Below are positions 1 to 64,000 of a stretch of 64,000 bases of DNA, in pieces. The stretch is taken from contig JAFQRZ010000024.1 in assembly GCA_017409825.1 (NCBI GenBank), positions 186,001-250,000 on the forward strand, in the 5' to 3' direction. The number at the start of each line of letters is the position of its first letter. The stretch's first letter is position 1. Source of the stretch: Agathobacter sp. GTDB taxonomy: Bacteria; Bacillota; Clostridia; Lachnospirales; Lachnospiraceae. The notes under the pieces were generated by a model, which had not been told where the DNA came from, did no database searches, and saw nothing but the letters and a program-made list of their open reading frames with translations. A program made the translations under genes and the position numbers.

Positions 1-1
1 T

Positions 2-313
2 TCAGAAAAAGTAGCTCTTTTGGACGAGCCATTTTCTGCGTTGGATATGCTGACGAAAGGCACTGTGCACGAATGGTATCTGGATGTTATGGAGAAGATT
101 AAGCTTTCCACGCTTTTCGTTACCCACGACATCGATGAAGCGATTTTGTTGTCAGACCGCATTTATCTATTGACTGGAAAACCGGGTACGATTACAAGGG
201 AGATTGTAATCAAAGAACCAAAACCAAGGGGAAAAGATTTCAATTTGACAGAAGAGTTTTTGGCGTATAAAAAGGAGATTATTTCTCATCTCGAAAATTC
301 AGATAAACTATAA
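2..313 (+). CDS. ABC transporter ATP-binding protein, NitT/TauT type, C-terminal part
   Basis: The reading frame is open from the first bases of the window, so this is the C-terminal third of a gene that begins upstream. It holds the Walker B stretch VALLDEPF, the D-loop SALD and the switch histidine in FVTHDIDEA, in the order found in ABC ATPases. The VTHDIDEAILLSDRI wording and the short basic tail fit the nitrate/sulfonate/taurine (SsuB/TauB) or thiamine-precursor importer group. It would energise uptake of a small organic solute at the membrane. The Walker A and signature motifs lie outside the window, so the substrate cannot be judged. A hairpin terminator follows at 357-401. Confidence 0.9.
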   Translation, partial: SEKVALLDEPFSALDMLTKGTVHEWYLDVMEKIKLSTLFVTHDIDEAILLSDRIYLLTGKPGTITREIVIKEPKPRGKDFNLTEEFLAYKKEIISHLENSDKL

Positions 314-356
314 GGATTATATGGATATTTGCCGATATAAGAATTAGCTATGGATT

Positions 357-401
357 GCGTCTAATTTCAACGGAATGAAACGTTGGAATTGGGCGCTTTT
401 T
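357..401 (+). terminator. Rho-independent terminator after the ABC ATPase
   Basis: The segment 357-370 pairs with 381-396 (GCGTCTAATTTCAACG against CGTTGGAATTGGGCGC with G-T pairs) and is followed by TTTTT. The loop sequence is shared with the hairpin at 1129-1172. Confidence 0.7.
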
Positions 402-446
402 ATGATACAATCATTGTATGGAATTTTATAGATAGAGGAGTCATAT

Positions 447-1106
447 ATGAAAGAGGATATAAAGTCGAGTGCATCTGCCACAACAATTATCGGCAGCAAC
501 GATGGACCAACATCTGTTTTTATAGCAGGCGAGAGTCATAAACCAAATCTAAAACAGCAGTTACAGAAAAAATGGTTTGAATTAAGCAAAAGATGGCATG
601 CTTTATGGATAAAACCAGGTACGCACACGATGGAAGAGGTCGCTGAGTATATTCGTAAAAAATATGATTTCGTAGAAGTTTCTAGAGAATCGAAAAAGTA
701 CCAGCACTTATATCAAGAACTTCGCAGTTCGTTTATCATGCAATACGAACCACAGTTATTAGGAGAATATGCCACTTTACCAGAACTGAAAAGCCAAAAC
801 GAAGATGATGTGAAAGCATTTTTAGAGCAAATGCGGTTACGTCAGGAAAAAGCCAGCGAAGTATCGGAAGAATTATTTTCTTTGGACTATTACTACTTTG
901 AAAAGCAGGATAAGGACTTACATATGGAGTTGCAGCTAGAATCTCAGTTTGAGTATATTGGCGGGTGTACAAGCGGAAAGAGGATTTCTAAATTTCATAA
1001 GATATACAAAGATGTATATAAATATTATGGTGTTTCGGAAGATGATATTAAGAATCATACGAAGCGATATGAGAATCTATTACGTCAATTAGCAATACGA
1101 CATTAG
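447..1106 (+). CDS. Unknown soluble protein with Na+-decarboxylase beta-subunit-like N-terminal motif
   Basis: This 219-residue protein has a clear ribosome binding site (GAGGAG) before ATG 447. Residues 14-28 read IIGSNDGPTSVFIAG, close to the IIG..DGPT.I signature of the membrane beta subunit of sodium-pumping decarboxylases (OadB/GcdB/MmdB). The rest is charged, helical and without membrane segments, so it is not a beta subunit. Automated annotation may wrongly name such proteins as decarboxylase subunits. The gene stands alone between two similar hairpins (357-401 and 1129-1172), so it is probably a single-gene transcript. The function is unknown; a cofactor- or ion-linked role for the motif is only a guess. 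Confidence 0.75.
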   Translation: MKEDIKSSASATTIIGSNDGPTSVFIAGESHKPNLKQQLQKKWFELSKRWHALWIKPGTHTMEEVAEYIRKKYDFVEVSRESKKYQHLYQELRSSFIMQYEPQLLGEYATLPELKSQNEDDVKAFLEQMRLRQEKASEVSEELFSLDYYYFEKQDKDLHMELQLESQFEYIGGCTSGKRISKFHKIYKDVYKYYGVSEDDIKNHTKRYENLLRQLAIRH

Positions 1107-1128
1107 AAAAGTAAATAAATGCTATGGA

Positions 1129-1172
1129 AAGCATCTGATTTCAACGGAATGAGTTGAGATTAGATGCTTTTT
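1129..1172 (+). terminator. Rho-independent terminator
   Basis: AAAGCATCTGATTTCAAC pairs with GTTGAGATTAGATGCTTT around the loop GGAATGA, followed by a T run. It ends the gene at 447-1106 and shares its ATTTCAACGGAATGA core with the hairpin at 357-401. Confidence 0.8.
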
Positions 1173-1289
1173 TAATATTTATAGTCGTTTTATGCAATCG
1201 AATAGTCGAAGCATGCTTTGGCTATAATTCTTGCATTTTTCCTGTCGAAGAAAGAATATGAGAAAGTTTCTAAGAAAGGAGGCTGCTAT

Positions 1290-1646
1290 GTGAACATTAT
1301 TATTTATGATGACAGTGAAAAAGACAGAGCACGGCTTAAGAAACTAATTCGTCAGTATGAGCCAAAACCTGAGAAAAACATTGTTATTACAGAGTACTCA
1401 TCAGGAGAAAGAGGTGATTTGGATGATTTAATTGCAGATATTCATCAGAACAGGCAGGAACTGTTGTATCGATTTGTGGAAGGGGGGAAACGATTACGAA
1501 TTGAAGATATTATATATATAGAAACTTCTCGTCACAAAAATCTTTTCAAATGGAAAAGAGCTATCTGTTCCGAAAAGCAGATATCAAGAAGTAAAAAAAC
1601 AATATACAAACCACTTGGACCTTTCAGGAAAGTGGTGCAGTCCTGA
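1290..1646 (+). pseudogene. Decayed LytTR-family response regulator
   Basis: Translation from GTG 1290, seven bases after AAGGAGG, gives an AgrA/LytR-like receiver start (NIIIYDDSEKDRARLKKLI). It then jumps after about 45 residues to a LytTR DNA-binding start (RIEDIIYIETSRHKNLF). Most of the receiver domain, including the phosphorylation region, is missing. After HKNLF the expected sequence continues in the next frame (QMEKSYLFRK), which shows a frameshift. Intact members are about 240 residues; this frame yields 118. It looks like the remnant of a two-component regulator that may once have controlled the cassette just downstream. Confidence 0.7.
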
Positions 1647-1675
1647 CTGACCGAGGGACTGCGGAAAGGGAAACT

Positions 1676-2383
1676 ATGAATATTCAAGGATATGGCTCTG
1701 GTTCATTCGTAGACATCATGAACAGCAACCACAAACGAAATCAAATTCCATTTGTAAATCAGATTGTTTCATACAAGGATACGGAAGATGGTGAAATTTA
1801 TAGAGCTTATTTTACAGATGATAGGGTCACTACTCATAATGCAGTAGGACAAAAGGCATGGGAAACAGCAATTAAAGATGCCTCGCATGCACAGAAGATA
1901 AAAGAATCTCTAGGAGGAATTATCTTATATAGACAGGATAATTCTACTGGTAAAAAAGCTTTGACTTCGGTTGGTTTTCCAAATGGAGAAAGTATATCTG
2001 TTTTTGAAGCAGATGATTTTTCAAAAGAAAATCCAATCTATACAGTAAAATATTGGGACGAAAGCGGTGTAGAAAGTGAATACACCATAGATCCACGTGA
2101 AATTGACCCGGAAAATGCTAGTTATTTAGAGATGGCTGCCTATACGACTTATTTAGATGAGACAGGGCAGACAGAAAATGCATTCGGTCGTTTTGTGGGT
2201 GCAGTAAATGGTGTAAACGAAGAATCCGTCACAGATGTTTTAGATATGACAGATAAAAAGGACTTCTTAAGCATGATATATGATTATATGCAAATGCAAT
2301 ATGATGCCAACAATTTGGAAGGTTATTTATCGTTAAAAAGCATGTATGATTGTATGACAGGAGGAAAAGAGTATGAGCGTTAG
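1676..2383 (+). CDS. Unknown protein, paralogous cassette member A
   Basis: This 235-residue protein has no recognised family. Residues about 118-163 contain the block NPIYTVKYWDE...IDPREIDPENASYLEMAAYTTYLDE. The same block occurs in the next two genes (consensus NP.I....YxV..xEvDPxNAtxLEM.a..sYlDd). There is no signal peptide or membrane segment. The start follows GGAAAGGG, just after a GCAGTCC/GGACTGC hairpin at 1637-1662. Its last codons overlap the start of the next gene by 11 bases, which indicates co-translation. The MNIQGYGSGS start, rich in small polar residues, resembles the starts of its two relatives. Function unknown. Confidence 0.8.
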   Translation: MNIQGYGSGSFVDIMNSNHKRNQIPFVNQIVSYKDTEDGEIYRAYFTDDRVTTHNAVGQKAWETAIKDASHAQKIKESLGGIILYRQDNSTGKKALTSVGFPNGESISVFEADDFSKENPIYTVKYWDESGVESEYTIDPREIDPENASYLEMAAYTTYLDETGQTENAFGRFVGAVNGVNEESVTDVLDMTDKKDFLSMIYDYMQMQYDANNLEGYLSLKSMYDCMTGGKEYER

Positions 2384-3365
2384 TGCAATCGGAAATACAT
2401 ATAGTTATATATATAATTATGAAACCAAGAAATTGACCACTACAGATGGCGGTGAAAACGAATTCACGGAATATTTTAATGGTGAAATCGAGGGATATGA
2501 GTCCGAAACATTAAATGGCTTCGATAAGCAAAGAAGATCTGGTTTTAAAGATGTGTTGTCTTTACTAGAACAAGGAGCCTTCGGAAAAGAAAAGCCAGCA
2601 GAAGATGCAGTGTTAGAACTTTCAGGTAAAAATATTGATGCAGATACCATCGAATTTTACGTAAATGGGAAAAGGTATCTTAAATGTAGTGTAGCACCTG
2701 CTCTAACTTATGCAGAGTATGAAGAATGTTCAAGGATAAGAAATTCTGGAAAAGCCTATACCTGTACCAATAATGATGGTTGGTCTTATCCAGACGAAGT
2801 GTATAACCGAGTGTTAAAACGTTATGAAGATTGGTTAAATCAACCTCTTTCTGAAGTATTTGATGCAGAGGCTTACAGAGAGTCTCTTCGAAGTGGAAAT
2901 CATAGTGCAATAAGAGAATCTGATTCATCTGACAATGGTCGTGCAATCGGTGTAACAACAGTTGGAAATATTGGTTATATTGCAAGATATGCAGACTCGT
3001 CCACACCAGAGAATCCTGTGATAAAGATTGGATATTATGAGGTTCTCGTCAATGAAGTAGACCCTCATAATGCGACACAATTAGAAATGTTTTCGTTGCT
3101 ATCTTATTTAGATGACACGAATCAAACGAACAATACTGGGATGAGTTCATTTTCAAAATTGCGTACTTATGCTGAATTAGCAGAAGCCAATGGATTCTGT
3201 GAAGAAATTCGAGATGTAAATGCATTCTATGACAAAAATCAGAACTGGGAAGAAATCATGCGAGCGATTAAGGAAGTGTTTTTAGGCAATCCACAGACCT
3301 ATGAACAAGCGTTGAATTGCGATAGGTTGATTAACATTATGTCGGACAATAAAATGACATTTTAG
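2373..3365 (+). CDS. Unknown protein, paralogous cassette member B
   Basis: The second of three related genes encodes 330 residues. The N-terminus (MSVSAIGNTYSYIYNYETKKL) parallels member C (MTIQGIDYTSCCINPNTRQL). The shared block lies at about 189-248: AIGVTTVGNIGYIARYAD, then NPVIKIGYYEVLVNEVDPHNATQLEMFSLLSYLDD. Residues 25-110 form a separate N-terminal region with the phrases ENEFTEYFNGE and LNGFDKQRR. No secretion signal is visible. GGAGG precedes ATG 2373 inside the end of member A. Function unknown; the repeated block probably marks a common fold or partner-binding surface. Confidence 0.8.
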   Translation: MSVSAIGNTYSYIYNYETKKLTTTDGGENEFTEYFNGEIEGYESETLNGFDKQRRSGFKDVLSLLEQGAFGKEKPAEDAVLELSGKNIDADTIEFYVNGKRYLKCSVAPALTYAEYEECSRIRNSGKAYTCTNNDGWSYPDEVYNRVLKRYEDWLNQPLSEVFDAEAYRESLRSGNHSAIRESDSSDNGRAIGVTTVGNIGYIARYADSSTPENPVIKIGYYEVLVNEVDPHNATQLEMFSLLSYLDDTNQTNNTGMSSFSKLRTYAELAEANGFCEEIRDVNAFYDKNQNWEEIMRAIKEVFLGNPQTYEQALNCDRLINIMSDNKMTF

Positions 3366-3410
3366 TTTGATAGAGCAGAATAGATTAAATTAGGAAGTAG
3401 GGAATAAATT

Positions 3411-5324
3411 ATGACGATACAAGGTATTGATTATACATCATGCTGCATTAATCCAAACACAAGACAATTAACATCGAACAGAAATAATACAGCATGGTTA
3501 GATAAAGATGCTGCGGCATTTATGTGTGACAAGCTTCGTCCGATACATGATATTGCGGCTGCATTGGATATTCCATTGAATCTAGCAGATGAAACTTTTA
3601 TTGATAAAGTAAATAACGAGTTATACATAGCAGAAGGCAGTCATTTTACGTTTGATGGTGGATTTGTCTATACTGTTCTAGAAAAAGGAATTACTTGCGG
3701 ATATGGTACTCAAGAAGAATGGAATGGGGAAGTTCCTTTACCTGGTGATGCATCAAACGAAACATTAAATAGAGCCGCACAAGCAATGGCAGGTGCAATC
3801 GTACGCTTACTGCGTGATGCAACTGGAACTGTAGACGAAAGTATGCTAGGTCAAAAGAAACACATTCAGTTTCATCAGGATGTTTGTAAAGTTTTGGACT
3901 ATTTTGGTCTTGATTCTTCTCGTGATTTCTCTATTAACGGAGTGAAATATACACGTGATGAAGATGGGCTTTTTCGTTCCGAGAAATCTTATGCTGCACA
4001 GGAAGCTTATGAAGTATTGAGAAATAACAACCGCAGCTATGCACTTGCAGATGAAAGCACAAAGAAACGTGTGCACTACATGAGTGACTATTATTTAGCC
4101 AGTGCACCAGAAGAGGTGCGTAAAGCTTGGCAGGAAACCTTAGAAGAAACAGGCATTAATCCATTTCAATCTGGATATGTCAGCACTTTACAACAGCTTG
4201 CTACAGAACAGGATTTTGCTACTGGAGGCAACGACCAAATCTTTGGTGACAGTATCGAAAGTAGCATAGAAGCGATTGACAAGATTTTAAAGCGAATTGC
4301 CAATCCAAAGCATAGTGAGAAAGAAGATTATGTGAGTAGCATGGTTCCAGCAGAGCAAGAGATAGAAGTCTTTTTGACACTTCAAAGGAAGCTTATAAAT
4401 GGTGAGACAAATCAAGATTCTATTTCAAATGAAAGGGTAATTGGTATGACGATGATTCCATATAACGATAACGTCAGTTATGGTGTAATTGCAAAATATG
4501 CGGAGGAGTCAACAGCAGACAACCCTGTAATAGAGGTCATTTCTAATCGTGGCGGAGAGAAAGCAGTTTATAAGGTTAATGTCAACGAGGTTGATCCAAA
4601 CAACGCAACAATGTTAGAGATGTTTGCACTATTAAGCTATGCGGACGACCAAGGTTTATCAACACCTAGTTCATTTTCTTCTTTTCAAGAATTAAAGGTA
4701 TATGCAATGAATGCCGCTCAAAATGGTTATTGTGCGAGTGTAGAGAGTTTCGAGGATTTTGTTAATTTAAAGATGGATTGGACAAAGCCGATAAATGAGG
4801 TTGGACAAGACTATATGGAAGCTGGAATTTCGGAACAGTATAATGCTACACAAGCATTGTTAGATTTTTTACAAAAAAATATTGAAGAAATGCAAGCAAA
4901 CATCGAGGCTGGAAATGTAGATTTTGAACCAGCATTTCAAATAGGTGGAAAGGCCTACACACAAGAAGAATGGGACAAACTTCTAGAATATGTGGATGAA
5001 GTGGAAGAAGAAACCCAGGAAGCCATGGAAGTAGAACAGGCAATGAAAGAAGCTGCTGAAGAAACTGGATATGAGGAAGAAGGGCAGATGGATTATTTAT
5101 CACAGGCATTTATCAAGAAGGTAGAAAATCTGGTAAATGGCGTAGAGAATCCAAGTGACATCTTTGGTTCAATTATTGAATCCACTTTACAGGCAGCACA
5201 AGAACTTCTATTTGAGTTAGAAAATCCATTGACACCTGCAAGTGCAAGAGGTGAAAATGCAATAGAATATATGGAAAAGGAAAAAGCATATTATAGAGCA
5301 TTGATTGAACGATTGAAAATGTGA
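3411..5324 (+). CDS. Unknown large protein, paralogous cassette member C
   Basis: The third and largest cassette member has 637 residues. The conserved block lies at about 341-412 (VIGMTMIPYNDNVSYGVIAKYAEE...NPVIEVISN...VNVNEVDPNNATMLEMFALLSYADD). A long acidic helical tail from about 480 is rich in E, Q and A, with stretches such as EVEEETQEAMEVEQAMKEAA that suggest coiled coil. No signal peptide or membrane segment is seen. It sits 45 bases after member B behind GGAAGTAGGG and probably belongs to the same operon. No enzyme motif was recognised. A structural or scaffold role, or export by a signal-less route, are both possible but unsupported. Confidence 0.8.
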   Translation: MTIQGIDYTSCCINPNTRQLTSNRNNTAWLDKDAAAFMCDKLRPIHDIAAALDIPLNLADETFIDKVNNELYIAEGSHFTFDGGFVYTVLEKGITCGYGTQEEWNGEVPLPGDASNETLNRAAQAMAGAIVRLLRDATGTVDESMLGQKKHIQFHQDVCKVLDYFGLDSSRDFSINGVKYTRDEDGLFRSEKSYAAQEAYEVLRNNNRSYALADESTKKRVHYMSDYYLASAPEEVRKAWQETLEETGINPFQSGYVSTLQQLATEQDFATGGNDQIFGDSIESSIEAIDKILKRIANPKHSEKEDYVSSMVPAEQEIEVFLTLQRKLINGETNQDSISNERVIGMTMIPYNDNVSYGVIAKYAEESTADNPVIEVISNRGGEKAVYKVNVNEVDPNNATMLEMFALLSYADDQGLSTPSSFSSFQELKVYAMNAAQNGYCASVESFEDFVNLKMDWTKPINEVGQDYMEAGISEQYNATQALLDFLQKNIEEMQANIEAGNVDFEPAFQIGGKAYTQEEWDKLLEYVDEVEEETQEAMEVEQAMKEAAEETGYEEEGQMDYLSQAFIKKVENLVNGVENPSDIFGSIIESTLQAAQELLFELENPLTPASARGENAIEYMEKEKAYYRALIERLKM

Positions 5325-5380
5325 ATGGTATAAGTATATTTTCAAAAAAAATTCTAATGATATATATTATGTAAAGTCAC

Positions 5381-5415
5381 TTGACTTATAATGTTAATAT
5401 AATTATAATATAATT
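5381..5415 (+). promoter_or_regulatory. brnTA promoter and AT-rich inverted repeat
   Basis: TTGACT (5381-5386), a 17-base spacer and TATAAT (5404-5409) form a near-ideal sigma-A promoter. The predicted transcription start, seven bases on, falls on the A of the brnT ATG at 5416. The surrounding bases form an imperfect palindrome centred near the -10, a plausible site for BrnA autorepression. Confidence 0.75.
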
Positions 5416-5703
5416 ATGAAAGAAATAAGATTCGAATGGGATGAAAATAAGAACACTATCAATAAATCAAAACATAAAATTGCATTTGAAGAGGCAAAAT
5501 CAGTTTTTGAAGATGCGGATGCATTGGTGATTGACGATCCAGATCATTCAGAGGAAGAAGACCGATTTATTATTTTAGGGCTTAGCAAAAAAGCAAATCT
5601 TCTGGTAGTTTGTCATTGCTATAGGGAATCTGATAGTGTAATACGAATTATTTCAGCTAGAAAAGCAACAAAAACAGAAACAAGACAATACAATGAATTC
5701 TAA
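5416..5703 (+). CDS. brnT: BrnT family ribonuclease toxin
   Basis: The 95-residue protein matches BrnT: FEWDENKNTINKSKHKIAFEEAKSVFEDADAL, then DPDHSEEEDRFIILGLS and a C-terminal RIISARKATKTETRQY. BrnT is a RelE-fold ribonuclease that stops translation until BrnA binds it. Its length is normal for the family. The start codon has no Shine-Dalgarno sequence and coincides with the predicted transcription start, so the mRNA may be leaderless. The antitoxin gene follows 16 bases after the stop, in the toxin-first order usual for this family. Confidence 0.92.
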   Translation: MKEIRFEWDENKNTINKSKHKIAFEEAKSVFEDADALVIDDPDHSEEEDRFIILGLSKKANLLVVCHCYRESDSVIRIISARKATKTETRQYNEF

Positions 5704-5719
5704 GGGAAAGGAGACCAAT

Positions 5720-5929
5720 ATGAGAGACGAATACGATTTTTCTAATGCAAAAAGAAATCCATATGCAAAAAGAACAAAGAAACAAATCACCATCAATATT
5801 GATAGTGAAGCGATTGATTATTTCAAAGTTCAGTCTGAAAAAAGTGGTATTCCATACCAGACGCTTATTAATCTGTATTTGTGTGATTGTGCTACTAATT
5901 CCAGAGAACTTCAATTATCTTGGAAATAA
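5720..5929 (+). CDS. brnA: BrnA family antitoxin
   Basis: This 69-residue protein begins at ATG 5720 behind AAAGGAG, in preference to the upstream in-frame ATG at 5693 inside brnT, which has no ribosome site. The sequence KRTKKQITINIDSEAIDYFKVQSEKSGIPYQTLINLYLCDCA is a ribbon-helix-helix domain of BrnA type. It binds the toxin and normally represses the shared promoter at 5381-5409. Its strong ribosome site contrasts with the leaderless toxin and would favour excess antitoxin. Confidence 0.9.
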   Translation: MRDEYDFSNAKRNPYAKRTKKQITINIDSEAIDYFKVQSEKSGIPYQTLINLYLCDCATNSRELQLSWK

Positions 5930-5964
5930 ATGTTGATATATAAATGAAATATGAAACTTTGAAA

Positions 5965-6006
5965 GGGCAGTTTGCATCCAATTAGGGTACATTCTGCTCT
6001 TTTTAT
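5965..6006 (+). terminator. Terminator after brnTA
   Basis: GGGCAGTTTGCATCC pairs with GGGTACATTCTGCTC, leaving the loop AATTA and a TTTTTAT tail. Confidence 0.65.
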
Positions 6007-6095
6007 ATAATTTGTTTAATTAAATTTGGGTAAAACTGAGATATTTTCTTCTAAAACCATAGTATATAGATGAGGCAGAAAGGATGGTAAGCAGT

Positions 6096-6653
6096 ATGGA
6101 CGATAGTAAAATTATTGAATTGTTCTATGAGCGCTCAGAGCAGGCAATCATTGAACTATCACATAAATACGGAACTGTTTGCACCAAGGTTGCTAATAAC
6201 ATATTGAATGATGTACGAGACACCGAAGAATGCGTAAATGATGCATATCTTGGAGCGTGGAATACAATACCGCCTCATAATCCAAATCCACTTTTAAGCT
6301 ATGTTTGTCGCATTGTTCGAAATCTTGCTATTAAGCGATATCACAGTAATACTGCAAAGAAACGAAATAGTATCTACGATGTTGCACTGGATGAACTAGA
6401 AAATTGTTTCCCAGCATCTAATACTGTGGAGAATGAGTTTTATGCAGAAGAAACTGCACGCATTATTGATTGCTTTCTAGATGGTTTGGATAAAGAAAGC
6501 AGAGTAATGTTTGTCAGACGATATTGGTATGCGGATTCGATTTCGGATCTCGCACAACTCTTTCATACAAGCAACCATAATGTATCGGTTCGACTTTCAC
6601 GAATCCGTAATAAACTGAAAAAATATCTAATTCAGGAAGGAGTGCTTTTATGA
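6096..6653 (+). CDS. ECF-like sigma-70 family RNA polymerase sigma factor (copy 1)
   Basis: The start chosen is ATG 6096 (MDDSKIIELFYERSEQAI), 12 bases inside the longest frame. It has AAAGGA at good spacing and matches the start of the paralogue at 11469. The 185 residues hold sigma region 2 (NILNDVRDTEECVNDAYLGAWNTIPP...LLSYVCRIVRNLAIKRY) and region 4 (VMFVRRYWYADSISDLAQLFHTSNHNVSVRLSRIRNKLKKYL). It would direct RNA polymerase to a small regulon. The stop overlaps the next gene by four bases (ATGA), and that gene encodes a membrane protein placed as its anti-sigma factor. Confidence 0.9.
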   Translation: MDDSKIIELFYERSEQAIIELSHKYGTVCTKVANNILNDVRDTEECVNDAYLGAWNTIPPHNPNPLLSYVCRIVRNLAIKRYHSNTAKKRNSIYDVALDELENCFPASNTVENEFYAEETARIIDCFLDGLDKESRVMFVRRYWYADSISDLAQLFHTSNHNVSVRLSRIRNKLKKYLIQEGVLL

Positions 6654-7318
6654 GAAGAAAAAGAATATCAGAAACGATGCAACATATAGATACCAAATTT
6701 TTAAATGAAGTCAATGAATATGCTGGAACATCAAAAGAAAATAGACACACGGTATGGATCAGGTGGAGTGCGATTGCAGTTTGCCTATGTCTGATTATAG
6801 CTGCTGTAGTTGGTGTGCCAAATCGTTTTGGAAATAATCCAAATGGAGATAACGACCTCATATCTGTGGAACAAGATGGCACAATAATTGTCGATTTCAA
6901 AGCAACTGCTGACACCAGCTATTCGGCACCAGAACCTGGGGAATATTTCTGTTTCATTGAGGTGAATGAAGCCCGAAAGGAATATGCTGGTAAAAACATG
7001 CGGTATTTGCTTTCTTTTGACTTATTTAAAGCAGATGGTGAATCTATCAGTGAGGAAGAATTAAAAGCAGAGTATCAACGCCTTGCTGACTTGGGATATA
7101 AGCTTTACTATGTAGAAGACCATTGGACCTTTTATGGCGACAATCAGAAAAAATATATTCCTGTTGTGGTCGGTCTATTTACCGATGAAGAGCTAGATAA
7201 TTTCCAAGCAAATGAGAAATATGGTTATGCATTCCATTTCGAAACCAATGGAGACTGTTCACCTATCAAAATTGATGTTAATGATGTGGTTACCGATTTT
7301 GATTCCATTTTATATTAA
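6650..7318 (+). CDS. Membrane-anchored putative anti-sigma factor (copy 1)
   Basis: The 222-residue protein has a short charged cytoplasmic part, one membrane segment at about 36-56 (WIRWSAIAVCLCLIIAAVVGV) and a roughly 165-residue outer domain. The first residues (RRKRISETMQHIDTKFLNEV) resemble those of many clostridial proteins coupled to this sigma class. The outer domain has no recognised family and may sense an envelope signal. It is translationally coupled to the sigma gene by a four-base overlap and followed by a terminator at 7332-7360. The anti-sigma role is inferred from position and topology. Confidence 0.75.
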   Translation: MRRKRISETMQHIDTKFLNEVNEYAGTSKENRHTVWIRWSAIAVCLCLIIAAVVGVPNRFGNNPNGDNDLISVEQDGTIIVDFKATADTSYSAPEPGEYFCFIEVNEARKEYAGKNMRYLLSFDLFKADGESISEEELKAEYQRLADLGYKLYYVEDHWTFYGDNQKKYIPVVVGLFTDEELDNFQANEKYGYAFHFETNGDCSPIKIDVNDVVTDFDSILY

Positions 7319-7331
7319 AGATATCGTTAGT

Positions 7332-7360
7332 AAAGACGTCACGATTGTGACGTCTTTTTC
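7332..7360 (+). terminator. Rho-independent terminator
   Basis: AAAGACGTCAC, loop GATT and GTGACGTCTTT form a perfect stem followed by TTTTTC. Confidence 0.9.
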
Positions 7361-7380
7361 TTTAATTGCATACAATGATA

Positions 7381-7389
7381 TGCTATAAT
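7381..7389 (+). promoter_or_regulatory. Extended -10 promoter
   Basis: TGCTATAAT is an extended -10 element lying 20 bases before the chosen start of the 7409 gene. It uses the ATG at 7388 as part of the promoter, which argues against that ATG as a start. Confidence 0.55.
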
Positions 7390-7408
7390 GAAAAAAAGGA
7401 GAATGACT

Positions 7409-8311
7409 ATGACAATATATGAAAAATACTGCCAGTTAAATATCGATGGTCGATGGATTAACTTAGAAAAAACAGAAGAAAATACAGAATATTTTTGCAC
7501 GCCAATTGGTGCTGATATCATTGGTTGGGAAAATGGCGGTATCCATTACTGTTTTATCGATGGATATGGAGAAATGGTGTTTGCTGTTAATCCAGAAACA
7601 TGTGCAGAAAGTTATGTATATCCTTTAGCCAAGAATTTTGTGGATTTTTTGCGACTAATATTAGCGTGTGGAAGCACTACCTCGGTGGAGCAAATTATAT
7701 TGTGGAGAAAAGAACAGTTTGAAGATTTTTTACATAGTGAAGATAATCCGATACTTTCAGAGCAAAGAGAAATCTTGAATAGAATCCAATCAGAGTTAAA
7801 TATTACACCAATGGAAAGTCCATTTGAATATGTAAAGGCTGTGCAGGCACAGTTTGATGATAGCAAAATCGAATTTTCAAATGAGTACTATGATACATTG
7901 GGGTTAGAACGACCAGATAGTTTAGAGAGAGAGGCTGAGCCTGTGTCGTTTAACACAGTTGCATTTTACTTAGATAGAACAGAAAAAGATAATTCGAAAT
8001 GGTTAGAACTGATTACCGAAGCATTGAAAATCGCTAAGCGTTTTGAAATTCATTGTTGGAATGAAGAAACTGAATGGATCGAGTTTGCATTACACTATGG
8101 CACTTTAAAAGAAAGCACTTGGAAATATGGCAAAATCATTGAAGGTGATGTGACTCCAGAATTTGTGTCGATGATTCTTGGTATACCTAAGCCAACAGAT
8201 ATTGAAATCTACAACAAAATGACTCCATTTTTTAATGTTTTCTTAGATGATGCTAAGTTTCAGAGTAGTCATTATGGGACAGAGATTTATATCGAGGAGA
8301 AATTAATATGA
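7409..8311 (+). CDS. Unknown protein, possibly SMI1/KNR4-like at its N-terminus
   Basis: ATG 7409 follows AAAGGAG at good spacing, and the ATG at 7388 lies in the promoter. The 300 residues show no signal peptide or membrane segment. The early part (GADIIGWENGGIHYCFIDGYGEMVFAVNPETCAESYVYPLAKNFVDFLRLILACGS) has the rhythm of SMI1/KNR4 or other immunity-type domains that describe a folded sheet protein, but the match is weak. The stop overlaps the next gene by four bases, so the two are made together. Clostridial immunity proteins of polymorphic toxins are often arranged so, but no toxin is adjacent. Confidence 0.65.
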   Translation: MTIYEKYCQLNIDGRWINLEKTEENTEYFCTPIGADIIGWENGGIHYCFIDGYGEMVFAVNPETCAESYVYPLAKNFVDFLRLILACGSTTSVEQIILWRKEQFEDFLHSEDNPILSEQREILNRIQSELNITPMESPFEYVKAVQAQFDDSKIEFSNEYYDTLGLERPDSLEREAEPVSFNTVAFYLDRTEKDNSKWLELITEALKIAKRFEIHCWNEETEWIEFALHYGTLKESTWKYGKIIEGDVTPEFVSMILGIPKPTDIEIYNKMTPFFNVFLDDAKFQSSHYGTEIYIEEKLI

Positions 8312-8658
8312 GTGTTTGTACATTTATAGCTTCGGATAGTCCTTTAAGAGAAGTATCACCAGAAAAAGATTATCCATTAGAAATCAATTTAGATAATGGA
8401 ACGATTAATGATGGTGGAGCCGATGATAATTTCTACCTTCTTACATTTGAAAATCTCAGAGACTATACAGATAAAACGTATGGCGTTTATTTAGAATGGA
8501 ACTATACAGATGGACGAGCAGAACAGATTATAAAATACATAAAAGAAGCATTAAAAGAGACCGATTCCAAAGAAATAGACGATGCAGAAATTTGGAATAA
8601 ACCAGATAAACAGATGCCAAGTAGACCATCGTTTTATAGACTAATTATAACAAGGTAA
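8308..8658 (+). CDS. Unknown small protein coupled to the upstream gene
   Basis: This 116-residue protein starts within the stop of the previous gene (ATGA overlap) behind GAGGAG. It is acidic and soluble, with the phrases DNFYLLTFENLRDYTDKTYGVYLEWNYTDGRAEQIIKYIKEAL and a C-terminal YRLIITR. It has no motif that I recognise. The tight coupling suggests that it works with the 300-residue partner. It could be an immunity-type protein, but this is inference only. Confidence 0.65.
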   Translation: MSVCTFIASDSPLREVSPEKDYPLEINLDNGTINDGGADDNFYLLTFENLRDYTDKTYGVYLEWNYTDGRAEQIIKYIKEALKETDSKEIDDAEIWNKPDKQMPSRPSFYRLIITR

Positions 8659-8683
8659 TAAAGAAAGTGAGGCTATTTTTACT

Positions 8684-9388
8684 ATGGATAAAAAAGTATT
8701 ATCAAAAGGTTGTTATACCATAGTGTTCGTTCATATTCTGTTCATGATAATAGGAATATTACCTATTGCCAGCTATATTAAGAAAACCATATTAGGTGGG
8801 TTTATACTAAATTGGGCATATCAGATATTACTTGTAGTGCTTATTATGGTCTACTTAAAAGATTTTATAGTAGATTCATGGAAAAGATTTATTAGTGTAG
8901 GGATAAAGAAAAATATAAAATCGGTACTCTTAAGTTTTTTTGCTTACATTGGGATTTTTATAGTTTTTCAAATTATAGTATATGTGGGAAAGGTCGATAT
9001 TGGGATAAGTCAGAATCAGTCAATGATTAAAACATATATAAGTGCATATCCAATATTAACAGGGATACTAAGTATTGTAGTTGCTACATTTACTGAAGAG
9101 TGTATTTATAGGGGAATTATTTGGCAAACCATACGAAAGTACAGTAAAATAGGTGCCATTATAGTTCCTGGATTTATGTTCGGATTTATACATGTAATTT
9201 CAACAATTGTCAAGGGGAATGTTGGCATTGTACAGATATTGTATTTGATACTTAATTATTCTATCGGAGGAATTTATTTAGGGGTAGTACAGGAACGATA
9301 TAAAAATATTTGGTATAGTTACTTTGTTCATGTATTATGGAATACAATAGGAACACTTCCAGCAATAATCATTACATTAATGAAGTAG
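8684..9388 (+). CDS. CPBP family intramembrane glutamic endopeptidase
   Basis: The 234-residue multi-pass membrane protein carries all three motifs of the CPBP (Abi) family. These are EECIYR at 138-143 (EExxxR), FGFIH at 166-170 (FxxxH) and HVLWN at 216-220 (HxxxN). These residues form the glutamate-based active site inside the membrane, related to eukaryotic Rce1. Bacterial members are tied to bacteriocin self-immunity or membrane protein processing. Ribosome site GTGAGG. It has its own spacing and no partner peptide gene nearby, so the substrate is unknown. Confidence 0.88.
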   Translation: MDKKVLSKGCYTIVFVHILFMIIGILPIASYIKKTILGGFILNWAYQILLVVLIMVYLKDFIVDSWKRFISVGIKKNIKSVLLSFFAYIGIFIVFQIIVYVGKVDIGISQNQSMIKTYISAYPILTGILSIVVATFTEECIYRGIIWQTIRKYSKIGAIIVPGFMFGFIHVISTIVKGNVGIVQILYLILNYSIGGIYLGVVQERYKNIWYSYFVHVLWNTIGTLPAIIITLMK

Positions 9389-9499
9389 ATTATGGGAAAG
9401 TTACATTCAGTTGCGGCATTGTAAAGTCTGTGTGGTGGGATATTTTGATAAATCCAATTACAATTAAGCTACAAAGAAACAGTAAAGGAGGCTGATTGT

Positions 9500-10114
9500 A
9501 TGACATTTGGAGAAAAATTATTAAATTTAAGGAAAAGAAATGGATATTCACAGGAGGAACTTGCTGAAAAGCTTGATGTATCCAGACAGGCAATTTCACG
9601 TTGGGAAATGGGAACTGCCATTCCTGATTCGCAAAATGTATTGCATCTTAGCAAATTGTTTCAGGTATCTACAGATTATTTGCTGAATGATGATTATGAA
9701 AGCGATAATGACATACCAAAGGTAAAAGAGAATAATAAAATTTTACAAATGAATCTCTGTAAAATTGCGATTATTGCTCAAGTTGCATTTTTAAATGTTG
9801 CAATGCAACCGTTCCAAGAAATACAGACACCATCTATGCACACGTTAGAGCTTTTTATCAAGATTGTTCCGCTGGTAGCAAGTTCCATTTGGATGGCATT
9901 TAATCTAAAATATGAGAAAGATGAAATCCAGTATCGTAAAAATGTAAAAATAGAATTACGATATTGTATGATTCAAGCAGGAGTATTCTTGTTTGGTTAT
10001 TTCAGCAAATTATATTGGATCGCGACATTACTTTTTATAATTATAGCTTTGATTTACATATTATGGATAAATCCGAAATATATGAATCGTTGTATGACAA
10101 GGAGAAATAAATAG
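9500..10114 (+). CDS. XRE family transcriptional regulator with membrane tail
   Basis: The start ATG 9500 follows TAAAGGAGG. Residues 1-62 form a Cro/C1-type helix-turn-helix (FGEKLLNLRKRNGYSQEELAEKLDVSRQAISRWEMGTAIPD). The C-terminal half has about four hydrophobic segments (such as CKIAIIAQVAFLNVAM and CMIQAGVFLFGYFSKLYWIATLLFIIIALIYILW). This ties a DNA-binding head to the membrane, a common clostridial regulator design. It ends two bases before the UPF0340 gene, so the two are probably cotranscribed. The signal is unknown. Confidence 0.85.
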   Translation: MTFGEKLLNLRKRNGYSQEELAEKLDVSRQAISRWEMGTAIPDSQNVLHLSKLFQVSTDYLLNDDYESDNDIPKVKENNKILQMNLCKIAIIAQVAFLNVAMQPFQEIQTPSMHTLELFIKIVPLVASSIWMAFNLKYEKDEIQYRKNVKIELRYCMIQAGVFLFGYFSKLYWIATLLFIIIALIYILWINPKYMNRCMTRRNK

Positions 10115-10116
10115 AG

Positions 10117-10662
10117 ATGAACAAATCAGTTTATGATGAAACAAAAGCCGCAATTTCTGAATTGTGTGAAGAAGCCAAATTGAAAAAGGGCGATATTGTA
10201 GTAGTAGGATGCTCCACAAGTGAGGTGGTTGGATCTCAAATTGGGACAAATTCAAGCTATGATGTTGCAGGCGAGATATTTAAAGCATTAAATGACTATA
10301 CAAAGAGCAACGGGATCTACCTTGCAATACAATGCTGTGAGCATTTAAACCGTGCAATTATTACGGAAAGAGAAGCAGTTCCGTTTGCAGAATATGTCAA
10401 TGTAGTTCCACAGCCTAAAGCAGGTGGTTCTCTTGCAACACAAGCCTATCATGGATTTTCAAATCCTGTTGCATTAGAAGAAATAAAAGCAGATGCTGGA
10501 CTTGATATTGGACTTACACTGATTGGAATGCATTTAAAGAAAGTTGCAGTTCCACTTAGATTGGTTAATAATAAAATCGGTGAAGCAACTGTTGTGGCTG
10601 CTCGTACACGTCCTAAATTCATCGGTGGTGTAAGAGCAGTATATAATGAGGAGCTTCTGTAA
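10117..10662 (+). CDS. UPF0340 (TIGR01440, YwlG-like) protein
   Basis: The 181-residue protein matches the UPF0340 family along its full length. Features are VVGCSTSEVVGSQIGTNSS, AIQCCEHLNRA, VNVVPQPKAGGSLATQAY and HLKKVAVPLR..... with RTRPKFIGGVRA near the end. The family is widespread in Firmicutes and has no firmly established function. The gene lies between an XRE regulator and an AAA ATPase with two-base gaps on both sides, which suggests a three-gene transcript. Confidence 0.9.
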   Translation: MNKSVYDETKAAISELCEEAKLKKGDIVVVGCSTSEVVGSQIGTNSSYDVAGEIFKALNDYTKSNGIYLAIQCCEHLNRAIITEREAVPFAEYVNVVPQPKAGGSLATQAYHGFSNPVALEEIKADAGLDIGLTLIGMHLKKVAVPLRLVNNKIGEATVVAARTRPKFIGGVRAVYNEELL

Positions 10663-10664
10663 AT

Positions 10665-11381
10665 ATGAACTACAAATTTATTCAAAATATTCAAATTGAT
10701 TGGGCGAAAATTGACAAGTACAGCTACGTCCGAAATATACCAGCTTTACAGTTTGAAAATCCTCTTTTGTTTGAAAAAAACATTACATTCTTTGTTGGTG
10801 AAAATGGTACAGGTAAATCAACTCTTTTGGAAGCAATTGCCGTTGCGTATGGTTTTAATCCGGAAGGTGGAAGTAAGAATTATAACTTTTCTACATATGA
10901 TTCACACTCGAATTTGCATGAAGCGATTCGATTAGGAAAAGGTGTGTACAAGCCAGAGTGGAGCTATTTTTTACGAGCAGAAAGCTTTTATAATGTGGCA
11001 ACTAAGGAAGAAGAATATTCAGACTGGGCACATCCATCCCAGCAGTATCATAAAAAATCTCATGGAGAAAGCTTTCTAGCTTTGGCACAAAGCAGTTTTC
11101 GTCCGAATGGGCTTTATCTTTTAGACGAACCTGAGGCTGCTTTGTCACCTCAAAGACAGTTGACTCTTATGATTGAAATGCACAAACTGGCTCAGAACGG
11201 AGCTCAGTTTATCGTAGCAAGTCATTCGCCGATTTTACTGGGAATTCCAGATGCTCAGATACTGTCCTTTGATGATGGCATGATTCATGAATGTGATTAT
11301 AAAGATACAGATAGCTATCAAGTGACAGAAATGTTTATTAATAATCGAGAATATTTGTTAAAACGACTCTTGCAGGAATAA
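10665..11381 (+). CDS. AAA family ATPase (ABC/SMC-like, small)
   Basis: The 238 residues carry a Walker A GENGTGKST at 45-53, an ABC-type signature SHGES at about 132-136, a Walker B LYLLDEPE at 150-157 with ALSP following, and a switch histidine in VASHSP at 185-190. There is no coiled-coil arm, so it is the compact head-only type often labelled AAA ATPase or ABC ATPase of unknown substrate. Such proteins act on DNA, RNA or ribosomes, or in phage defence. No nuclease domain is attached and the neighbour is UPF0340. The role is unassigned. Confidence 0.85.
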   Translation: MNYKFIQNIQIDWAKIDKYSYVRNIPALQFENPLLFEKNITFFVGENGTGKSTLLEAIAVAYGFNPEGGSKNYNFSTYDSHSNLHEAIRLGKGVYKPEWSYFLRAESFYNVATKEEEYSDWAHPSQQYHKKSHGESFLALAQSSFRPNGLYLLDEPEAALSPQRQLTLMIEMHKLAQNGAQFIVASHSPILLGIPDAQILSFDDGMIHECDYKDTDSYQVTEMFINNREYLLKRLLQE

Positions 11382-11468
11382 ATTTTACACGAACCTGTGA
11401 CGCAGTCAGCCTTTTGTGGTGTATTAGGATGAAAGGCCTTAACACACCAGGAAAGGGGGATGAGGGGT

Positions 11469-12029
11469 ATGGACGATAAGCGGATTATAGAATTGTATCA
11501 AAAACGCTCAGAAGCGGCGATATCGGAGACTGCGAACAAATACGGAAAGTACTGCTATTTTATAGCGTATCACATTTTATACAGTGAAGAAGACAGTGAG
11601 GAGTGCGTCAACGATACATACTTGCGTGCATGGGAAGCGATTCCACCGCAGTGTCCAGAAAAATTGTCGACGTTTCTTGGCAAAATCACACGCAACCTTG
11701 CATTGAATCGATACAAATATTATCTTCGAGAAAAACGTGGAAATGGAAAGGCAGAACTTGTCATTGACGAACTAAATGAATGTATTCCAGCGTCTAATAA
11801 TACTGAAGAGTCAGTTGATGAGATTTTATTGGTAGAGCTATTAAATCAGTTTTTGTATAGTCTGCCAAAGCAAAAAAGAATTATATTTTTAAGACGATAT
11901 TGGTATATGAGTTCAATCCAGGAGATTGCGAAGGATTATGGATTCAGCGAAAGCAAGGTGAAAATGATCTTGCTTCGTACTCGAAACAAGTTGAAACAGG
12001 TTTTGGAGAAAGAAGGTATCGTTTTATGA
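11469..12029 (+). CDS. ECF-like sigma-70 family RNA polymerase sigma factor (copy 2)
   Basis: ATG 11469 (MDDKRIIELYQKRSEAAI) follows GAGGGG. It is preferred over ATG 11460 because it matches the paralogue at 6096. The 186 residues have region 2 (SEECVNDTYLRAWEAIPPQ...FLGKITRNLALNRY) and region 4 (IIFLRRYWYMSSIQEIAKDYGFSESKVKMILLRTRNKL). It is clearly related to the copy at 6096, so the window carries two diverged modules of one sigma class. The stop overlaps the next gene by four bases. A paired-arm segment precedes it at 11410-11450. Confidence 0.9.
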   Translation: MDDKRIIELYQKRSEAAISETANKYGKYCYFIAYHILYSEEDSEECVNDTYLRAWEAIPPQCPEKLSTFLGKITRNLALNRYKYYLREKRGNGKAELVIDELNECIPASNNTEESVDEILLVELLNQFLYSLPKQKRIIFLRRYWYMSSIQEIAKDYGFSESKVKMILLRTRNKLKQVLEKEGIVL

Positions 12030-13153
12030 AGAAGATGAGATTATTCGAAGCACTCGGCAAAGTTGATGAAAATCTTATCGCGGAGGCTTCACCAGAAAAT
12101 AAACCGAAGAAGAATTCCAAATACATAAGATGGGCAAAACGACTTGCAGTAGCTGCCTGTATAGGTTTGGTTATAATCGGAGCAGTCGATACATTAGGTC
12201 GCTTGGACTATACATTTAAAGCCAGTTGTGGCGCAGGTCTTGGAACGATTGTGGATGGAACATATTATTATTCTGAGCCACATAAAGGAATCTTTAAGTA
12301 TACGCCAGAAGCGGGGGCAGAACTGCTTTTACACACTTACTGGTTTGGTGAAGATTGGGCTGTCAATGAGTATGGTATCTATTATCGTGATGATATGAGT
12401 GTTTATGTATGTGACCATGAAACTGGCACACGTACTAAGCTGTACACTTCAGATTCAGCAGAAAATACACATATGAGATTTCAGTTGTGGCAGGAAAAGA
12501 ATATCCTTGTTACGAACTACAATAAAAACACCGAAATCGTATATGAAGTTTTAGTGGATGGTATAAATGGTGAAGTTCTTGAAACTGTAATGGAAAAAAC
12601 TTCCTATGATGTAGCAAAATACACATATTATAGTGATTTGCACTATCAGGTAGGAGATAGAGAGATTACGCTTGAGCCTGTGAATGAAAACAGGGATGTA
12701 TTTATCGTGTTGGAAAATGGAGAAAACATTTTGCCAGACGATTTCTATGTAACGAAATATCCAGACTTATTAGATGGTATACTTATATTTACGAAATATA
12801 CGAGTATTGACTTTGGAACATCATTTGTAGCTTATTCTGATGGCACAAATCAAGTACTTACTTTCCCAACAAATGCACGCTTTAGTGGAAATGATAAATA
12901 TCTGTATTATCCAGATGTATTCGAGGAGACTATCGGTTGTGTCAATGCCAGAACAGGCGAAAGCTGGTATTTGAAAATCGAAAACAACGGAAAAGAATAC
13001 AATGAAATGCATAATGTTATGACTGACGGAGAGTACCTCTACACCTGTGGTCCAGCAGGTGGCGAAACTGCACTCTGGAAGCTGGTGTTTAATGAAAATG
13101 GAACGCCAATAGGTATGTCATTGATTGATAATGATATAAAATCAGAAAAGTAA
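12026..13153 (+). CDS. Membrane-anchored putative anti-sigma factor (copy 2) with large outer domain
   Basis: ATG 12026 in the ATGA overlap with the sigma gene is the natural start; longer frames run into the sigma gene. The 375 residues have a cytoplasmic head (MKKMRLFEALGKVDENLIAEA), a membrane segment at about 39-56 and an outer domain of about 315 residues. That domain has repeating short beta-strand phrases (GTIVDGTYYYSEPHKGIFKYTPE, YGIYYRDDMSVYVCDHETG, EYLYTCGPAGGETALWKL). These resemble the blades of a beta-propeller such as DUF5050. It would hold the sigma factor at the membrane until a signal is sensed. Terminator at 13184-13211. Confidence 0.78.
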   Translation: MKKMRLFEALGKVDENLIAEASPENKPKKNSKYIRWAKRLAVAACIGLVIIGAVDTLGRLDYTFKASCGAGLGTIVDGTYYYSEPHKGIFKYTPEAGAELLLHTYWFGEDWAVNEYGIYYRDDMSVYVCDHETGTRTKLYTSDSAENTHMRFQLWQEKNILVTNYNKNTEIVYEVLVDGINGEVLETVMEKTSYDVAKYTYYSDLHYQVGDREITLEPVNENRDVFIVLENGENILPDDFYVTKYPDLLDGILIFTKYTSIDFGTSFVAYSDGTNQVLTFPTNARFSGNDKYLYYPDVFEETIGCVNARTGESWYLKIENNGKEYNEMHNVMTDGEYLYTCGPAGGETALWKLVFNENGTPIGMSLIDNDIKSEK

Positions 13154-13183
13154 TCGAAAAAGAAATATCATATAGATGAAAGA

Positions 13184-13211
13184 AACCACAGATTTACTGT
13201 GGTTTTTTTCT
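13184..13211 (+). terminator. Rho-independent terminator
   Basis: AACCACAG, loop ATTTA and CTGTGGTT are followed by TTTTTTC. Confidence 0.9.
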
Positions 13212-13283
13212 TTGTTTTCCTTTATAATATCTTAGGTATGTTTATAAAACAAAAAACACAATATGAAACAGGAGATTTTAGCT

Positions 13284-15146
13284 TTGAGAAAATTAGCATT
13301 AAGTGATGAAATCTTGATGAAGGTGGAAAAGCCTGCAAGATACATCGGTAATGAATTAAATAGCATTGTCAAAGACAAAGATGCAGTAGAAATCCGTTTG
13401 GCTATGTGTTTCCCTGACGTATACGAAATCGGTATGTCACATCTTGGGATCCAGATTCTTTATGATATGTTTAATCGTCGTGAAGATACCTGGTGCGAAC
13501 GTGTGTATTCGCCATGGCCAGATTTACACAAAATTATGAAGGAAGAACATATTCCATTATTTGGATTAGAGTCGCAGGAACCAATCAAGAATTTGGATTT
13601 CTTGGGAATTACAATTCAGTATGAAATGTGCTATACAAATATTCTTCAGGTGTTAGATTTGGCACAGATTCCTTTGTTAGCCAAGGATAGAACCGAAGAA
13701 CATCCAATCGTTATGGGTGGTGGCCCATGTACCTACAATCCAGAACCAATCGCAGAGTTTTTTGACTTCATCTATATAGGGGAAGGAGAGACACAGTACG
13801 ATGCCATTTTGGACATATATAAGGAAATGAAGAAAAATGGTGCGACACGTGCTGAGATTCTTCATGCGATTGCGAAAATTGAAGGGATGTATGTACCATC
13901 ACTTTATGATGTAACTTACAAAGAAGATGGCACTATCGATGCATTTATTCCAAAATATGACGATATTCCTGCAACCATCAAACGTCAAGTGCAGGTGGAT
14001 TTAGATACTGCGATTTATCCAGAGAAGCCAGTCGTTCCATTTATCAAAGCGACACAGGATAGAGTTGTTTTGGAAATTCAGCGTGGATGTATTCGTGGCT
14101 GTCGTTTCTGTCAGGCAGGAATGATTTATCGTCCAAACCGTGAAAAAGATGTTGAAGTATTAAAAGAATATGCACGCAAGATGCTGAAAGCCACAGGACA
14201 TGAGGAGATTTCTCTTAGTTCCCTTAGCTCATCGGATTACAAACAGTTGGAAGAATTATTGGATTTCTTGTTAGAAGAATGCAAGAAGCAACATATAAAT
14301 ATTTCTTTGCCATCACTTCGTATCGATGCATTTTCGCTCGACATCATGAGCAAGGTGCAAGATGTAAAGAAGAGTAGTATCACTTTTGCACCCGAGGCTG
14401 GTTCTCAGCGTATGCGTAATGTAATTAACAAAGGACTAACGGTAGAAGATATCTTAGGTGGTTCGAAAGAAGCATTCCTTGGTGGGTGGAACAAAGTAAA
14501 ACTGTATTTTATGCTTGGTCTTCCTACCGAAACTGAAGAAGATATGCGTGCGATTCCAGAGCTTGCAAACCAGATTGCAGCTTTGTATTATGAGACGATT
14601 CCTAAGGAAGAAAGAAATGGCAAGTGTCAGATTACGATGAGCACCTCTTTCTTTGTACCAAAGCCATTTACCCCATTCCAGTGGGCAACAATGCAGGATC
14701 CAGACGAATACCTTCGTCGTGCACATATTGTAAATGAAACGATGAAAGCACAGTTAAACCATAAGAGCCTTCGTTACAACTGGCATGAAGCTGATGTAAC
14801 CGTATTAGAAGGTATTTTAGCTCGTGGTGACAGAAAGCTTTCGAAAGCGATTTTACATGTATATGAAAATGGCGGCATTTATGATGCTTGGAGTGAGTTT
14901 TTCCAGTATGGAAGATGGTTAAATGCGTTCAAGGCTTGTGATATCGACATGGATTTCTATAACAAACGTGAACGTTATGAAACGGAAACTTTCCCTTGGG
15001 ATTTCATCGATATCGGCGTAACAAAAGAATTTATGCTTCGTGAATGGAAAACAGCTTTGGGCGAATGTGTCACACCAAATTGTCGCCAGCGTTGTTCCGG
15101 CTGTGGAGCGAAAACATTTGGAGGAGGTGTCTGCTATGAAAATTAG
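13284..15146 (+). CDS. TIGR03960 family B12-binding radical SAM protein
   Basis: I place the start at TTG 13284 (RKLALSDEILMKVEKPARYIGNE), nine bases after AGGAG. The ATG at 13263 has no ribosome site and adds only MKQEILA. The roughly 620-residue protein has an N-terminal B12-binding-like region and a radical SAM core with the CxxxCxxC cluster motif in RGCIRGCRFCQAG. It ends with a cysteine-rich tail (CVTPNCRQRCSGCGA). Members are fused or paired with DUF2344, as here, where the next gene overlaps by 11 bases. The pair is thought to modify RNA or ribosome components, but the substrate is not known. Confidence 0.9.
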   Translation: MRKLALSDEILMKVEKPARYIGNELNSIVKDKDAVEIRLAMCFPDVYEIGMSHLGIQILYDMFNRREDTWCERVYSPWPDLHKIMKEEHIPLFGLESQEPIKNLDFLGITIQYEMCYTNILQVLDLAQIPLLAKDRTEEHPIVMGGGPCTYNPEPIAEFFDFIYIGEGETQYDAILDIYKEMKKNGATRAEILHAIAKIEGMYVPSLYDVTYKEDGTIDAFIPKYDDIPATIKRQVQVDLDTAIYPEKPVVPFIKATQDRVVLEIQRGCIRGCRFCQAGMIYRPNREKDVEVLKEYARKMLKATGHEEISLSSLSSSDYKQLEELLDFLLEECKKQHINISLPSLRIDAFSLDIMSKVQDVKKSSITFAPEAGSQRMRNVINKGLTVEDILGGSKEAFLGGWNKVKLYFMLGLPTETEEDMRAIPELANQIAALYYETIPKEERNGKCQITMSTSFFVPKPFTPFQWATMQDPDEYLRRAHIVNETMKAQLNHKSLRYNWHEADVTVLEGILARGDRKLSKAILHVYENGGIYDAWSEFFQYGRWLNAFKACDIDMDFYNKRERYETETFPWDFIDIGVTKEFMLREWKTALGECVTPNCRQRCSGCGAKTFGGGVCYEN

Positions 15147-15858
15147 AATCAAATTCCGTAAATGGGGTAGCATGAAGTTCATCGGACACTTGGATATGAT
15201 GCGTTATTTCCAAAAGGTAATGCGTCGTGCAGATGTAGACATCCGTTATTCCGAAGGCTTTTCACCACATCAGATTATGTCCTTTGCGGCACCACTTGGT
15301 GTAGGTATCACAAGTGATGGCGAATATCTCGACATTGAGGTACACAGCACAAAGTCTAGTGAAGAAATGATAAAAGCTTTGAATGCAACGATGGTAGATG
15401 GCGTGGATATCGTAGGTTATGTAGCGTTACCAGACAATGCGAAACCAGCGATGTCTATTGTAGCTGCCGCAGACTACGTACTTTCCTATAAAGAAGGCTA
15501 TGAAGTGCCATTTAGCATAGAAGAGTGGAAAGATAAAGTGTCTGAATTGTTTACAAATCAAAAAACATTTACGATTATCAAGAAAACAAAGAAAAGTGAA
15601 AGAGAAGTGGATTTGAAACCACTTGTATATGCTTTTGATGTTATCGAACAGGATGGAAAACCTGTATTTTATATTAATGTTTCGACAGGTAGTGTCGATA
15701 ATATCAAACCAGAACTTTTGCTTGCTTCTATGTATGAAAAACTTGGCTTGGAATACAATGAATCAGCGATTGCGATTCACAGAAAAGATGTATATGCGGT
15801 GGATCAGAAGTCTGGCAAGAAAGTATCATTGTTGGATTTAGGAGAGAAAATTAAATAA
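15136..15858 (+). CDS. TIGR03936 (DUF2344) radical SAM-associated protein
   Basis: ATG 15136 follows GGAGGAGG and overlaps the radical SAM stop. The 240 residues match DUF2344: KWGSMKFIGHLDMMRYFQKVMRRADVDIRYSEGFSPHQIMSFAAPLGVGITSDGEYLDIEV. It is the constant partner of the upstream enzyme. In related genomes ribonuclease G usually comes next, whereas here a potassium uptake block intervenes before rng at 19881. A strong terminator at 15878-15917 closes the operon. Confidence 0.9.
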   Translation: MKIRIKFRKWGSMKFIGHLDMMRYFQKVMRRADVDIRYSEGFSPHQIMSFAAPLGVGITSDGEYLDIEVHSTKSSEEMIKALNATMVDGVDIVGYVALPDNAKPAMSIVAAADYVLSYKEGYEVPFSIEEWKDKVSELFTNQKTFTIIKKTKKSEREVDLKPLVYAFDVIEQDGKPVFYINVSTGSVDNIKPELLLASMYEKLGLEYNESAIAIHRKDVYAVDQKSGKKVSLLDLGEKIK

Positions 15859-15877
15859 TTAGGTTGATTAACTTTTT

Positions 15878-15917
15878 ACCGAACAAGATAGTAAATTTGT
15901 CTTGTTCGGTATTTTTA
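15878..15917 (+). terminator. Rho-independent terminator
   Basis: ACCGAACAAGA pairs perfectly with TCTTGTTCGGT around a TAGTAAATTTG loop, then ATTTTT. Confidence 0.9.
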
Positions 15918-16010
15918 TGCAATTTTAATGTGAGGAAATAGCTCTTTATCCCATTTTTACTTCTAAATTCATAAAATAGAATTATAAAAAAAGGGAAAAG
16001 AGGATTATTT

Positions 16011-17339
16011 ATGAATAAGGAACTTAAAGTTTCACTTTCATCTTTTCAGATTATTATTATAGGCTTTGCTGGAATTATATTAGTGGGTACGATATTGTTA
16101 ATGATGCCATTTTCTACGCAAAGTGGAGCAGGCGCATCATTTTTAGATGCATTATTTACAGCAACATCGGCAGTATGTGTAACTGGTTTAGTAGTACAGG
16201 ATACAGCTACCTACTGGTCATACTTTGGACAATTTGTGATTCTTTGTCTGATACAAATTGGGGGAATGGGTGTTATAACAGTCGCATCTTCTTTGGCTTT
16301 ATTATCTGGACGAAAGCTTTCTTTTTCACAAAGAAATATTATGCGGGAAGCTTTGTCTGCACCACAGGTTGGCGGGATTGCCAAATTAACCAGCTTCGTA
16401 ATCAAAGGAACTCTATTATTTGAAGTGTTAGGTGCGTTGATTATGTTGCCTGTCTTTTGCAAGGATTTCGGAATAAAAGGTATATGGATGTCCTTTTTCC
16501 ATTCGATTTCCGCTTTTTGTAATGCTGGATTTGATTTGTTAGGGGTAAATGCAAAGTATTCCTCACTAATTAGTTATGCCGAAAATCCGGTGATAAATAT
16601 TATAATTATGCTACTTATCATTATCGGTGGTATCGGATTTTTAACATGGTCTGATGTGGTTAATCATAAACATAAAATTGGTGAATATCGTATGCAAAGC
16701 AAGGTAATTCTTTCTACAACAGGAATATTAATTGCAGTTCCTACGATTTATTTCTTTGTGATTGAATTTACGCATTTACCACTTGTAGATAGAATCTATG
16801 CGTCTTTCTTCCAAGCGATTACCCCTCGTACAGCTGGGTTTAATACTGTAGATTTTGGAATTTTGTCAGAGGCAGGCATTGGAATCATTATATTACTTAT
16901 GTTAATCGGTGGTTCTCCTGGTTCTACGGCGGGGGGAATGAAGACTACAACGATAACTGTACTATTTGCAAACGCAAAAGCAGTATTTCGCCGTAAAGAT
17001 GAAACAGATTTATTTGGAAGAAGAATTCCTAGTGACACAATCCGGACGGCTTCAACCATTTTGATTTTATATGTAACTTTATTTTTCTGTGGTGGTGTTT
17101 TATTAAGCTTACTTGAGGGTTTACCAATGATGACTTGTTTATTTGAAACCGCATCTGCAATAGGAACTGTTGGATTGACCTTGGGTATTACACCACAGCT
17201 AGGATTCTTATCCCGATTGATTTTAATCTTTTTGATGTTTTTTGGAAGAGTAGGTGGATTAACTTTAATTTTTGCTGCATTATCAGGTTCAAGCAAACAT
17301 TTTTCTAAACTTCCACAAGAAAAAATAACTGTTGGCTAA
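16011..17339 (+). CDS. trkH: TrkH/KtrB family potassium uptake membrane subunit
   Basis: The 442-residue membrane protein shows the four pore loops of the Trk/Ktr family: TSAVCVTGLVV, SAFCNAGFDLL, ITPRTAGFNT and SAIGTVGLTLG. Each carries the filter glycine. The length fits KtrB. It forms the K+ channel-like subunit and needs a cytosolic RCK subunit, encoded directly downstream with a 13-base gap. Translation starts at ATG 16011 behind AAAAGAGG. A KdpD/KdpE-like pair follows, so expression is probably tied to potassium or turgor. Confidence 0.93.
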   Translation: MNKELKVSLSSFQIIIIGFAGIILVGTILLMMPFSTQSGAGASFLDALFTATSAVCVTGLVVQDTATYWSYFGQFVILCLIQIGGMGVITVASSLALLSGRKLSFSQRNIMREALSAPQVGGIAKLTSFVIKGTLLFEVLGALIMLPVFCKDFGIKGIWMSFFHSISAFCNAGFDLLGVNAKYSSLISYAENPVINIIIMLLIIIGGIGFLTWSDVVNHKHKIGEYRMQSKVILSTTGILIAVPTIYFFVIEFTHLPLVDRIYASFFQAITPRTAGFNTVDFGILSEAGIGIIILLMLIGGSPGSTAGGMKTTTITVLFANAKAVFRRKDETDLFGRRIPSDTIRTASTILILYVTLFFCGGVLLSLLEGLPMMTCLFETASAIGTVGLTLGITPQLGFLSRLILIFLMFFGRVGGLTLIFAALSGSSKHFSKLPQEKITVG

Positions 17340-17352
17340 GGAGGATACAACT

Positions 17353-18003
17353 ATGAAAAAATCAGTATTATTAATCGGAGTAGGGCGATTTGGAAAACAT
17401 ATTGCGTCACAATTAAAACAGTTACACCATGAAGTGCTTGCAATTGATAAAGATGAATCACGTATTGATGCTGTGATGCCATTTGTAACTGCTGCACAGA
17501 TTGGTGATGCTACAAACAAAGAATTTTTGGAGTCATTAGGAGTAAGTAATTTCGATGTTTGCATCGTTGCAATCGGAAAAGATTTTCAAAGTTCCTTAGA
17601 AACCGCATCTTTACTCAAAGAATTAGGTGCAGAATTAGTTGTTGCAAGAGCTTCTCGTGGAGTGCAGGCAAAATTCTTATTACGAAATGGGGCGGATGAG
17701 GTCGTTTATCCAGAAAAACAGTTGGCAAAATGGACAGCGATTCGTTATACAGCAGATCATATTTTGGATTACATACAGTTGGATGACTGCCATTCGATTT
17801 TTGAAGTAACAATTCCGGAAAAATGGATTGGTTACAAGGTTGGTGAAATCGACATTCGTAAAAAATATAATATCAATATTTTGGCTACCAAACAGAATGG
17901 GGTTATGAATTTATCGGTTACACCGGATACATTGCTGACACAGGATAAAACGATGTTGGTTTTGGGGGAATTTAAAGATTTACAAAGATGTTTTCATATA
18001 TAG
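17353..18003 (+). CDS. trkA: TrkA/KtrA family RCK subunit of potassium uptake system
   Basis: ATG 17353 follows AAGGAGG. The 216 residues have an N-terminal nucleotide-binding Rossmann domain (LLIGVGRFGKHIA, then IDKDESRID and IGDATN) and a C-terminal TrkA-C domain (VGEIDIRKKYNINILA). It forms the cytosolic gating ring of the TrkH subunit, binding ATP/ADP or NAD and possibly cyclic di-AMP. Its single RCK unit and length match KtrA of Firmicutes rather than the double-length enterobacterial TrkA. Confidence 0.93.
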   Translation: MKKSVLLIGVGRFGKHIASQLKQLHHEVLAIDKDESRIDAVMPFVTAAQIGDATNKEFLESLGVSNFDVCIVAIGKDFQSSLETASLLKELGAELVVARASRGVQAKFLLRNGADEVVYPEKQLAKWTAIRYTADHILDYIQLDDCHSIFEVTIPEKWIGYKVGEIDIRKKYNINILATKQNGVMNLSVTPDTLLTQDKTMLVLGEFKDLQRCFHI

Positions 18004-18045
18004 TTCTAAAATGATATAATATATTTTATTTCAGGAGAAGTATAT

Positions 18046-19134
18046 ATGCGAAACTCTTTCAAATTATCAAAATTACCATCATGGAAAGAATTGTTTTATA
18101 GCCTACTGATTTTAGGAGCAGCAACGCTAATTGGTCTTTTGTTTTCAAATTTAGGATTTACAGAAGCAAATATTATAACAATTTATTTATTAGCAATATT
18201 GCTAACTTCTTTATTAACAACAAGTAGATGGTGTAATTTATTAAATTCATTAATTAGTGTTTTAGTTTTTAATTTTTTCTTCACTGAACCAAAGTTCACA
18301 TTACACGTATATGAAAAAGGATATCCAGTTACTTTTGTAATCCTATTTATTGCATCTTGGATTACAGGAACGCTAGCTGTACGAGTAAAAGAGCATGGTA
18401 AAAAAGCTGCAGAAGCTGAGATGTTAGCTCAAAAAGAACAACTACGTGCTAATTTACTTCGAAGTATTTCTCATGATTTGCGTACTCCATTGACATCTAT
18501 TTCAGGCAATGCGAGCAATTTGCTATCAAATTCTTCTAGTTTTGATGAGGCTACCAAAAAACAAATATATTCCGATATTTATGAAGATTCTATGTGGCTG
18601 ATTAATCTCGTTGAAAACTTATTATCTGTTAGCCGTATGGAAGATGGTAAAATGATTTTGCATATGCAGACAGAATTGATAGATGAAATTGTAACAGAAG
18701 CATTACGACATGTGGAAAAGCGTAGTTTTAAACATATAATTAAAGTAGTACATGAAGAGGAATTGCTTTTAGTTAAAATAGATGCTCGTTTGATTGTACA
18801 AGTAATTATCAATTTAATTGATAATGCAATTAAATATACACCACCTGGTACAGAAATCACGATACATTCCAAGAAAGAGGATGAATGGATTGTAGTGGAC
18901 GTCACAGATAATGGTGCAGGAATTCCAGAAGAAGAAAAAGAACGTGTATTTGAGATGTTTTATACTGGAAATAACAAAATTGCAGATAGTCGCAGAAGTA
19001 TTGGTTTAGGTTTATTTTTATGTAAATCTATTATTGAAGCACATGGCGGTCAAATTGAACTATTGGATTTTGAACCACATGGAAGTTTATTTCGTTTTAC
19101 TTTGCCAGCAGGAGAGGTGAGTTTACATGAATAA
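18046..19134 (+). CDS. KdpD-like sensor histidine kinase without the N-terminal KdpD domain
   Basis: The 362-residue kinase starts at ATG 18046 behind CAGGAGAAG. Three to four membrane segments between about 15 and 110 match the DUF4118 region of KdpD. Then come the H-box SISHDLRTPL, the N-box NLIDNAIKYTPPG, and the G-boxes DNGAGIPEEE and GLGLFLCKSI. Full KdpD is about 900 residues; the cytosolic KdpD/Usp sensor part is absent. Autophosphorylation at the H-box histidine would feed the regulator encoded next, with an eight-base overlap. No kdpFABC genes are near, so the trkH/trkA genes upstream are its likely target. Confidence 0.9.
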   Translation: MRNSFKLSKLPSWKELFYSLLILGAATLIGLLFSNLGFTEANIITIYLLAILLTSLLTTSRWCNLLNSLISVLVFNFFFTEPKFTLHVYEKGYPVTFVILFIASWITGTLAVRVKEHGKKAAEAEMLAQKEQLRANLLRSISHDLRTPLTSISGNASNLLSNSSSFDEATKKQIYSDIYEDSMWLINLVENLLSVSRMEDGKMILHMQTELIDEIVTEALRHVEKRSFKHIIKVVHEEELLLVKIDARLIVQVIINLIDNAIKYTPPGTEITIHSKKEDEWIVVDVTDNGAGIPEEEKERVFEMFYTGNNKIADSRRSIGLGLFLCKSIIEAHGGQIELLDFEPHGSLFRFTLPAGEVSLHE

Positions 19135-19828
19135 AGCATATATTTTAGTAGTTGAAGACGATCTACCGGTTTCCAATTTAATCACAACGACCTTAAAAGC
19201 ACATGATTATCGATTTATAACTGCTCAAAATGGTAAAAATGCTATTTTACAAGCGTCATCACATAATCCAGATATCATATTATTGGATTTAGGTTTGCCA
19301 GACATGGATGGAGTTGAAGTGATAAAATGTATTCGTAGTTGGTCTAATGTTCCAATTATTGTAATAAGTGCACGTAGTGAGGATCGTGACAAAATAGATG
19401 CGTTAGATGCTGGTGCAGATGATTATTTAACAAAACCATTTAGTGTAGAAGAATTGCTTGCAAGATTACGAGCAACACAAAGAAGATTAAATGTGATGCA
19501 AAATCAGACATTGAATATGTCATCTATTTTTGAAAATGGCGAGTTAAGGGTAGATTATGCAGCCGGTTGTGCTTATTTAAAAGACGAAGAGTTACATTTG
19601 ACACCAATTGAATATAAGCTATTATGTTTATTGTCAAAAAATGTAGGCAAAGTTCTTACACATACTTATATTACACAGGAAGTATGGGGAAGTAGTTGGG
19701 ACAATGATATTGCATCATTACGAGTATATATGGCAACCTTGCGTAAAAAAATAGAAGTTGGTGAAGAGCCGTTACAATATATTCAAACTCACATTGGAAT
19801 AGGATATCGAATGTTAAAAATTGAATAA
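19127..19828 (+). CDS. OmpR/KdpE family response regulator
   Basis: The 233 residues have a receiver domain with the phosphorylated aspartate in IILLDLGLPDMDG, the conserved lysine in LTKPFSVEELLAR and a winged-helix output domain (LTPIEYKLLCLLSKNVGKVLTHTYITQEVWG...LRVYMATLRKKIE). The wording is closest to KdpE. It is coupled to the preceding kinase by overlap. It would control promoters for potassium uptake, plausibly the one before trkH. Confidence 0.92.
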   Translation: MNKAYILVVEDDLPVSNLITTTLKAHDYRFITAQNGKNAILQASSHNPDIILLDLGLPDMDGVEVIKCIRSWSNVPIIVISARSEDRDKIDALDAGADDYLTKPFSVEELLARLRATQRRLNVMQNQTLNMSSIFENGELRVDYAAGCAYLKDEELHLTPIEYKLLCLLSKNVGKVLTHTYITQEVWGSSWDNDIASLRVYMATLRKKIEVGEEPLQYIQTHIGIGYRMLKIE

Positions 19829-19880
19829 TTAAATGATATGATGTATAATAATGAAACCTGATTAGAATAGGAGAGTTCAT

Positions 19881-21083
19881 ATGCATCGTCTAGCAATCAC
19901 GCGAGTTGCACTAAAGGAAAAATTGAATAAAAAGCATCTTGCCTACATTATGTTAGATGAAAAGCGTGATTTTGTAGATTTCCAGGTGTTTCAAGAGGAG
20001 GAATCCCTCTTAAACAGCATTTTTGTAGCACGAGTGGATAATATTGTGCCAAATATCAAAGCTGCATTTGTCCGAATTTCTCCAAAACAAGTATGCTATT
20101 TATCGTTAGAGGATGTGCAAGCACCGCTGTATGTGAAGAAACAATCGGAACTCAAGGCATTATCTATTGGTGATGAAATTGTTGTACAGGTGATAAAAGA
20201 TGCGATAAAGACAAAAGAGCCTGTCGTATCTACAAAACTGACTTTAGCGGGAAAATACTGTGTTTTAACTACAGAAAACACTTCGTTAGGTGTTTCAAAA
20301 AAGATTACTGGTGAAAATCATATCCATATGAGCGAACTCCTCAGTTCCAATGTCAGTGAACAAGCCAAAGAATATGGATTTGGAATGATTATTCGAACGA
20401 ATGCATTGGAAGCAACAGAAGAAGAGCTTATCCATGATTTCACTGAGACGATGGAGCGATTCATTTCTCTAAAAGAAAAATCAGCTCATCAAACCGCTTT
20501 TGCAGTATTAGAAAAAACAGAAGCGCCATATATTCAGAAGTTAAAATCAGCAGATTTGACCATCTTAGATAACATTTATACTGACGAGGAAGATATCTTT
20601 GCAGAAATAGAGGGTAAGCTGCCTTATTTAAAGGAGAAAGGCCTTTTAAAGCTATACAAAGACGATAAAGTATCACTTGGAACCGTATACAACTTCCGTG
20701 GTTCCGTAGATAAATTGGTCGAAAAACGTGTATGGCTAAAATCTGGTGCAAATATTATTATTGAGCAGTTGGAAACCATGACGGTTATCGACATCAATTC
20801 TGGCAAGAATATTTCCAAGAATGAGACTGCTATCCTAGAAATCAATAAGGAAGCGGCAATAGAAATCGCAAGACAGTTACGACTTCGTAATATATCAGGT
20901 ATGATCATTATTGACTTTATCAATATGAAATCCAAAGAACATATGGATGATTTAGTCGCAGTTCTAAAAGAGCAGATTAAGAGGGATTCAGTAACCTGCA
21001 CCTTTATGGATGTGACGAAGTTAGGGTTAGTGGAATTAACACGCAAGAAAACCTATAAATCATTAAAAGAAATGATTGAATAA
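19881..21083 (+). CDS. rng: Ribonuclease E/G family protein
   Basis: The 400 residues show an early S1-like RNA-binding region (SIFVARVDNIVPNIKAAFVRI) and the catalytic core with metal-binding aspartates in MTVIDINSGKN and GMIIIDFINMKS. The length fits the short RNase G type rather than RNase E. It cleaves single-stranded RNA in rRNA and mRNA processing. In related genomes it follows the radical SAM/DUF2344 pair and precedes rplU. Here both junctions hold inserted genes. Ribosome site AGGAG at good spacing; terminator at 21092-21117. Confidence 0.92.
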   Translation: MHRLAITRVALKEKLNKKHLAYIMLDEKRDFVDFQVFQEEESLLNSIFVARVDNIVPNIKAAFVRISPKQVCYLSLEDVQAPLYVKKQSELKALSIGDEIVVQVIKDAIKTKEPVVSTKLTLAGKYCVLTTENTSLGVSKKITGENHIHMSELLSSNVSEQAKEYGFGMIIRTNALEATEEELIHDFTETMERFISLKEKSAHQTAFAVLEKTEAPYIQKLKSADLTILDNIYTDEEDIFAEIEGKLPYLKEKGLLKLYKDDKVSLGTVYNFRGSVDKLVEKRVWLKSGANIIIEQLETMTVIDINSGKNISKNETAILEINKEAAIEIARQLRLRNISGMIIIDFINMKSKEHMDDLVAVLKEQIKRDSVTCTFMDVTKLGLVELTRKKTYKSLKEMIE

Positions 21084-21091
21084 ATAAGATA

Positions 21092-21117
21092 GAGCGACCG
21101 CTAGGTCGCTCCTTTTT
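21092..21117 (+). terminator. Rho-independent terminator after rng
   Basis: GAGCGACC, loop GCTA, GGTCGCTC, then CTTTTT. The converging minus-strand gene ends at 21116, within its tail. Confidence 0.9.
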
Positions 21118-22057
21118 AATATAATCCATCCCAGATTCCATGTAACCAATAATTTTTCTTTTTGCCTTGTTCTAACTCCATTTCACCAGAAAGTGCACCG
21201 CTTTCATAATCATACCACATATATCCTTCGCGGAAATTTTCATTTATATCTTCATAACTAAAATAAACCAACATCACAGCGGGATCTTTGTCGCTCCATT
21301 GTATAAATTCAAAATTAATTTGTGGACGATATCCTTCATCATCATACGTCATTTCAGAAAAGAATTCTTTTTCATAAAGGGCCATTTCTAAATATACCGT
21401 TAAATTGCAGTCGCAATTTCTTGTATAGTCGACCAACGCAAGCTGCGTTTTATTATTAGTATCGTTCATACTCACCACTCGGTATTTACTATCAGGTGAC
21501 CACCACATACCGCGAAATTTCGCATTTAAATAGCAGGTGCTTCCGTTCCAATATCCTGTGTTTTCTACTGTAAACCCATTTGAGGTTGGGAAAAAACTAT
21601 CGTGAAGATTACAGTTATATACAGTGGATTTTGTAGTTCCATCTGGAGAAGGATAGGTTCCAATTTTATGGAAGAATCCTTTGTGTAACAGAAACAACAC
21701 TAATATAATCAAAAGAAGAATACTTGCTAAAACTAAAATCACAATTTTCTTTCTACTTGTATTTTTCTTATTTGTGATTTCTTGTTTGGAATATTGGATG
21801 GTTTCTTTCACGACGTGTTCTAATTCTTCTTTATGTTCAGCTACGACCTCTAACTCACCAGTAATTAGCTCGGTTATGGAAATTTCCAATATATCTGCTA
21901 AGGGTTCTAATAAAGCTAAATCAGGTGCACAAATGCCACGTTCCCATTTCGAAACTGCACGGTCTGTAATGTTTAAATGTGTCGCAATATCTTTTTGTGT
22001 TAGTCCTTTTTTCTTACGTGCTTCTCGAATCATTGCACCCATTTTTGCGTTGTCCAT
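21116..22057 (-). CDS. XRE family regulator with transmembrane segment and outer domain
   Basis: I start at the ATG 22057 (MDNAKMGAMIREARKKKGLTQKDIA), seven bases after AAGGAGG, rather than 19 codons upstream. The 313 residues are a helix-turn-helix at 4-62, a linker, a membrane segment at about 105-125 (KIVILVLASILLLIILVLFLLHKG) and a roughly 185-residue outer domain. That domain has WNGSTCYLNAKFRGMWWSPDSKYRVVSM and no recognised family. The design suggests a one-component membrane sensor acting directly on DNA. It faces away from its plus-strand neighbours. Confidence 0.82.
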   Translation of the reverse strand: MDNAKMGAMIREARKKKGLTQKDIATHLNITDRAVSKWERGICAPDLALLEPLADILEISITELITGELEVVAEHKEELEHVVKETIQYSKQEITNKKNTSRKKIVILVLASILLLIILVLFLLHKGFFHKIGTYPSPDGTTKSTVYNCNLHDSFFPTSNGFTVENTGYWNGSTCYLNAKFRGMWWSPDSKYRVVSMNDTNNKTQLALVDYTRNCDCNLTVYLEMALYEKEFFSEMTYDDEGYRPQINFEFIQWSDKDPAVMLVYFSYEDINENFREGYMWYDYESGALSGEMELEQGKKKNYWLHGIWDGLY

Positions 22058-22211
22058 CTTGTTTCCTCCTTGCCACATCTTTATCATACTTGTATGAGGC
22101 AAAAAAAGCAACAAACCATAGGTTGAGTATTCAAATTATATTGTAAAATATAGTTGTATAAGGTACAATATATATGTATTTTTATGTAAATATAAAAGTG
22201 GGAGTTTTTAT

Positions 22212-22679
22212 ATGGAAGAATTGATAAAAAAAGTAGAAGCTGGGGATTTAGAGGCACTATTTGAACTTGGTATCGTATATCTTGAGGATGAATCAAATTC
22301 CGATAAAATGGAATTGGGATTTGAATATGTAATAAATGCTGCAAATCATGGATTATCACAGGCACAAACTTTTATGGGCACAGTTTATTATGCACAAGAA
22401 GAACATACATTAGCTTTTGAATGGTTTATGAAAGCTGCAGAACAAGGGAACGCTGTAGCTCAGTTAAATATTGGAAGATATTATTTGAACGGAGATGTTG
22501 TACCAGTCAATAAAGAACTTGCTTTTCAATGGTTTTTAAAAGCTGCAGAACAGGGACATGCGGAATCACAGTTCATCGTTGGTTTATGTTATGTAAAAGG
22601 GGAAGGCGTTTCTGTAAATGAAGATTTGGGAAATGAATGGATAGAAAAAGCAACACAACAAGGTTTTGTAATGCAATAA
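22212..22679 (+). CDS. Sel1-repeat (SLR) protein
   Basis: The 155 residues hold about four Sel1-like repeats, with phrases such as GNAVAQLNIGRYYLNGDVVPVNKELAFQWFLKAAEQGHAESQFIVGLCYVKGEGV. These alpha-helical repeats form protein-binding solenoids, so the product is an adaptor with unknown partner. There is no signal peptide, so it is cytosolic. The start ATG 22212 follows GTGGGAG. The next gene starts 27 bases later. Confidence 0.88.
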   Translation: MEELIKKVEAGDLEALFELGIVYLEDESNSDKMELGFEYVINAANHGLSQAQTFMGTVYYAQEEHTLAFEWFMKAAEQGNAVAQLNIGRYYLNGDVVPVNKELAFQWFLKAAEQGHAESQFIVGLCYVKGEGVSVNEDLGNEWIEKATQQGFVMQ

Positions 22680-22706
22680 ATTTATATACAAATGAGGGAT
22701 TTTTAT

Positions 22707-23966
22707 ATGAAGAAAAATTTATTACTTATAATCGGAGCAGTTGTTTTAGTGTTATTATTACTTTGTACTGCAGTTGGACCACAGCTTATTTTGATGATGG
22801 ATAAACAGGAAGCGGTAGCAAAAGAGTATCGTTATAGCGATGTATTCTATGATGAGTATGAGGATGTAAGAATGCATTTACTGGATACTGTAGATACATT
22901 AAAAGCAGATGGACATAACGTACAGTTGAGTAGTTATGCGATAGATGAAAAGGATGATTTGTATATTGATACCATCTATATTCCTGCAACAGAAAAACAG
23001 ACGAATCTTATCGTTATTACTACTGGTGTACATGGAATTGAAGGATATATTGGTTCAGTTATGCTAGATGTATTCTGGAAGGAGATTTATTCTACAGAGG
23101 TTGTCAATGCTGCCAATACAGGGGTAATGATAGTAGCGAATGTTAATCCTTATGGAATGAAATATCACCGCAGATACAATGAAAATAACGTGGATTTAAA
23201 TCGAAATTTTATCCTGGACTGGGAGAGTTTTGACATGACGGTAAATAAAGATTATCCAAAGGTAGATACTTTCCTTGGACCACAGAGCACACTCGGAAAC
23301 GCATTCTGGCATGAAGCTGGATTTTATGGTTCCTTGGTTGTTGAAGTTATTCAGGATGGGGCAGATACGATTTCTAATGCACTTCTTGGTGGGCAGTATG
23401 AGTATCCAGAAGGTGTATACTATGGTGGTAATGGTGATGAATCATCCACGAAATATTTGAAAGATGTATTCAAACAGACGTTAGAGAGTGAGTATGAAAA
23501 CATTGTACACATTGATGTGCATTCTGGTTATGGACCACGATATAATATGGTAATTTTTAATTCTGTCTTTGAAACCATGAACGAGGCAGAAAGTGTGCAA
23601 TTATTTGGATATGACAATGTGATTGCGCATGATTCCGAAGCTTTTTATCCAACTACTGGAGATACGACAGATTATTATTATCGATTACATGAACAAATGG
23701 GAACGGATAAAGGATTATTTTCTACCTGTTTTGAATTTGGAACTATTGGTGATAGTTTCTTAGATAGTATTATTTCTATGAAATACACGATTGAAGAGAA
23801 TCAGAATCATTGGTATCCATCCTCAAATAAGACTACAAACGAAATTGTGAAAGAAAGATATCAAGAGCTTTTTTATCCTACAGAAAAAGAGTGGCGAGAA
23901 AAGACGATAGCAGATTTCGCAACTGCCTGTAAAGGTGTTTTAAAAGCGAAACTAATTACGGAATAA
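22707..23966 (+). CDS. DUF2817 zinc carboxypeptidase-like protein, membrane-anchored
   Basis: ATG 22707 follows GAGGGA; the upstream ATG at 22692 only adds MRDFY. The 419 residues begin with a hydrophobic anchor (LLLIIGAVVLVLLLLCTAVG). A metallopeptidase M14-like fold then shows TTGVHGIEGYIGSV (zinc ligands H and E), NVNPYGMKYHRRYNENNVDLNRNF and the third ligand in IHIDVHSGYG. DUF2817 proteins resemble carboxypeptidases that trim peptides or amides. The active part should face the outside. The following gene is a chemotaxis receptor, 27 bases on. Confidence 0.87.
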   Translation: MKKNLLLIIGAVVLVLLLLCTAVGPQLILMMDKQEAVAKEYRYSDVFYDEYEDVRMHLLDTVDTLKADGHNVQLSSYAIDEKDDLYIDTIYIPATEKQTNLIVITTGVHGIEGYIGSVMLDVFWKEIYSTEVVNAANTGVMIVANVNPYGMKYHRRYNENNVDLNRNFILDWESFDMTVNKDYPKVDTFLGPQSTLGNAFWHEAGFYGSLVVEVIQDGADTISNALLGGQYEYPEGVYYGGNGDESSTKYLKDVFKQTLESEYENIVHIDVHSGYGPRYNMVIFNSVFETMNEAESVQLFGYDNVIAHDSEAFYPTTGDTTDYYYRLHEQMGTDKGLFSTCFEFGTIGDSFLDSIISMKYTIEENQNHWYPSSNKTTNEIVKERYQELFYPTEKEWREKTIADFATACKGVLKAKLITE

Positions 23967-23993
23967 TATATAACAAAAGATGAGGGAATTATT

Positions 23994-25496
23994 ATGAATG
24001 AGAATAAGTTCAGATATGCAGAACGCGCGGTTCAAATTAAAAAAGTAAATACCTTTTTATGTATTAGTACAGCCGTCGTGTTTTTATTAAGTTATATTAT
24101 TGTTGTGGTTTCTTTTTTGCAGGGAAACCGTACAGCGCTTTATGCAGGCGGGATGTTTGTTGTTATGTTGGCTACTATTATTACTGGTTTTGTTACACTG
24201 AAAAAAGATAGTGGAAATGAGCGTTTGCGCTGGTATGTTATGATTGGTCTTTGTATTGTTACTGCAATGCTGGTTTATGCATATAAAGATTATTATATGC
24301 GTTTTCTTGCTGCAATGCCATTAATGTCGACAGTGCTTTGTTATGATACGAAATTTAGCAAGGTGACGACGATTATTGTTTCAGCCGAAAACATTATTAT
24401 CACCTTGTGTCGTCAGTTTTTCTGGCAGGGGTATGAAGGAGATGAATTTACACAGAATATCGTAGCAGCGCTTGCTGTTACAGTTATGATGGGATTGATT
24501 TCGTATATTACTGGTGTTGGAAAACAGTTTAATACCGATTCTATGGCGAAGATTCAGTTTGAGGCAGAGTATCAAAAAGAGATGACAGAAAATATCATTC
24601 GTATTGCAGAACGTGTTCGTACTGGAACAAATCAAGCAATGGATATTATGAACAACTTACAGGAATCCTCTAAAACAGTAAATCAGGCAGTAGAAAATAT
24701 CAGCAATGGTAGTGTATCAACAGCCAACAGTATTCAGAACCAGAGTATGATGACTCAGAATATTCAGGAACATTTGGAGCAAGTGGTTCACAGTGCAGAA
24801 ACGATGCTGCAAACAGCAAATGAATCGGAAGTATTAAATAAAGATAGTTTAGAAAAAATTCATTCGCTTCGCGATGAAGCTTTAACATTAATTGAAACCA
24901 ATGACATGGTTGCAGAATCCATGAAACAGTTACAGCAGAATGTAGAAAGTGTAAAAGAGATCACGAACACGATTATGGATATTTCTTCACAGACTAATTT
25001 GCTTTCACTCAATGCTTCTATTGAAAGTGCACGAGCCGGCGAAGCTGGTAGAGGATTTGCAGTAGTTGCAGATGAAATCCGTACTCTTTCAGAACGCACC
25101 AAACAGGAAACGGAAAATATTACACAGATTTTAGGTGATCTGGCCAAAAATACAGAAGAAACTGCAAATGCAGTGAAGCGTTCTTTAGAAATCGGTAATG
25201 TACAGGAAGCTATGGTAATGGAAATTGCAGAGCAGTTTGAGAAACTCAATTCAAACATTAGCAAGTTGGGTTATGATGTAAATGAAATTGGACATGGTTT
25301 AAATAATCTAGCGAAAGCAAATACTGAGATTGTGAGTGATATTACGACGTTATCCGCTACAACAGAAGAGGTTACAGCTTCTGCACAGCAATCGACAGAA
25401 CTTACGGAAGAAAATTATCAGAGCACCGTAGAAGCGAAGGAAATTCTGGATAATATTTTGGAAGTTTCTCATGAAATGGATGTTTATATTTCATAG
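23994..25496 (+). CDS. Methyl-accepting chemotaxis protein with polytopic membrane domain
   Basis: The 500 residues begin with about six membrane segments (residues 19 to about 185) with no large outer sensor domain and no clear HAMP domain. A cytoplasmic signalling coiled coil follows, with the conserved hairpin tip [34 protein letters not shown]. It would signal through CheW/CheA to the flagellar motor, sensing something within the membrane or in the cell. The ribosome site is GAGGG. No other chemotaxis gene is close. Confidence 0.92.
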
Positions 25497-25527
25497 AAAA
25501 ATCTTAGAAAATTATCGAAAAAAGTAG

Positions 25528-25556
25528 TTGACGCGAAGGGATGCTTGTGTTAAGAT
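25528..25556 (+). promoter_or_regulatory. Promoter of the rplU operon
   Basis: TTGACG (25528-25533), a 17-base spacer and TAAGAT (25551-25556). Confidence 0.6.
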
Positions 25557-25562
25557 AATTGA

Positions 25563-25642
25563 GTATGCCGCACAGTGAGGTAGAAGTGTGCCCTTTGGAC
25601 ACCACCGTAACTGGCGAGTAATGATAAAATAGGAGGTGCCAT
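25563..25642 (+). ncRNA. Ribosomal protein L21 leader
   Basis: The roughly 80-base leader between the promoter and rplU includes GCCGCACAGTGAGGTAG, TGTGCCC..GGACACC and ACTGGCGAGTAATG. This matches in position and wording the L21 leader of Firmicutes, which lets L21 repress its own operon. It ends in the ribosome site AGGAGG. Confidence 0.75.
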
Positions 25643-25951
25643 ATGTACGCAATTATAGCAACAGGTGGTAAACAGTACAAAGTAGCTGAAGGCGATATCA
25701 TTACCATTGAAAAGCTTGGTGTTGAAGCTGGTGAAAACGTGACTTTTGATCAGGTTTTAGCTGTAGGTGGAGAAGAACTTAAGGTTGGAACTCCAACAGT
25801 AGCTGGAGCAACTGTAGAAGCTTCTGTAGTAAAAGAAGGCAGAGGTAAAAAGGTAATCGTTTACAAGTACAAGAGAAAAACTGGTTATCACAAAAAGAAC
25901 GGTCACAGACAGGCGTTCACACAGGTTAAGATTGAAAAAATCAATGCTTAA
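25643..25951 (+). CDS. rplU: 50S ribosomal protein L21
   Basis: The 102-residue protein is L21 throughout: [18 protein letters not shown]...FDQVLAVGG and the C-terminal [23 protein letters not shown] that binds 23S rRNA. Normal length. First gene of the conserved rplU-prp-rpmA-obgE cluster, preceded by the L21 leader. Confidence 0.98.
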
Positions 25952-25969
25952 TGACTAAAAGGAATTGTT

Positions 25970-26299
25970 ATGACTCAAATAACGATTTATCAAAATCAGA
26001 ATCATGAAGTAGAACGATTTACATGTACAGGGCATGCTGGATATGCTGCTTCGGGCGAAGATGTTGTATGTGCAGGTATTTCGATACTTGTTATCAATAC
26101 GATTAATTCAATAGAAACCTTTACTTCAGTGCCATTTGTTTGTGAAGCAGATGAAGAAACAGGTGATATTGACTTTCAGTTCACAGAAGATATTAGCCCA
26201 GATGCATCTTTACTTATCGAATCCATGATTCTCGGACTAAAAGAGATACAAAATGACTATGGGAAGAAATTTCTCATTCTAAACTTTAAGGAGGTATAA
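25970..26299 (+). CDS. prp: Ribosomal-processing cysteine protease Prp
   Basis: The 109 residues carry the catalytic histidine in CTGHAGYA and the catalytic cysteine in DVVCAGIS. Prp removes the N-terminal extension of ribosomal protein L27 in Firmicutes and some relatives, an essential step in ribosome assembly. Its substrate is encoded next and bears the expected cleavage motif. The gene lies 18 bases after rplU. Confidence 0.95.
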
Positions 26300-26303
26300 A
26301 ACC

Positions 26304-26591
26304 ATGATGAAATTAAACCTTCAGTTTTTTGCTCATAAAAAGGGTGTAGGTTCTACAAAGAACGGTCGTGACTCTGAATCAAAGAGACTTGGAGCAAAAA
26401 GAGCAGACGGACAGTTCGTAAAAGCTGGTAATATCCTTTACAGACAGCGTGGAACAAAGATTCATCCAGGTACTAACGTAGGTATCGGTGGAGATGATAC
26501 TTTATTCGCTAAAGTAGATGGCGTATTAAGATTTGAAAGACTCGGAAGAGATAGAAAACAGGCTTCTGTTTATCCAGTAGTTAACGAATAA
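26304..26591 (+). CDS. rpmA: 50S ribosomal protein L27 with Prp-cleaved N-terminal extension
   Basis: The 95-residue precursor starts [21 protein letters not shown]. The LNLQFFA stretch is the Prp recognition site, and cleavage after it exposes HKKG, the mature N-terminus that reaches the peptidyl transferase centre. ATG 26304 and 26307 are both possible behind AAGGAGG. Terminator at 26601-26630. Confidence 0.97.
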
Positions 26592-26600
26592 GATTTAAGG

Positions 26601-26630
26601 ACCCCGACTATTACTTAGCCGGGGTTTTTA
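26601..26630 (+). terminator. Rho-independent terminator after rpmA
   Basis: ACCCCGACTA pairs with TAGCCGGGGT (one mismatch), followed by TTTTTA. It separates the ribosomal genes from obgE. Confidence 0.85.
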
Positions 26631-26661
26631 TGTCGTATAGAGACAGTTATTAATGAGGTAG

Positions 26662-27960
<1,299 letters not shown>

Positions 27961-27971
27961 GGAGAAACGTT

Positions 27972-28262
27972 ATGACTAGCAAACAGCGTGCATATTTAAT
28001 GAGTCAGGCAAGCACTATGGACCCAATTTTCCAGATTGGAAAAGCTTCCCTTACTCCAGAAATTATCACTGCTTTAGATGAAGCTTTAGAAAAAAGAGAA
28101 TTAATCAAAGTATCTGTTCTTAAAAACTGTATCGATGATCCTCGTGAAATCGCTGGAGTTATCGGTGAAAGAACACACAGTGAAGTAATTAAAGTCATCG
28201 GAAAGAAAATGATTTTCTTCCGTCAGGCTAAGAAAAACAGCAAATATAATCTTCCAGACTAG
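27972..28262 (+). CDS. yhbY: YhbY family RNA-binding protein (CRM domain)
   Basis: The 96-residue protein is a single CRM/KH-like domain: MTSKQRAYLMSQASTMDPIFQIGKASLTPEIITALDEALEKRELIKV, with the GxxG-type loop region. It associates with the pre-50S ribosome. It follows obgE by 11 bases with ribosome site AAGGAG. Confidence 0.94.
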   Translation: MTSKQRAYLMSQASTMDPIFQIGKASLTPEIITALDEALEKRELIKVSVLKNCIDDPREIAGVIGERTHSEVIKVIGKKMIFFRQAKKNSKYNLPD

Positions 28263-28308
28263 AAATAAGTCGATATAGATTCATGCATGTAAAAAGGAGA
28301 ATTCCAAT

Positions 28309-28896
28309 ATGAAAATCGGGATTTTAGGTGGTTCCTTTGACCCAATACACAATGGACATTTGAATATGGCTCTAAAATCCTATGAGCAGTATGATTTGGA
28401 TGAGGTTTGGTTGATTCCAAATGGAAATGCACCACATAAGGATAGTGGCAAAATGGCAGATGCTGCTGACAGACTTGCTATGTGTGAGCTTGTGGCGAAT
28501 GAATATCCTTTTTTAAAAACCTGCGATATCGAAATCATTTCGGAAGAGTATAGTTATACTTATATTACGGTGACAAAATTGCAGAATATGTATCCAGAAC
28601 ATGAATTTTATTTTATTATGGGAGCAGATTCTCTGGATTATTTTGAAAAATGGAGAAAACCAGAAGTAATTGCTTCGGTATGTAAGATTTTAGTGATTAC
28701 TCGTGATGAATTTTCCGAAGAAGATATGGCAGAAAAAATTCGTCGAATCAATACTATTTTTCCCGCAGATATTCGTATTGTACATTGTTCAAAGGTGGAT
28801 GTTTCTTCAACAGAGCTTCGTCAGAAGTTGGACAAGGACGATGTATTACCAGCAGTTTATGAATATATCTGCGAGCATGATTTGTATGGGAATTAG
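28309..28896 (+). CDS. nadD: Nicotinate-nucleotide adenylyltransferase
   Basis: The 195-residue protein has the nucleotidyltransferase motifs GGSFDPIHNGHL at the start and VSSTELRQKL near the end, and the middle phrase FIMGADSLDYFEKWR typical of NadD. It joins ATP to nicotinate mononucleotide in NAD synthesis. It is followed by yqeK and rsfS, the usual Firmicutes order. Confidence 0.96.
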   Translation: MKIGILGGSFDPIHNGHLNMALKSYEQYDLDEVWLIPNGNAPHKDSGKMADAADRLAMCELVANEYPFLKTCDIEIISEEYSYTYITVTKLQNMYPEHEFYFIMGADSLDYFEKWRKPEVIASVCKILVITRDEFSEEDMAEKIRRINTIFPADIRIVHCSKVDVSSTELRQKLDKDDVLPAVYEYICEHDLYGN

Positions 28897-28905
28897 GAGT
28901 AAAAT

Positions 28906-29484
28906 ATGAAAGTATTTGAACCAATTCAAGAAAAACTGAAAATAGCTTTAGATGAACCTAGATATGAACATACCTTAGGCGTTATGTATACCGCAGGATG
29001 TATAGCTATGGCACATGGCTATGATGTACCAAAAGCTATGTTAGCAGGACTTTTACATGATTGTGCGAAATGTATGACACATGAAGAACGACTTGAACTT
29101 TGTGAAAAAAATCAAGTAGCAGTAACTGCTTCGGAATTAGAAAATAAAGCTCTTTTACATGCAAAAGCAGGTGCAATTTTGGCGAAAATAGAGTATGATA
29201 TAACAGATGAAGATATTTTGCATGCCATTGCAGTTCATACAACTGGGGAACCGAATATGAATATGCTGGACAAAATTATCTACATTGCAGATTATATTGA
29301 GCCTGGAAGAGATAAAGCTCCGAATTTAGAACTTGTACGTGCATTAGCATACAAAGATTTAGATGCTTGTATGGCACAGATTTTGTATGATACATTGCAT
29401 TATTTGCAATCACGTGGAGGTCATATAGACCAAACTACAACAGAAGCATACGAGTTTTATAAGGGATATAGAAAGGAAGTTTAA
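28906..29484 (+). CDS. yqeK: YqeK family HD-domain hydrolase
   Basis: The 192 residues hold an HD domain: H in RYEHTLGV, HD in LLHDCAK, and downstream LHAKAGA, AIAVHTTG and IIYIADYIEPGRD. YqeK of Firmicutes hydrolyses diadenosine tetraphosphate, a stress nucleotide. It lies ten bases after nadD and two bases before rsfS. Confidence 0.94.
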   Translation: MKVFEPIQEKLKIALDEPRYEHTLGVMYTAGCIAMAHGYDVPKAMLAGLLHDCAKCMTHEERLELCEKNQVAVTASELENKALLHAKAGAILAKIEYDITDEDILHAIAVHTTGEPNMNMLDKIIYIADYIEPGRDKAPNLELVRALAYKDLDACMAQILYDTLHYLQSRGGHIDQTTTEAYEFYKGYRKEV

Positions 29485-29485
29485 T

Positions 29486-29824
29486 ATGGAATTATTAGAA
29501 ATCGTAAAAAAAGCCGTAAATGCTTTAGAGGATAAAAAAGCAGAAGATATCACCGTTATTGATATCAGCGAGATATCAACAATCGCAGATTACTTTATCA
29601 TTGCAAATGGTTCTAATGCAAACCAGCTTGCTGCTATGAAAGATGCTGTAGATGAAGCATTCTATAAATCAGGCATTCATGCAAAACAGGTAGAAGGAAA
29701 TAATAATTCTACTTGGATTTTGATTGACTATAATGATGTAATTGTACATTTATTTGATAAAGAAGATCGTCTTTTCTATGATTTAGAACGCATCTGGAAA
29801 GACGGAAAAGTGATTGAATTGTAA
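29486..29824 (+). CDS. rsfS: Ribosome silencing factor RsfS
   Basis: The 112-residue protein matches RsfS (YbeB/DUF143): ITVIDISEISTIADYFIIANGSNANQLAAMKDAV and WILIDYNDVIVHLFDKEDRLFYDLERIW. It binds L14 and blocks joining of the subunits when nutrients are short. Last gene of the cluster, ended by the hairpin at 29832. Confidence 0.96.
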   Translation: MELLEIVKKAVNALEDKKAEDITVIDISEISTIADYFIIANGSNANQLAAMKDAVDEAFYKSGIHAKQVEGNNNSTWILIDYNDVIVHLFDKEDRLFYDLERIWKDGKVIEL

Positions 29825-29831
29825 TAAAGAA

Positions 29832-29860
29832 GCCGGCGCTATGCGCCGGCATTTGTTTTT
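29832..29860 (+). terminator. Rho-independent terminator between rsfS and lexA
   Basis: GCCGGCGC, loop TAT, GCGCCGGC, then ATTTGTTTTT. On the opposite strand the stem is followed by TTCTTTATT, so it may also serve lexA. Confidence 0.9.
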
Positions 29861-30474
29861 TAGAAGAAACGGAATACTCCGAATACTTTACCCATGATTT
29901 CACAATTATCTACGATAATAGGGTCCATTGTATCATTTTCTGGCTGAAGACGAATATGGTCACCTTCTTTATAAAAAGTCTTAACAGTAGCGGAGTCATC
30001 TACCAAAGCAACTACCATATCACCATTTCTAGCAGTGGAGCATTTCTCCGCCAAAATCTGATCGCCATCGAAAATCCCCGCATTAATCATACTTTCACCT
30101 TTTACTTTAAGCATAAAGCTTTCAGCGTTTGGCATATATTCCGTAGGAATAGGGAAGTAGCTTTCGATATTTTCCACGGCAAGAATAGGCTCACCAGCAG
30201 CTACACGTCCTACCATAGGAACATTTGTCATTTCACGACGAGTCAGATTAAAGTTATCATCAATAATTTCAATCGCACGTGGTTTGGTAGGGTCTCGACG
30301 AATATAACCATTCTTTTCTAACGTTTCAAGATGAGAGTGAACGGAAGAAGTCGATTTCAATTTCACGGCTTCACAAATATCACGTACTGTAGGTGGGTAT
30401 CCTTTATTAAGGATTTCCTGTTTCATATATTCTAAGATCTCTTTCTGTTTATCAGAAATTCTTCCGTATGCCAT
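29860..30474 (-). CDS. lexA: LexA repressor
   Basis: The 204 residues have an N-terminal winged helix (KQKEILEYMKQEILNKGYPPTVRDICEAVKLKSTSSVHSHLETLE). The self-cleavage site Ala-Gly lies in RVAAGEP, the catalytic serine in VKGESMINAGIFDGD and the lysine in DDSATVKTF. RecA filaments trigger its cleavage and release the SOS genes. It is divergent from a YneA-like gene, as in Bacillus. SD GGAGGAA. Confidence 0.97.
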   Translation of the reverse strand: MAYGRISDKQKEILEYMKQEILNKGYPPTVRDICEAVKLKSTSSVHSHLETLEKNGYIRRDPTKPRAIEIIDDNFNLTRREMTNVPMVGRVAAGEPILAVENIESYFPIPTEYMPNAESFMLKVKGESMINAGIFDGDQILAEKCSTARNGDMVVALVDDSATVKTFYKEGDHIRLQPENDTMDPIIVDNCEIMGKVFGVFRFF

Positions 30475-30529
30475 AAAAACATTCCTCCATTTATTTTATA
30501 AAAATATTGCAAACGTTCTTGATATATTA

Positions 30530-30558
30530 ATAATAGCATACTGTTCGGGAAAAAGCAA
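30530..30558 (-). promoter_or_regulatory. lexA promoter with LexA half-site
   Basis: On the minus strand TTGCTT (30558-30553), a 17-base spacer and TATTAT (30535-30530). The spacer holds CGAACA, half of a LexA box. Confidence 0.5.
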
Positions 30559-30592
30559 ACATATATTCCGAAAATTTGTTCGATTTTCTTGT

Positions 30593-30646
30593 TGACAAAC
30601 ATTTGTTCGCATGATATAGTAAATACAACAAAGAGAACAAATGTTC
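30593..30646 (+). promoter_or_regulatory. SOS promoter with two LexA boxes
   Basis: TTGACA (30593-30598) and TATAGT (30615-30620) form the promoter. One LexA box (CAAACATTTGTTCG, 30596-30609) covers the -35 and spacer. A second (GAACAAATGTTC, 30635-30646) lies just past the start point. Both fit the Gram-positive CGAACrnryGTTCG form. Confidence 0.8.
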
Positions 30647-30694
30647 CGAAATGATGTTCGGTATACATAGAACATATTATATGGAGGTATACAA

Positions 30695-31072
30695 ATGAGA
30701 AAATATAATGTTAAAATTTCAGCAAAAGCAAATGAAAGTTTAAGAAAAAGAGAAGCTGTTGTTCGTAAACAGAGAAGCATCTTAGCGATTGCAGTTATTT
30801 TTGTTGTTGCTCTTGGTATCTTATTAGGAAGCAGTATGAAGACACTTGCCAGTTCAGAAAAAGATGTATCTTCTTATCATAAATATTATGAAAGCATTCG
30901 TGTAGAAAGCGGTGATACACTTTGGACAATCGCAGATGAATATATTGACGGATTTAATCTTTCTAAAACAGACTATATTGCAGAAGTTTGCCAAATTAAC
31001 CAGATTTCGGAAGATGAAATCCATGCAGGAGATTATATTGTAGTACCATACTATTCCCAGGATGTAAAATAG
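30695..31072 (+). CDS. YneA-like SOS cell-division inhibitor with LysM domain
   Basis: The 125-residue protein has one membrane anchor at about 30-52 (ILAIAVIFVVALGILLGSSM) and an outer LysM domain (ESIRVESGDTLWTIADEYI...VCQINQISEDEIHAGDYIVVPYY). Its layout, LysM anchor and divergent position next to lexA match YneA of Bacillus, which delays division after DNA damage. The promoter carries LexA boxes. Sequence similarity to YneA itself is limited to this architecture, so the division role is inferred. Confidence 0.82.
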   Translation: MRKYNVKISAKANESLRKREAVVRKQRSILAIAVIFVVALGILLGSSMKTLASSEKDVSSYHKYYESIRVESGDTLWTIADEYIDGFNLSKTDYIAEVCQINQISEDEIHAGDYIVVPYYSQDVK

Positions 31073-31108
31073 CACCTCAAATTAATTTTTTTATAAAAAA
31101 CATGCCTA

Positions 31109-31160
31109 AGAATACCATTATTTGATTGAGAAAAGGGTCAAATAGTGGTATTCTATTTTT
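31109..31160 (+). terminator. Rho-independent terminator
   Basis: AGAATACCATTATTTGA (31109-31125) pairs with TCAAATAGTGGTATTCT (31138-31154), then ATTTTTATG. Confidence 0.85.
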
Positions 31161-31193
31161 ATGATAAACTTTTCACAAAGGAGAATGAGGGAT

Positions 31194-33266
31194 ATGGAAA
31201 ATCTTGATAAGAAATACGATGCCCTGTTTACTCCATGGAAGATTCGTGATGTAGAAATCAAGAACAGAATTGTTCTTTGTCCAATGGGCGGAACATCACT
31301 TTTCGGTTGGATGGAATTGACAGGAAATCATTTCGACAAAGAGGCTGCAAAGTTTTTCATTGAAAAAGCGAATAACAATGTTGGCCTTATCATCACAGGT
31401 ATTGCTCCAATTAAAAGTACCTATTGGGGACAGTGGCTGTATGAAAATGAAAAGATGTTCGTGGAATTAAAAGAATTCATGAACGAAATTCATAAAACTG
31501 GAGCGAAGTTATTTATCCAGCTTACTGCTGGTATGGGACGTTCTTGGGCGATTACATCACCATTAGTTCCATTGGCTAATTCTAAGGTAATTAGCACATT
31601 AATCAAACCAATTATTGACCTTCCTTACGAAAGTGCTGCACCAAGCGAATTGCCTTCACGTTGGGCTGAAAACTTGACAACACGTGCACTTACGAAGAAA
31701 GAAATTCATGAAATTGTAGATGCTTTTGCAAAAACAGCGAAATTATGTATGGATGCTGGTGTAGATGGTGTAGAAGTACACGCTGTACATGAAGGCTATT
31801 TATTAGACCAGTTTACGATGGAATGTACCAACAAACGTACCGATGAATATGGTGGTTCTTTTGAAAACCGTTATCGTTTCCCTGTTGAAATTGTAAAAGC
31901 AATTAAAGAAACATGTGGCGAAGATTTCCCTGTCTCTCTTCGTTACTCAGTAACTTCCAAGATGAAAGGGTTCTGCGAAGGTGCAGTTCCTGGTGAAGAA
32001 TTTGAAGAATTTGGTCGTGATATGGAAGAATCCGAAAAAGCAGCAAAATATCTTCAGGATGCAGGTTACGATATGCTCAATGCGGACAATGGTACCTACG
32101 ACTCTTGGTATTGGGCTCATCCACCAATGTATATGCCTACCAACTGCAACTTAGAAGATGTAGCACACATCAAGAAATTCGTTGATATTCCTGTTGTTTG
32201 TGCCGGACGTATGGAACCAGAAGTAGGTGCAAAGGCCATTGCGGATGGAGCAATCGATGCTATGGGTGTAGCTCGTCAGTTCCTTGCAGACTCCGAATGG
32301 GTTACTAAGATGTTAGAAGGACGCATGGAAGATATTCGTCCATGCATCTGCTGTCATAATGCTTGCTTTAACATGGCAAAATACAAAGGTGTTGCGAATC
32401 AGCAGTCACTTCACGATGTAAGCCATATCGCACGTTGTGCATTGGATCCTCGTGTAATGCAGTCTGATAAATATGAAATCAAACCAGCTGCCGTAAAGAA
32501 GAATATCGCAATCATCGGTGGTGGTATTGGTGGTATGGAAGCAGCAATCCTCCTTGCAAAACGTGGACATAAGGTTTCTCTTTACGAAAAATCTGACCGT
32601 TTAGGTGGTGTATTTATTGCAGCTGCAGCTCCTTCTTACAAAGAACACGATCGTATGCTTATCGCTTGGTATGAAAGAGAAATCCAGAAATACCCAATCG
32701 ATATCCACATGAATACAGAAGTAAAGAGCATTGAAGAATTAAATGCAGACGAAGTCATCGTTGCTACAGGTGCAAAAGCTCGTAAGCTTCCAATTCCAGG
32801 TATTGAAAAAGCAACAGAAGCAGTTGATTTCTTACTTGGAGATCAGAGCAATATAGGTGAAAACGTTGTAATTATTGGTGGTGGTTTAACTGGTTGTGAA
32901 ATCGCGTATGACCTTTACTTACATGGTAAGAAACCTGTGATTGTAGAGGCAAAACATGACCTTATCGTATCTGATAAAGTACCTCTTCCAAATGCAAGCT
33001 ACTTACGTGACTTCTTTATTTCTAACAAGGTTCCAACCTATTTGGAAAGCAGCGTAAAAGAAATCAAGGATGGTAGTGTAATTGTTGCAGATAAAGCTGG
33101 AAATACAACAGAAATCAAAGCTGATAACGTAATCGTATCTGTTGGTTATATTCCAACACCAGTATTTGAAAAGAGCAAACACGTACATGTAATCGGTGAT
33201 GCAAAACAGGTTGGCAGTCTTCGTACAGTAATCTGGGGTGCATGGGATATTGGTATGAAATTATAA
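31194..33266 (+). CDS. Old Yellow Enzyme family NAD(P)H:flavin oxidoreductase (2,4-dienoyl-CoA reductase type)
   Basis: ATG 31194 is ten bases after AAGGAG; upstream ATGs are too near or lack a site. The 690 residues hold an FMN-binding TIM barrel (PWKIRDVEIKNRIVLCPMGG...GVDGVEVHAVHEGYLLDQF), then an iron-sulfur cysteine cluster (CICCHNACF...RCALDP). Two dinucleotide-binding folds follow (IIGGGIGGMEAAI and VIIGGGLTGCEIA). This is the build of 2,4-dienoyl-CoA reductase, enoate reductase and BaiCD/BaiH. It reduces a conjugated C=C bond. The aconitase X genes downstream suggest an unsaturated acid made by dehydration. Confidence 0.92.
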   Translation: MENLDKKYDALFTPWKIRDVEIKNRIVLCPMGGTSLFGWMELTGNHFDKEAAKFFIEKANNNVGLIITGIAPIKSTYWGQWLYENEKMFVELKEFMNEIHKTGAKLFIQLTAGMGRSWAITSPLVPLANSKVISTLIKPIIDLPYESAAPSELPSRWAENLTTRALTKKEIHEIVDAFAKTAKLCMDAGVDGVEVHAVHEGYLLDQFTMECTNKRTDEYGGSFENRYRFPVEIVKAIKETCGEDFPVSLRYSVTSKMKGFCEGAVPGEEFEEFGRDMEESEKAAKYLQDAGYDMLNADNGTYDSWYWAHPPMYMPTNCNLEDVAHIKKFVDIPVVCAGRMEPEVGAKAIADGAIDAMGVARQFLADSEWVTKMLEGRMEDIRPCICCHNACFNMAKYKGVANQQSLHDVSHIARCALDPRVMQSDKYEIKPAAVKKNIAIIGGGIGGMEAAILLAKRGHKVSLYEKSDRLGGVFIAAAAPSYKEHDRMLIAWYEREIQKYPIDIHMNTEVKSIEELNADEVIVATGAKARKLPIPGIEKATEAVDFLLGDQSNIGENVVIIGGGLTGCEIAYDLYLHGKKPVIVEAKHDLIVSDKVPLPNASYLRDFFISNKVPTYLESSVKEIKDGSVIVADKAGNTTEIKADNVIVSVGYIPTPVFEKSKHVHVIGDAKQVGSLRTVIWGAWDIGMKL

Positions 33267-33320
33267 AATTTAGATGATATGTGTGGTGGCTTAGTGTCAC
33301 CACACAGAAATGAGGATATT

Positions 33321-34595
33321 ATGATTTTAACAGAAGAACAGAAAGCCATATTAAATGGTGAAAAAGGAGAAACCTTAGCCAAGGTAATGGAATCCGTTGT
33401 TCGTTATGGTGAGCTTTTTGGCGCAGAAAAATTGATTCCAATTACAAGTGAATATACACATTTAGTTACATCCTTTGGTTTAAAGGCATTGGGGCCAGTA
33501 TATGATTTGATGGACAAATTAATTGCAGAAGGAGCTATTTCTACACAGAAATTCTCTGTAGACCCTAGACCATGTGATCCAAAGGTTCCAAAGAACTTTT
33601 TACAGGACTTTATTTTTAAAAACTTTATGTATTCCAAACAGGATTTCTATGAAGGACAGTTGAAACAGCTTGGCCTTATGGATGACAATGCATTTACCTG
33701 TACCTGTTACATGGATGAAGTAGGAAATAAGCCTAAAAAAGGCGACATTTTAAGCTGGGCAGAATCATCAGCCGTAGTTTATGCAAACTCAGTTCTCGGC
33801 GCTAGATGTAACCGTAACTCAGGTATCATTGATATCATGCAGTCCGTTGTTGGTTATGTTCCTTACTTTGGATTAGTAACAGACGAAGGTAGAAAAGCGA
33901 CATGGGTAATCGAAGTAAAGACAACCAAGAAACCAGAAGCTCAGCTTCTTGGCTCTGCTATCGGTATGAAGGTTATGGAAGATGTTCCTTATGTAAAAGG
34001 CCTTGATAAATGGATTGGCTCAGAACTTGATGATGCAGCTTGTACATACTTAAAAGACTTTGGTGCAGCAACAGCTTCTAACGGTGCAGTAGGTCTCTAT
34101 CATATTGATAACCTTACTCCAGAAGCAAAAGAACTTGGCGAAACACTTATCGCTGAAAATGCTCAGGTTTATGTCATCGATGACGCAGAACTTCAAAGAG
34201 TATATGACAATTATCCAATTATGTGGAAGAACAAAGACGCAAAACCAAAACTTTGCTTCATGGGCTGCCCACATATGAGTTTAGAACAGCTTAAGAGCTG
34301 GACTGACAAAGTAGAAGCTGGCTTAAAAGAAGCTGGAAATAGCAAAGTAGTGATTCCTACTGTATTTACAGCAGCTCCAAAAGTATTGGAACAGTTCAAT
34401 AAGACAGATTATGCAGCAAGACTTAGTGCAACAGGTGTTATCACATCTTATATTTGTCCTCTGATGTATATGAACAATCCACTTTGTGGACCAATGCCAG
34501 TTATCACATCATCCAATAAGCTTCGTACCTATACGACAGCTCGTTATTATACAGATGATGAGATTTTAGTTCAGATTACGAAAGGAGGCAACTAA
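33321..34595 (+). CDS. Aconitase X catalytic (large) subunit
   Basis: ATG 33321 follows ATGAGG. The 424 residues match the AcnX catalytic domain (DUF521): LTEEQKAILNGEKGETLAKVMESVVRYGELFGAEKLIPI, AESSAVVYANSVLGARCNRNSG, LCFMGCPHMSLEQL and the end ITSSNKLRTYTTARYY. Cysteines in these blocks are candidates for the iron-sulfur site. Characterised AcnX enzymes dehydrate cis-3-hydroxy-L-proline or mevalonate 5-phosphate. The small subunit is encoded one base after the stop. The substrate here is unknown. Confidence 0.92.
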   Translation: MILTEEQKAILNGEKGETLAKVMESVVRYGELFGAEKLIPITSEYTHLVTSFGLKALGPVYDLMDKLIAEGAISTQKFSVDPRPCDPKVPKNFLQDFIFKNFMYSKQDFYEGQLKQLGLMDDNAFTCTCYMDEVGNKPKKGDILSWAESSAVVYANSVLGARCNRNSGIIDIMQSVVGYVPYFGLVTDEGRKATWVIEVKTTKKPEAQLLGSAIGMKVMEDVPYVKGLDKWIGSELDDAACTYLKDFGAATASNGAVGLYHIDNLTPEAKELGETLIAENAQVYVIDDAELQRVYDNYPIMWKNKDAKPKLCFMGCPHMSLEQLKSWTDKVEAGLKEAGNSKVVIPTVFTAAPKVLEQFNKTDYAARLSATGVITSYICPLMYMNNPLCGPMPVITSSNKLRTYTTARYYTDDEILVQITKGGN

Positions 34596-34596
34596 G

Positions 34597-35046
34597 ATGA
34601 AAGAATTTAAAGGTAGAGTAGTTGCTCCAGGGCAGATCACAGCAGAAGCATTAGTATCTCATGGTGGATTAAATACACTTGCTTCTTTCCAGAAAGCATT
34701 ACAGTTTGGTGATAAGAAAGCTACTTGTGGCGACCAGAACAACCAGGATTTGTTTAATAAACAGATGGCTGGAAAAGCACTTTGTTTACCACAGACTATT
34801 GGTTCTACTACAGGTGGTTTGGTATTATACTGTGCATGTTCTATGGGAAGACAGCCAGCTTGTATGTTGTTCTCGAAACCAATTGATTCACTTGCTGGTG
34901 CAGGCGTAATCCTCGCTGACGTTTGGTTGGAAGGTGCAGAAACAAAGATGCCAGTAATTGATTCACTGGGAGAAGAATTCTTAGAATATGTAAAAGATGG
35001 TATGAAAATTACGATTAAAGAAGATGGCGTAGTAGCGGTTGATTAA
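34597..35046 (+). CDS. Aconitase X small (swivel) subunit
   Basis: The 149-residue protein is the swivel domain DUF126: FKGRVVAPGQITAEALVSHGGLNTLASFQKAL, SLPQTIGSTTGGLVLYCA-like phrase and EEFLEYVKDGMKITIKEDGVV. It pairs with the large subunit to complete the active site. Separate genes for the two parts are common in bacteria. SD AAAGGAGG lies in the end of the large-subunit gene. Terminator at 35072. Confidence 0.92.
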   Translation: MKEFKGRVVAPGQITAEALVSHGGLNTLASFQKALQFGDKKATCGDQNNQDLFNKQMAGKALCLPQTIGSTTGGLVLYCACSMGRQPACMLFSKPIDSLAGAGVILADVWLEGAETKMPVIDSLGEEFLEYVKDGMKITIKEDGVVAVD

Positions 35047-35071
35047 AATATTATAAATATATAAAAGATAA

Positions 35072-35113
35072 AGAGCTCGAAACAATAATATGTTGATTCG
35101 AGCTTCTTTTTTC
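35072..35113 (+). terminator. Rho-independent terminator
   Basis: AGCTCGAA (35074-35081) pairs with TTCGAGCT (35097-35104), then TCTTTTTTC. The T tract runs straight into the next promoter. Confidence 0.8.
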
Positions 35114-35169
35114 TTGACATATATGTCCTACAGTTGTAGTATGAAGTTAAAGATACTACAGTTGTAGGA
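35114..35169 (+). promoter_or_regulatory. BlaI-type promoter with two operators
   Basis: TTGACA (35114-35119), a 17-base spacer and TAGTAT (35137-35142). Operator 1 (35126-35142) and operator 2 (35153-35169) are built on the TACA..TGTA dyad. They are inverted copies of each other, 27 bases centre to centre. One covers the -10, the other lies beyond the start point. Confidence 0.85.
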
Positions 35170-35201
35170 CATTTGTTGTGTATAGAAAAGGAATGTATAT
35201 T

Positions 35202-35561
35202 ATGAAATTATCAGAAGCTGAATGGGCAGTTTTAAACATACTATGGTCTGGAAGAAGTTTTTCTTTGAAAGAAATTACAACGGCATTACAAGATATAAAT
35301 GGTTGGAATAAAAATACGGTATACACTTATTTGACTCGCATGGAGAAAAAGGGCTTAGTTGCGATTGAACGTTCTCAAGATAAACCTTATTCTGCGGCAG
35401 TAACGAAAGAATACTGTGCTAAAAATGAGAGAACCGAGCTTCTCGATAAAGTATATGGTGGAGCAACCGGAGATTTGATTGCCGCATTTTTAAAGGAATC
35501 TACGATTTCAAGCGAAGAACGAAACCGACTGAAAAAAATGTTGGACGAAATGGAGGTGTAG
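35202..35561 (+). CDS. BlaI/MecI/CopY family transcriptional repressor
   Basis: I start at ATG 35202 (MKLSEAEWAVLNILW), nine bases after AAAAGGA; the frame extends 24 bases further up. The 119 residues form a winged helix (KEITTALQDINGWNKNTVYTYLTRMEKKGLVAIE) with a C-terminal dimerisation part (LIAAFLKESTISSEERNRLKKMLDEM). It should bind the two operators just upstream. It is paired with an M56 protease, three bases on, that would trigger its removal. Confidence 0.93.
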   Translation: MKLSEAEWAVLNILWSGRSFSLKEITTALQDINGWNKNTVYTYLTRMEKKGLVAIERSQDKPYSAAVTKEYCAKNERTELLDKVYGGATGDLIAAFLKESTISSEERNRLKKMLDEMEV

Positions 35562-35564
35562 CCT

Positions 35565-37550
35565 ATGTATAACATTTGGGGCTTTTTGTTACAAACGGTT
35601 GCCGTTTCTATCGTTGCACTAATCATTCTTGTTTTAAAACGCATTTTTGAAGATAAATTATCACCTAGATGGCAGTATAGTATTTGGGCTTTATTGGCGA
35701 TTCGAATTATAGTGCCAGTAAATTTAGCGAGCTATGTGATTCCACAGCTCGCATATTACATAGAATTAACGAAAGCACAGACAGAGGAGATACTGCAATC
35801 GAATTATAGTGCTGTTTATGAGCCAATCAGGGTGCATCATGTGATTCCTGTGATTACAGAAGTGCCTTTTAGTATTACCGACTGGCTTTTTATTCTTTAC
35901 ACCGTTGGAATCATAATTTTCATGCTGAAATATCTTGTAGCATATATTCAACTACGTATTTTATTGAAAAAGGAGGCATCTGTTTCAAACGTTATGGAAC
36001 AGAAGATGCTCCTTGTATGTGATAAATATGACCTAAAACCTTGTAAAATCGTTGCTGTAAAAGGTTTAACCTCTGCTTTTATTTGTGGCGTTTTTCGACC
36101 GATTTTGGCAGTTCCAAAGGATGTTGACCTTGATGAAAAAGTATTGTTACATGAATTATTACACCTAAAATATAATGATACTATTCAAAATATCGGATGG
36201 TGTATATTACGTTCGCTTCATTGGTGTAATCCACTTATCCATTTTATTGTCAATCGAATCGAAAATGATATGGAAGCGCTTTGTGATCAACGAGTTTTAG
36301 AACTTTTAGAAGGCGAAGACCGCAGAGAATATGGCAATATTTTGCTAAGTATGGCGAATCAAAAATATGCACGTATTCCAGGAACAACCTCCATTTCCAA
36401 CGGAGGAAATAATATTTCCAAAAGAATCGCATCTATCGTTCGTTTTAAGAAATATCCACAGGGAATGGCATTGGTTTCTATATGTATCATTTTAACATTG
36501 TTCTGGCCGACAATTATTGGCAGTGCCGTTACTTATGATAAAAATGACTATCTTTATTATAATGATACCTATCGAAGTAGTATGACGATTGCACGCATCA
36601 ATCGATGCAGCACTGTGGCTGGTGCGATTGATATGTATGCCAAAGGCGTATATTTGATGAATGGAGGCTATGTAGCTAGTGCATCCTCTTTTTCAGAACA
36701 TGAACGAATTGAGAATGAAGTCAACGAATATGGCTGTTATCAACCTGGAAAATATGTATGTGATATTAATTATTTAAATGGCTATTATGTTTATAATTTA
36801 GACCAGATATCGAAGAACGAATATACAGCCATTGTTGCATATCATGCAATCGTATCTTGTGATGAATATACACCACAATATAATGATTATGTTCCAAATG
36901 TTGAATATGGAGATTACTCAGCATATATCTTACTTCCAGTTTCTATCACTTTCGAAGATGGATGGTGTATAAAAGAAACAGATGAACGAAAATTAGTCGC
37001 AGAAGAAGAATATATTCGTCGGGAAAGCTCCATTTTATGTGGCAAGGAATACTATGGGAAAAATGATATTGGCGAAATTCGTATGGAAGTTGAAACAAGA
37101 TATTCTGTTGATAATACTGTTTATGACCAAAACCTTGCATGGTTTACAGATATAACATCCTTTGATCTTTCGCCAAAACCAAATGCAGTATTTGATTATT
37201 ATAATCTAAATAAGTACGTTACATATACCCATTTACAGGATGAAAAGCCTAATTCCTATATAGAATTATATGTAAAAGAAATGAACAGCGATGATTATTT
37301 TGATACAAATGAACAAAACTTTACCTCAAGTGATCATACCGAAGAAGGATGGCATGTTTATAGTTCAACCTCAGATTGGACTGGCTCCATATCAGATTAT
37401 TCTGGTGGTGGTTTTGGTTCTAACACAACAGCGGTTCATATCATAGATATGCCATCGAAATATCAATGCAGTCTAAATATTGACGGAGTTGATATGGAAG
37501 ACATCATACTAGAGGAGGTGGCAGAAGCATGCAAAGAAAAGAACAATTAG
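35565..37550 (+). CDS. M56 family (BlaR1-like) membrane metallopeptidase with novel outer domain
   Basis: The 661 residues start with a four-helix BlaR1/MecR1 membrane region. The zinc protease motif is HELLH at about 196-200, followed by the further ligand region RIENDMEALCDQRVLEL. After a last membrane segment at about residue 305, the remaining 350 residues face outward. They show no SxxK penicillin-binding motif, so this is not a beta-lactam sensor of the classical sort. The tail is rich in Y, D and N. On sensing its ligand it would lead to cleavage of the BlaI-type repressor. Confidence 0.88.
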   Translation: MYNIWGFLLQTVAVSIVALIILVLKRIFEDKLSPRWQYSIWALLAIRIIVPVNLASYVIPQLAYYIELTKAQTEEILQSNYSAVYEPIRVHHVIPVITEVPFSITDWLFILYTVGIIIFMLKYLVAYIQLRILLKKEASVSNVMEQKMLLVCDKYDLKPCKIVAVKGLTSAFICGVFRPILAVPKDVDLDEKVLLHELLHLKYNDTIQNIGWCILRSLHWCNPLIHFIVNRIENDMEALCDQRVLELLEGEDRREYGNILLSMANQKYARIPGTTSISNGGNNISKRIASIVRFKKYPQGMALVSICIILTLFWPTIIGSAVTYDKNDYLYYNDTYRSSMTIARINRCSTVAGAIDMYAKGVYLMNGGYVASASSFSEHERIENEVNEYGCYQPGKYVCDINYLNGYYVYNLDQISKNEYTAIVAYHAIVSCDEYTPQYNDYVPNVEYGDYSAYILLPVSITFEDGWCIKETDERKLVAEEEYIRRESSILCGKEYYGKNDIGEIRMEVETRYSVDNTVYDQNLAWFTDITSFDLSPKPNAVFDYYNLNKYVTYTHLQDEKPNSYIELYVKEMNSDDYFDTNEQNFTSSDHTEEGWHVYSSTSDWTGSISDYSGGGFGSNTTAVHIIDMPSKYQCSLNIDGVDMEDIILEEVAEACKEKNN

Positions 37551-38104
37551 CAAAAGCCATCAAAAACATTGGTTGGGGCTATGTTATGCTATATTTCAGT
37601 ATCAACATTGGAACCATCGATATTTTACCAGCATGGTGGAGCTATCTTTGGCTATTCCAAACGGGAATTCAGGAAGGCTTAGCCGAAGAAGAGGAATCCG
37701 TTCGTTTATTGAAACCGCTAAGCTTGATATTAGGTATTTATAATTTAATTACTTGGTTTATGACGATATTTGGTATTCCGTCAGATGTATTTCTTATTAC
37801 AGAATTTATGTCTGTGATTGCATTATATTTCCATTTCCAACTGTTGACTAACCTGGCAACGATTGCTGGAAAATATAGCTGTTTTCAGGAGAAGAGTCTT
37901 TTGCATCTTCGAACTATACATACGATTCTAATGACTATACTTGCATTTACGGTTCATTTCAAGGAAATATATTGGCTATCACTGGGAATTATCATTGTTC
38001 AAATTATTGTAATGATTTGTATCTGTGTTGTATTACGAAATTTCAAACACGCGATAGAAGAGTTGCCGGAGTCTGTTTTTTATGAGCAGAATATTGAAAA
38101 TTAA
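37529..38104 (+). CDS. Unknown polytopic membrane protein coupled to M56 sensor
   Basis: The 191-residue protein starts inside the end of the M56 gene (22-base overlap) behind GAGGAGG. It has about five membrane segments (such as NIGWGYVMLYFSINIGTIDILPAWWSYLWLF and LTNLATIAGKY, TILMTILAFTVHF). No family was recognised. As the third gene of the BlaI-regulated unit it may be the effector or an accessory of the sensor. Confidence 0.75.
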   Translation: MQRKEQLAKAIKNIGWGYVMLYFSINIGTIDILPAWWSYLWLFQTGIQEGLAEEEESVRLLKPLSLILGIYNLITWFMTIFGIPSDVFLITEFMSVIALYFHFQLLTNLATIAGKYSCFQEKSLLHLRTIHTILMTILAFTVHFKEIYWLSLGIIIVQIIVMICICVVLRNFKHAIEELPESVFYEQNIEN

Positions 38105-38126
38105 TACATCTTATGCTACAATGAAC

Positions 38127-38216
38127 AAGCTGGCTCGGAGGGCAAAGCATTCATTAGAAATGTTATGCTGGATAAGGCTATAGGTTGAAATACCTATTCC
38201 TTGTCCAGCTTTTTTC
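38127..38216 (+). ncRNA. Structured leader of the MATE gene, candidate guanidine-IV (mepA) riboswitch
   Basis: Hairpin 1 is AGCATTCATT-AGA-AATGTTATGCT (38146-38169). A terminator is formed by GCTGGATAAGG (38167-38177) with CCTTGTCCAGC (38199-38209) and six T. Within its loop ATAGGT/ACCTAT pairs. The upstream AAGCTGG (38127-38133) can pair with CCAGCTT (38205-38211) instead, and hairpin 1 shares bases with the terminator arm. This is the logic of a transcriptional switch. Its place before a MATE exporter suggests guanidine-IV, from context and memory only. Confidence 0.5.
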
Positions 38217-38232
38217 ATATCAGGAGGAATTT

Positions 38233-39561
38233 ATGGAAATCAAATTATCAGATCATTTTACGTATGGAAGACTATTTCGTTTTGTACTGCCATCGATAGG
38301 CATGATGATTTTTACCTCTATCTATGGAATGGTAGATGGATTTTTTGTGTCGAATTTTGTCGGTAAGACAGAATTTGCTGCAGTAAACTTAATTATGCCT
38401 TTCCCAATGATGTTAGGAGCATTTGGGTTTATGATAGGCACCGGTGGCAGTGCTTTAGTTGCTATGACATTGGGACAGGGAAAGAAAAAAGAAGCCAACG
38501 AAATCTTTTCCATGTTGATTAAGGTGCTTTTTATTGCTGGTATCGCAATGTCAGTGGTAGGCATCATTTTCACGAGAGAAATTGCAATATTCCTTGGCGC
38601 AACAGAGGATTTATTAGAACATTGCGTTATATACGGTCGACTTTTATTGGTAGCCTTAACACCATTTATGTTACAGAATGTGTTTCAATCCTTTTTGGTT
38701 ACTGCAGAAAAACCCGATTTAGGATTGAAAATTACGATAGCGGCTGGACTTACCAATATCGTTTTAGATTATCTGTTCATCGGTGTATTTCACTGGGGCT
38801 TAGTCGGAGCCACAGCCGCAACTGGAATCAGCCAGGTGGTTGGTGGTGGATTGCCTCTTTTATATTTTATTCGAGAAAATGACAGCGAACTTCAACTTGT
38901 ATCATCCAAGATTGACTTTAAAATGCTTGGGAAAGCATGCTTCAATGGTTCTTCGGAACTTATGACAAATGTTTCTTTATCATTGGTAAATATGCTATAT
39001 AATCTACAGTTGATGAAATATGCTGGTGAAAATGGAGTAGCAGCTTATGGCGTGATTATGTATGTAAACTTCATTTTTGTGGGTGTCTTTATCGGCTATG
39101 CCTTTGGTTCCGCACCAATTATTGGGTATAACTATGGTGCGTCTAATCAAAAAGAAATGAAGAATGTATACAAAAAAAGTTTGATTTTTAACATTGTTTC
39201 TGGGATACTCATGTGCATCGTCGCGATTCTTTTTGCGGGATTTTTGGCTGGAATATTCGTTGGCTATGATGCAGAGCTTTATGAAATGACGAAACGAGGA
39301 TTTGCGATTTATAGTATTTCTTTTGTTGTAATGGGATTGAATATCTATGCATCATCTTTCTTTACCGCACTTGGAAATGGTCTTATTTCAGCGATATTAT
39401 CCTTCCTTAGAACACTTTTATTCCAGATGCTTTGTGTGCTCGTTTTACCTCTCATTTGGGATTTGGATGGCATCTGGCTGGCAATCGTTGCCGCAGAAGG
39501 GCTGGCACTCGTACTTAGTTTTGCAATGTTAAAGGTATATAAACAAAAATATGGATATTAA
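38233..39561 (+). CDS. MATE family multidrug/guanidinium efflux transporter
   Basis: ATG 38233 follows CAGGAGG. The 442 residues form twelve membrane segments with MATE phrases: PSIGMMIFTSIYGMVDGFFVSNFVG, NLIMPFPMMLGAFGFMIGTGGSALVAMTLGQGKK and GSAPIIGYNYGASNQKEMK. It exports cationic compounds in exchange for Na+ or H+. It closely resembles MepA-type proteins. The structured leader upstream suggests control by a small ligand. Confidence 0.93.
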   Translation: MEIKLSDHFTYGRLFRFVLPSIGMMIFTSIYGMVDGFFVSNFVGKTEFAAVNLIMPFPMMLGAFGFMIGTGGSALVAMTLGQGKKKEANEIFSMLIKVLFIAGIAMSVVGIIFTREIAIFLGATEDLLEHCVIYGRLLLVALTPFMLQNVFQSFLVTAEKPDLGLKITIAAGLTNIVLDYLFIGVFHWGLVGATAATGISQVVGGGLPLLYFIRENDSELQLVSSKIDFKMLGKACFNGSSELMTNVSLSLVNMLYNLQLMKYAGENGVAAYGVIMYVNFIFVGVFIGYAFGSAPIIGYNYGASNQKEMKNVYKKSLIFNIVSGILMCIVAILFAGFLAGIFVGYDAELYEMTKRGFAIYSISFVVMGLNIYASSFFTALGNGLISAILSFLRTLLFQMLCVLVLPLIWDLDGIWLAIVAAEGLALVLSFAMLKVYKQKYGY

Positions 39562-39661
39562 ATTTAAGGTTTTGTTAAGGTTTTGCATATCTTTTGGAAA
39601 GAATTAGGTGATATTCTAATATTGTGATATAATAATAGTGATTTTCTAAAGGAGATATTTT

Positions 39662-39976
39662 ATGGACATTGTAATGGAAATCGTATTTGAAATATTAGAT
39701 TTTATTTTTGATATTGTAACAGATATTCTTTATGAAGGTACTGTGAAAAACATTAAAATTCCGACAATCCTTAGAATTTTGTGTGTATTTTTGATTTTCT
39801 TAGTATATCTTGGTATTTCAGGAGCATTACTGTTTTTGGCTTATAATGCATACCAAGATGGTGACATACTGATGACAATTGTATTTGGTGGAATTGGACT
39901 TTTCTTTCTTATTGGTGGTGTTTGGGAAACTAGAAAGGTTGAGAAAATCAAAGAAGCAGAACGAAATGGAGCGTAG
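39662..39976 (+). CDS. Small membrane protein, paralogue 1
   Basis: The 104 residues have an acidic amphipathic start (MDIVMEIVFEILDFIFDIVTDILYEGTV), two membrane segments (ILRILCVFLIFLVYLGISGALLFLAYNAY and MTIVFGGIGLFFLIGGVWE) and a charged tail. The next gene has the same layout and shares the phrases LRI..., Y.AY and GG. Ribosome site AAAGGAG. Function unknown. Confidence 0.7.
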   Translation: MDIVMEIVFEILDFIFDIVTDILYEGTVKNIKIPTILRILCVFLIFLVYLGISGALLFLAYNAYQDGDILMTIVFGGIGLFFLIGGVWETRKVEKIKEAERNGA

Positions 39977-39979
39977 ATT

Positions 39980-40264
39980 ATGGAATTTATTTTAGAACTA
40001 TTATTTGATATCATTGTAGAAGGAAGTATCGAACTCGGTTCAGAGAAAAAAGTACCGATGCCTCTACGAATCATTGCATTACTCGTAGTATGGATTATAT
40101 TCTTTGGTATGGGTGGTATATTTATTTTCGAAGGTTATGAAGCATACCTTGCGGGTGCAACACCAGGTGCATGGCTTGCATTCGGATTTGGTGCATTTAT
40201 GATACTAGGTGGCGTTTTTATTGCATATAAAATGTTTCGAAAGAAAAAAGAAAGAGAAGAGTAA
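39980..40264 (+). CDS. Small membrane protein, paralogue 2
   Basis: The 94 residues repeat the layout of the previous gene: an N-terminal amphipathic helix (MEFILELLFDIIVEGSIELG), two membrane segments and a basic tail (KMFRKKKEREE). It begins three bases after the stop of its paralogue, which points to tandem duplication. Both lie just ahead of a larger membrane protein with which they may act. Function unknown. Confidence 0.7.
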   Translation: MEFILELLFDIIVEGSIELGSEKKVPMPLRIIALLVVWIIFFGMGGIFIFEGYEAYLAGATPGAWLAFGFGAFMILGGVFIAYKMFRKKKEREE

Positions 40265-40279
40265 AGGAGATTACATATT

Positions 40280-41962
40280 ATGAAAAAATTTAAACAAACG
40301 CCTGTATGGCAGCCTGTAGTTATCGGACTAGTGATTAGTACTGTGATTACACTCATTTTTGATTACTTATTGCCAACACCTTGGAATTTCCGTTCGGAGG
40401 GAACCTGGATTAAGTTATTCTTTGTTGTTATGATTTATGCTTTTATTAATGCATTTGCAGTAGCAATCAGTCAGGGGAAATATGAGGCGAGACGATATGA
40501 AAAATTAGTAAATTTGCCATTTGTTTTACCGATAATTATGGTTCCAGCATTTTTTATCTGCATACTTACAGGCGCAGAAATTTTCAACGCCAAAAATTAT
40601 GCTAATATTATTCAGGTGGAACAGGTAGAATCTGGAGATGCGATTTTAAGTGAAAAAGATGCTGAGAGCATTGCTCTTATGGATACCGCTTCCGCAAAAC
40701 AGCTTGGCGATAGAGAGATTGGTGCCATTGAAAACTTTTCGGCTTTTAATGTTTCAGACGATTATATTCAGTTGAATATTAAAGAAGATGCAGTAAAGGT
40801 TGCTCCATTGGAATACATCGGTTTATTTAAATGGATGAGCAACCGCGGTGAGGGTGTAACAGGTTATGTTTCTGTTTCACCAACAACAATGACTGCAGAT
40901 TATGTGGAATTAGAAAAAGGAATGAAATACATTCCTTCTGCGTATTTCCATGAAGATTTAAACCGTCATTTGCATTATCAGTTTCCAACCTTAATTTATG
41001 GAAATATTCACTTTGAAATAGACGAAGAGGGTAATCCATATTACGTTTCTAGTGTTTTTGATAAAACGATTGGTGTTTTCGGTGGTGAAATCGTTGTAGG
41101 TGCTATTATTACCGATCCTGTAACAGGAAATAGCGAATACTATGATGTAGCAGATATTCCACAGTGGGTAGACTATGTATTTCCTGGCGATTTAATCTGC
41201 GAACTTTACAATGTTGCTTACAAAAATATCAATGGCTTCTGGAATGGTACTTCCTTTGGTGCAAATACGGGATGTATGCAGACCACAACAACCGATAGTT
41301 ATTATGAAGAAGATGGTGAGGTCTATATTGAAGCAGGTACAGACTATGGATATATTGCCAAAGATGGTGACATTTATGTGTATACTGGTGTAACATCTAT
41401 GGCTGCGGACAGTTCAAACCTTGGTTTTATCATGGTAAATGAAAGAACTGGTCAGTACAAATATTTTGCCGTATCAAGTGCAAACGAACAGTCTGCAATG
41501 AATGCAGCACAGGGTGAAGTACAGCAATATGGTTATCTGGCTTCGTTCCCAACACTTATCAATGTCGATAATGAATTAGCATATATCGGTGTATTAAAAG
41601 ACCGTTCCGGCCTCGTAAAAATGTACTACATGGTAAATGTCAAAGACTATGGAAAAGTAGTAGTGGCGGATTCCAGAGAAGCCTGTGTGACAAAATATGC
41701 AGAAAAACTTGGCTTGGATTTAAATGAAGACATCATTGGAAATGTACCAGAAGATGAAAAACCGGTAGAATCTACTCCAGTTGAGTTTACGATTGAAGTG
41801 CTTCAATATGTGGATGTAGATGGAAATACTTATGTCTATATGGGAACTTCTGATGGATCAGTTTATAAAGCGTTATTTAAAGACAATGAACAGCTTTTAT
41901 TTGCTAAGGCAGGAGATACCATCAAGGGTTCCGTTACAAATGGAATTTTTACACTAGAATAA
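40280..41962 (+). CDS. Unknown membrane-anchored protein with large outer domain
   Basis: The 560 residues have three membrane segments (about 11-32, 45-63 and 80-98) and an outer part of some 460 residues. That part has many short beta phrases (GEIVVGAIITDPVTGNSEYYDV, TGCMQTTTTDSYYEEDGEVYIEAGTDYGYIAKDGDIYVYTGVTSM). The region AILSEKDAESIALMDTASAKQLGDREIG looks like a small helical domain. No catalytic motif was seen. It starts 15 bases after the two small membrane genes behind AAAGGAG and probably forms one operon with them. Confidence 0.75.
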   Translation: MKKFKQTPVWQPVVIGLVISTVITLIFDYLLPTPWNFRSEGTWIKLFFVVMIYAFINAFAVAISQGKYEARRYEKLVNLPFVLPIIMVPAFFICILTGAEIFNAKNYANIIQVEQVESGDAILSEKDAESIALMDTASAKQLGDREIGAIENFSAFNVSDDYIQLNIKEDAVKVAPLEYIGLFKWMSNRGEGVTGYVSVSPTTMTADYVELEKGMKYIPSAYFHEDLNRHLHYQFPTLIYGNIHFEIDEEGNPYYVSSVFDKTIGVFGGEIVVGAIITDPVTGNSEYYDVADIPQWVDYVFPGDLICELYNVAYKNINGFWNGTSFGANTGCMQTTTTDSYYEEDGEVYIEAGTDYGYIAKDGDIYVYTGVTSMAADSSNLGFIMVNERTGQYKYFAVSSANEQSAMNAAQGEVQQYGYLASFPTLINVDNELAYIGVLKDRSGLVKMYYMVNVKDYGKVVVADSREACVTKYAEKLGLDLNEDIIGNVPEDEKPVESTPVEFTIEVLQYVDVDGNTYVYMGTSDGSVYKALFKDNEQLLFAKAGDTIKGSVTNGIFTLE

Positions 41963-42104
41963 ATTTGCATAAAAAAGCGATATATCACGATTTTAAAATA
42001 AAATTTATAGTTTAGTAAATTAATTATCCTAAAAACCGTACATTGGATTTAGTAATATAAAAGCAAGAAAACAATAAATGTATGAATTCATCAGCAAAGA
42101 TTTC

Positions 42105-42133
42105 TTGACTTTCTCGAATTGCAAGAATATAAT
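42105..42133 (+). promoter_or_regulatory. tracrRNA promoter
   Basis: TTGACT (42105-42110), a 17-base spacer and TATAAT (42128-42133). The predicted start is near 42140, just before the anti-repeat. Confidence 0.85.
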
Positions 42134-42139
42134 AAATAT

Positions 42140-42256
42140 AAGTTTAATACCTTAAACTTTTTACATCATAAGTTCAAATAAGAATTTATTCAAAACGCCA
42201 TCGGTGATGGCCCACAGTGTGTGGAAGCAAAAAGTCTGCTGATGCAGGCTTTTTTT
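42140..42256 (+). ncRNA. tracrRNA of the type II-A system
   Basis: Bases 42142-42178 are an imperfect complement of the CRISPR repeat (GTTTAATACCTTA, then TTTTTACATCAT, then TTCAAAT). A small AATAA/TTATT hairpin follows, likely the nexus. Three stems come after it: GCCATC-GGT-GATGGC, CCACA-GTG-TGTGG and the terminator AAGTCTGC-TGAT-GCAGGCTT with a T run. It guides repeat cleavage by RNase III and holds crRNA in Cas9. It lies on the same strand as cas9, which starts 30 bases after it. Confidence 0.92.
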
Positions 42257-42285
42257 GTTATATTATATTGTTAAGGAGGATGTAT

Positions 42286-45200
42286 ATGGAAAAAGAATAC
42301 TATTTAGGTCTAGATATTGGAACTGGCTCAGTTGGATGGGCAGTAACGACACCAAACTATGAAATAATAAGAAGTCATGGAAAATCAATGTGGGGTGTTC
42401 GTTTATTTGAATCTGCAAAAACTGCAGAAGAAAGACGTATTGCTAGAACTTCCAGAAGGAGATTAGCTCGCAGAAGTTGGCGTATTGAGCTTTTACAAGC
42501 CATTTTTTGTTCTGAAATAGATAAAATAGATAATGGATTTTTTCATAGAATGAAAGAAAGTCAATATCTTCCAGAAGATAAGCGTAATCTTGAGGGTATC
42601 ATTCCATCTCTTCCTTATACTTTATTTGTTGATAAAAAATATACAGATAAAGACTATCACAAACAGTTTCCAACTATATATCATTTAAAAAAATATTTAA
42701 TGGAAACTGAAGAAACACCTGATATTCGTTTGGTTTATTTAGCAATTCATCATATTATAAAACATAGAGGTCATTTCTTGTTTCATGGAAACTTCGATTC
42801 CATCAGAGATTTCAATAATTTGTTTGAACAGTTTTATGAAAGCATTAGCAATGAAGAACTTGATTTTAGTATTTCACTTTCAAAAGATGAAATCGATTTA
42901 ATTGAAGATATATTAAAGGACAAAAATTTGACTCGTTCTACGAAAAAAAGCAAATTACAAAAAGAACTTCATGCTAATACTTTATGTGAAAAGGCAATTC
43001 TTGCGCTTTTGTGCGGATGTACTGTTAAACTTAGTGATATATTTGGAAATTCAGAATTAGATGATGTAGAAAGACCAAAGATTTGTTTTACAGAAGCAAG
43101 CTATGAAGATAACGCAAGTATATATGAGACCGAGTTAGGAGAGTTCTATTATATAATTGCACAAGCAAAAGCAATCTATGACTGGACTATTCTAGTTGAT
43201 ATTCTTGGAGAAAAGGATTCCCTTTCTTCTTCAAAAGTTTCTTTATATAACAAACATAAAAAAGATTTAAAATATCTAAAAAAAATTGTAAAGACATACC
43301 TTACACAGGAAGATTATAAAAACATATTTGTTAAAACAAGTGATAGGCTTTCTAATTATCCTGCCTACATAGGAATGACAAAAGTAAATGGCAAAAAAGT
43401 TACAATACAGGGAAAACAATGTAGCAAAGATGATTTCTATCTATTTTTAAAGAAAAACGTTGTTTCAAAAATAGAAGAAGAAAAGATTTTATATCTTGTA
43501 GAAGAATTAAATAAAGGAAGTTTTTTGCCTAAACTTGTCACAAAAGAAAATAGTGTATTGCCTAATCAAATTCATTTATATGAATTAAACGTTATTTTAG
43601 ATAATTTAGAAGATAAACTTCCAGTTATTAAAGAAAATCGTGAAAAGATAGAACAAATATTTAGTTTTCGTATTCCATATTATGTTGGCCCGTTAAACGG
43701 AATACGTAAAAATGGAGTTTCATCTAATTGGGCTGTTCGAAATTCCAATGAAAAAATATATCCGTGGAATTTTGAAGAAGTAATTAATATCGAAGAAAGT
43801 GCCGAGAGATTTATTCGTAGAATGACAAACAAATGTACTTATTTAGTACATGAGGATGTATTACCGAAGAACTCAATACTTTATAGTAAATTTGTAGTTC
43901 TAAATGAACTAAACAATTTGCGATTAAATGGTGAGCCAATTAGCATTGAATTAAAACAACGTATCTATGAAGAACTTTTCCAGCGAACAAGAAAAGTAAC
44001 ACAAAAGAAACTAAAAGACTATCTAGTTCGAAATGGTATTGCCGAAAGAAATGTTGATATTACTGGAATAGATGGTGATTTTAAAGGATCTCTAATTGCA
44101 TATCATGATTTCAAAGAAAAGCTAACTGGTGTAGATTTGTCACAAGATGAAAAAGAAAATATAATTTTAAATATCACTTTGTTTGGAGAGGATAAAAAGC
44201 TTTTAAAACAAAGATTAAAAAAATTATATCCTAGACTAACCGATAAGCAACTTACCGAATTATCAAAACTTTCATATGCTGGATGGGGAAGATTTTCGTA
44301 CAAATTCTTATCTAGAATTACCGCGCCATCTCCAGACTCTGGCGAAGTATGGACTATTATCCAAGCACTTTGGGAAACAAATGATAATTTGATGCAAATT
44401 CTTAGTTCAAAATATCTTTTTGAAAAAGAAATTGAACGTGAAAACGGAGTTCTAGAAACCGAAGAAATCTCTTATAAGCTTGTAGACGAATTATATGTAT
44501 CACCATCTGTAAAACGTCAGATTTGGCAGACTCTTATCATAGTAAAAGAAATATGCAAAATTATGGGTAATCCGCCACTACGTATATTTGTAGAAATGTC
44601 TCGTGAAAAATTAGAAAACAAACGAACCACATCTAGAAGAAATTATTTAATAGATTTGTATAAAAACTGTACATTTGAAGAAAAAGAATGGATAAAAGAA
44701 TTAGAAGTTATAGATGAAAGTTCTCTACGAGGAGATAAGTTATATCTATACTATACTCAAAAAGGACGATGCATGTATTCAGGCGAACCAATTGAGTTGG
44801 AAGACTTGTGGGATAATCGAAAATACGATATTGATCATATTTATCCTCAATCTAAAATTATGGATGATAGTATTGATAACAGAGTACTTGTAAAAAAAGA
44901 ACTTAACTCTGAAAAATCTGATACATATCCTATTAAACCAGAAATTCGTAATTCAATGAAGAGTTTTTGGAATTCACTATTAGATGGAGGATTTATATCA
45001 AAGAAAAAATTCGAGCGATTGACACGTAGTACAGAATTTGAAGCAAATGAATTAGCTGGCTTTATTGATAGACAGTTAGTCGAAACTCGTCAAGGGACCA
45101 AGGCTGTAGCATCTATACTAAAGCAAACATTACCTAATTCCGAAATAGTATACACTAAAGCAAAAATAGTTTCTAAATTTAGAGATGATTTTGACTTCAT

Positions 45201-46296
45201 AAAAGTACGTGAAATGAATGATTTACATCATGCAAAAGATGCCTATTTAAATATCGTTGTAGGAAACACCTATTTTGTTAAATTTACAAAAAATGCTTCA
45301 TGGTTTATACATAATAATCCAGGTCGTAGTTACAATCTACAGAAAATGTTTACATCTTCCAAGGTAGAAAGCAATGGTGAAATTGCATGGATTTCAGGCG
45401 AAAATGGAACAATAAAAACTGTTAGAAACACAATGAACAAAAATAATATTCTTGTTACACGTAGATCTTATGAAGTAACAGGAGCTCTGTTCGATTTGCA
45501 AATATTAAAGAAAGGAAAAGGACAGGTATCAATTAAAGGTAGCAACGATAGATTATCTGATATTTCAAAATATGGTGGATATAACAAGGCTACCGGTACT
45601 TATTTTGTTTTGGTAGAGTCAAAAGATAAAAAAGGAAATAAAATTCGTACGATAGAGTATGTTCCATTATATTTAAAAGATAAAATGGAGCAAGATAGTG
45701 AATCTGCAAAAAATATTTTAATAGAAAGAGGCCTAATAGATCCAATTATATTAATCCATAAAATAAAAATAGATAGTTTATTTAAAGTAGATGGATTTTA
45801 TATGTGGCTTTCTGGCCGAACTGGCAATCAGTTAGTTTTTAAAGGGGCAAATCAATTAATTTTGTCCGATTACTATCAAACGATTTTAAAAAAAGTTATT
45901 AAATTCTATAACAGACGACTTGAAAATAAAAACTATATGATTTCTGAAAAAGATAATTTAACACACGAAGCATTACTTAACCTATATGATTGTTTTATTG
46001 ATAAATTATCAAATGCAATCTATAGTAAACGTTTAGGGTTACAAGCAATCACTTTACAGGAAAAGAAAGAAAATTTTATAAAACTTAGTATTGAGAATAA
46101 ATGTTTAGTTTTGTATGAAGTATTGCATTTATTCCAATGTCAAAGTGTAGCTGCGAACCTTTCTCAAATTGGCGGTCCTGGACATGCTGGAATACTAGTT
46201 TTAAACAATAATATTACCAAAGCAAACAAAATTTCAATTATTAATCAATCTCCAACCGGAATCTACGAACAGGAGATTGATTTAAAATCAGTATGA
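42286..46296 (+). CDS. cas9: CRISPR-associated endonuclease Cas9, type II-A
   Basis: ATG 42286 follows AAGGAGG; the longer frame from 42217 runs back through the tracrRNA. The 1336-residue protein has RuvC-I with D10 (LGLDIGTGSVGWAV), the arginine-rich bridge helix (RRIARTSRRRLARRSWR), RuvC-II with E770 (FVEMSREK), the HNH site with D850, H851 and N874 (DIDHIYPQS, ELNSEKSD), and RuvC-III with H982 and D985 (HHAKDAYLN). All catalytic residues are present, so both strands of target DNA should be cut. Length and partners fit II-A. It overlaps cas1 by four bases. The PAM cannot be read from the sequence. Confidence 0.98.
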   Translation: MEKEYYLGLDIGTGSVGWAVTTPNYEIIRSHGKSMWGVRLFESAKTAEERRIARTSRRRLARRSWRIELLQAIFCSEIDKIDNGFFHRMKESQYLPEDKRNLEGIIPSLPYTLFVDKKYTDKDYHKQFPTIYHLKKYLMETEETPDIRLVYLAIHHIIKHRGHFLFHGNFDSIRDFNNLFEQFYESISNEELDFSISLSKDEIDLIEDILKDKNLTRSTKKSKLQKELHANTLCEKAILALLCGCTVKLSDIFGNSELDDVERPKICFTEASYEDNASIYETELGEFYYIIAQAKAIYDWTILVDILGEKDSLSSSKVSLYNKHKKDLKYLKKIVKTYLTQEDYKNIFVKTSDRLSNYPAYIGMTKVNGKKVTIQGKQCSKDDFYLFLKKNVVSKIEEEKILYLVEELNKGSFLPKLVTKENSVLPNQIHLYELNVILDNLEDKLPVIKENREKIEQIFSFRIPYYVGPLNGIRKNGVSSNWAVRNSNEKIYPWNFEEVINIEESAERFIRRMTNKCTYLVHEDVLPKNSILYSKFVVLNELNNLRLNGEPISIELKQRIYEELFQRTRKVTQKKLKDYLVRNGIAERNVDITGIDGDFKGSLIAYHDFKEKLTGVDLSQDEKENIILNITLFGEDKKLLKQRLKKLYPRLTDKQLTELSKLSYAGWGRFSYKFLSRITAPSPDSGEVWTIIQALWETNDNLMQILSSKYLFEKEIERENGVLETEEISYKLVDELYVSPSVKRQIWQTLIIVKEICKIMGNPPLRIFVEMSREKLENKRTTSRRNYLIDLYKNCTFEEKEWIKELEVIDESSLRGDKLYLYYTQKGRCMYSGEPIELEDLWDNRKYDIDHIYPQSKIMDDSIDNRVLVKKELNSEKSDTYPIKPEIRNSMKSFWNSLLDGGFISKKKFERLTRSTEFEANELAGFIDRQLVETRQGTKAVASILKQTLPNSEIVYTKAKIVSKFRDDFDFIKVREMNDLHHAKDAYLNIVVGNTYFVKFTKNASWFIHNNPGRSYNLQKMFTSSKVESNGEIAWISGENGTIKTVRNTMNKNNILVTRRSYEVTGALFDLQILKKGKGQVSIKGSNDRLSDISKYGGYNKATGTYFVLVESKDKKGNKIRTIEYVPLYLKDKMEQDSESAKNILIERGLIDPIILIHKIKIDSLFKVDGFYMWLSGRTGNQLVFKGANQLILSDYYQTILKKVIKFYNRRLENKNYMISEKDNLTHEALLNLYDCFIDKLSNAIYSKRLGLQAITLQEKKENFIKLSIENKCLVLYEVLHLFQCQSVAANLSQIGGPGHAGILVLNNNITKANKISIINQSPTGIYEQEIDLKSV

Positions 46297-47165
46297 GTTG
46301 GAGAATTATCGTTATCTCAAAACGAGCAAAACTAGATTATCAACTTGGTTTTATGGTTGTACGTAGTGATGAGATAACGAAAATCCATCTAGGCGAAATT
46401 TCTACTATTTTGATTGAATCTACGGCTGTATCAATTACAACTAGTCTGCTTGCAGAATTAACCAAGAGAAAGATTAAAGTAATTTTTTGTGATGAAAAAC
46501 GTAATCCTTCTTCTGAATTGATTGGTTATTATGGAAGTCACGATACAAGTAACAAAGTAAGACATCAAATAGCATGGAAGCAAAATACAAAAGAAGCTAT
46601 CTGGACAGAAATTGTGACAGAGAAAATTCGAAAACAAAAAGAGTTTTTAGAATTACTAAATAAGGAGGAAGCGATATTATTAGATTCATATATTAAAGAA
46701 ATTTCATGGAATGATGAATCTAATAGGGAAGGTCACGCTGCAAAAGTATATTTTAATGCATTATTTGGATTGGATTTTACGAGAACTGCTGATTCTCCTA
46801 TCAATGCTGGTTTAAATTATGGTTATACAATTATTTTATCTGCTTTTTGTAGGGAAGTAGTTGCTAATGGCTATATTACGCAACTTGGACTATTTCACGA
46901 TAATATGTTCAACCAATTTAATTTAGCTTCCGATTTAATGGAGCCATTTCGTATTTTGGTCGACCAAAAAGTATATTCTATGCGATATAGCGAATTAGAA
47001 CATGAACAGAAAATGGAATTAGTAAATATTCTTAACCAGGAAGTACGAATTGATGGGAAAAACCAATATGTTAATAATGCAATTAAAATATATTGTAAAA
47101 GTATATTTGATGCTTTAAATGAGAATGACAGTTCCTTAATTCGTTTTTATAGTTTTGAGTTATAG
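46293..47165 (+). CDS. cas1: CRISPR-associated endonuclease Cas1
   Basis: The 290-residue protein is Cas1 of type II: MSWRIIVISKRAKLDYQLGFMVVR, STILIESTAVSITTSLLAELTKRKIKVIFCDEKRNPSSEL, NREGHAAKVYFNALFG with the metal-binding glutamate, NAGLNYGYTIILSAFCREVVANGY, and LGLFHDNMFNQFNLASDLMEPFR with the histidine and aspartate. It inserts new spacers together with Cas2. The four-base overlaps with cas9 show translational coupling. Confidence 0.98.
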   Translation: MSWRIIVISKRAKLDYQLGFMVVRSDEITKIHLGEISTILIESTAVSITTSLLAELTKRKIKVIFCDEKRNPSSELIGYYGSHDTSNKVRHQIAWKQNTKEAIWTEIVTEKIRKQKEFLELLNKEEAILLDSYIKEISWNDESNREGHAAKVYFNALFGLDFTRTADSPINAGLNYGYTIILSAFCREVVANGYITQLGLFHDNMFNQFNLASDLMEPFRILVDQKVYSMRYSELEHEQKMELVNILNQEVRIDGKNQYVNNAIKIYCKSIFDALNENDSSLIRFYSFEL

Positions 47166-47169
47166 ATTT

Positions 47170-47475
47170 ATGCGAGTAATAGTATTTTTTGATTTACCTG
47201 TTGTAACAGGAGAAGAACGAAAAGCATATATACAGTTTCGTAAATTCCTTTTAAAAAGTGGTTTTATGATGGTGCAAGAGTCTGTATATTGCAAATTAGC
47301 ATTGAATGGAAGTACGGTGAATTCCATTATCGATAATGTACGTAGAAATAGTCCAGAAAAAGGATTAATTCAGATACTTACAATCACAGAAAAACAGTAT
47401 TCTAAAATGGATATGATAATAGGTGATGTTAAAAGTGAAATTCTAGATAGCGATGAAAGGCTGGTGATTCTATGA
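47170..47475 (+). CDS. cas2: CRISPR-associated endonuclease Cas2
   Basis: I start at ATG 47170 (MRVIVFFDLPVVTGEERKAY), the usual Cas2 beginning; the upstream TTG at 47155 lies inside cas1. The 101 residues have the ferredoxin-like fold phrases KFLLKSGFMMVQESVYCKL and IQILTITEKQYSKMDMIIG. It bridges Cas1 dimers in the integration complex. The gene lies four bases after cas1 and overlaps csn2 by four. Confidence 0.97.
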   Translation: MRVIVFFDLPVVTGEERKAYIQFRKFLLKSGFMMVQESVYCKLALNGSTVNSIIDNVRRNSPEKGLIQILTITEKQYSKMDMIIGDVKSEILDSDERLVIL

Positions 47476-48140
47476 TATTAGCACATTCAGAATTGACAGA
47501 ATCATTACATATTTCTGATTTTGAAGTAACCGAGTGGATAGTAGAATCTCCAGAACTTTTTATACAATATCTCAATGAATTATCTGTTCAAATTAATGGA
47601 CAAAATGGAAGATTTGTATTATCTAGAAATGACAAAGAACTTAACATTTCAAAATCTATTGAGATTATATTTAGTCCGTTTTTATTAGAGATAAATGAAA
47701 AGAAAGTTCTCTCAAAAATATATCTAGAACTACAAGATATTGCAAATGATGAAAATACATATTTAAAAACGAGAGAACTTGTAACTGCAATACATCAATA
47801 TTTTTTAGATATTGAACAATCATACTCTATGACGCTTTCTATATATGATGATATTGATTTGCAGAGTTTATTTAAACTTCTTGGTGTAAAAATAGAAGTT
47901 AATTCATTAAGTTTATTTGAAATACTTCTTCAATATATGAAGTTGCAAACAGTTCTGTTAAATAAAAAACTTATTATTCTTGTTAACACAAATAGTTACT
48001 TGACTGAAACACAAATACAAGAGTTATGTTTATTCTCTCAGCATAATGAAATAAATATTCTATTATACGAGAGTTATCAAAGATATTTTACAAAAAAAAT
48101 TAAAACATATATAATAGATACAGATAAATGTGAAATATAA
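47472..48140 (+). CDS. csn2: Type II-A CRISPR-associated protein Csn2
   Basis: The 222-residue protein is placed last in the cas operon and its length matches Csn2. Phrases such as FVLSRNDKELNISKSIEIIFSPFLLEINEKKVLSKIY and LLNKKLIILVNTNSYLTETQIQELCLFSQHNEINILLYES fit the family. Csn2 forms a tetrameric ring on DNA ends and is needed for spacer capture. Its presence makes the system II-A rather than II-C. It ends 57 bases before the first repeat. Confidence 0.93.
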   Translation: MILAHSELTESLHISDFEVTEWIVESPELFIQYLNELSVQINGQNGRFVLSRNDKELNISKSIEIIFSPFLLEINEKKVLSKIYLELQDIANDENTYLKTRELVTAIHQYFLDIEQSYSMTLSIYDDIDLQSLFKLLGVKIEVNSLSLFEILLQYMKLQTVLLNKKLIILVNTNSYLTETQIQELCLFSQHNEINILLYESYQRYFTKKIKTYIIDTDKCEI

Positions 48141-48197
48141 TTTATGTTTGAATACTAGTTTTATACTCCGTGATAGTATTTCATTTTCTAATTTGAG
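48141..48197 (+). promoter_or_regulatory. CRISPR leader with ATTTGAG anchor
   Basis: The 57-base leader runs from the csn2 stop to repeat 1 and ends in ATTTGAG (48191-48197). This matches the leader-anchoring sequence of type II-A systems, which fixes integration at the first repeat. GTTTGAATAC at 48146-48155 copies the reverse complement of the repeat end. Confidence 0.8.
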
Positions 48198-48893
48198 GTT
48201 TGAGAATGATGTAAAAACATAAGGTATTCAAACGGTTACTGTACTCTTACAGGTATAGACCAAGTTTGAGAATGATGTAAAAACATAAGGTATTCAAACT
48301 CTACTCTCCGTGTCCTGTACGACGGGAACGTTTGAGAATGATGTAAAAACATAAGGTATTCAAACCTTAAGAACGATTGGAACACCTGAAGCACCGTTTG
48401 AGAATGATGTAAAAACATAAGGTATTCAAACCGTTGTTGAGATTACAACAGATGAAGAGGTGTTTGAGAATGATGTAAAAACATAAGGTATTCAAACTTA
48501 ATGATTCTTGCAACATCATCAATGCCCGTTTGAGAATGATGTAAAAACATAAGGTATTCAAACCTAAAGGCATGGGAAGAAGTGCTGCGTAGAGTTTGAG
48601 AATGATGTAAAAACATAAGGTATTCAAACGATGGATGATACCTACAGAGAGGTACACGCGTTTGAGAATGATGTAAAAACGTAAGGTATTCAAACAGACC
48701 AACTTGCACCAATGCTTGCTTGTGTGTTTGAGAATGATGTAAAAACGTAAGGTATTCAAACTCAAGCTGGTGTGCAAAAGTGCCGTAAAAGGTTTGAGAA
48801 TGATGTAAAAACGTAAGATATTCAAACTATTGAATATTTAAACAAAAGCATTAGAGAGTTTGAGAATGATGTAAAAACGTAAGATATATAAAC
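48198..48893 (+). CRISPR. Type II-A CRISPR array, 11 repeats and 10 spacers
   Basis: Each 36-base repeat runs from GTTTGAGAATGATG to GGTATTCAAAC, starting at 48198, 48264, 48330, 48396, 48462, 48528, 48594, 48660, 48726, 48792 and 48858. All ten spacers are exactly 30 bases. Repeats 1-7 are identical. Repeats 8-11 have A22G, repeats 10-11 add G27A, and repeat 11 adds T31A and C32T. The decay toward 48893 marks that as the old, leader-distal end. No spacer matched another part of the window by eye. Confidence 0.98.
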
Positions 48894-48923
48894 CAATAAC
48901 TTATATTTATATTGATATTTATA

Positions 48924-48956
48924 TTGATATAGTATATACTAAGTATATACTATATC
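48924..48956 (+). promoter_or_regulatory. mazEF promoter and 31-bp palindromic operator
   Basis: Bases 48926-48940 are the perfect reverse complement of 48942-48956 around a single A. TTGATA (48924-48929), a 16-base spacer and TATACT (48946-48951) place a promoter within it. This is the expected site of autorepression by the antitoxin. It begins 33 bases after the last CRISPR repeat. Confidence 0.8.
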
Positions 48957-48970
48957 AAAGGAGGTATATT

Positions 48971-49213
48971 ATGCAGGCACAAGTAAAAGAATGGGGAAAT
49001 AGCCAAGGTATCCGTATCCCAAAAGAAGCCTTAAAAAGTGCAGGAATTGAAGTAAATGAAGTATTAAATGTAACTGTATCAAACGGAATGATTTCACTTG
49101 TAAAAATACATCGACATAAAACACTAGAAGAAAGAGCTGCTGAATTTGATGGAAAATTATTATTAGATGGTGAATATGACTGGGGAGATGCTGTTGGAAG
49201 AGAGGTATGGTAA
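48971..49213 (+). CDS. mazE: MazE-like (AbrB-type) antitoxin
   Basis: The 80-residue protein has the SpoVT/AbrB-type swapped-hairpin domain: QVKEWGNSQGIRIPKEALKSAGIEVNEVLNVTVSNGMISLVKI. An acidic tail (AAEFDGKLLLDGEYDWGDAVGREVW) would thread into the toxin. It follows a strong AAAGGAGG site and a palindromic operator. It overlaps the toxin start by one base. Confidence 0.93.
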   Translation: MQAQVKEWGNSQGIRIPKEALKSAGIEVNEVLNVTVSNGMISLVKIHRHKTLEERAAEFDGKLLLDGEYDWGDAVGREVW

Positions 49214-49515
49214 TGAACTATTTACAGCAAGGTGATATTCTCAAAATAGAAAAGGTCAAGCATCCCGTATTAGTTGTTAGTAAAAACTTTTTTAATACAA
49301 GTGGTCAGATTATAGGATGTCCGATTATTAAAGATTCTATATCTGGTCCTTTACATATTTGGATGGAAACAGATGAAACGAAAGGATATGTACAATGTGA
49401 AAAAATTGCACTGCTAGATTTATCTGTTCGTGGACATAAAAAAATAGACCGATTACCTATTTCAGACATGATTGAAATCTCTGATGCAATTCAAAGCATA
49501 TTTGAATATGTTTAA
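49213..49515 (+). CDS. mazF: MazF/PemK-like mRNA interferase toxin
   Basis: ATG 49213 shares its A with the antitoxin stop TAA and lies seven bases after AGAGAGG; ATG 49207 would add only MV. The 100 residues have the MazF fold phrases LQQGDILKIEKVKHPVLVVSKNFFN and GYVQCEKIALLDLSVRGHKKIDRLP, where the conserved D-C-E-K and serine-region elements fit the CcdB/MazF family. It would cut mRNA at short sequence motifs. Shared terminator at 49529-49573. Confidence 0.92.
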   Translation: MNYLQQGDILKIEKVKHPVLVVSKNFFNTSGQIIGCPIIKDSISGPLHIWMETDETKGYVQCEKIALLDLSVRGHKKIDRLPISDMIEISDAIQSIFEYV

Positions 49516-49528
49516 AAAAGAGCAGAAT

Positions 49529-49573
49529 AAAAGCCCTAAAGACGCAATGATAAAAATCTTTGGGGCTTTTTAT
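49529..49573. terminator. Bidirectional terminator between mazF and the recombinase
   Basis: AAAAGCCCTAAAGA pairs with TCTTTGGGGCTTTT; T runs lie on both strands, serving the converging genes. Confidence 0.8.
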
Positions 49574-49575
49574 AT

Positions 49576-50625
49576 TTATACATCTCTTAGTTTCACTACA
49601 CGTCCTGCACGCTTGCGACGATCTTCTTCAAGTGCAGCATAGTGTTTTCTTGTTGTATTTACATCTTTATGTCCTAAAACATCTGCAACCAGATAAATAT
49701 CACCGGTTTCCTGATAAAGAGTAGTGCCATAAGTGCTTCGAAGCTTATGCGGTGTAATTTTTTTTACATTGGTAACAAGCTGCGAATATTTTTTTACCAG
49801 ATTTTCAACCGCCCGAACGGTAATACGTTTATTCTGAAGCGAAAGGAAGAGTGCATTTCCATGTCCTTCCACTGGTGTAACCAGCATTCGTTCTTCCATA
49901 TATTCAGCCAATGCGTCCATCACTTCATCGCCAAAATAAACCATTACTTCGGCACCACCTTTGCGGTGCACCTTAATCCCATTGTTTTTGAAGTCAATAT
50001 CTGTAATATCCAGTCCCACACATTCAGACACACGGATACCAGTGCCCAACAGAAGCGTTAAAAGGGCCAAATCACGCGTTTTCGTGCGGTCATGGTACTT
50101 TTGTTGTCTAGAACTCAGTTTCTCGCCAGATTCGACCTCATCGAGTAATTGAGCCACTTCATCCACATCCAAACGTACGATAGCCTTATCATGGATTTTC
50201 GGCATATCCACTTTGATAGCTGGGTTTGTATCAATTAATTCATTTTTATAGAAATAATTATAAAAGGTGCGAAGAGAAGAGAGCTTGCGTTTGATGGCTC
50301 GCTCATCATTTGCATGTGCAGTTCCATCTTTTTCATAGAGTTTTAAATGATATAGATATTCTTCGATATCCATTGGCTTTAATTCATCTAAAATACTAAT
50401 TGGAATATCTGTAATATTCATTTTCCTGCAAATTGGGTTTTCTTTATGTAAATAGTCAAAAAAACAACCCAAATCGTATGCATAAGCAATTCTGGTACGA
50501 GAAGCAGTTTTATGTTCAATACCAATAAAGAACTGTTTACAAAAACGTGGCAGATTGCTCATCAATTCTCTTAGATGTAATTCGTTTTTGATATTAATAT
50601 TCTCATGATAGGCTTTTTCTTTCAT
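49576..50625 (-). CDS. Tyrosine recombinase of the Xer family, XerS-like
   Basis: The 349 residues have an N-terminal core-binding domain (FFDYLHKENPICRKMNITDIPISILDELKPMDIEEYL) and a catalytic domain. Active-site residues are R in GTGIRVSE, K in HRKGG, H and R in TPHKLRSTYG, H in LGHKD and the nucleophile Y in TTRKHYAAL. The length and the wording of the linker resemble XerS, the single chromosome-dimer recombinase of streptococci, more than phage integrases. No phage genes or att repeats flank it. SD AAGGA. Confidence 0.87.
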   Translation of the reverse strand: MKEKAYHENINIKNELHLRELMSNLPRFCKQFFIGIEHKTASRTRIAYAYDLGCFFDYLHKENPICRKMNITDIPISILDELKPMDIEEYLYHLKLYEKDGTAHANDERAIKRKLSSLRTFYNYFYKNELIDTNPAIKVDMPKIHDKAIVRLDVDEVAQLLDEVESGEKLSSRQQKYHDRTKTRDLALLTLLLGTGIRVSECVGLDITDIDFKNNGIKVHRKGGAEVMVYFGDEVMDALAEYMEERMLVTPVEGHGNALFLSLQNKRITVRAVENLVKKYSQLVTNVKKITPHKLRSTYGTTLYQETGDIYLVADVLGHKDVNTTRKHYAALEEDRRKRAGRVVKLRDV

Positions 50626-50656
50626 AATATCGTCCTTCCTATAGGATTATGCAAAA

Positions 50657-51418
50657 TTATTCTGTCTTAGGTTTGTCCTTTGTTCGCGGCTCACGTTCGT
50701 ATCTTTGTGGCCAGCCTTTGATATTCCCTTCAAGAATTGCATGGAACATTCGCATTTTTGCACCAGGGTTTTCCAGATTAATCTGACGTACCAGGTCTTT
50801 GGCATATTCGCGACGCGTAAGTCCATCTACTGGACAAGGATTTTTCACCGTAGGAACCTCATATTTATTCATAAATCCGATAACATCCGCCTCAGGTAAA
50901 TACATCATTGGACGAATCACAGTCAAATCCATACGATCCAGATAAGTAACAGGAGAGAAGGAGTGGAAACGTCCCTCGTAAATAAGGGAAAGCATCATTG
51001 TTTCTACAATATCGTCCATATGATGTGCATAAGCGACTTTATTGCAGCCAAGTGCTTTGACTGTATCATTTAATGAGCCTTTTCGCATCTTCGCGCATAA
51101 AGAGCATGGAGACGCCTCTTTACGTTCTTCAAAAATAATATTGCCGATATCTGTTTTCGCAATATGATATTCTACCTCTAATTCCTGGCACAAGGCCTTT
51201 ATTGGGGTCAAATCAAAGCCCTCGAACCCTAAGTCAACCGTAATTGCAATCAACTCGAATTTCTTTGGATAAAAGCGTCTAAGCCCCGCCAAGGCATATA
51301 GGAGAGTGAGAGAGTCCTTACCACCAGAGATACCTACTGCAATTTTGTCCCCTTCCTCAATCATATGATAATCATCAACTGCACGACGTACATAACTGTA
51401 TAATTGTTGTATTTTCAT
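50657..51418 (-). CDS. ttcA: TtcA-like tRNA 2-thiolation protein
   Basis: The 253 residues show the PP-loop SGGKDSLTLLYAL, a CxxC pair in SPCSLCAKMRKG, AHHMDDIVETMML and a further cysteine in KNPCPVDG. This pattern, three cysteines for an iron-sulfur cluster plus an ATP-pyrophosphatase loop, is that of TtcA, which makes 2-thiocytidine in tRNA. Close paralogues with other RNA targets exist in Firmicutes. SD GGAGGA. Confidence 0.88.
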   Translation of the reverse strand: MKIQQLYSYVRRAVDDYHMIEEGDKIAVGISGGKDSLTLLYALAGLRRFYPKKFELIAITVDLGFEGFDLTPIKALCQELEVEYHIAKTDIGNIIFEERKEASPCSLCAKMRKGSLNDTVKALGCNKVAYAHHMDDIVETMMLSLIYEGRFHSFSPVTYLDRMDLTVIRPMMYLPEADVIGFMNKYEVPTVKNPCPVDGLTRREYAKDLVRQINLENPGAKMRMFHAILEGNIKGWPQRYEREPRTKDKPKTE

Positions 51419-51473
51419 AAAATCCTCCGAAAATGAAACATAAATATAATATGAAAGATATTATACAAGAAAA

Positions 51474-51515
51474 CGAATAGTTTGGCTAGGTTTTGCGAAT
51501 AGTTTGTGCTATAAT
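51474..51515 (+). promoter_or_regulatory. dtd promoter with tandem CGAATAGTTTG repeats
   Basis: TGCTATAAT (51507-51515) is an extended -10. CGAATAGTTTG occurs at 51474-51484 and again at 51496-51506, 22 bases apart and ending against the -10. This is suggestive of a tandem activator or repressor site. Confidence 0.5.
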
Positions 51516-51549
51516 TAGGATAAAATAAAATTTAGGAGTATCATATAAC

Positions 51550-51996
51550 ATGAAATTTGTCATTCAACGTGTAAAAAATGCATCCTGTACAGTAGAAAAT
51601 GAAATCATTGGTGAAATTCAGCAGGGATTTTGTGTATTTATAGGTGTTTCTAACGAGGATAACACCGAAATTGCCGATAAAATGATAAAAAAACTCATTG
51701 GTATGCGTATATTTGAGGATGAAAACGGCAAAACAAATTTAAGTTTAGCAGATGTAAATGGAAGCTTATTATTAATTTCCCAATTTACTCTATATGCAGA
51801 CTGTAAAAAAGGAAATCGCCCATCCTTTACCAATGCAGGGAATCCAGAGCTTGCAAATAATTTATACGAATATATTATTGCAAAATGTAAGGAACAGATT
51901 TCAAATGTTCAGACCGGAAGTTTTGGTGCTGATATGAAAATTTCATTATTAAACGATGGACCATTTACAATTGTGTTGGATTCCAAAGAGTTGTAA
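51550..51996 (+). CDS. dtd: D-aminoacyl-tRNA deacylase
   Basis: The 148-residue protein matches Dtd: [37 protein letters not shown], the SQFTLYAD active-site motif, GNRPSFTNA, and [10 protein letters not shown] near the end (the second motif of the family). It clears D-amino acids wrongly attached to tRNA. It is a lone plus-strand gene between two minus-strand blocks, with its own promoter. Confidence 0.96.
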
Positions 51997-52164
51997 TTAT
52001 TCGTAAAACATTGGTTCTGTGAACACAAAATAGTAGTAAATATACCGTAAAATACTTTGATATTAGTATAACATATTTATTCGCGAAAGTCTAGTTTAAC
52101 GAATAGTTATTCTATAAAATAAGGTTTAGCGCATGATTAATCAACATTTTATCTATATCATCCA

Positions 52165-52200
52165 TAAACAAAAAGGAAGTCCTCATATTGAGAACTTCCC
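52165..52200 (-). terminator. Terminator of the cytidylate kinase-like gene
   Basis: On the minus strand GGAAGTTCTCAATATGAGGACTTCC forms the stem, followed by TTTTTG. The 165 bases between it and dtd hold only AT-rich sequence and a third CGAATAGTT copy at 52100. Confidence 0.75.
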
Positions 52201-52225
52201 ATTTTTATGTTTTTTTTATAAATAA

Positions 52226-52879
52226 TTATTCAGATAATTCAATTCCTGCTTTCGTTTTAGCATCCATATATTTGCGGAAATCTAAAATCAAATCAACAGC
52301 ATTATCTACCGATATTTTACTTGTATTAATACACAAATCATAACTAGCAGTATCGCCCCACTTCTTACTTGTATAGTAGTTGTAATAGCTAGCACGCTGT
52401 TTATCGTTTTTGAGAATCAAATCTTTGGCTTTATTTTCGGTTAAATCCATACGTTTGCTAATAATTTTGATTCGATCCTCTAAATCTGCACGTACAAAAA
52501 CATTAATTACATCTGGCTGATTTGCTAATGCATAGTCTGCACAACGGCCAACAATAACGCATGATTCATTTTCTGCAATTTTCTTAATTGTATCGAACTG
52601 AGCAAGGAAAACCTTGTGATTTAAAGGCATATCTAAAAAAGGAGCTGCCGCATAACCACCTGCAGAATATGTATCCATTACCAAAGAATATAAAAAGCTG
52701 CTAGAGGCTTTTTCATCATGATTTTCAAAAATTTCTTCACAAAAACCAGAATCTTTAGCCGCCTGCTGTAATAATTCTTTATCATAATATTTAATTCCAA
52801 GACGTTCTGCCAGCTTTTGGCCAACCAAAAGTCCCATACTTCCAAATTCTCTACCAATTGTATATACCTGATGTCCCAT
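52226..52879 (-). CDS. Cytidylate kinase-like family protein
   Basis: The 217 residues belong to the Cmk-like group: TIGREFGSMGLLVGQKLAERLGIKYYDKELL, then CVIVGRCADYAL, VFVRADLEDRIKIISKRM and KQRASYYNYYTSKKWGDTASYDLCINTSKI. The P-loop is of the GREFGS type rather than GPxGSGKS of true Cmk. It is probably a nucleoside or nucleotide kinase, but the substrate is not established. It stands alone with its own terminator. SD GGGGGC. Confidence 0.88.
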   Translation of the reverse strand: MGHQVYTIGREFGSMGLLVGQKLAERLGIKYYDKELLQQAAKDSGFCEEIFENHDEKASSSFLYSLVMDTYSAGGYAAAPFLDMPLNHKVFLAQFDTIKKIAENESCVIVGRCADYALANQPDVINVFVRADLEDRIKIISKRMDLTENKAKDLILKNDKQRASYYNYYTSKKWGDTASYDLCINTSKISVDNAVDLILDFRKYMDAKTKAGIELSE

Positions 52880-52937
52880 AACACAAGCCCCCTTTTTGTA
52901 AAAATTACATTACAATATTTTTTTATATTTTATCAAA

Positions 52938-53861
52938 TTATTGTTTAATTTTCAACTGTGACAATAATTTTTCGAAATATTCTGGCAATGGTGCATGAAA
53001 TTCCATGTATTCCTGCGTCGTTGGATGAATAAAACCAATTGTTTTTGCATGCAAAGTTTGTCCAGAAAGGTTTTTAAAGGCGCTTTTTCCACTAGAATAA
53101 AGGCCATCACCTAATAATGGGTGGCCAATACTTGACATGTGTACACGAATCTGATGCGTACGTCCTGTTTCAAGTTTAAACTGCATATAAGTATAGTTTC
53201 CAAAGCGTTCTAATACTTTATAATGCGTAATCGCGGGCTTCCCATTTCTCTCATTAATGGCCATTTTTTTGCGTTCTACGGGATGTCTGCCGATAGGACC
53301 TTCAATGGTGCCTTCATCGTCTTTTACATTTCCATGAACGATTCCTTCATAAATTCGATTTACAGAATGTACCTTAATTTGTTCGGCAATATTTACATGG
53401 CTAATATCGTTTTTACAAACAATCAAGGAACCTGTGGTATCCATATCGATACGATGCACAATACCAGGACGAATTTCTCCATTGATACCACTTAAGCTGT
53501 CTTTGCAATGAAACATAATGGCATTAACCAAAGTCCCCGTAAAATGTCCTGCTGAAGGATGTACAACCATTCCTTTCGGTTTATTAACAATTAATAAATC
53601 ATCATCTTCATATAAAATATCCAATGGAATATCTTCAGGCTCAATAGAGGTTTCAGCTGCATCCGGAAAATGAATCGTTACCACATCTTCAAAACTCATG
53701 CGATAACTTGATTTTTCTACCTTATCATTGACTAAAATCCCACCATCTTTTATTAACTTTTGAAAAAAAGAACGGGAAGTATCTGGATAAATAATGCTTA
53801 AAAATTTATCCAAACGCTCTCCTTCCTGTTCTTCCATTACTTCAAATATCTCTGTCTTCAT
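52938..53861 (-). CDS. RluA/RluD family rRNA pseudouridine synthase
   Basis: The 307 residues have an N-terminal S4 RNA-binding domain (ERLDKFLSIIYPDTSRSFFQKLIKDGGILVN) and a pseudouridine synthase core with the catalytic aspartate in VHRIDMDTTGSLIVCK. TGRTHQIRVHMSSIGHPLLGD lies further on. The S4-plus-core build and position next to lspA match RluD/YlyB. It modifies 23S rRNA uridines. It begins one base before the lspA stop region and is cotranscribed with it. Confidence 0.95.
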   Translation of the reverse strand: MKTEIFEVMEEQEGERLDKFLSIIYPDTSRSFFQKLIKDGGILVNDKVEKSSYRMSFEDVVTIHFPDAAETSIEPEDIPLDILYEDDDLLIVNKPKGMVVHPSAGHFTGTLVNAIMFHCKDSLSGINGEIRPGIVHRIDMDTTGSLIVCKNDISHVNIAEQIKVHSVNRIYEGIVHGNVKDDEGTIEGPIGRHPVERKKMAINERNGKPAITHYKVLERFGNYTYMQFKLETGRTHQIRVHMSSIGHPLLGDGLYSSGKSAFKNLSGQTLHAKTIGFIHPTTQEYMEFHAPLPEYFEKLLSQLKIKQ

Positions 53862-54452
53862 TTATCTTTCCTTTTTATCCTTTTTCGAAGGGAAAATCAT
53901 CTCAATATCTTCATCTTTATAATAGAAAATACCTAAAACCAGCAAAGCAATCGCAGCACAGGTAACATAGATATCTGCCACATTGAAAATTGGGAAGTCA
54001 ATTAGCTTAAAATATAAGAAATCAACTACATATTGCTGACTCATTCGGTCAATTAAATTTCCAATTGCACCAGCAGTTAAAAACACTAAAATTAAATCTA
54101 AATATAACATTCTCTTATTTTGAGGAATTTTAATATATACCCAGACAAAAATAAGAATCATAAGTATAGTCAAAAGATAAAAGAATCCCATTCGCACGTT
54201 AAGATACAATTCTGGATTTTGAACAAAAATATCAAATTGAAAAATCCCATGCAATAACGAAATTGGATCCATCCCAAAGGCTGCACTGGTATTTTCTAAA
54301 TACTGCAGTTCAAATACATCTTTTATAATTGGAATCGCTGGTTTATTCTTTAAAAATAATACCGCACAATATTTTGTGAATTGGTCCAATACAATCAATA
54401 CAAGAACCAAAATCCCACTAAATAAAAGTGTTTTCTTGTTTTTTTTCTGCAT
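53862..54452 (-). CDS. lspA: Lipoprotein signal peptidase (signal peptidase II)
   Basis: The 196 residues have four membrane segments, the NTSAAFGM loop, and the two catalytic aspartates in GAIGNLIDRMSQQYVVDFLYF and FPIFNVADIYVTCA. It cleaves prolipoproteins after lipid attachment. At 196 residues it is longer than the usual 150-170, owing to an insert of about 30 residues after NTSAAFGM (DPISLLHGIFQFDIFVQNPE). The adjacent rluD-type gene is the usual partner. Confidence 0.94.
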   Translation of the reverse strand: MQKKNKKTLLFSGILVLVLIVLDQFTKYCAVLFLKNKPAIPIIKDVFELQYLENTSAAFGMDPISLLHGIFQFDIFVQNPELYLNVRMGFFYLLTILMILIFVWVYIKIPQNKRMLYLDLILVFLTAGAIGNLIDRMSQQYVVDFLYFKLIDFPIFNVADIYVTCAAIALLVLGIFYYKDEDIEMIFPSKKDKKER

Positions 54453-54471
54453 AAATATCGTTCTCCTGCAT

Positions 54472-55224
54472 TTATTTATAAAACGAAAATTTCACACGTA
54501 ATTTTCCTTTTTTACTAACTGTATTACAGTCCTCGAAGATAAAACGTGCTTTTCCTCTCACCGAAACAATCGCACCATTCTCACAGCTTTGGTTGCAGTT
54601 TGTAATACATTTCCCATTGATAAAAACCTTCTCTGAAGCAAGTAGTTCAGAAGCCTCCGAACGTGACAAATGAAATGCTTTTGCAATAATACAATCAATA
54701 CGATTCGAAGCAATCATATCAAAATGCTCTTCTAAGCTTATATTTGCCTGTAAATCGGCATAATTGCATTCTTCCGACAAATCCACCATAGTATGTCTAA
54801 TCTTTTGTAATTCGGCCATTATAAACGAAAATATCCCTTCATCGCAAAAGACATAATAATCTTCCTCAAAACAAAGAATATCTCCCAGACGATTTCGTTC
54901 AATCCCAAGATTCATCAATGCACCTAAAACGTCGCGATGTGTCAGTTTTTCTGCAAATTTAGGGTATTTCGGAATAATATGAATACACTTCATCGGATAT
55001 TCGTACTCATAATAAAGAGCATCAGGGATAAACGCTACCATCTGACGCTCCGCACTATCATATCCTCCAAAAAGTTCGGTTCGTGTATGGAATTCCTTTT
55101 GGGAAGTATGATAAATATTCTGTTCATTTAAATTAAGGAAACCGCTAAAAGTAACGATTCCCTTAATGTTTGCTTGTTTTGATAAGTCTATAAGACGTTT
55201 TTTACATAATTCCTGTTCATTCAT
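54472..55224 (-). CDS. ylmH: YlmH family RNA-binding protein (S4 domain)
   Basis: ATG 55224 (MNEQELCKKRLIDLSKQANIKGIVTFSGFLN) is the proper start. The longer frame to 55404 reads antiframe through sepF. The 250 residues hold a globular part (HRDVLGALMNLGIERNRLGDILCFEEDYYVFCDE) and a C-terminal S4 domain (CIIAKAFHLSRSEASELLASEKVFINGK). YlmH rescues stalled large ribosomal subunits and lies in the division cluster beside sepF, four bases away. Confidence 0.92.
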   Translation of the reverse strand: MNEQELCKKRLIDLSKQANIKGIVTFSGFLNLNEQNIYHTSQKEFHTRTELFGGYDSAERQMVAFIPDALYYEYEYPMKCIHIIPKYPKFAEKLTHRDVLGALMNLGIERNRLGDILCFEEDYYVFCDEGIFSFIMAELQKIRHTMVDLSEECNYADLQANISLEEHFDMIASNRIDCIIAKAFHLSRSEASELLASEKVFINGKCITNCNQSCENGAIVSVRGKARFIFEDCNTVSKKGKLRVKFSFYK

Positions 55225-55228
55225 AATT

Positions 55229-55732
55229 CTAGTAAGAAAAACTGCTTCCTGCTCCAAATGCATCCATAAGGTTCTGGATATCACCTGAAATATCGACACC
55301 ATTTGGTGTTGCAAGGAAAATATAGTTTGAAACTTTCTGAAGACTTCCATGCATTGCGTATGTAGCACCAGACGTAAAATCAATAATTCGCTGTGCAATT
55401 TCAATATTTAAGCCTTCCATATTGATAAGTACAGTTCTACCAGATAAGAGTGTATCTACAATCTCAATTTCATCTTCAATTGTTGTTGGTTTAATAACAC
55501 ATACTTCCATACCTGTATTTACCACCTGTTTTTTCGTTGCTTTTGTAATAGGAGTAATTTTAGAAACTGGTTTTTCTTTTACTTCTACTTTATTTTCTCT
55601 ACGAGGAGTTTTCTTCTTTGGTTCCTCATAATCATCGTCATCATCGTAATATTCTTCGTTTGCAAATTCATAATCATCATCGTCATCATCATTTAAACGT
55701 AATACATCTAAAATTTTATCCATGAAACTCAT
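55229..55732 (-). CDS. sepF: Cell division protein SepF
   Basis: ATG 55732 (MSFMDKILDVLRLNDD) follows AGGTGGAG; the longer frame overlaps yggS. The 167 residues have the N-terminal membrane-binding helix, a D/E/Y-rich acidic linker (DDDDDYEFANEEYYDDDD), and the SepF core (VCVIKPTTIEDEIEIVDTLLSGRTVLINMEGLNIEIAQRIIDFTSGATYAMHGS). It anchors FtsZ to the membrane in organisms with or without FtsA. Confidence 0.95.
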   Translation of the reverse strand: MSFMDKILDVLRLNDDDDDDYEFANEEYYDDDDDYEEPKKKTPRRENKVEVKEKPVSKITPITKATKKQVVNTGMEVCVIKPTTIEDEIEIVDTLLSGRTVLINMEGLNIEIAQRIIDFTSGATYAMHGSLQKVSNYIFLATPNGVDISGDIQNLMDAFGAGSSFSY

Positions 55733-55733
55733 A

Positions 55734-56447
55734 TTAATTCTCCACCTGTTTATTATAGTCTCTTTCACCGAAAATTCCAGTTCCAACACGGACCATTGTA
55801 GCTCCTTCTTCAATCGCAACCATGTAATCACCAGTCATTCCCATAGAAAGAATATTCATACTTACATTATCTATGTTTTCATTATCTATGTCAACAGATA
55901 ATTGCTTTATCTTGCGGAAAAACGGACGATTTTCTTCAGAATCAACAACATATGGTGCCACGGTCATAAGACCTTTGATACGTACATGTGGCATTTTTGC
56001 CACTTCTTTTACCAAATGAATTACCTCTTCTTCCGAAAGTCCAAACTTGGATTCTTCCTCGGCAATATTTACTTCTATTAAAATATCCATAACACAATTA
56101 TGTTTTGCTGCTTGCTTTTCAATTTCACAAGCTAATTTATAACTATCTACGGAATGAATCAATGCAGTTTTTCCAATGAGATACTTCACCTTATTGGTCT
56201 GCAAATGGCCAATCATATGCCAACAAATATCCTTTTCCATTACTTCATATTTGTCACACATTTCCTGAACCTTATTTTCACCAAAATTGCGAATGCCTGT
56301 AATATAAGCTTCTTCTAATAAAGGAACTGGCTTTGTCTTACTTACCGCAATTAACGTAATCTCATCTCTATTACGGCCACTCTTTTCACAAGCTGTTCTG
56401 ATATTTTGTTCTACTTCATATAAATTCTCTTTAATCACAATAGACAC
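55734..56447 (-). CDS. yggS: YggS family pyridoxal phosphate homeostasis protein
   Basis: The 237-residue protein has the PLP lysine in ITLIAVSKTKPV, IRNFGENKVQE, WHMIGHLQTNKVKYL and LSMGMTGDYMVAIEEGATMVRVGTGIFGER. It carries PLP without known enzymatic activity and steadies cellular vitamin B6 and amino-acid pools. It sits one base before sepF, the conserved order in Firmicutes. Confidence 0.96.
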   Translation of the reverse strand: MSIVIKENLYEVEQNIRTACEKSGRNRDEITLIAVSKTKPVPLLEEAYITGIRNFGENKVQEMCDKYEVMEKDICWHMIGHLQTNKVKYLIGKTALIHSVDSYKLACEIEKQAAKHNCVMDILIEVNIAEEESKFGLSEEEVIHLVKEVAKMPHVRIKGLMTVAPYVVDSEENRPFFRKIKQLSVDIDNENIDNVSMNILSMGMTGDYMVAIEEGATMVRVGTGIFGERDYNKQVEN

Positions 56448-56450
56448 CTC

Positions 56451-57839
56451 TTACTTCGATGTTAACTGATTTTCTTTGACTTCACTTGCATCTAATGCAA
56501 TATGGTCATATAGGGAAATGCCATACGCAGTTTTAGTTTCCACAATAGCATACTCTTCATTTTCATAAATAATATTAATCTGCTTAAATACAGCATATCC
56601 TTTATTAATATTATAAACACCAATTAAGGAATCTTTATCTGTCCCGATCTGGTAGGTGGTTTGAGAATTTGGCATAAGTACCAAATCACCTTCTGAAACA
56701 TCTTCACTATCTACATAGTAATGATCTTCGGTTTCATAATACAGCGTTGGATTTACAAGCTTCACTGTATTTACACCATCAACCGTATGCTTAATCATCA
56801 AACCTTGGGCACTTGAATCTCCACCCGTTGTAAAGAATTCTTTTGGAATAGTAAAAAATTCTTTAGTCGTAATCGCTGATTGTGGAATCTTAAGCCCTGT
56901 TTTTTCATTCATAACCAGCTCAATATCAATAAAACGATCGTTCGCATATCGAATCATCGCTTTTTTCAATGAAATATTTAAGAAATAGTTATCTTCCTGT
57001 TTCATTACACTGCTGGATGCATTCGTTGTAAAATCATCCTTACAAAAACGGATTTTTACACTTGATTGTCCATTTAATTCTTTTGCAAGTTTCTTACTAA
57101 TCGGAACAACAATATTCCATTCTTCACTATTGATTCGTTTATAAACTGGATCTGAAGCTTTGACCTTTTCATTTTCAAACAAATGATTTGCCTTATAATT
57201 ATTGTAATTCAAATCTGAGTTGATAATATCTTCGATCGTATAATCTTCAAACCCATCCACTTCATATACAATAATCCCATCATCTATAGATTTCATTTGA
57301 TAAAAAGTATGATTATTTTCTGCCTGATTTACAACTTCTGATAGATTCGATAAAGCATACGTGTTAACATCCTGTGCAAGTTCCGTATTTAAATTATTGT
57401 AAAATGTATAACATTGTGAGAACTGATTGGAGTTATAAGCCTTCGTAAAAGCATCTAATTCCATAGAAATCGTAGCTAAACTTTCCTTTGAAATTGCATT
57501 AGATTCTTTTCCAGCATTCTTGATTGCTTTTGAGATATCTCCATCTGTATCTATGGAATAAACTACATCATTCACAGATACTTTTGATGCATTTTTCACA
57601 TAATAATTAATGTATCCGCTTTGTTCTGCATATTCTACCGTTTCATCTCTCACAATGATTCCTTGATAAATATTGTTTGAGGCTATGGTTCCCTGCTGTA
57701 CTTGATACTCTGCAATATGGGATTTGGTAAAATACGAAAAAATATTAAATAAAACATATATAATAATGATAAAGAAGATTACAACTCCAATATTAAAATT
57801 GCCAGAACTTCTATACTTTACAATTTCTTTCTTAGCCAA
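56451..57839 (-). CDS. HlyD family membrane-fusion-like protein of the sepF cluster
   Basis: I start at TTG 57839, behind GAGGAGA, since the in-frame ATG at 57884 lacks a site. The 462 residues have one membrane segment at about 16-36 and an outer HlyD-like part (TIASNNIYQGIIVRDETVEYAEQSGYINYYVKNASKVSVNDVVYSID, a lipoyl-like hairpin, then a helical region). No transporter partner is encoded nearby. Its fixed place beside yggS-sepF in clostridia hints at an envelope or division role rather than export. Confidence 0.85.
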   Translation of the reverse strand: MAKKEIVKYRSSGNFNIGVVIFFIIIIYVLFNIFSYFTKSHIAEYQVQQGTIASNNIYQGIIVRDETVEYAEQSGYINYYVKNASKVSVNDVVYSIDTDGDISKAIKNAGKESNAISKESLATISMELDAFTKAYNSNQFSQCYTFYNNLNTELAQDVNTYALSNLSEVVNQAENNHTFYQMKSIDDGIIVYEVDGFEDYTIEDIINSDLNYNNYKANHLFENEKVKASDPVYKRINSEEWNIVVPISKKLAKELNGQSSVKIRFCKDDFTTNASSSVMKQEDNYFLNISLKKAMIRYANDRFIDIELVMNEKTGLKIPQSAITTKEFFTIPKEFFTTGGDSSAQGLMIKHTVDGVNTVKLVNPTLYYETEDHYYVDSEDVSEGDLVLMPNSQTTYQIGTDKDSLIGVYNINKGYAVFKQINIIYENEEYAIVETKTAYGISLYDHIALDASEVKENQLTSK

Positions 57840-57983
57840 AATAAATTCTCCTCGACTACTCTTTTCTAATATTTTGCATACCATAGTATTTTAACATTTT
57901 TTGTGTGCAAATACAACCGATACACATGTATATTCTAGCAGCTTTTCGTTCATACTATAAAAAAATTTAGGAGGCACAAAAAC

Positions 57984-58190
57984 ATGAAATGGATTGATAA
58001 CACTCTTTTAACTTTAGCTATTATTGGTTGTGTAAACTGGGGATTAGTTGGATTCTTCAGATTTGATTTAGTATCATTTATTTTTGGAGACATGACTTGG
58101 CTTTCACGTATTGTTTACGCTCTTGTTGGTTTAAGTGGTGTATATATGCTCACATTCTACGGTCGAATCAAATCTAATATGATAGACTAA
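57984..58190 (+). CDS. DUF378 small membrane protein
   Basis: The 68 residues match DUF378: MKWIDNTLLTLAIIGCVNWGLVGFFRFDLVSFIFG and VYALVGLSGVYML. Two membrane segments frame a short loop. The function is unknown. It has AGGAGG and stands alone on the plus strand between two minus-strand genes. Confidence 0.93.
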   Translation: MKWIDNTLLTLAIIGCVNWGLVGFFRFDLVSFIFGDMTWLSRIVYALVGLSGVYMLTFYGRIKSNMID

Positions 58191-58225
58191 AATAAAACGT
58201 CATAGTTTTATATTTTAAGAAAACA

Positions 58226-58262
58226 TAAAAACCCCGACATAAATATTATTTATGTCGGGGTA
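58226..58262 (-). terminator. Terminator of the 58278-58700 gene
   Basis: A perfect ACCCCGACATAAATA inverted repeat (58231-58261). The T run (TTTTTATG) lies on the minus-strand side only. Confidence 0.85.
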
Positions 58263-58277
58263 GATTATGTAAATGAA

Positions 58278-58700
58278 TTAAAGTGAAACTGCAATTTTCG
58301 CTTTCGCACATTCTGGTAAATCTGCTTCATTCTTAGAAACACTTAAGATGAATTTCACTTTATATTTTTCGCTAATTACATCAAGTTTTTCAATCGCTTT
58401 TGTGATTTCTTCTTCTGTGTCAACATCAGCAATTGTAAGGAAACTGTCAAGATACATTTCTTCTAAATCGTTATCCTGTGAGATAATTCCACAAATAAAT
58501 CCAACAAATTCATCACAGTTACTAACTGGATAATCCATTACATTGATAAGACGCACTTTGTTGTTCAGTTCATACATATGTTTCTGGCTCTTATCTAAAT
58601 AAACAACGTTTCCATTAGCTGTCTGAATAGCTGCATTTACCTTTCCTAAAAGTTCTTTGGTTTTTCCTTTTCCTTTTTCACCACAGATGATCTCTATCAT
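58278..58700 (-). CDS. Small P-loop protein of unknown function
   Basis: The 140 residues begin with a Walker A-like GEKGKGKTKELL, followed by VVYLDKSQKHMYELNNKVRLINVMDYPV and a C-terminal YKVKFILSVSKNEADLPECAKAKIAV that resembles a Walker B strand region. The GxKGxGKT form occurs in small clostridial proteins sometimes labelled as PilT-related, but no PilT domain is present. It may bind ATP. SD GGGGG. Confidence 0.8.
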   Translation of the reverse strand: MIEIICGEKGKGKTKELLGKVNAAIQTANGNVVYLDKSQKHMYELNNKVRLINVMDYPVSNCDEFVGFICGIISQDNDLEEMYLDSFLTIADVDTEEEITKAIEKLDVISEKYKVKFILSVSKNEADLPECAKAKIAVSL

Positions 58701-58798
58701 GGCTTTTTACCCCCTGGACTTTATTATAGTGTAAAAACATCTAAAAAATTTTTACTGATTATACTAATTATAGAACATTTGCACAGAAAATACAATCA

Positions 58799-59773
58799 CT
58801 AATTCGCATACTTCCTTAAAATTTGAGACATTAATAAATATAAATTGTGTCTGCAGTCTGCTTTATAGACAATACTAATGATATCTTCTCCGGCTTCATT
58901 CTTACAATACAGAACAAGACAGAATCCAGCTGCATACGTTGTCCCCGTCTTTCCACCTATAACCTGTACACCTTTTGGTGTTTCCTGTGCGCCAGACAAG
59001 TATTGATTTCCGTTATTATATGTTTTATGTACAGTTGAACCATTTACATTTGTATAGGTTACGGACTTAGATCTCGTACTAATAATTTCAACAAATTTTT
59101 CCTGCTTTAATGCTGCATTGAAAATAAGATACATATCATATACGGTTGTATAATGTCTTTTGTCCGTCAATCCGTGTGCATTGCTAAACTGGCTATTGGT
59201 TGCTCCTAATTTATGAGCTTCTTCTGTCATAACCTTTGCAAATTCTTCAACACTTCCTGAATGATGTTCAGCCAAAGCATCTGCAGCATCATTTCCACTA
59301 TTTAACATTAATCCATATAATAAATCATTAACCGTTATGTTATCTCCAGTTCTTAACCCAGCAAGAGAAGAATCTTTTGGCTGATTTGCTGCACTTTCAC
59401 TTACAATTACTACATCATCCAAATTACAATCTTTAATAATAATATACGCTGTTAAAATCTTTGTTGTACTAGCTGGATATAATTTTTTAAACAAATTCTG
59501 ACTATATAATACTTCGTTTTTTGTAACATTAAAAATACCGCCTCCCTGTGCAACACGAGCATAGGTACCTTCTAAACCAAAATTAATGGTATCTGTTACA
59601 CATACATCTTCTGCAAAATAATTTGCATTAACAGTATCTGCCTGATTTGTAAATGAATTCTGATAAGAATACGCATCATATTCTTTGGTCAACGCAGCTT
59701 GTTGAAAACCACAGCCAGTAAAGAACAAACTGATAACACATATCACACAAATAATTTTACTTATACATTTCAC
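58799..59773 (-). CDS. D-alanyl-D-alanine carboxypeptidase (S11) lipoprotein
   Basis: The 324 residues begin with a lipoprotein signal (ISLFFTGC, modified Cys at 21). The serine peptidase motifs are STTK (SxxK) in PASTTKILTAYIIIKD, SGN in NSGNDAADALAEH and KTGT in IGGKTGTTYAAG. It trims the fifth residue of the peptidoglycan stem peptide outside the membrane. The lipid anchor replaces the C-terminal helix of classic DacA. It overlaps mgsA by 17 bases. Confidence 0.94.
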   Translation of the reverse strand: MKCISKIICVICVISLFFTGCGFQQAALTKEYDAYSYQNSFTNQADTVNANYFAEDVCVTDTINFGLEGTYARVAQGGGIFNVTKNEVLYSQNLFKKLYPASTTKILTAYIIIKDCNLDDVVIVSESAANQPKDSSLAGLRTGDNITVNDLLYGLMLNSGNDAADALAEHHSGSVEEFAKVMTEEAHKLGATNSQFSNAHGLTDKRHYTTVYDMYLIFNAALKQEKFVEIISTRSKSVTYTNVNGSTVHKTYNNGNQYLSGAQETPKGVQVIGGKTGTTYAAGFCLVLYCKNEAGEDIISIVYKADCRHNLYLLMSQILRKYAN

Positions 59774-60152
59774 GCCACTCTAAATCTCCTCTATCTAATG
59801 ATTTTATTAATAATTCCGCTGTAGCAAGATTGGTTGCTAAAGGAATATTATGCTCATCACATAATTTTACAATGCTGTTTACATCTGGTTCATGAGATTT
59901 AGGCTGTAGAGGATCTCTTAAGAAAATCACCAAATCAATCTCATTATGTTCAATTTGTGCGCCTAACTGTTGTGAGCCACCTAAATGACCTGCTAAATAT
60001 TTGTGAACAGTTAAATTCGCTACCTCCTCAATTAATCTTCCAGTTGTACCAGTTGCAAAAAGTTCATTCTTGGTCAAAATTCCCCTGTAAGCGATACAAA
60101 AATTCTGCATTAATTTCTTCTTTGAATCATGTGCAACAAGTCCGATATTCAT
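59757..60152 (-). CDS. mgsA: Methylglyoxal synthase
   Basis: The 131-residue protein has MNIGLVAHDSKKKLM, the phosphate-binding FATGTTGRLIEE, AGHLGGSQQLGAQI and the catalytic region VIFLRDPLQPKSHEPDVNSI. It turns dihydroxyacetone phosphate into methylglyoxal, relieving sugar-phosphate stress. It follows rodA, a conserved order in clostridia. Confidence 0.96.
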   Translation of the reverse strand: MNIGLVAHDSKKKLMQNFCIAYRGILTKNELFATGTTGRLIEEVANLTVHKYLAGHLGGSQQLGAQIEHNEIDLVIFLRDPLQPKSHEPDVNSIVKLCDEHNIPLATNLATAELLIKSLDRGDLEWREMYK

Positions 60153-60167
60153 TTTGAGAACCCCTCC

Positions 60168-61295
60168 TTAATATTTTTTCGGTTGTAATCCAACATTGAG
60201 TACAAACCCCATTCCGATATAAATCGCTATAACAGACGAAAGTCCATAACTTACGAATGGTAACGGTACACCAGTGTTAGGTAAAAGCCCTGTATTAACA
60301 CCAATATTTACAAAACTTTGGAAGCCAATCCAAGTAGCCATACCACAACAGATTAATCTTCCTTGTAAATCCTTGGCTCTACTACCAATATAAATACATT
60401 CTACTACAGTAAAGAACAGTAATGCAACAACCGCTGCACAACCAACAAATCCTAACTCCTCACCAATAACGGCAAAAATAAAGTCCGTTTGTGGTTCCAA
60501 AATATAATTTGTATTCAGCATAGACGTTGCTTCAGAATTGTTTAAGCCTTTTCCCCATAGCTGTCCTGAACCAATTGCCATAATAGAATTTTGTTGCTGT
60601 AATGCTTTACTTACCCATCTCGGATCCGTTGGATATAACCACGCCATAATACGATCTAACTGATATGGATAATCAGCATCCGTTGATTTTGCTAACTGAA
60701 TGCAATAAGTCAACACAACAATGACTGTCGGCACTGCCACCGCTAACACAGTCATTACTATTTTATAACTTAATCCAGAAATAAACAAGAGTGCAACGAA
60801 AATTACTGCTGTAACAATTGTTGTAGAAAGGTCTGGCTGTTTCAAAATCAATATCAACGGTATTCCTGCAAAAACAAATGAAATTATAAGGTTCTTCAAT
60901 GTGCTAATATTTTCCTGCGTTTTAGCGAAAAAGTAAGCAAAAAAGGCTACAATAGCTAATTTTGCGAACTCGGATGGCTGAATCGTGATACCGCTGTCTT
61001 CACCACCAATTTCAAGCCATCGTTGTGCACCATTTACGTTCTTACCGAAAAATTCAACCATGAGCAGTAACCCTATCATAAGGGCATAATAAAGCCACGG
61101 GAATTTTAACAAAAAGGAGTAATCCATCAAGGAAACTGCTAGCATAATGCAGATACCAACTACAAACCCAAAGATTTGTTTTGGCTGTAAGTCTGGTCGT
61201 GCACTACCAATAACAAAAATTCCTATCAGTGTTAACGCGCAAATATATATAATTAGATGAAAATGATAATTCTTTAGTTTGTACTGTTTAAACAT
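60168..61295 (-). CDS. rodA: Rod shape-determining glycosyltransferase RodA (SEDS)
   Basis: The 375 residues give about ten membrane segments with SEDS motifs: GAQRWLEIG, IQPSEFAKLAIVAFFAYF, LLILKQPDLSTTIV-type phrase, GSGQLWGKGLNNSEA, and a C-terminal LPNTGVPLPFVSYGLSSVIAIYIGMGFVL. It polymerises glycan strands with PBP2, encoded upstream in the same operon. Confidence 0.95.
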   Translation of the reverse strand: MFKQYKLKNYHFHLIIYICALTLIGIFVIGSARPDLQPKQIFGFVVGICIMLAVSLMDYSFLLKFPWLYYALMIGLLLMVEFFGKNVNGAQRWLEIGGEDSGITIQPSEFAKLAIVAFFAYFFAKTQENISTLKNLIISFVFAGIPLILILKQPDLSTTIVTAVIFVALLFISGLSYKIVMTVLAVAVPTVIVVLTYCIQLAKSTDADYPYQLDRIMAWLYPTDPRWVSKALQQQNSIMAIGSGQLWGKGLNNSEATSMLNTNYILEPQTDFIFAVIGEELGFVGCAAVVALLFFTVVECIYIGSRAKDLQGRLICCGMATWIGFQSFVNIGVNTGLLPNTGVPLPFVSYGLSSVIAIYIGMGFVLNVGLQPKKY

Positions 61296-61296
61296 T

Positions 61297-61500
61297 CTAA
61301 ACTCTCTTCTTATCCTGTTTTAATGTAATCTTTATTTCAAACATATCTGCCGAAACATCAAAATAACGACTTACCAGGGCAGAAATTTCTTTCTTAAGCC
61401 GTGATATATCATTAGAAGAATATTCCAACGTGTCAGACTCCATCATAAGCTTTAAACGCTCTTTTGCGATAGATGACGCATCCTCTTTATGAAATATCAT
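61297..61500 (-). CDS. minE: Cell division topological specificity factor MinE (short)
   Basis: The 67 residues contain the anti-MinCD helix (EDASSIAKERLKLMMESDTLEYSSNDISRLKKEISALVSRYFDVSADMFEIKITLK). It is shorter than E. coli MinE (88), with a reduced N-terminal membrane helix. It stimulates MinD ATPase. It overlaps minD by 14 bases and is followed one base later by rodA. Confidence 0.9.
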   Translation of the reverse strand: MIFHKEDASSIAKERLKLMMESDTLEYSSNDISRLKKEISALVSRYFDVSADMFEIKITLKQDKKRV

Positions 61501-62245
61501 ATATGTACTCCTCTCCTTCCAAATCCGTTTTGCTCATCATTTGTTCCGATAAGTACATAAATTGCTTCGTGGCTTTTGAACGCATTGTCACCACTGGAAT
61601 CCCTTTATTTTGACTAATCATTACTTTGGTATCATGAGGAATCGTCCCTAAAATTGGAATATCAAACAATTCTTCAATATCCTGTTTCGACAACATATAT
61701 TTTTTACGTACCAGCTTCTCATCATATTCATTGATAATCAATTCAATTTTTGAAATCTGTGTTCCATTTAAAAGTTGAAGCACACGACTTGCATCTTTGA
61801 TTGCTGAAATATGTGGAGTCGTTAGTATAATTGCTCGATCTGCAACGGCCGTTGCAAAACGAAAGCCTTGATCAATGCCTGCTGGACAATCAATCAGACA
61901 ATAATCAAATTCCATTTTTAAATGATTCATTAAAACAGAAAATGCTTTTTCGTATTTATCTAATGGTATATTTTTTAGTGATGCAGGTATCATATAAAGA
62001 TTTTGGAAACGCTTGTCCCGAATCAATGCTTGATTTAACCGGCATCGGTTTTCTAGCAGGTCTAAAAGATTATAATTAATTTGGTCTTCTAAACCCATAA
62101 CAACATCTAAATTTCGAAGTCCCATGTCAGTATCTAACATAACGACTTTTTTATCTAACTGTGAAAGTCCTGCTCCAATATTGGCAATTGTTGTTGTCTT
62201 GCCAACACCGCCTTTTCCTGAAGTGAAAACGATGGTTTCACCCAT
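61487..62245 (-). CDS. minD: Septum site-determining ATPase MinD
   Basis: The 252 residues have the deviant Walker A GKGGVGKTTTIANIGAGL, LDTDMGLRNLDVVMGLE, IDCPAGIDQGFRFA and TTPHISAIKDASRV. It positions the division site with MinE. The C-terminus (MSKTDLEGEEYIYDIS) is acidic and lacks the basic amphipathic helix that binds MinD to membrane. No minC lies between it and PBP2. Confidence 0.95.
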   Translation of the reverse strand: MGETIVFTSGKGGVGKTTTIANIGAGLSQLDKKVVMLDTDMGLRNLDVVMGLEDQINYNLLDLLENRCRLNQALIRDKRFQNLYMIPASLKNIPLDKYEKAFSVLMNHLKMEFDYCLIDCPAGIDQGFRFATAVADRAIILTTPHISAIKDASRVLQLLNGTQISKIELIINEYDEKLVRKKYMLSKQDIEELFDIPILGTIPHDTKVMISQNKGIPVVTMRSKATKQFMYLSEQMMSKTDLEGEEYIYDIS

Positions 62246-62260
62246 GAAAATAACCTCCTG

Positions 62261-64000
62261 TTAGTCTGCTACTATATTGCTAGAGGAGCTATTTGCCCCT
62301 GCCGCTTTTAATGCTAAAATTTCATCCACTGTCTGCATTCCAAAATATACAGACAAAATGTTTTTGGATGCTGCAACCGCATTACTAGCTGCGTATCCAT
62401 ACGCAATACGTGTTGCAATCGAAATCTCTGGCGTTTCGTATGGAGCATAAGCTACAAATAACGCGTGGTTTGGACGTGTGGATACCTGCTGTGCAGTTCC
62501 TGTTTTCCCAGCAAAAACAAGTGGGAAATTATTTAAAACTTCATACGTTTTCGTCATCCAATTCATACCTGTTCGAATTGCATTCCATTCATTTGCAGAT
62601 AATGTATTGCTAATATCTTCATATTTGGATTCATATTCTGCAACTACAGTTCCCTTCTTATCTACAATTTTATTCATCAACTGATATTCATAAAGTTTAC
62701 CTGTTGATAATGCTGTCACATATCGGGAAAGTGCTGCTGTCGTAATATTATTATTACTCTGTCCGATTGCCGCCATTACAGGGTATTCATCTGCGACCTG
62801 TGATTTAGATTCTGCAATTTCTAAACCAGTCTTTTCATTTAAGCCAAAAATCGATGCATATTTATTAATATATTCGACACCAGTATCTGCATTATATACA
62901 TCGGAATTAATAAAACTTAAATTATATCCAACAGTATAATAAAACATATTACAAGAATCCCTTAAGGCTTCTGTAACATTATCATATCCATGTTTCCCAG
63001 GGAATATATGACATTTTGGTTTATTATCAACTTCTTCAAATACACCGGTACATTCAATCTCTGAGGTCGTCGATATTATATTTTCTGCTAATCCAGCAAT
63101 TGAAGAAATCATTTTAAACGTAGAACCTGGTGCAGTTCTTTCCTGTGTCGCATAATTCCACTGTGGATTTGATTTATCATCATTTAACTTTGCATAATAT
63201 TCGGCATCTACACCGTTTGCCAGTCGATTGTTATCGTAGCCTGGATAACTAACCAAGGCTTTGATTTCCCCAGTATTAACATCTGTTATTACACAAGAGC
63301 CGCTACAAGGATCCAATGCCAGCTGTGCTGGTGTGATTTCAATATTATTAATCTTTTCCAAAAGAAAATCGTATGGTGCTAAAGAACCATTTTGCAATTT
63401 TTGATATATGTTTTCATCATAATCTAAAACGCCTTGTTCTAAAAGTAATATACATAATTGCTTACCAGTTACTTCATTTTTAGGCACCATATAGGTATAT
63501 ACATATTCCGCAAATTCTTTATCTGTAGCCGCTTCTGTTAAAACAAAATTGATTAATGCATCATAAATCTCCGCAGTATCTGCATATTTTGAATCAACAT
63601 CTAATAAACTTATATCAATCCACTGCTTTGTAATACAATTTGATAAGTATTCCTTTGGACTAAGATTGCCGTCGCGCCATGTTTTATAAATGGAATCATT
63701 CGTATCAATCTTAGAGGTTACCAAGAGTCTTTCGCTCTTTAGTAAATCAATCACATAAGTTACATAATCTAATAATTCATCTGTCATTTGATTTAATGTC
63801 AATGGATTGGATGCATATAACTGATTTTTCAAATCGTTCATCGCCTGATCCAGCTGTATCACAAAACTTTGGTATACCTGTTGCTCGGTCTGCGTCGCAT
63901 CCTCATTATCAAATTGTGTAATATCAATAACATTATTATTTAACAACGCAACATATACATCGTCGATTGAGATACCGCCACTCGTCAAATTGGAATATAC
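62261..64000 (-). CDS. mrdA: Penicillin-binding protein 2 (transpeptidase), C-terminal part
   Basis: The frame is open to the window edge, so the N-terminus with its membrane anchor is missing. The visible 579 residues hold part of the dimerisation domain and the transpeptidase. It has SxxK in PGSTFKMISS, SNN in IGQSNNNITTA and KTGT in FAGKTGTAQQV. It crosslinks side-wall peptidoglycan with RodA. In many clostridia this order is mreBCD-pbp2-minCDE-rodA. It ends 15 bases before minD. Confidence 0.93.
   Translation of the reverse strand, partial: VYSNLTSGGISIDDVYVALLNNNVIDITQFDNEDATQTEQQVYQSFVIQLDQAMNDLKNQLYASNPLTLNQMTDELLDYVTYVIDLLKSERLLVTSKIDTNDSIYKTWRDGNLSPKEYLSNCITKQWIDISLLDVDSKYADTAEIYDALINFVLTEAATDKEFAEYVYTYMVPKNEVTGKQLCILLLEQGVLDYDENIYQKLQNGSLAPYDFLLEKINNIEITPAQLALDPCSGSCVITDVNTGEIKALVSYPGYDNNRLANGVDAEYYAKLNDDKSNPQWNYATQERTAPGSTFKMISSIAGLAENIISTTSEIECTGVFEEVDNKPKCHIFPGKHGYDNVTEALRDSCNMFYYTVGYNLSFINSDVYNADTGVEYINKYASIFGLNEKTGLEIAESKSQVADEYPVMAAIGQSNNNITTAALSRYVTALSTGKLYEYQLMNKIVDKKGTVVAEYESKYEDISNTLSANEWNAIRTGMNWMTKTYEVLNNFPLVFAGKTGTAQQVSTRPNHALFVAYAPYETPEISIATRIAYGYAASNAVAASKNILSVYFGMQTVDEILALKAAGANSSSSNIVAD

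Follow-up and report, generated by a model that had tools for sequence, protein, structure and literature searches.

Genes A, B and C of a 64,000-nucleotide stretch of an Agathobacter genome (the window) encode members of an undescribed protein family that, on the evidence of sequence comparison, is tied to the flagellum through an RNA leader shared with the hook gene flgE. The reading that we favor, with some confidence, is that the three genes make up an accessory operon within the flagellar regulon and that the flagellar apparatus probably exports what they encode. Its two parts differ in strength: the predicted regulatory link of the operon to the flagellum is well supported, and the chances that the products might be exported by this route seem about even. 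The strongest evidence comes from two leader elements, E1 and E2 (Table 1), both of which were overlooked in the first-pass annotation of this DNA. The existence of a covarying leader on the hook genes of 23 families of Clostridia hints at a so far undescribed checkpoint in the synthesis of the hook and, since the same leader stands ahead of many orphan genes, it provides a handle on an unrecognised flagellar regulon in Lachnospiraceae. Two questions are thereby made testable, namely what the binding partner of the E2 leader is and whether the flagella of commensal bacteria secrete non-flagellar proteins.

Table 1. Positions of the features discussed, counted from the first nucleotide of the window
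Feature	Positions	Strand	Remarks
Sigma-28 (SigD)-like promoter	311-337	+	TAAG-N16-GCCGATA; 9 nt upstream of E1 copy 1
E1 leader, copy 1	347-401	+	GCUANGGA, then terminator-like hairpin, GGA close to the top, U-run
219-aa protein	447-1106	+	IIGSNDGPTSVF motif; E1-led; from ORF list and homologue scan
E1 leader, copy 2	1121-1172	+	Ahead of the regulator remnant
LytTR response regulator remnant	1218-1646	+	Middle of receiver domain and C-terminal part missing
E2, RNA leader of gene A	1610-1670	+	61 nt, two hairpins; from model R1, RNAalifold, comparison with flgE leader
Gene A	1676-2383	+	235 aa; first gene after E2
Shared block of A	1961-2200	+	Residues 96-175
Gene B	2373-3365	+	330 aa
Shared block of B	2946-3263	+	Residues 192-297
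Gene C	3411-5324	+	637 aa
Shared block of C	4437-4793	+	Residues 343-461

Genes A, B and C and their shared block

The first-pass annotation had described three genes that overlap or lie close together, and the ORFs are indeed present with the lengths that it gave, A and B overlapping by 11 nt and B and C being separated by 45 nt. The block that it recognized in all three products is a domain of ~120 residues, whose similarity by blastp is far above chance (B-C, 39% identity over 134 aa, E 6e-25; A-B, E 8e-9; A-C, E 5e-7). That the block sits in differing scaffolds is borne out by 104 block proteins from 86 of 87 neighbourhoods (the window counted in), which range from 115 to 862 aa, apart from one 69-aa fragment, and some of which carry two blocks; this and the other neighbourhood tallies count four loci twice, because the pairs L013/L079, L016/L078, L018/L098 and L038/L040 are the same or near-identical. 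The claim that B and C begin alike stands only in part: plain blastp gives no significant N-terminal alignment, whereas an iterated profile relates the N-terminal part of B to proteins from L014, L025 and other loci, and a second profile joins the head of C (INPNTRxLTSN) to proteins of L014 and L025.

Block genes were found in 30 of the 250 genomes compared at the family level, which agrees with the accessory character first ascribed to this DNA, and 13 of 86 neighbourhoods contain two to four of them. We noticed in passing no other case of the exact A, B and C set. The suspicion of an undescribed family built on one module has held, in that no known-family profile was matched over its cut-off: the product of gene A gave no match in Pfam or NCBIfam at E 1, and the matches of B and C were weak and under the cut-off. 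A known fold for the block was likewise set aside, the PDB sequence match (E 0.0048) spanning only 33 residues and the best Foldseek match having an E value of 0.15. An AlphaFold2 model of residues 332-503 of C (pLDDT 91.7) has four strands followed by five helices, and a full-length model of B (pLDDT 71) is confident in the block and poor outside it, with an N-terminal half of low confidence. Cysteines are present in A, B and C.

The E2 leader and its hairpins

E2 lies directly upstream of gene A in sense orientation; it begins within the last part of the remnant ORF and extends to the ribosome-binding site. Its copies have hairpins with GGAC[C/U] and [C/U]GA[A/C][U/C]GACAGA loops on compensatory stems, features that the window copy shares; its second loop is UGACUGACCGA, and it scores 82.7 bits with R1, being itself among the 37 copies from which R1 was built. 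RNAalifold predicts two hairpins from 37 orphan-gene copies, and the same two were found independently from 40 hook-gene leaders alone, aligned with MAFFT. Alignment A2 holds 37 of 38 distinct pattern matches (L089:818-878, a variant with a damaged first stem, was omitted), alignment A6 holds 67 of 74, and the 40 hook-gene leaders of alignment A9 were hand-picked for diversity. Among these leaders 13 of the 15 pairs show changes on both sides, and 96.8% of the cells of their alignment are paired, in comparison to 73.4% after shuffling and at most 51.2% after sliding.

No Rfam 15 family matches E2 at or near its gathering score, the sole match over the window copy being on the opposite strand and reaching 17.2 bits where the gathering score is 39, and none of the publications among the matches listed describes, by title or start of abstract, a flgE leader RNA of this kind. 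E2 is no plain CsrA site, because the GGA of its first hairpin varies, with GGU or GGG in its place in some copies, and does not lie within an ANGGAN hexaloop.

Distribution of E2 and the genes behind it

The suggestion that flagellar links be surveyed was well placed, since the E2 of gene A also leads the flgE of the same genome, whose product has FlgE as its best NCBIfam model. This leader scored 27.1 bits in a focused search, the next best score in 39 kb being 8.4, and was also recovered with R3; R1 had missed it at E 0.001 in the search of relatives. At the class level E2 occurs in 77 of 393 genomes, spread over 24 families, and 74 of the 85 distinct sites lie ahead of a hook-type gene, a label given by an N-terminal pattern for 70 sites, by eye for L220, L255 and L258, and after a wider look for L236, whose flgE begins 74 nt after E2. 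All ten of the labelled hook proteins that were compared with NCBIfam exceeded a FlgE/F/G subfamily cut-off and none an equivalog cut-off; the best named model was FlgE for eight and FlgG for two (the short proteins of L209 and L255), and Pfam agrees for the ten.

Pooling gave 203 distinct sites, with 83 ahead of hook-type genes, 108 ahead of other genes and 12 without a clear ORF, as labelled by the N-terminal pattern; the 108 include at least one hook gene, that of L236. Block genes follow 16 of the 57 family-level sites, and the hook gene is the only one of known function that was seen to recur behind E2. The median distance from E2 to the start codon is 6 nt for orphans and 22 nt for hook genes. 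In 51 of the 108 orphan copies the first loop contains CCUUUC, with a complementary GAAAGG at the Shine-Dalgarno region; because none of the 83 hook-gene leaders has both motifs, this pair is not the conserved function of E2, and anti-Shine-Dalgarno pairing was rejected as its general function.

The E1 leader and its promoters

Promoters of the SigD type have the consensus TAAA-N15-GCCGATAA, and we take SigD to be the sigma-28-type factor of the promoters considered here. E1 copy 1 is matched by R2 at G000:C17:186347-186402 with 57.1 bits, being one of the 36 copies from which R2 was built, and copy 2 at G000:C17:187121-187173 with 59 bits. A sigma-28-like promoter precedes 22 of the 36 copies, in comparison to 0.385% of 20,000 random 75-mers; it is absent for 14, including window copy 2, which has no match within 75 nt upstream. 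Alignment A5 holds 36 of 41 copies (L059, L068, L096, L115 and L130, near-duplicates or odd cases, were omitted). The first strict pattern yielded one case only, and the conservation of E1 is built in partly by the search pattern, which also enforces some of its GGA motifs. RNAalifold predicts only 3 base pairs from the alignment; the single-sequence minimum free energy fold is one long hairpin, and such folding gives no two ANGGAN hexaloops. The genome of the window (G000) encodes csrA and has five E1 copies at E 0.001, all within two clusters, with no match near its flgE.

Co-occurrence with flagella and the N-termini of E2-led proteins

The export-gate gene flhA is present in 124 of the 250 family-level genomes (G268 is counted despite short matches), and in 22 of 22 genomes with E1, 40 of 40 with E2 and 29 of 30 with the block; G174 has a block gene and neither an flhA nor a Flg_bb_rod match. 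At the class level 75 of the 77 E2 genomes have flhA, the exceptions being G350, which nevertheless has a hook-gene leader, and G550, with five E2 sites ahead of orphan genes, one of which starts with GTG. E2 was matched in 75 of the 156 flhA-positive class genomes (G525, below the curated cut-off, is included), so that over half are without a match, and the bulk filters lose weak ones.

Substrates of flagellar type III export have no cleavable signal peptide and begin with a polar, Leu-poor segment. The products of A, B and C share with other E2-led proteins a start of the form M-x-I-x-G-[IV]-G...Y, and a short N-terminal motif, set after inspection of the same proteins, occurs in 54 of 87 E2-led orphan starts and in 105 of 1005 neighbourhood proteins (the E2-led ones included). 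In 83 of these N-termini Leu is found at 0.31-fold and Ser, Thr, Asn, Gln and Tyr at 1.5- to 2-fold frequency, and a hydrophobic segment was predicted in 1 of the 83, versus 140 of 894 proteins. The earlier remark that A, B and C have no signal peptide or membrane segment agrees with this test for A, which is one of the 83, and with inspection by eye for B and C; it is to this extent that the three fit the type III-like traits.

Flanking genes

The decayed LytTR regulator noted previously is confirmed: the alignment of the ORF to a full 239-aa regulator covers residues 4-43 and resumes at 121-169, which leaves the ORF without its middle and with its end cut. LytTR regulators accompany the genes in 42 of the 87 neighbourhoods. 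The brnTA pair was also correctly assigned (BrnT, E 3e-29; BrnA, E 3e-7) and, since none of the other 86 neighbourhoods has a BrnT homologue, it is no regular part of the system. A phage link failed to emerge; IMG/VR gave 14 pattern matches and no confirmed relatives among viral contigs, and a phage origin was rejected. The 219-aa protein has one homologue, in L014, among the 87 neighbourhoods scanned.

A proposed course of expression and export, and its alternatives

We envisage that transcription might proceed from the sigma-28-type promoters, that the mRNA would start with E1 as a GGA-bearing, terminator-like leader and candidate CsrA target, and that gene A would be translated from behind E2, an element which comparison places ahead of flgE both here and across Clostridia. 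Since E2 is common to gene A and flgE, the operon probably shares its post-transcriptional control with the hook protein. The products might then exit by way of the flagellar export gate, while the hook is being assembled or afterwards, and have their role outside the cell, at the even chances given above; a flagellar exit would be the most likely one, because the products are without a signal peptide and share with other E2-led proteins a start rich in Ser, Thr, Asn, Gln and Tyr and poor in Leu. The first-pass idea of an export substrate thus gains from the leader RNA, the promoters, flhA and the N-termini, and its export component keeps the standing of a prediction. We regard with considerable doubt the broader notion that E2 is an RNA address, coupling hook translation to the export gate, which diverse Lachnospiraceae genes might have borrowed for delivery through the flagellum.

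The regulatory evidence would fit equally well if the operon were co-regulated with flagella through sigma-28, CsrA and E2 and its products remained cytosolic, acting for instance in regulation or in assembly. The retention of block or E2-led genes in G174 and G550, without an flhA match, and the cysteines of A, B and C, a residue not often present in axial flagellar proteins, would suit such a role. However, the polar, Leu-poor N-terminus is common to E2-led proteins many of which have no block, and resembles a targeting tag more than chance would explain, and the family shows the diversity and patchiness often seen in exported or surface proteins; we consider the cytosolic alternative unlikely, although it is the most serious of those weighed here. 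E2 might instead enhance translation or stabilise mRNA in a general way, in which case its sharing with flgE would say nothing of a flagellar role for A, B and C. Its position right at ribosome-binding sites and the complementary motifs of the 51 orphan copies agree with this, but the absence of the motif pair from hook-gene leaders, the near confinement of E2 to genomes with flhA and the recurrence of the hook gene alone among genes of known function make it somewhat less probable still.

A mobile or phage-borne cassette stabilised by brnTA would account for the patchy distribution and for the regulator remnant and brnTA that adjoin the genes. It appears highly improbable in view of the lack of confirmed IMG/VR relatives and of BrnT homologues in the other neighbourhoods, and of the recurrence of LytTR regulators with the genes; E1 and E2 also recur with them, and the conservation of these leaders across genera therefore favors resident regulation over a mobile cassette.

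Comparison with known systems

In Bacillus subtilis CsrA-FliW controls the leader RNA of flagellin, hag (PMC7652899), which resembles the present case in the leader-RNA control of a flagellar gene, in hairpin GGA motifs like those of E1 and in the presence of csrA; E2, by contrast, leads flgE and orphan genes, with no flagellin gene among the downstream genes inspected. CsrA-FliW also guides the localisation of flagellin mRNA (PMC4894983), where post-transcriptional control of a flagellar mRNA is the common element. Campylobacter controls flagellar genes, flgE included, post-transcriptionally by sRNAs (PMC11187230, PMC4626219), which act in trans there, whereas E2 is a conserved clostridial cis element. 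The Vibrio protein MakA (PMC6123715) and Campylobacter FlaC (PMC4863622) are non-motility proteins linked to flagellar secretion; the likeness to A, B and C lies in the proposed route, the secretion of A, B and C being predicted. No publication among the matches listed was, by its title, on point for flagellar secretion substrates of Lachnospiraceae.

The Pfam families DUF6033, DUF3879 and DUF4885, on the first two of which we found no literature, turn up in clusters related to the A, B and C locus. Unlike the members of those families, A, B and C give no match over cut-off to the three profiles; in L111 the gene for DUF6033 directly follows an E2 copy, as gene A does here.

A hook-gene leader shared with accessory genes

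Comparison across genomes shows that the two-hairpin RNA leader just upstream of gene A (E2) is shared with the flagellar hook gene flgE. A covariance model built from 37 copies that precede genes other than hook-type ones (referred to here as orphans) detected three E2 copies in the genome under study at E 0.001 and, in the relative G005, one that is separated from the flgE start by 25 nt. The sole clear match in 39 kb of the genome's own flagellar operon immediately precedes flgE (27.1 bits, against 8.4 for the next). E2 matches occur in 40 of the 250 genomes sampled across the family Lachnospiraceae (one genome per genus for nearly all), and a search of the Clostridia with a broader model (R3) found E2 in 77 of 393 genomes, 45 of 220 genera and 24 families. 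Among the 85 distinct sites at this class level, a hook-type gene lies downstream in 70 by pattern and in four on inspection, nine precede other ORFs and two precede none; hook-type genes cover 23 of the 24 families, the remaining one being that of genome G550. Ten downstream hook-type proteins were checked and all ten exceeded the FlgE/F/G subfamily cut-off; eight had FlgE as their best named model, and two short proteins had FlgG. The pooled 203 distinct sites, labeled by pattern, comprise 83 before hook-type genes, 108 before other genes and 12 without a clear ORF.

The 37 orphan copies align nearly without gaps. The first part of E2 consists of a stem, a GGA bulge, a CC-loop-GG and a stem, and the second stem carries a 12-nt loop around [C/U]GA[A/C][U/C]GACAGA. 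RNAalifold returned this two-hairpin structure unaided, with both-side changes in 12 of 16 pairs and 97.3% paired cells, versus 86.5% for shuffled and at most 48.2% for slid alignments. Forty hook-gene leaders, aligned by MAFFT with no model used, yielded the same two hairpins by themselves (both-side changes in 13 of 15 pairs; covariation score 0.718 versus 0.230 shuffled). Structured leader RNAs are an already known kind of element, and E2 is without a match in Rfam 15, both for the window copy (one sub-threshold match, on the opposite strand) and for ten further loci that include hook-gene leaders (two sub-threshold matches, elsewhere in locus L230). Among the papers listed in the literature searches none describes this leader, as far as titles and the openings of abstracts tell. 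The combination worth following is that of a hook-gene leader with a large number of accessory genes that reuse it.

The median distance from the end of E2 to the start codon is 6 nt in orphans and 22 nt in hook genes. E2 sits at the ribosome-binding site and in many cases lies between two genes of one operon, a placement that suggests translational control. The decayed regulator ORF of the window ends in PLGPFRKVVQS because it enters the conserved nucleotide element E2, which also lies upstream of many block genes (those encoding the domain common to A, B and C), where it can be read in that frame or in another.

Co-occurrence with flagella and possible export of the products

The flagellar marker flhA is present in 124 of the 250 family genomes, as compared with 29 of the 30 that have the block (Fisher p 4e-9), 22 of the 22 that have the second, terminator-like leader E1 (p 7e-8) and 40 of the 40 that have E2 (p 1e-14), the last figure being partly trivial since E2 matches include flgE leaders, which is not so for the block. 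At the class level, flhA occurs in 75 of 77 E2 genomes versus 156 of 393 overall. Three exceptions argue against an absolute dependence on flagella: G174 has a block gene and neither flhA nor a Flg_bb_rod match, G350 lacks an flhA match yet has the hook-gene leader, and G550, which has no flhA match, carries five E2 copies in front of orphan genes within 5.4 kb. G550 offers a way to ask whether the system needs flagella in order to work.

The non-flgE genes behind E2 encode varied proteins, with block genes at 16 of 57 family-level sites. The orphan proteins begin alike, with M-x-[IV]-x-G-[IVL]-G and tyrosines after it; a loose pattern, drawn up after these proteins had been inspected, fits 54 of 87 distinct orphan starts versus 105 of 1005 neighbourhood proteins. 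Residues 2-30 are depleted in Leu (0.31-fold), Ile, Glu, Lys and Cys and enriched in Tyr, Gln, Ser, Gly, Thr and Asn, and a hydrophobic segment is found in 1 of 83 orphan starts versus 140 of 894. Polar, Leu-poor composition of this kind is typical of type III signals, and these starts would fit export without a cleaved signal.

The E1 leader and a proposed mechanism

E1 is a conserved leader located upstream of E2 or before other cluster genes, including LytTR regulators, and is found at least once in 22 of the 250 family genomes; all five copies in the genome under study (E 0.001) lie inside its two block clusters. It is made up of GCUANGGA followed by a hairpin that bears UUCAANGGAUUGA close to its top, and a U-run. 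A sigma-28-type promoter lies within 75 nt upstream in 22 of 36 copies, at 8-10 nt from E1 in 15 of those 22, versus 0.385% of 75-mers taken at random from these loci. PMC7652899 describes CsrA/RsmA sites as ANGGAN hexaloops, two of which can be bridged by one dimer. The GGA motifs of E1 resemble such sites, and the genome has csrA. This part is weaker, since the collecting pattern enforced part of the motif, the E1 model has three pairs, and folding at minimum energy gives a single long hairpin like a terminator.

Comparison shows the sharing of E2, its structure, the promoter-like boxes and the co-occurrence, and a mechanism can be proposed around them. SigD would transcribe the operon, CsrA might exert control at E1, and translation control at E2 would be tied to hook assembly; the products would be exported through the flagellar gate and act outside the cell.

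Genes A, B and C and their neighbourhoods

The three ORFs are present as the first-pass annotation had them, and the shared block it described was recovered by blastp (B-C, 39% identity, E 6e-25; A-B, 8e-9; A-C, 5e-7), with a length of ~120 residues. The block looks like an undescribed domain, since A, B and C have no match over cut-off in Pfam and NCBIfam and a PDB sequence search with the block gave no convincing match; the A-B-C family was without a match in the libraries searched. AlphaFold2, supplied with a 67-sequence alignment of the block, gave a confident model (pLDDT 91.7, pTM 0.87) of four strands followed by five helices, for which a PDB search returned nothing at E 0.001. Duplication of the block within and between proteins suggests a role in assembly or binding.

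The decayed LytTR regulator claimed upstream is also borne out (its ORF aligns to two pieces of a full regulator, the beginning of the receiver and that of the LytTR part, the middle being absent), as is the brnTA pair downstream; BrnT was found in none of the other 86 neighbourhoods. The 222-aa gene after the first sigma-70 factor has no Pfam match and looks membrane-anchored by eye.

Features of the window and of other loci
Feature	Position	Remarks
E1, copy 1	347-401	sigma-28-type promoter upstream
E1-led protein	447-1106	short DGPTSVF motif giving a weak Pfam match to OAD_beta (sodium-pump decarboxylase beta subunits), E 0.025, below cut-off
E1, copy 2	1121-1172	no sigma-28-type promoter in the 75 nt upstream
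Decayed LytTR regulator ORF	1218-1646	
E2	1610-1670	
Gene A	1676-2383	235 aa
Gene B	2373-3365	330 aa
Gene C	3411-5324	637 aa
BrnT/BrnA toxin-antitoxin pair	5416-5929	just downstream of gene C
Sigma-70 family factor, first of two	6084-7318	
Sigma-70 family factor, second of two	11460-12029	
Type II CRISPR-Cas locus	42217-48899	Cas9, Cas1, Cas2, Csn2
CRISPR repeat array	from 48198	period 66
Five E2 copies before orphan genes	G550:C11:5808-11188 (L253)	
Second block cluster, same genome as window	L012:3690-12885	contig C25 of G000
AgrB protein	L016:11803-12489	E 8e-36

A match to the B query was found in 6 of 40 genomes (own genome counted) and the block in 30 of the 250 family genomes. GTDB contigs provided 98 stretches with the block, of which 79 loci were kept, the majority titled Lachnospiraceae and a few from other Clostridia. 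Neighbourhoods contain one block gene in 73 of 86 cases and two to four in 13. With the window counted, and with four pairs of loci counted twice, LytTR response regulators occur in 42 of 87 neighbourhoods, GHKL kinases in 27 and DUF6033 proteins in 26, and other families recur too. The genome's fourth block copy is on contig C25, and the second cluster there holds a block gene, a LytTR regulator, a GHKL kinase and DUF6033, together with two E2 and three E1 copies. An AgrB protein is encoded in locus L016 near a block gene and a LytTR/GHKL pair, which suggests that peptide quorum sensing might operate in some of the clusters.
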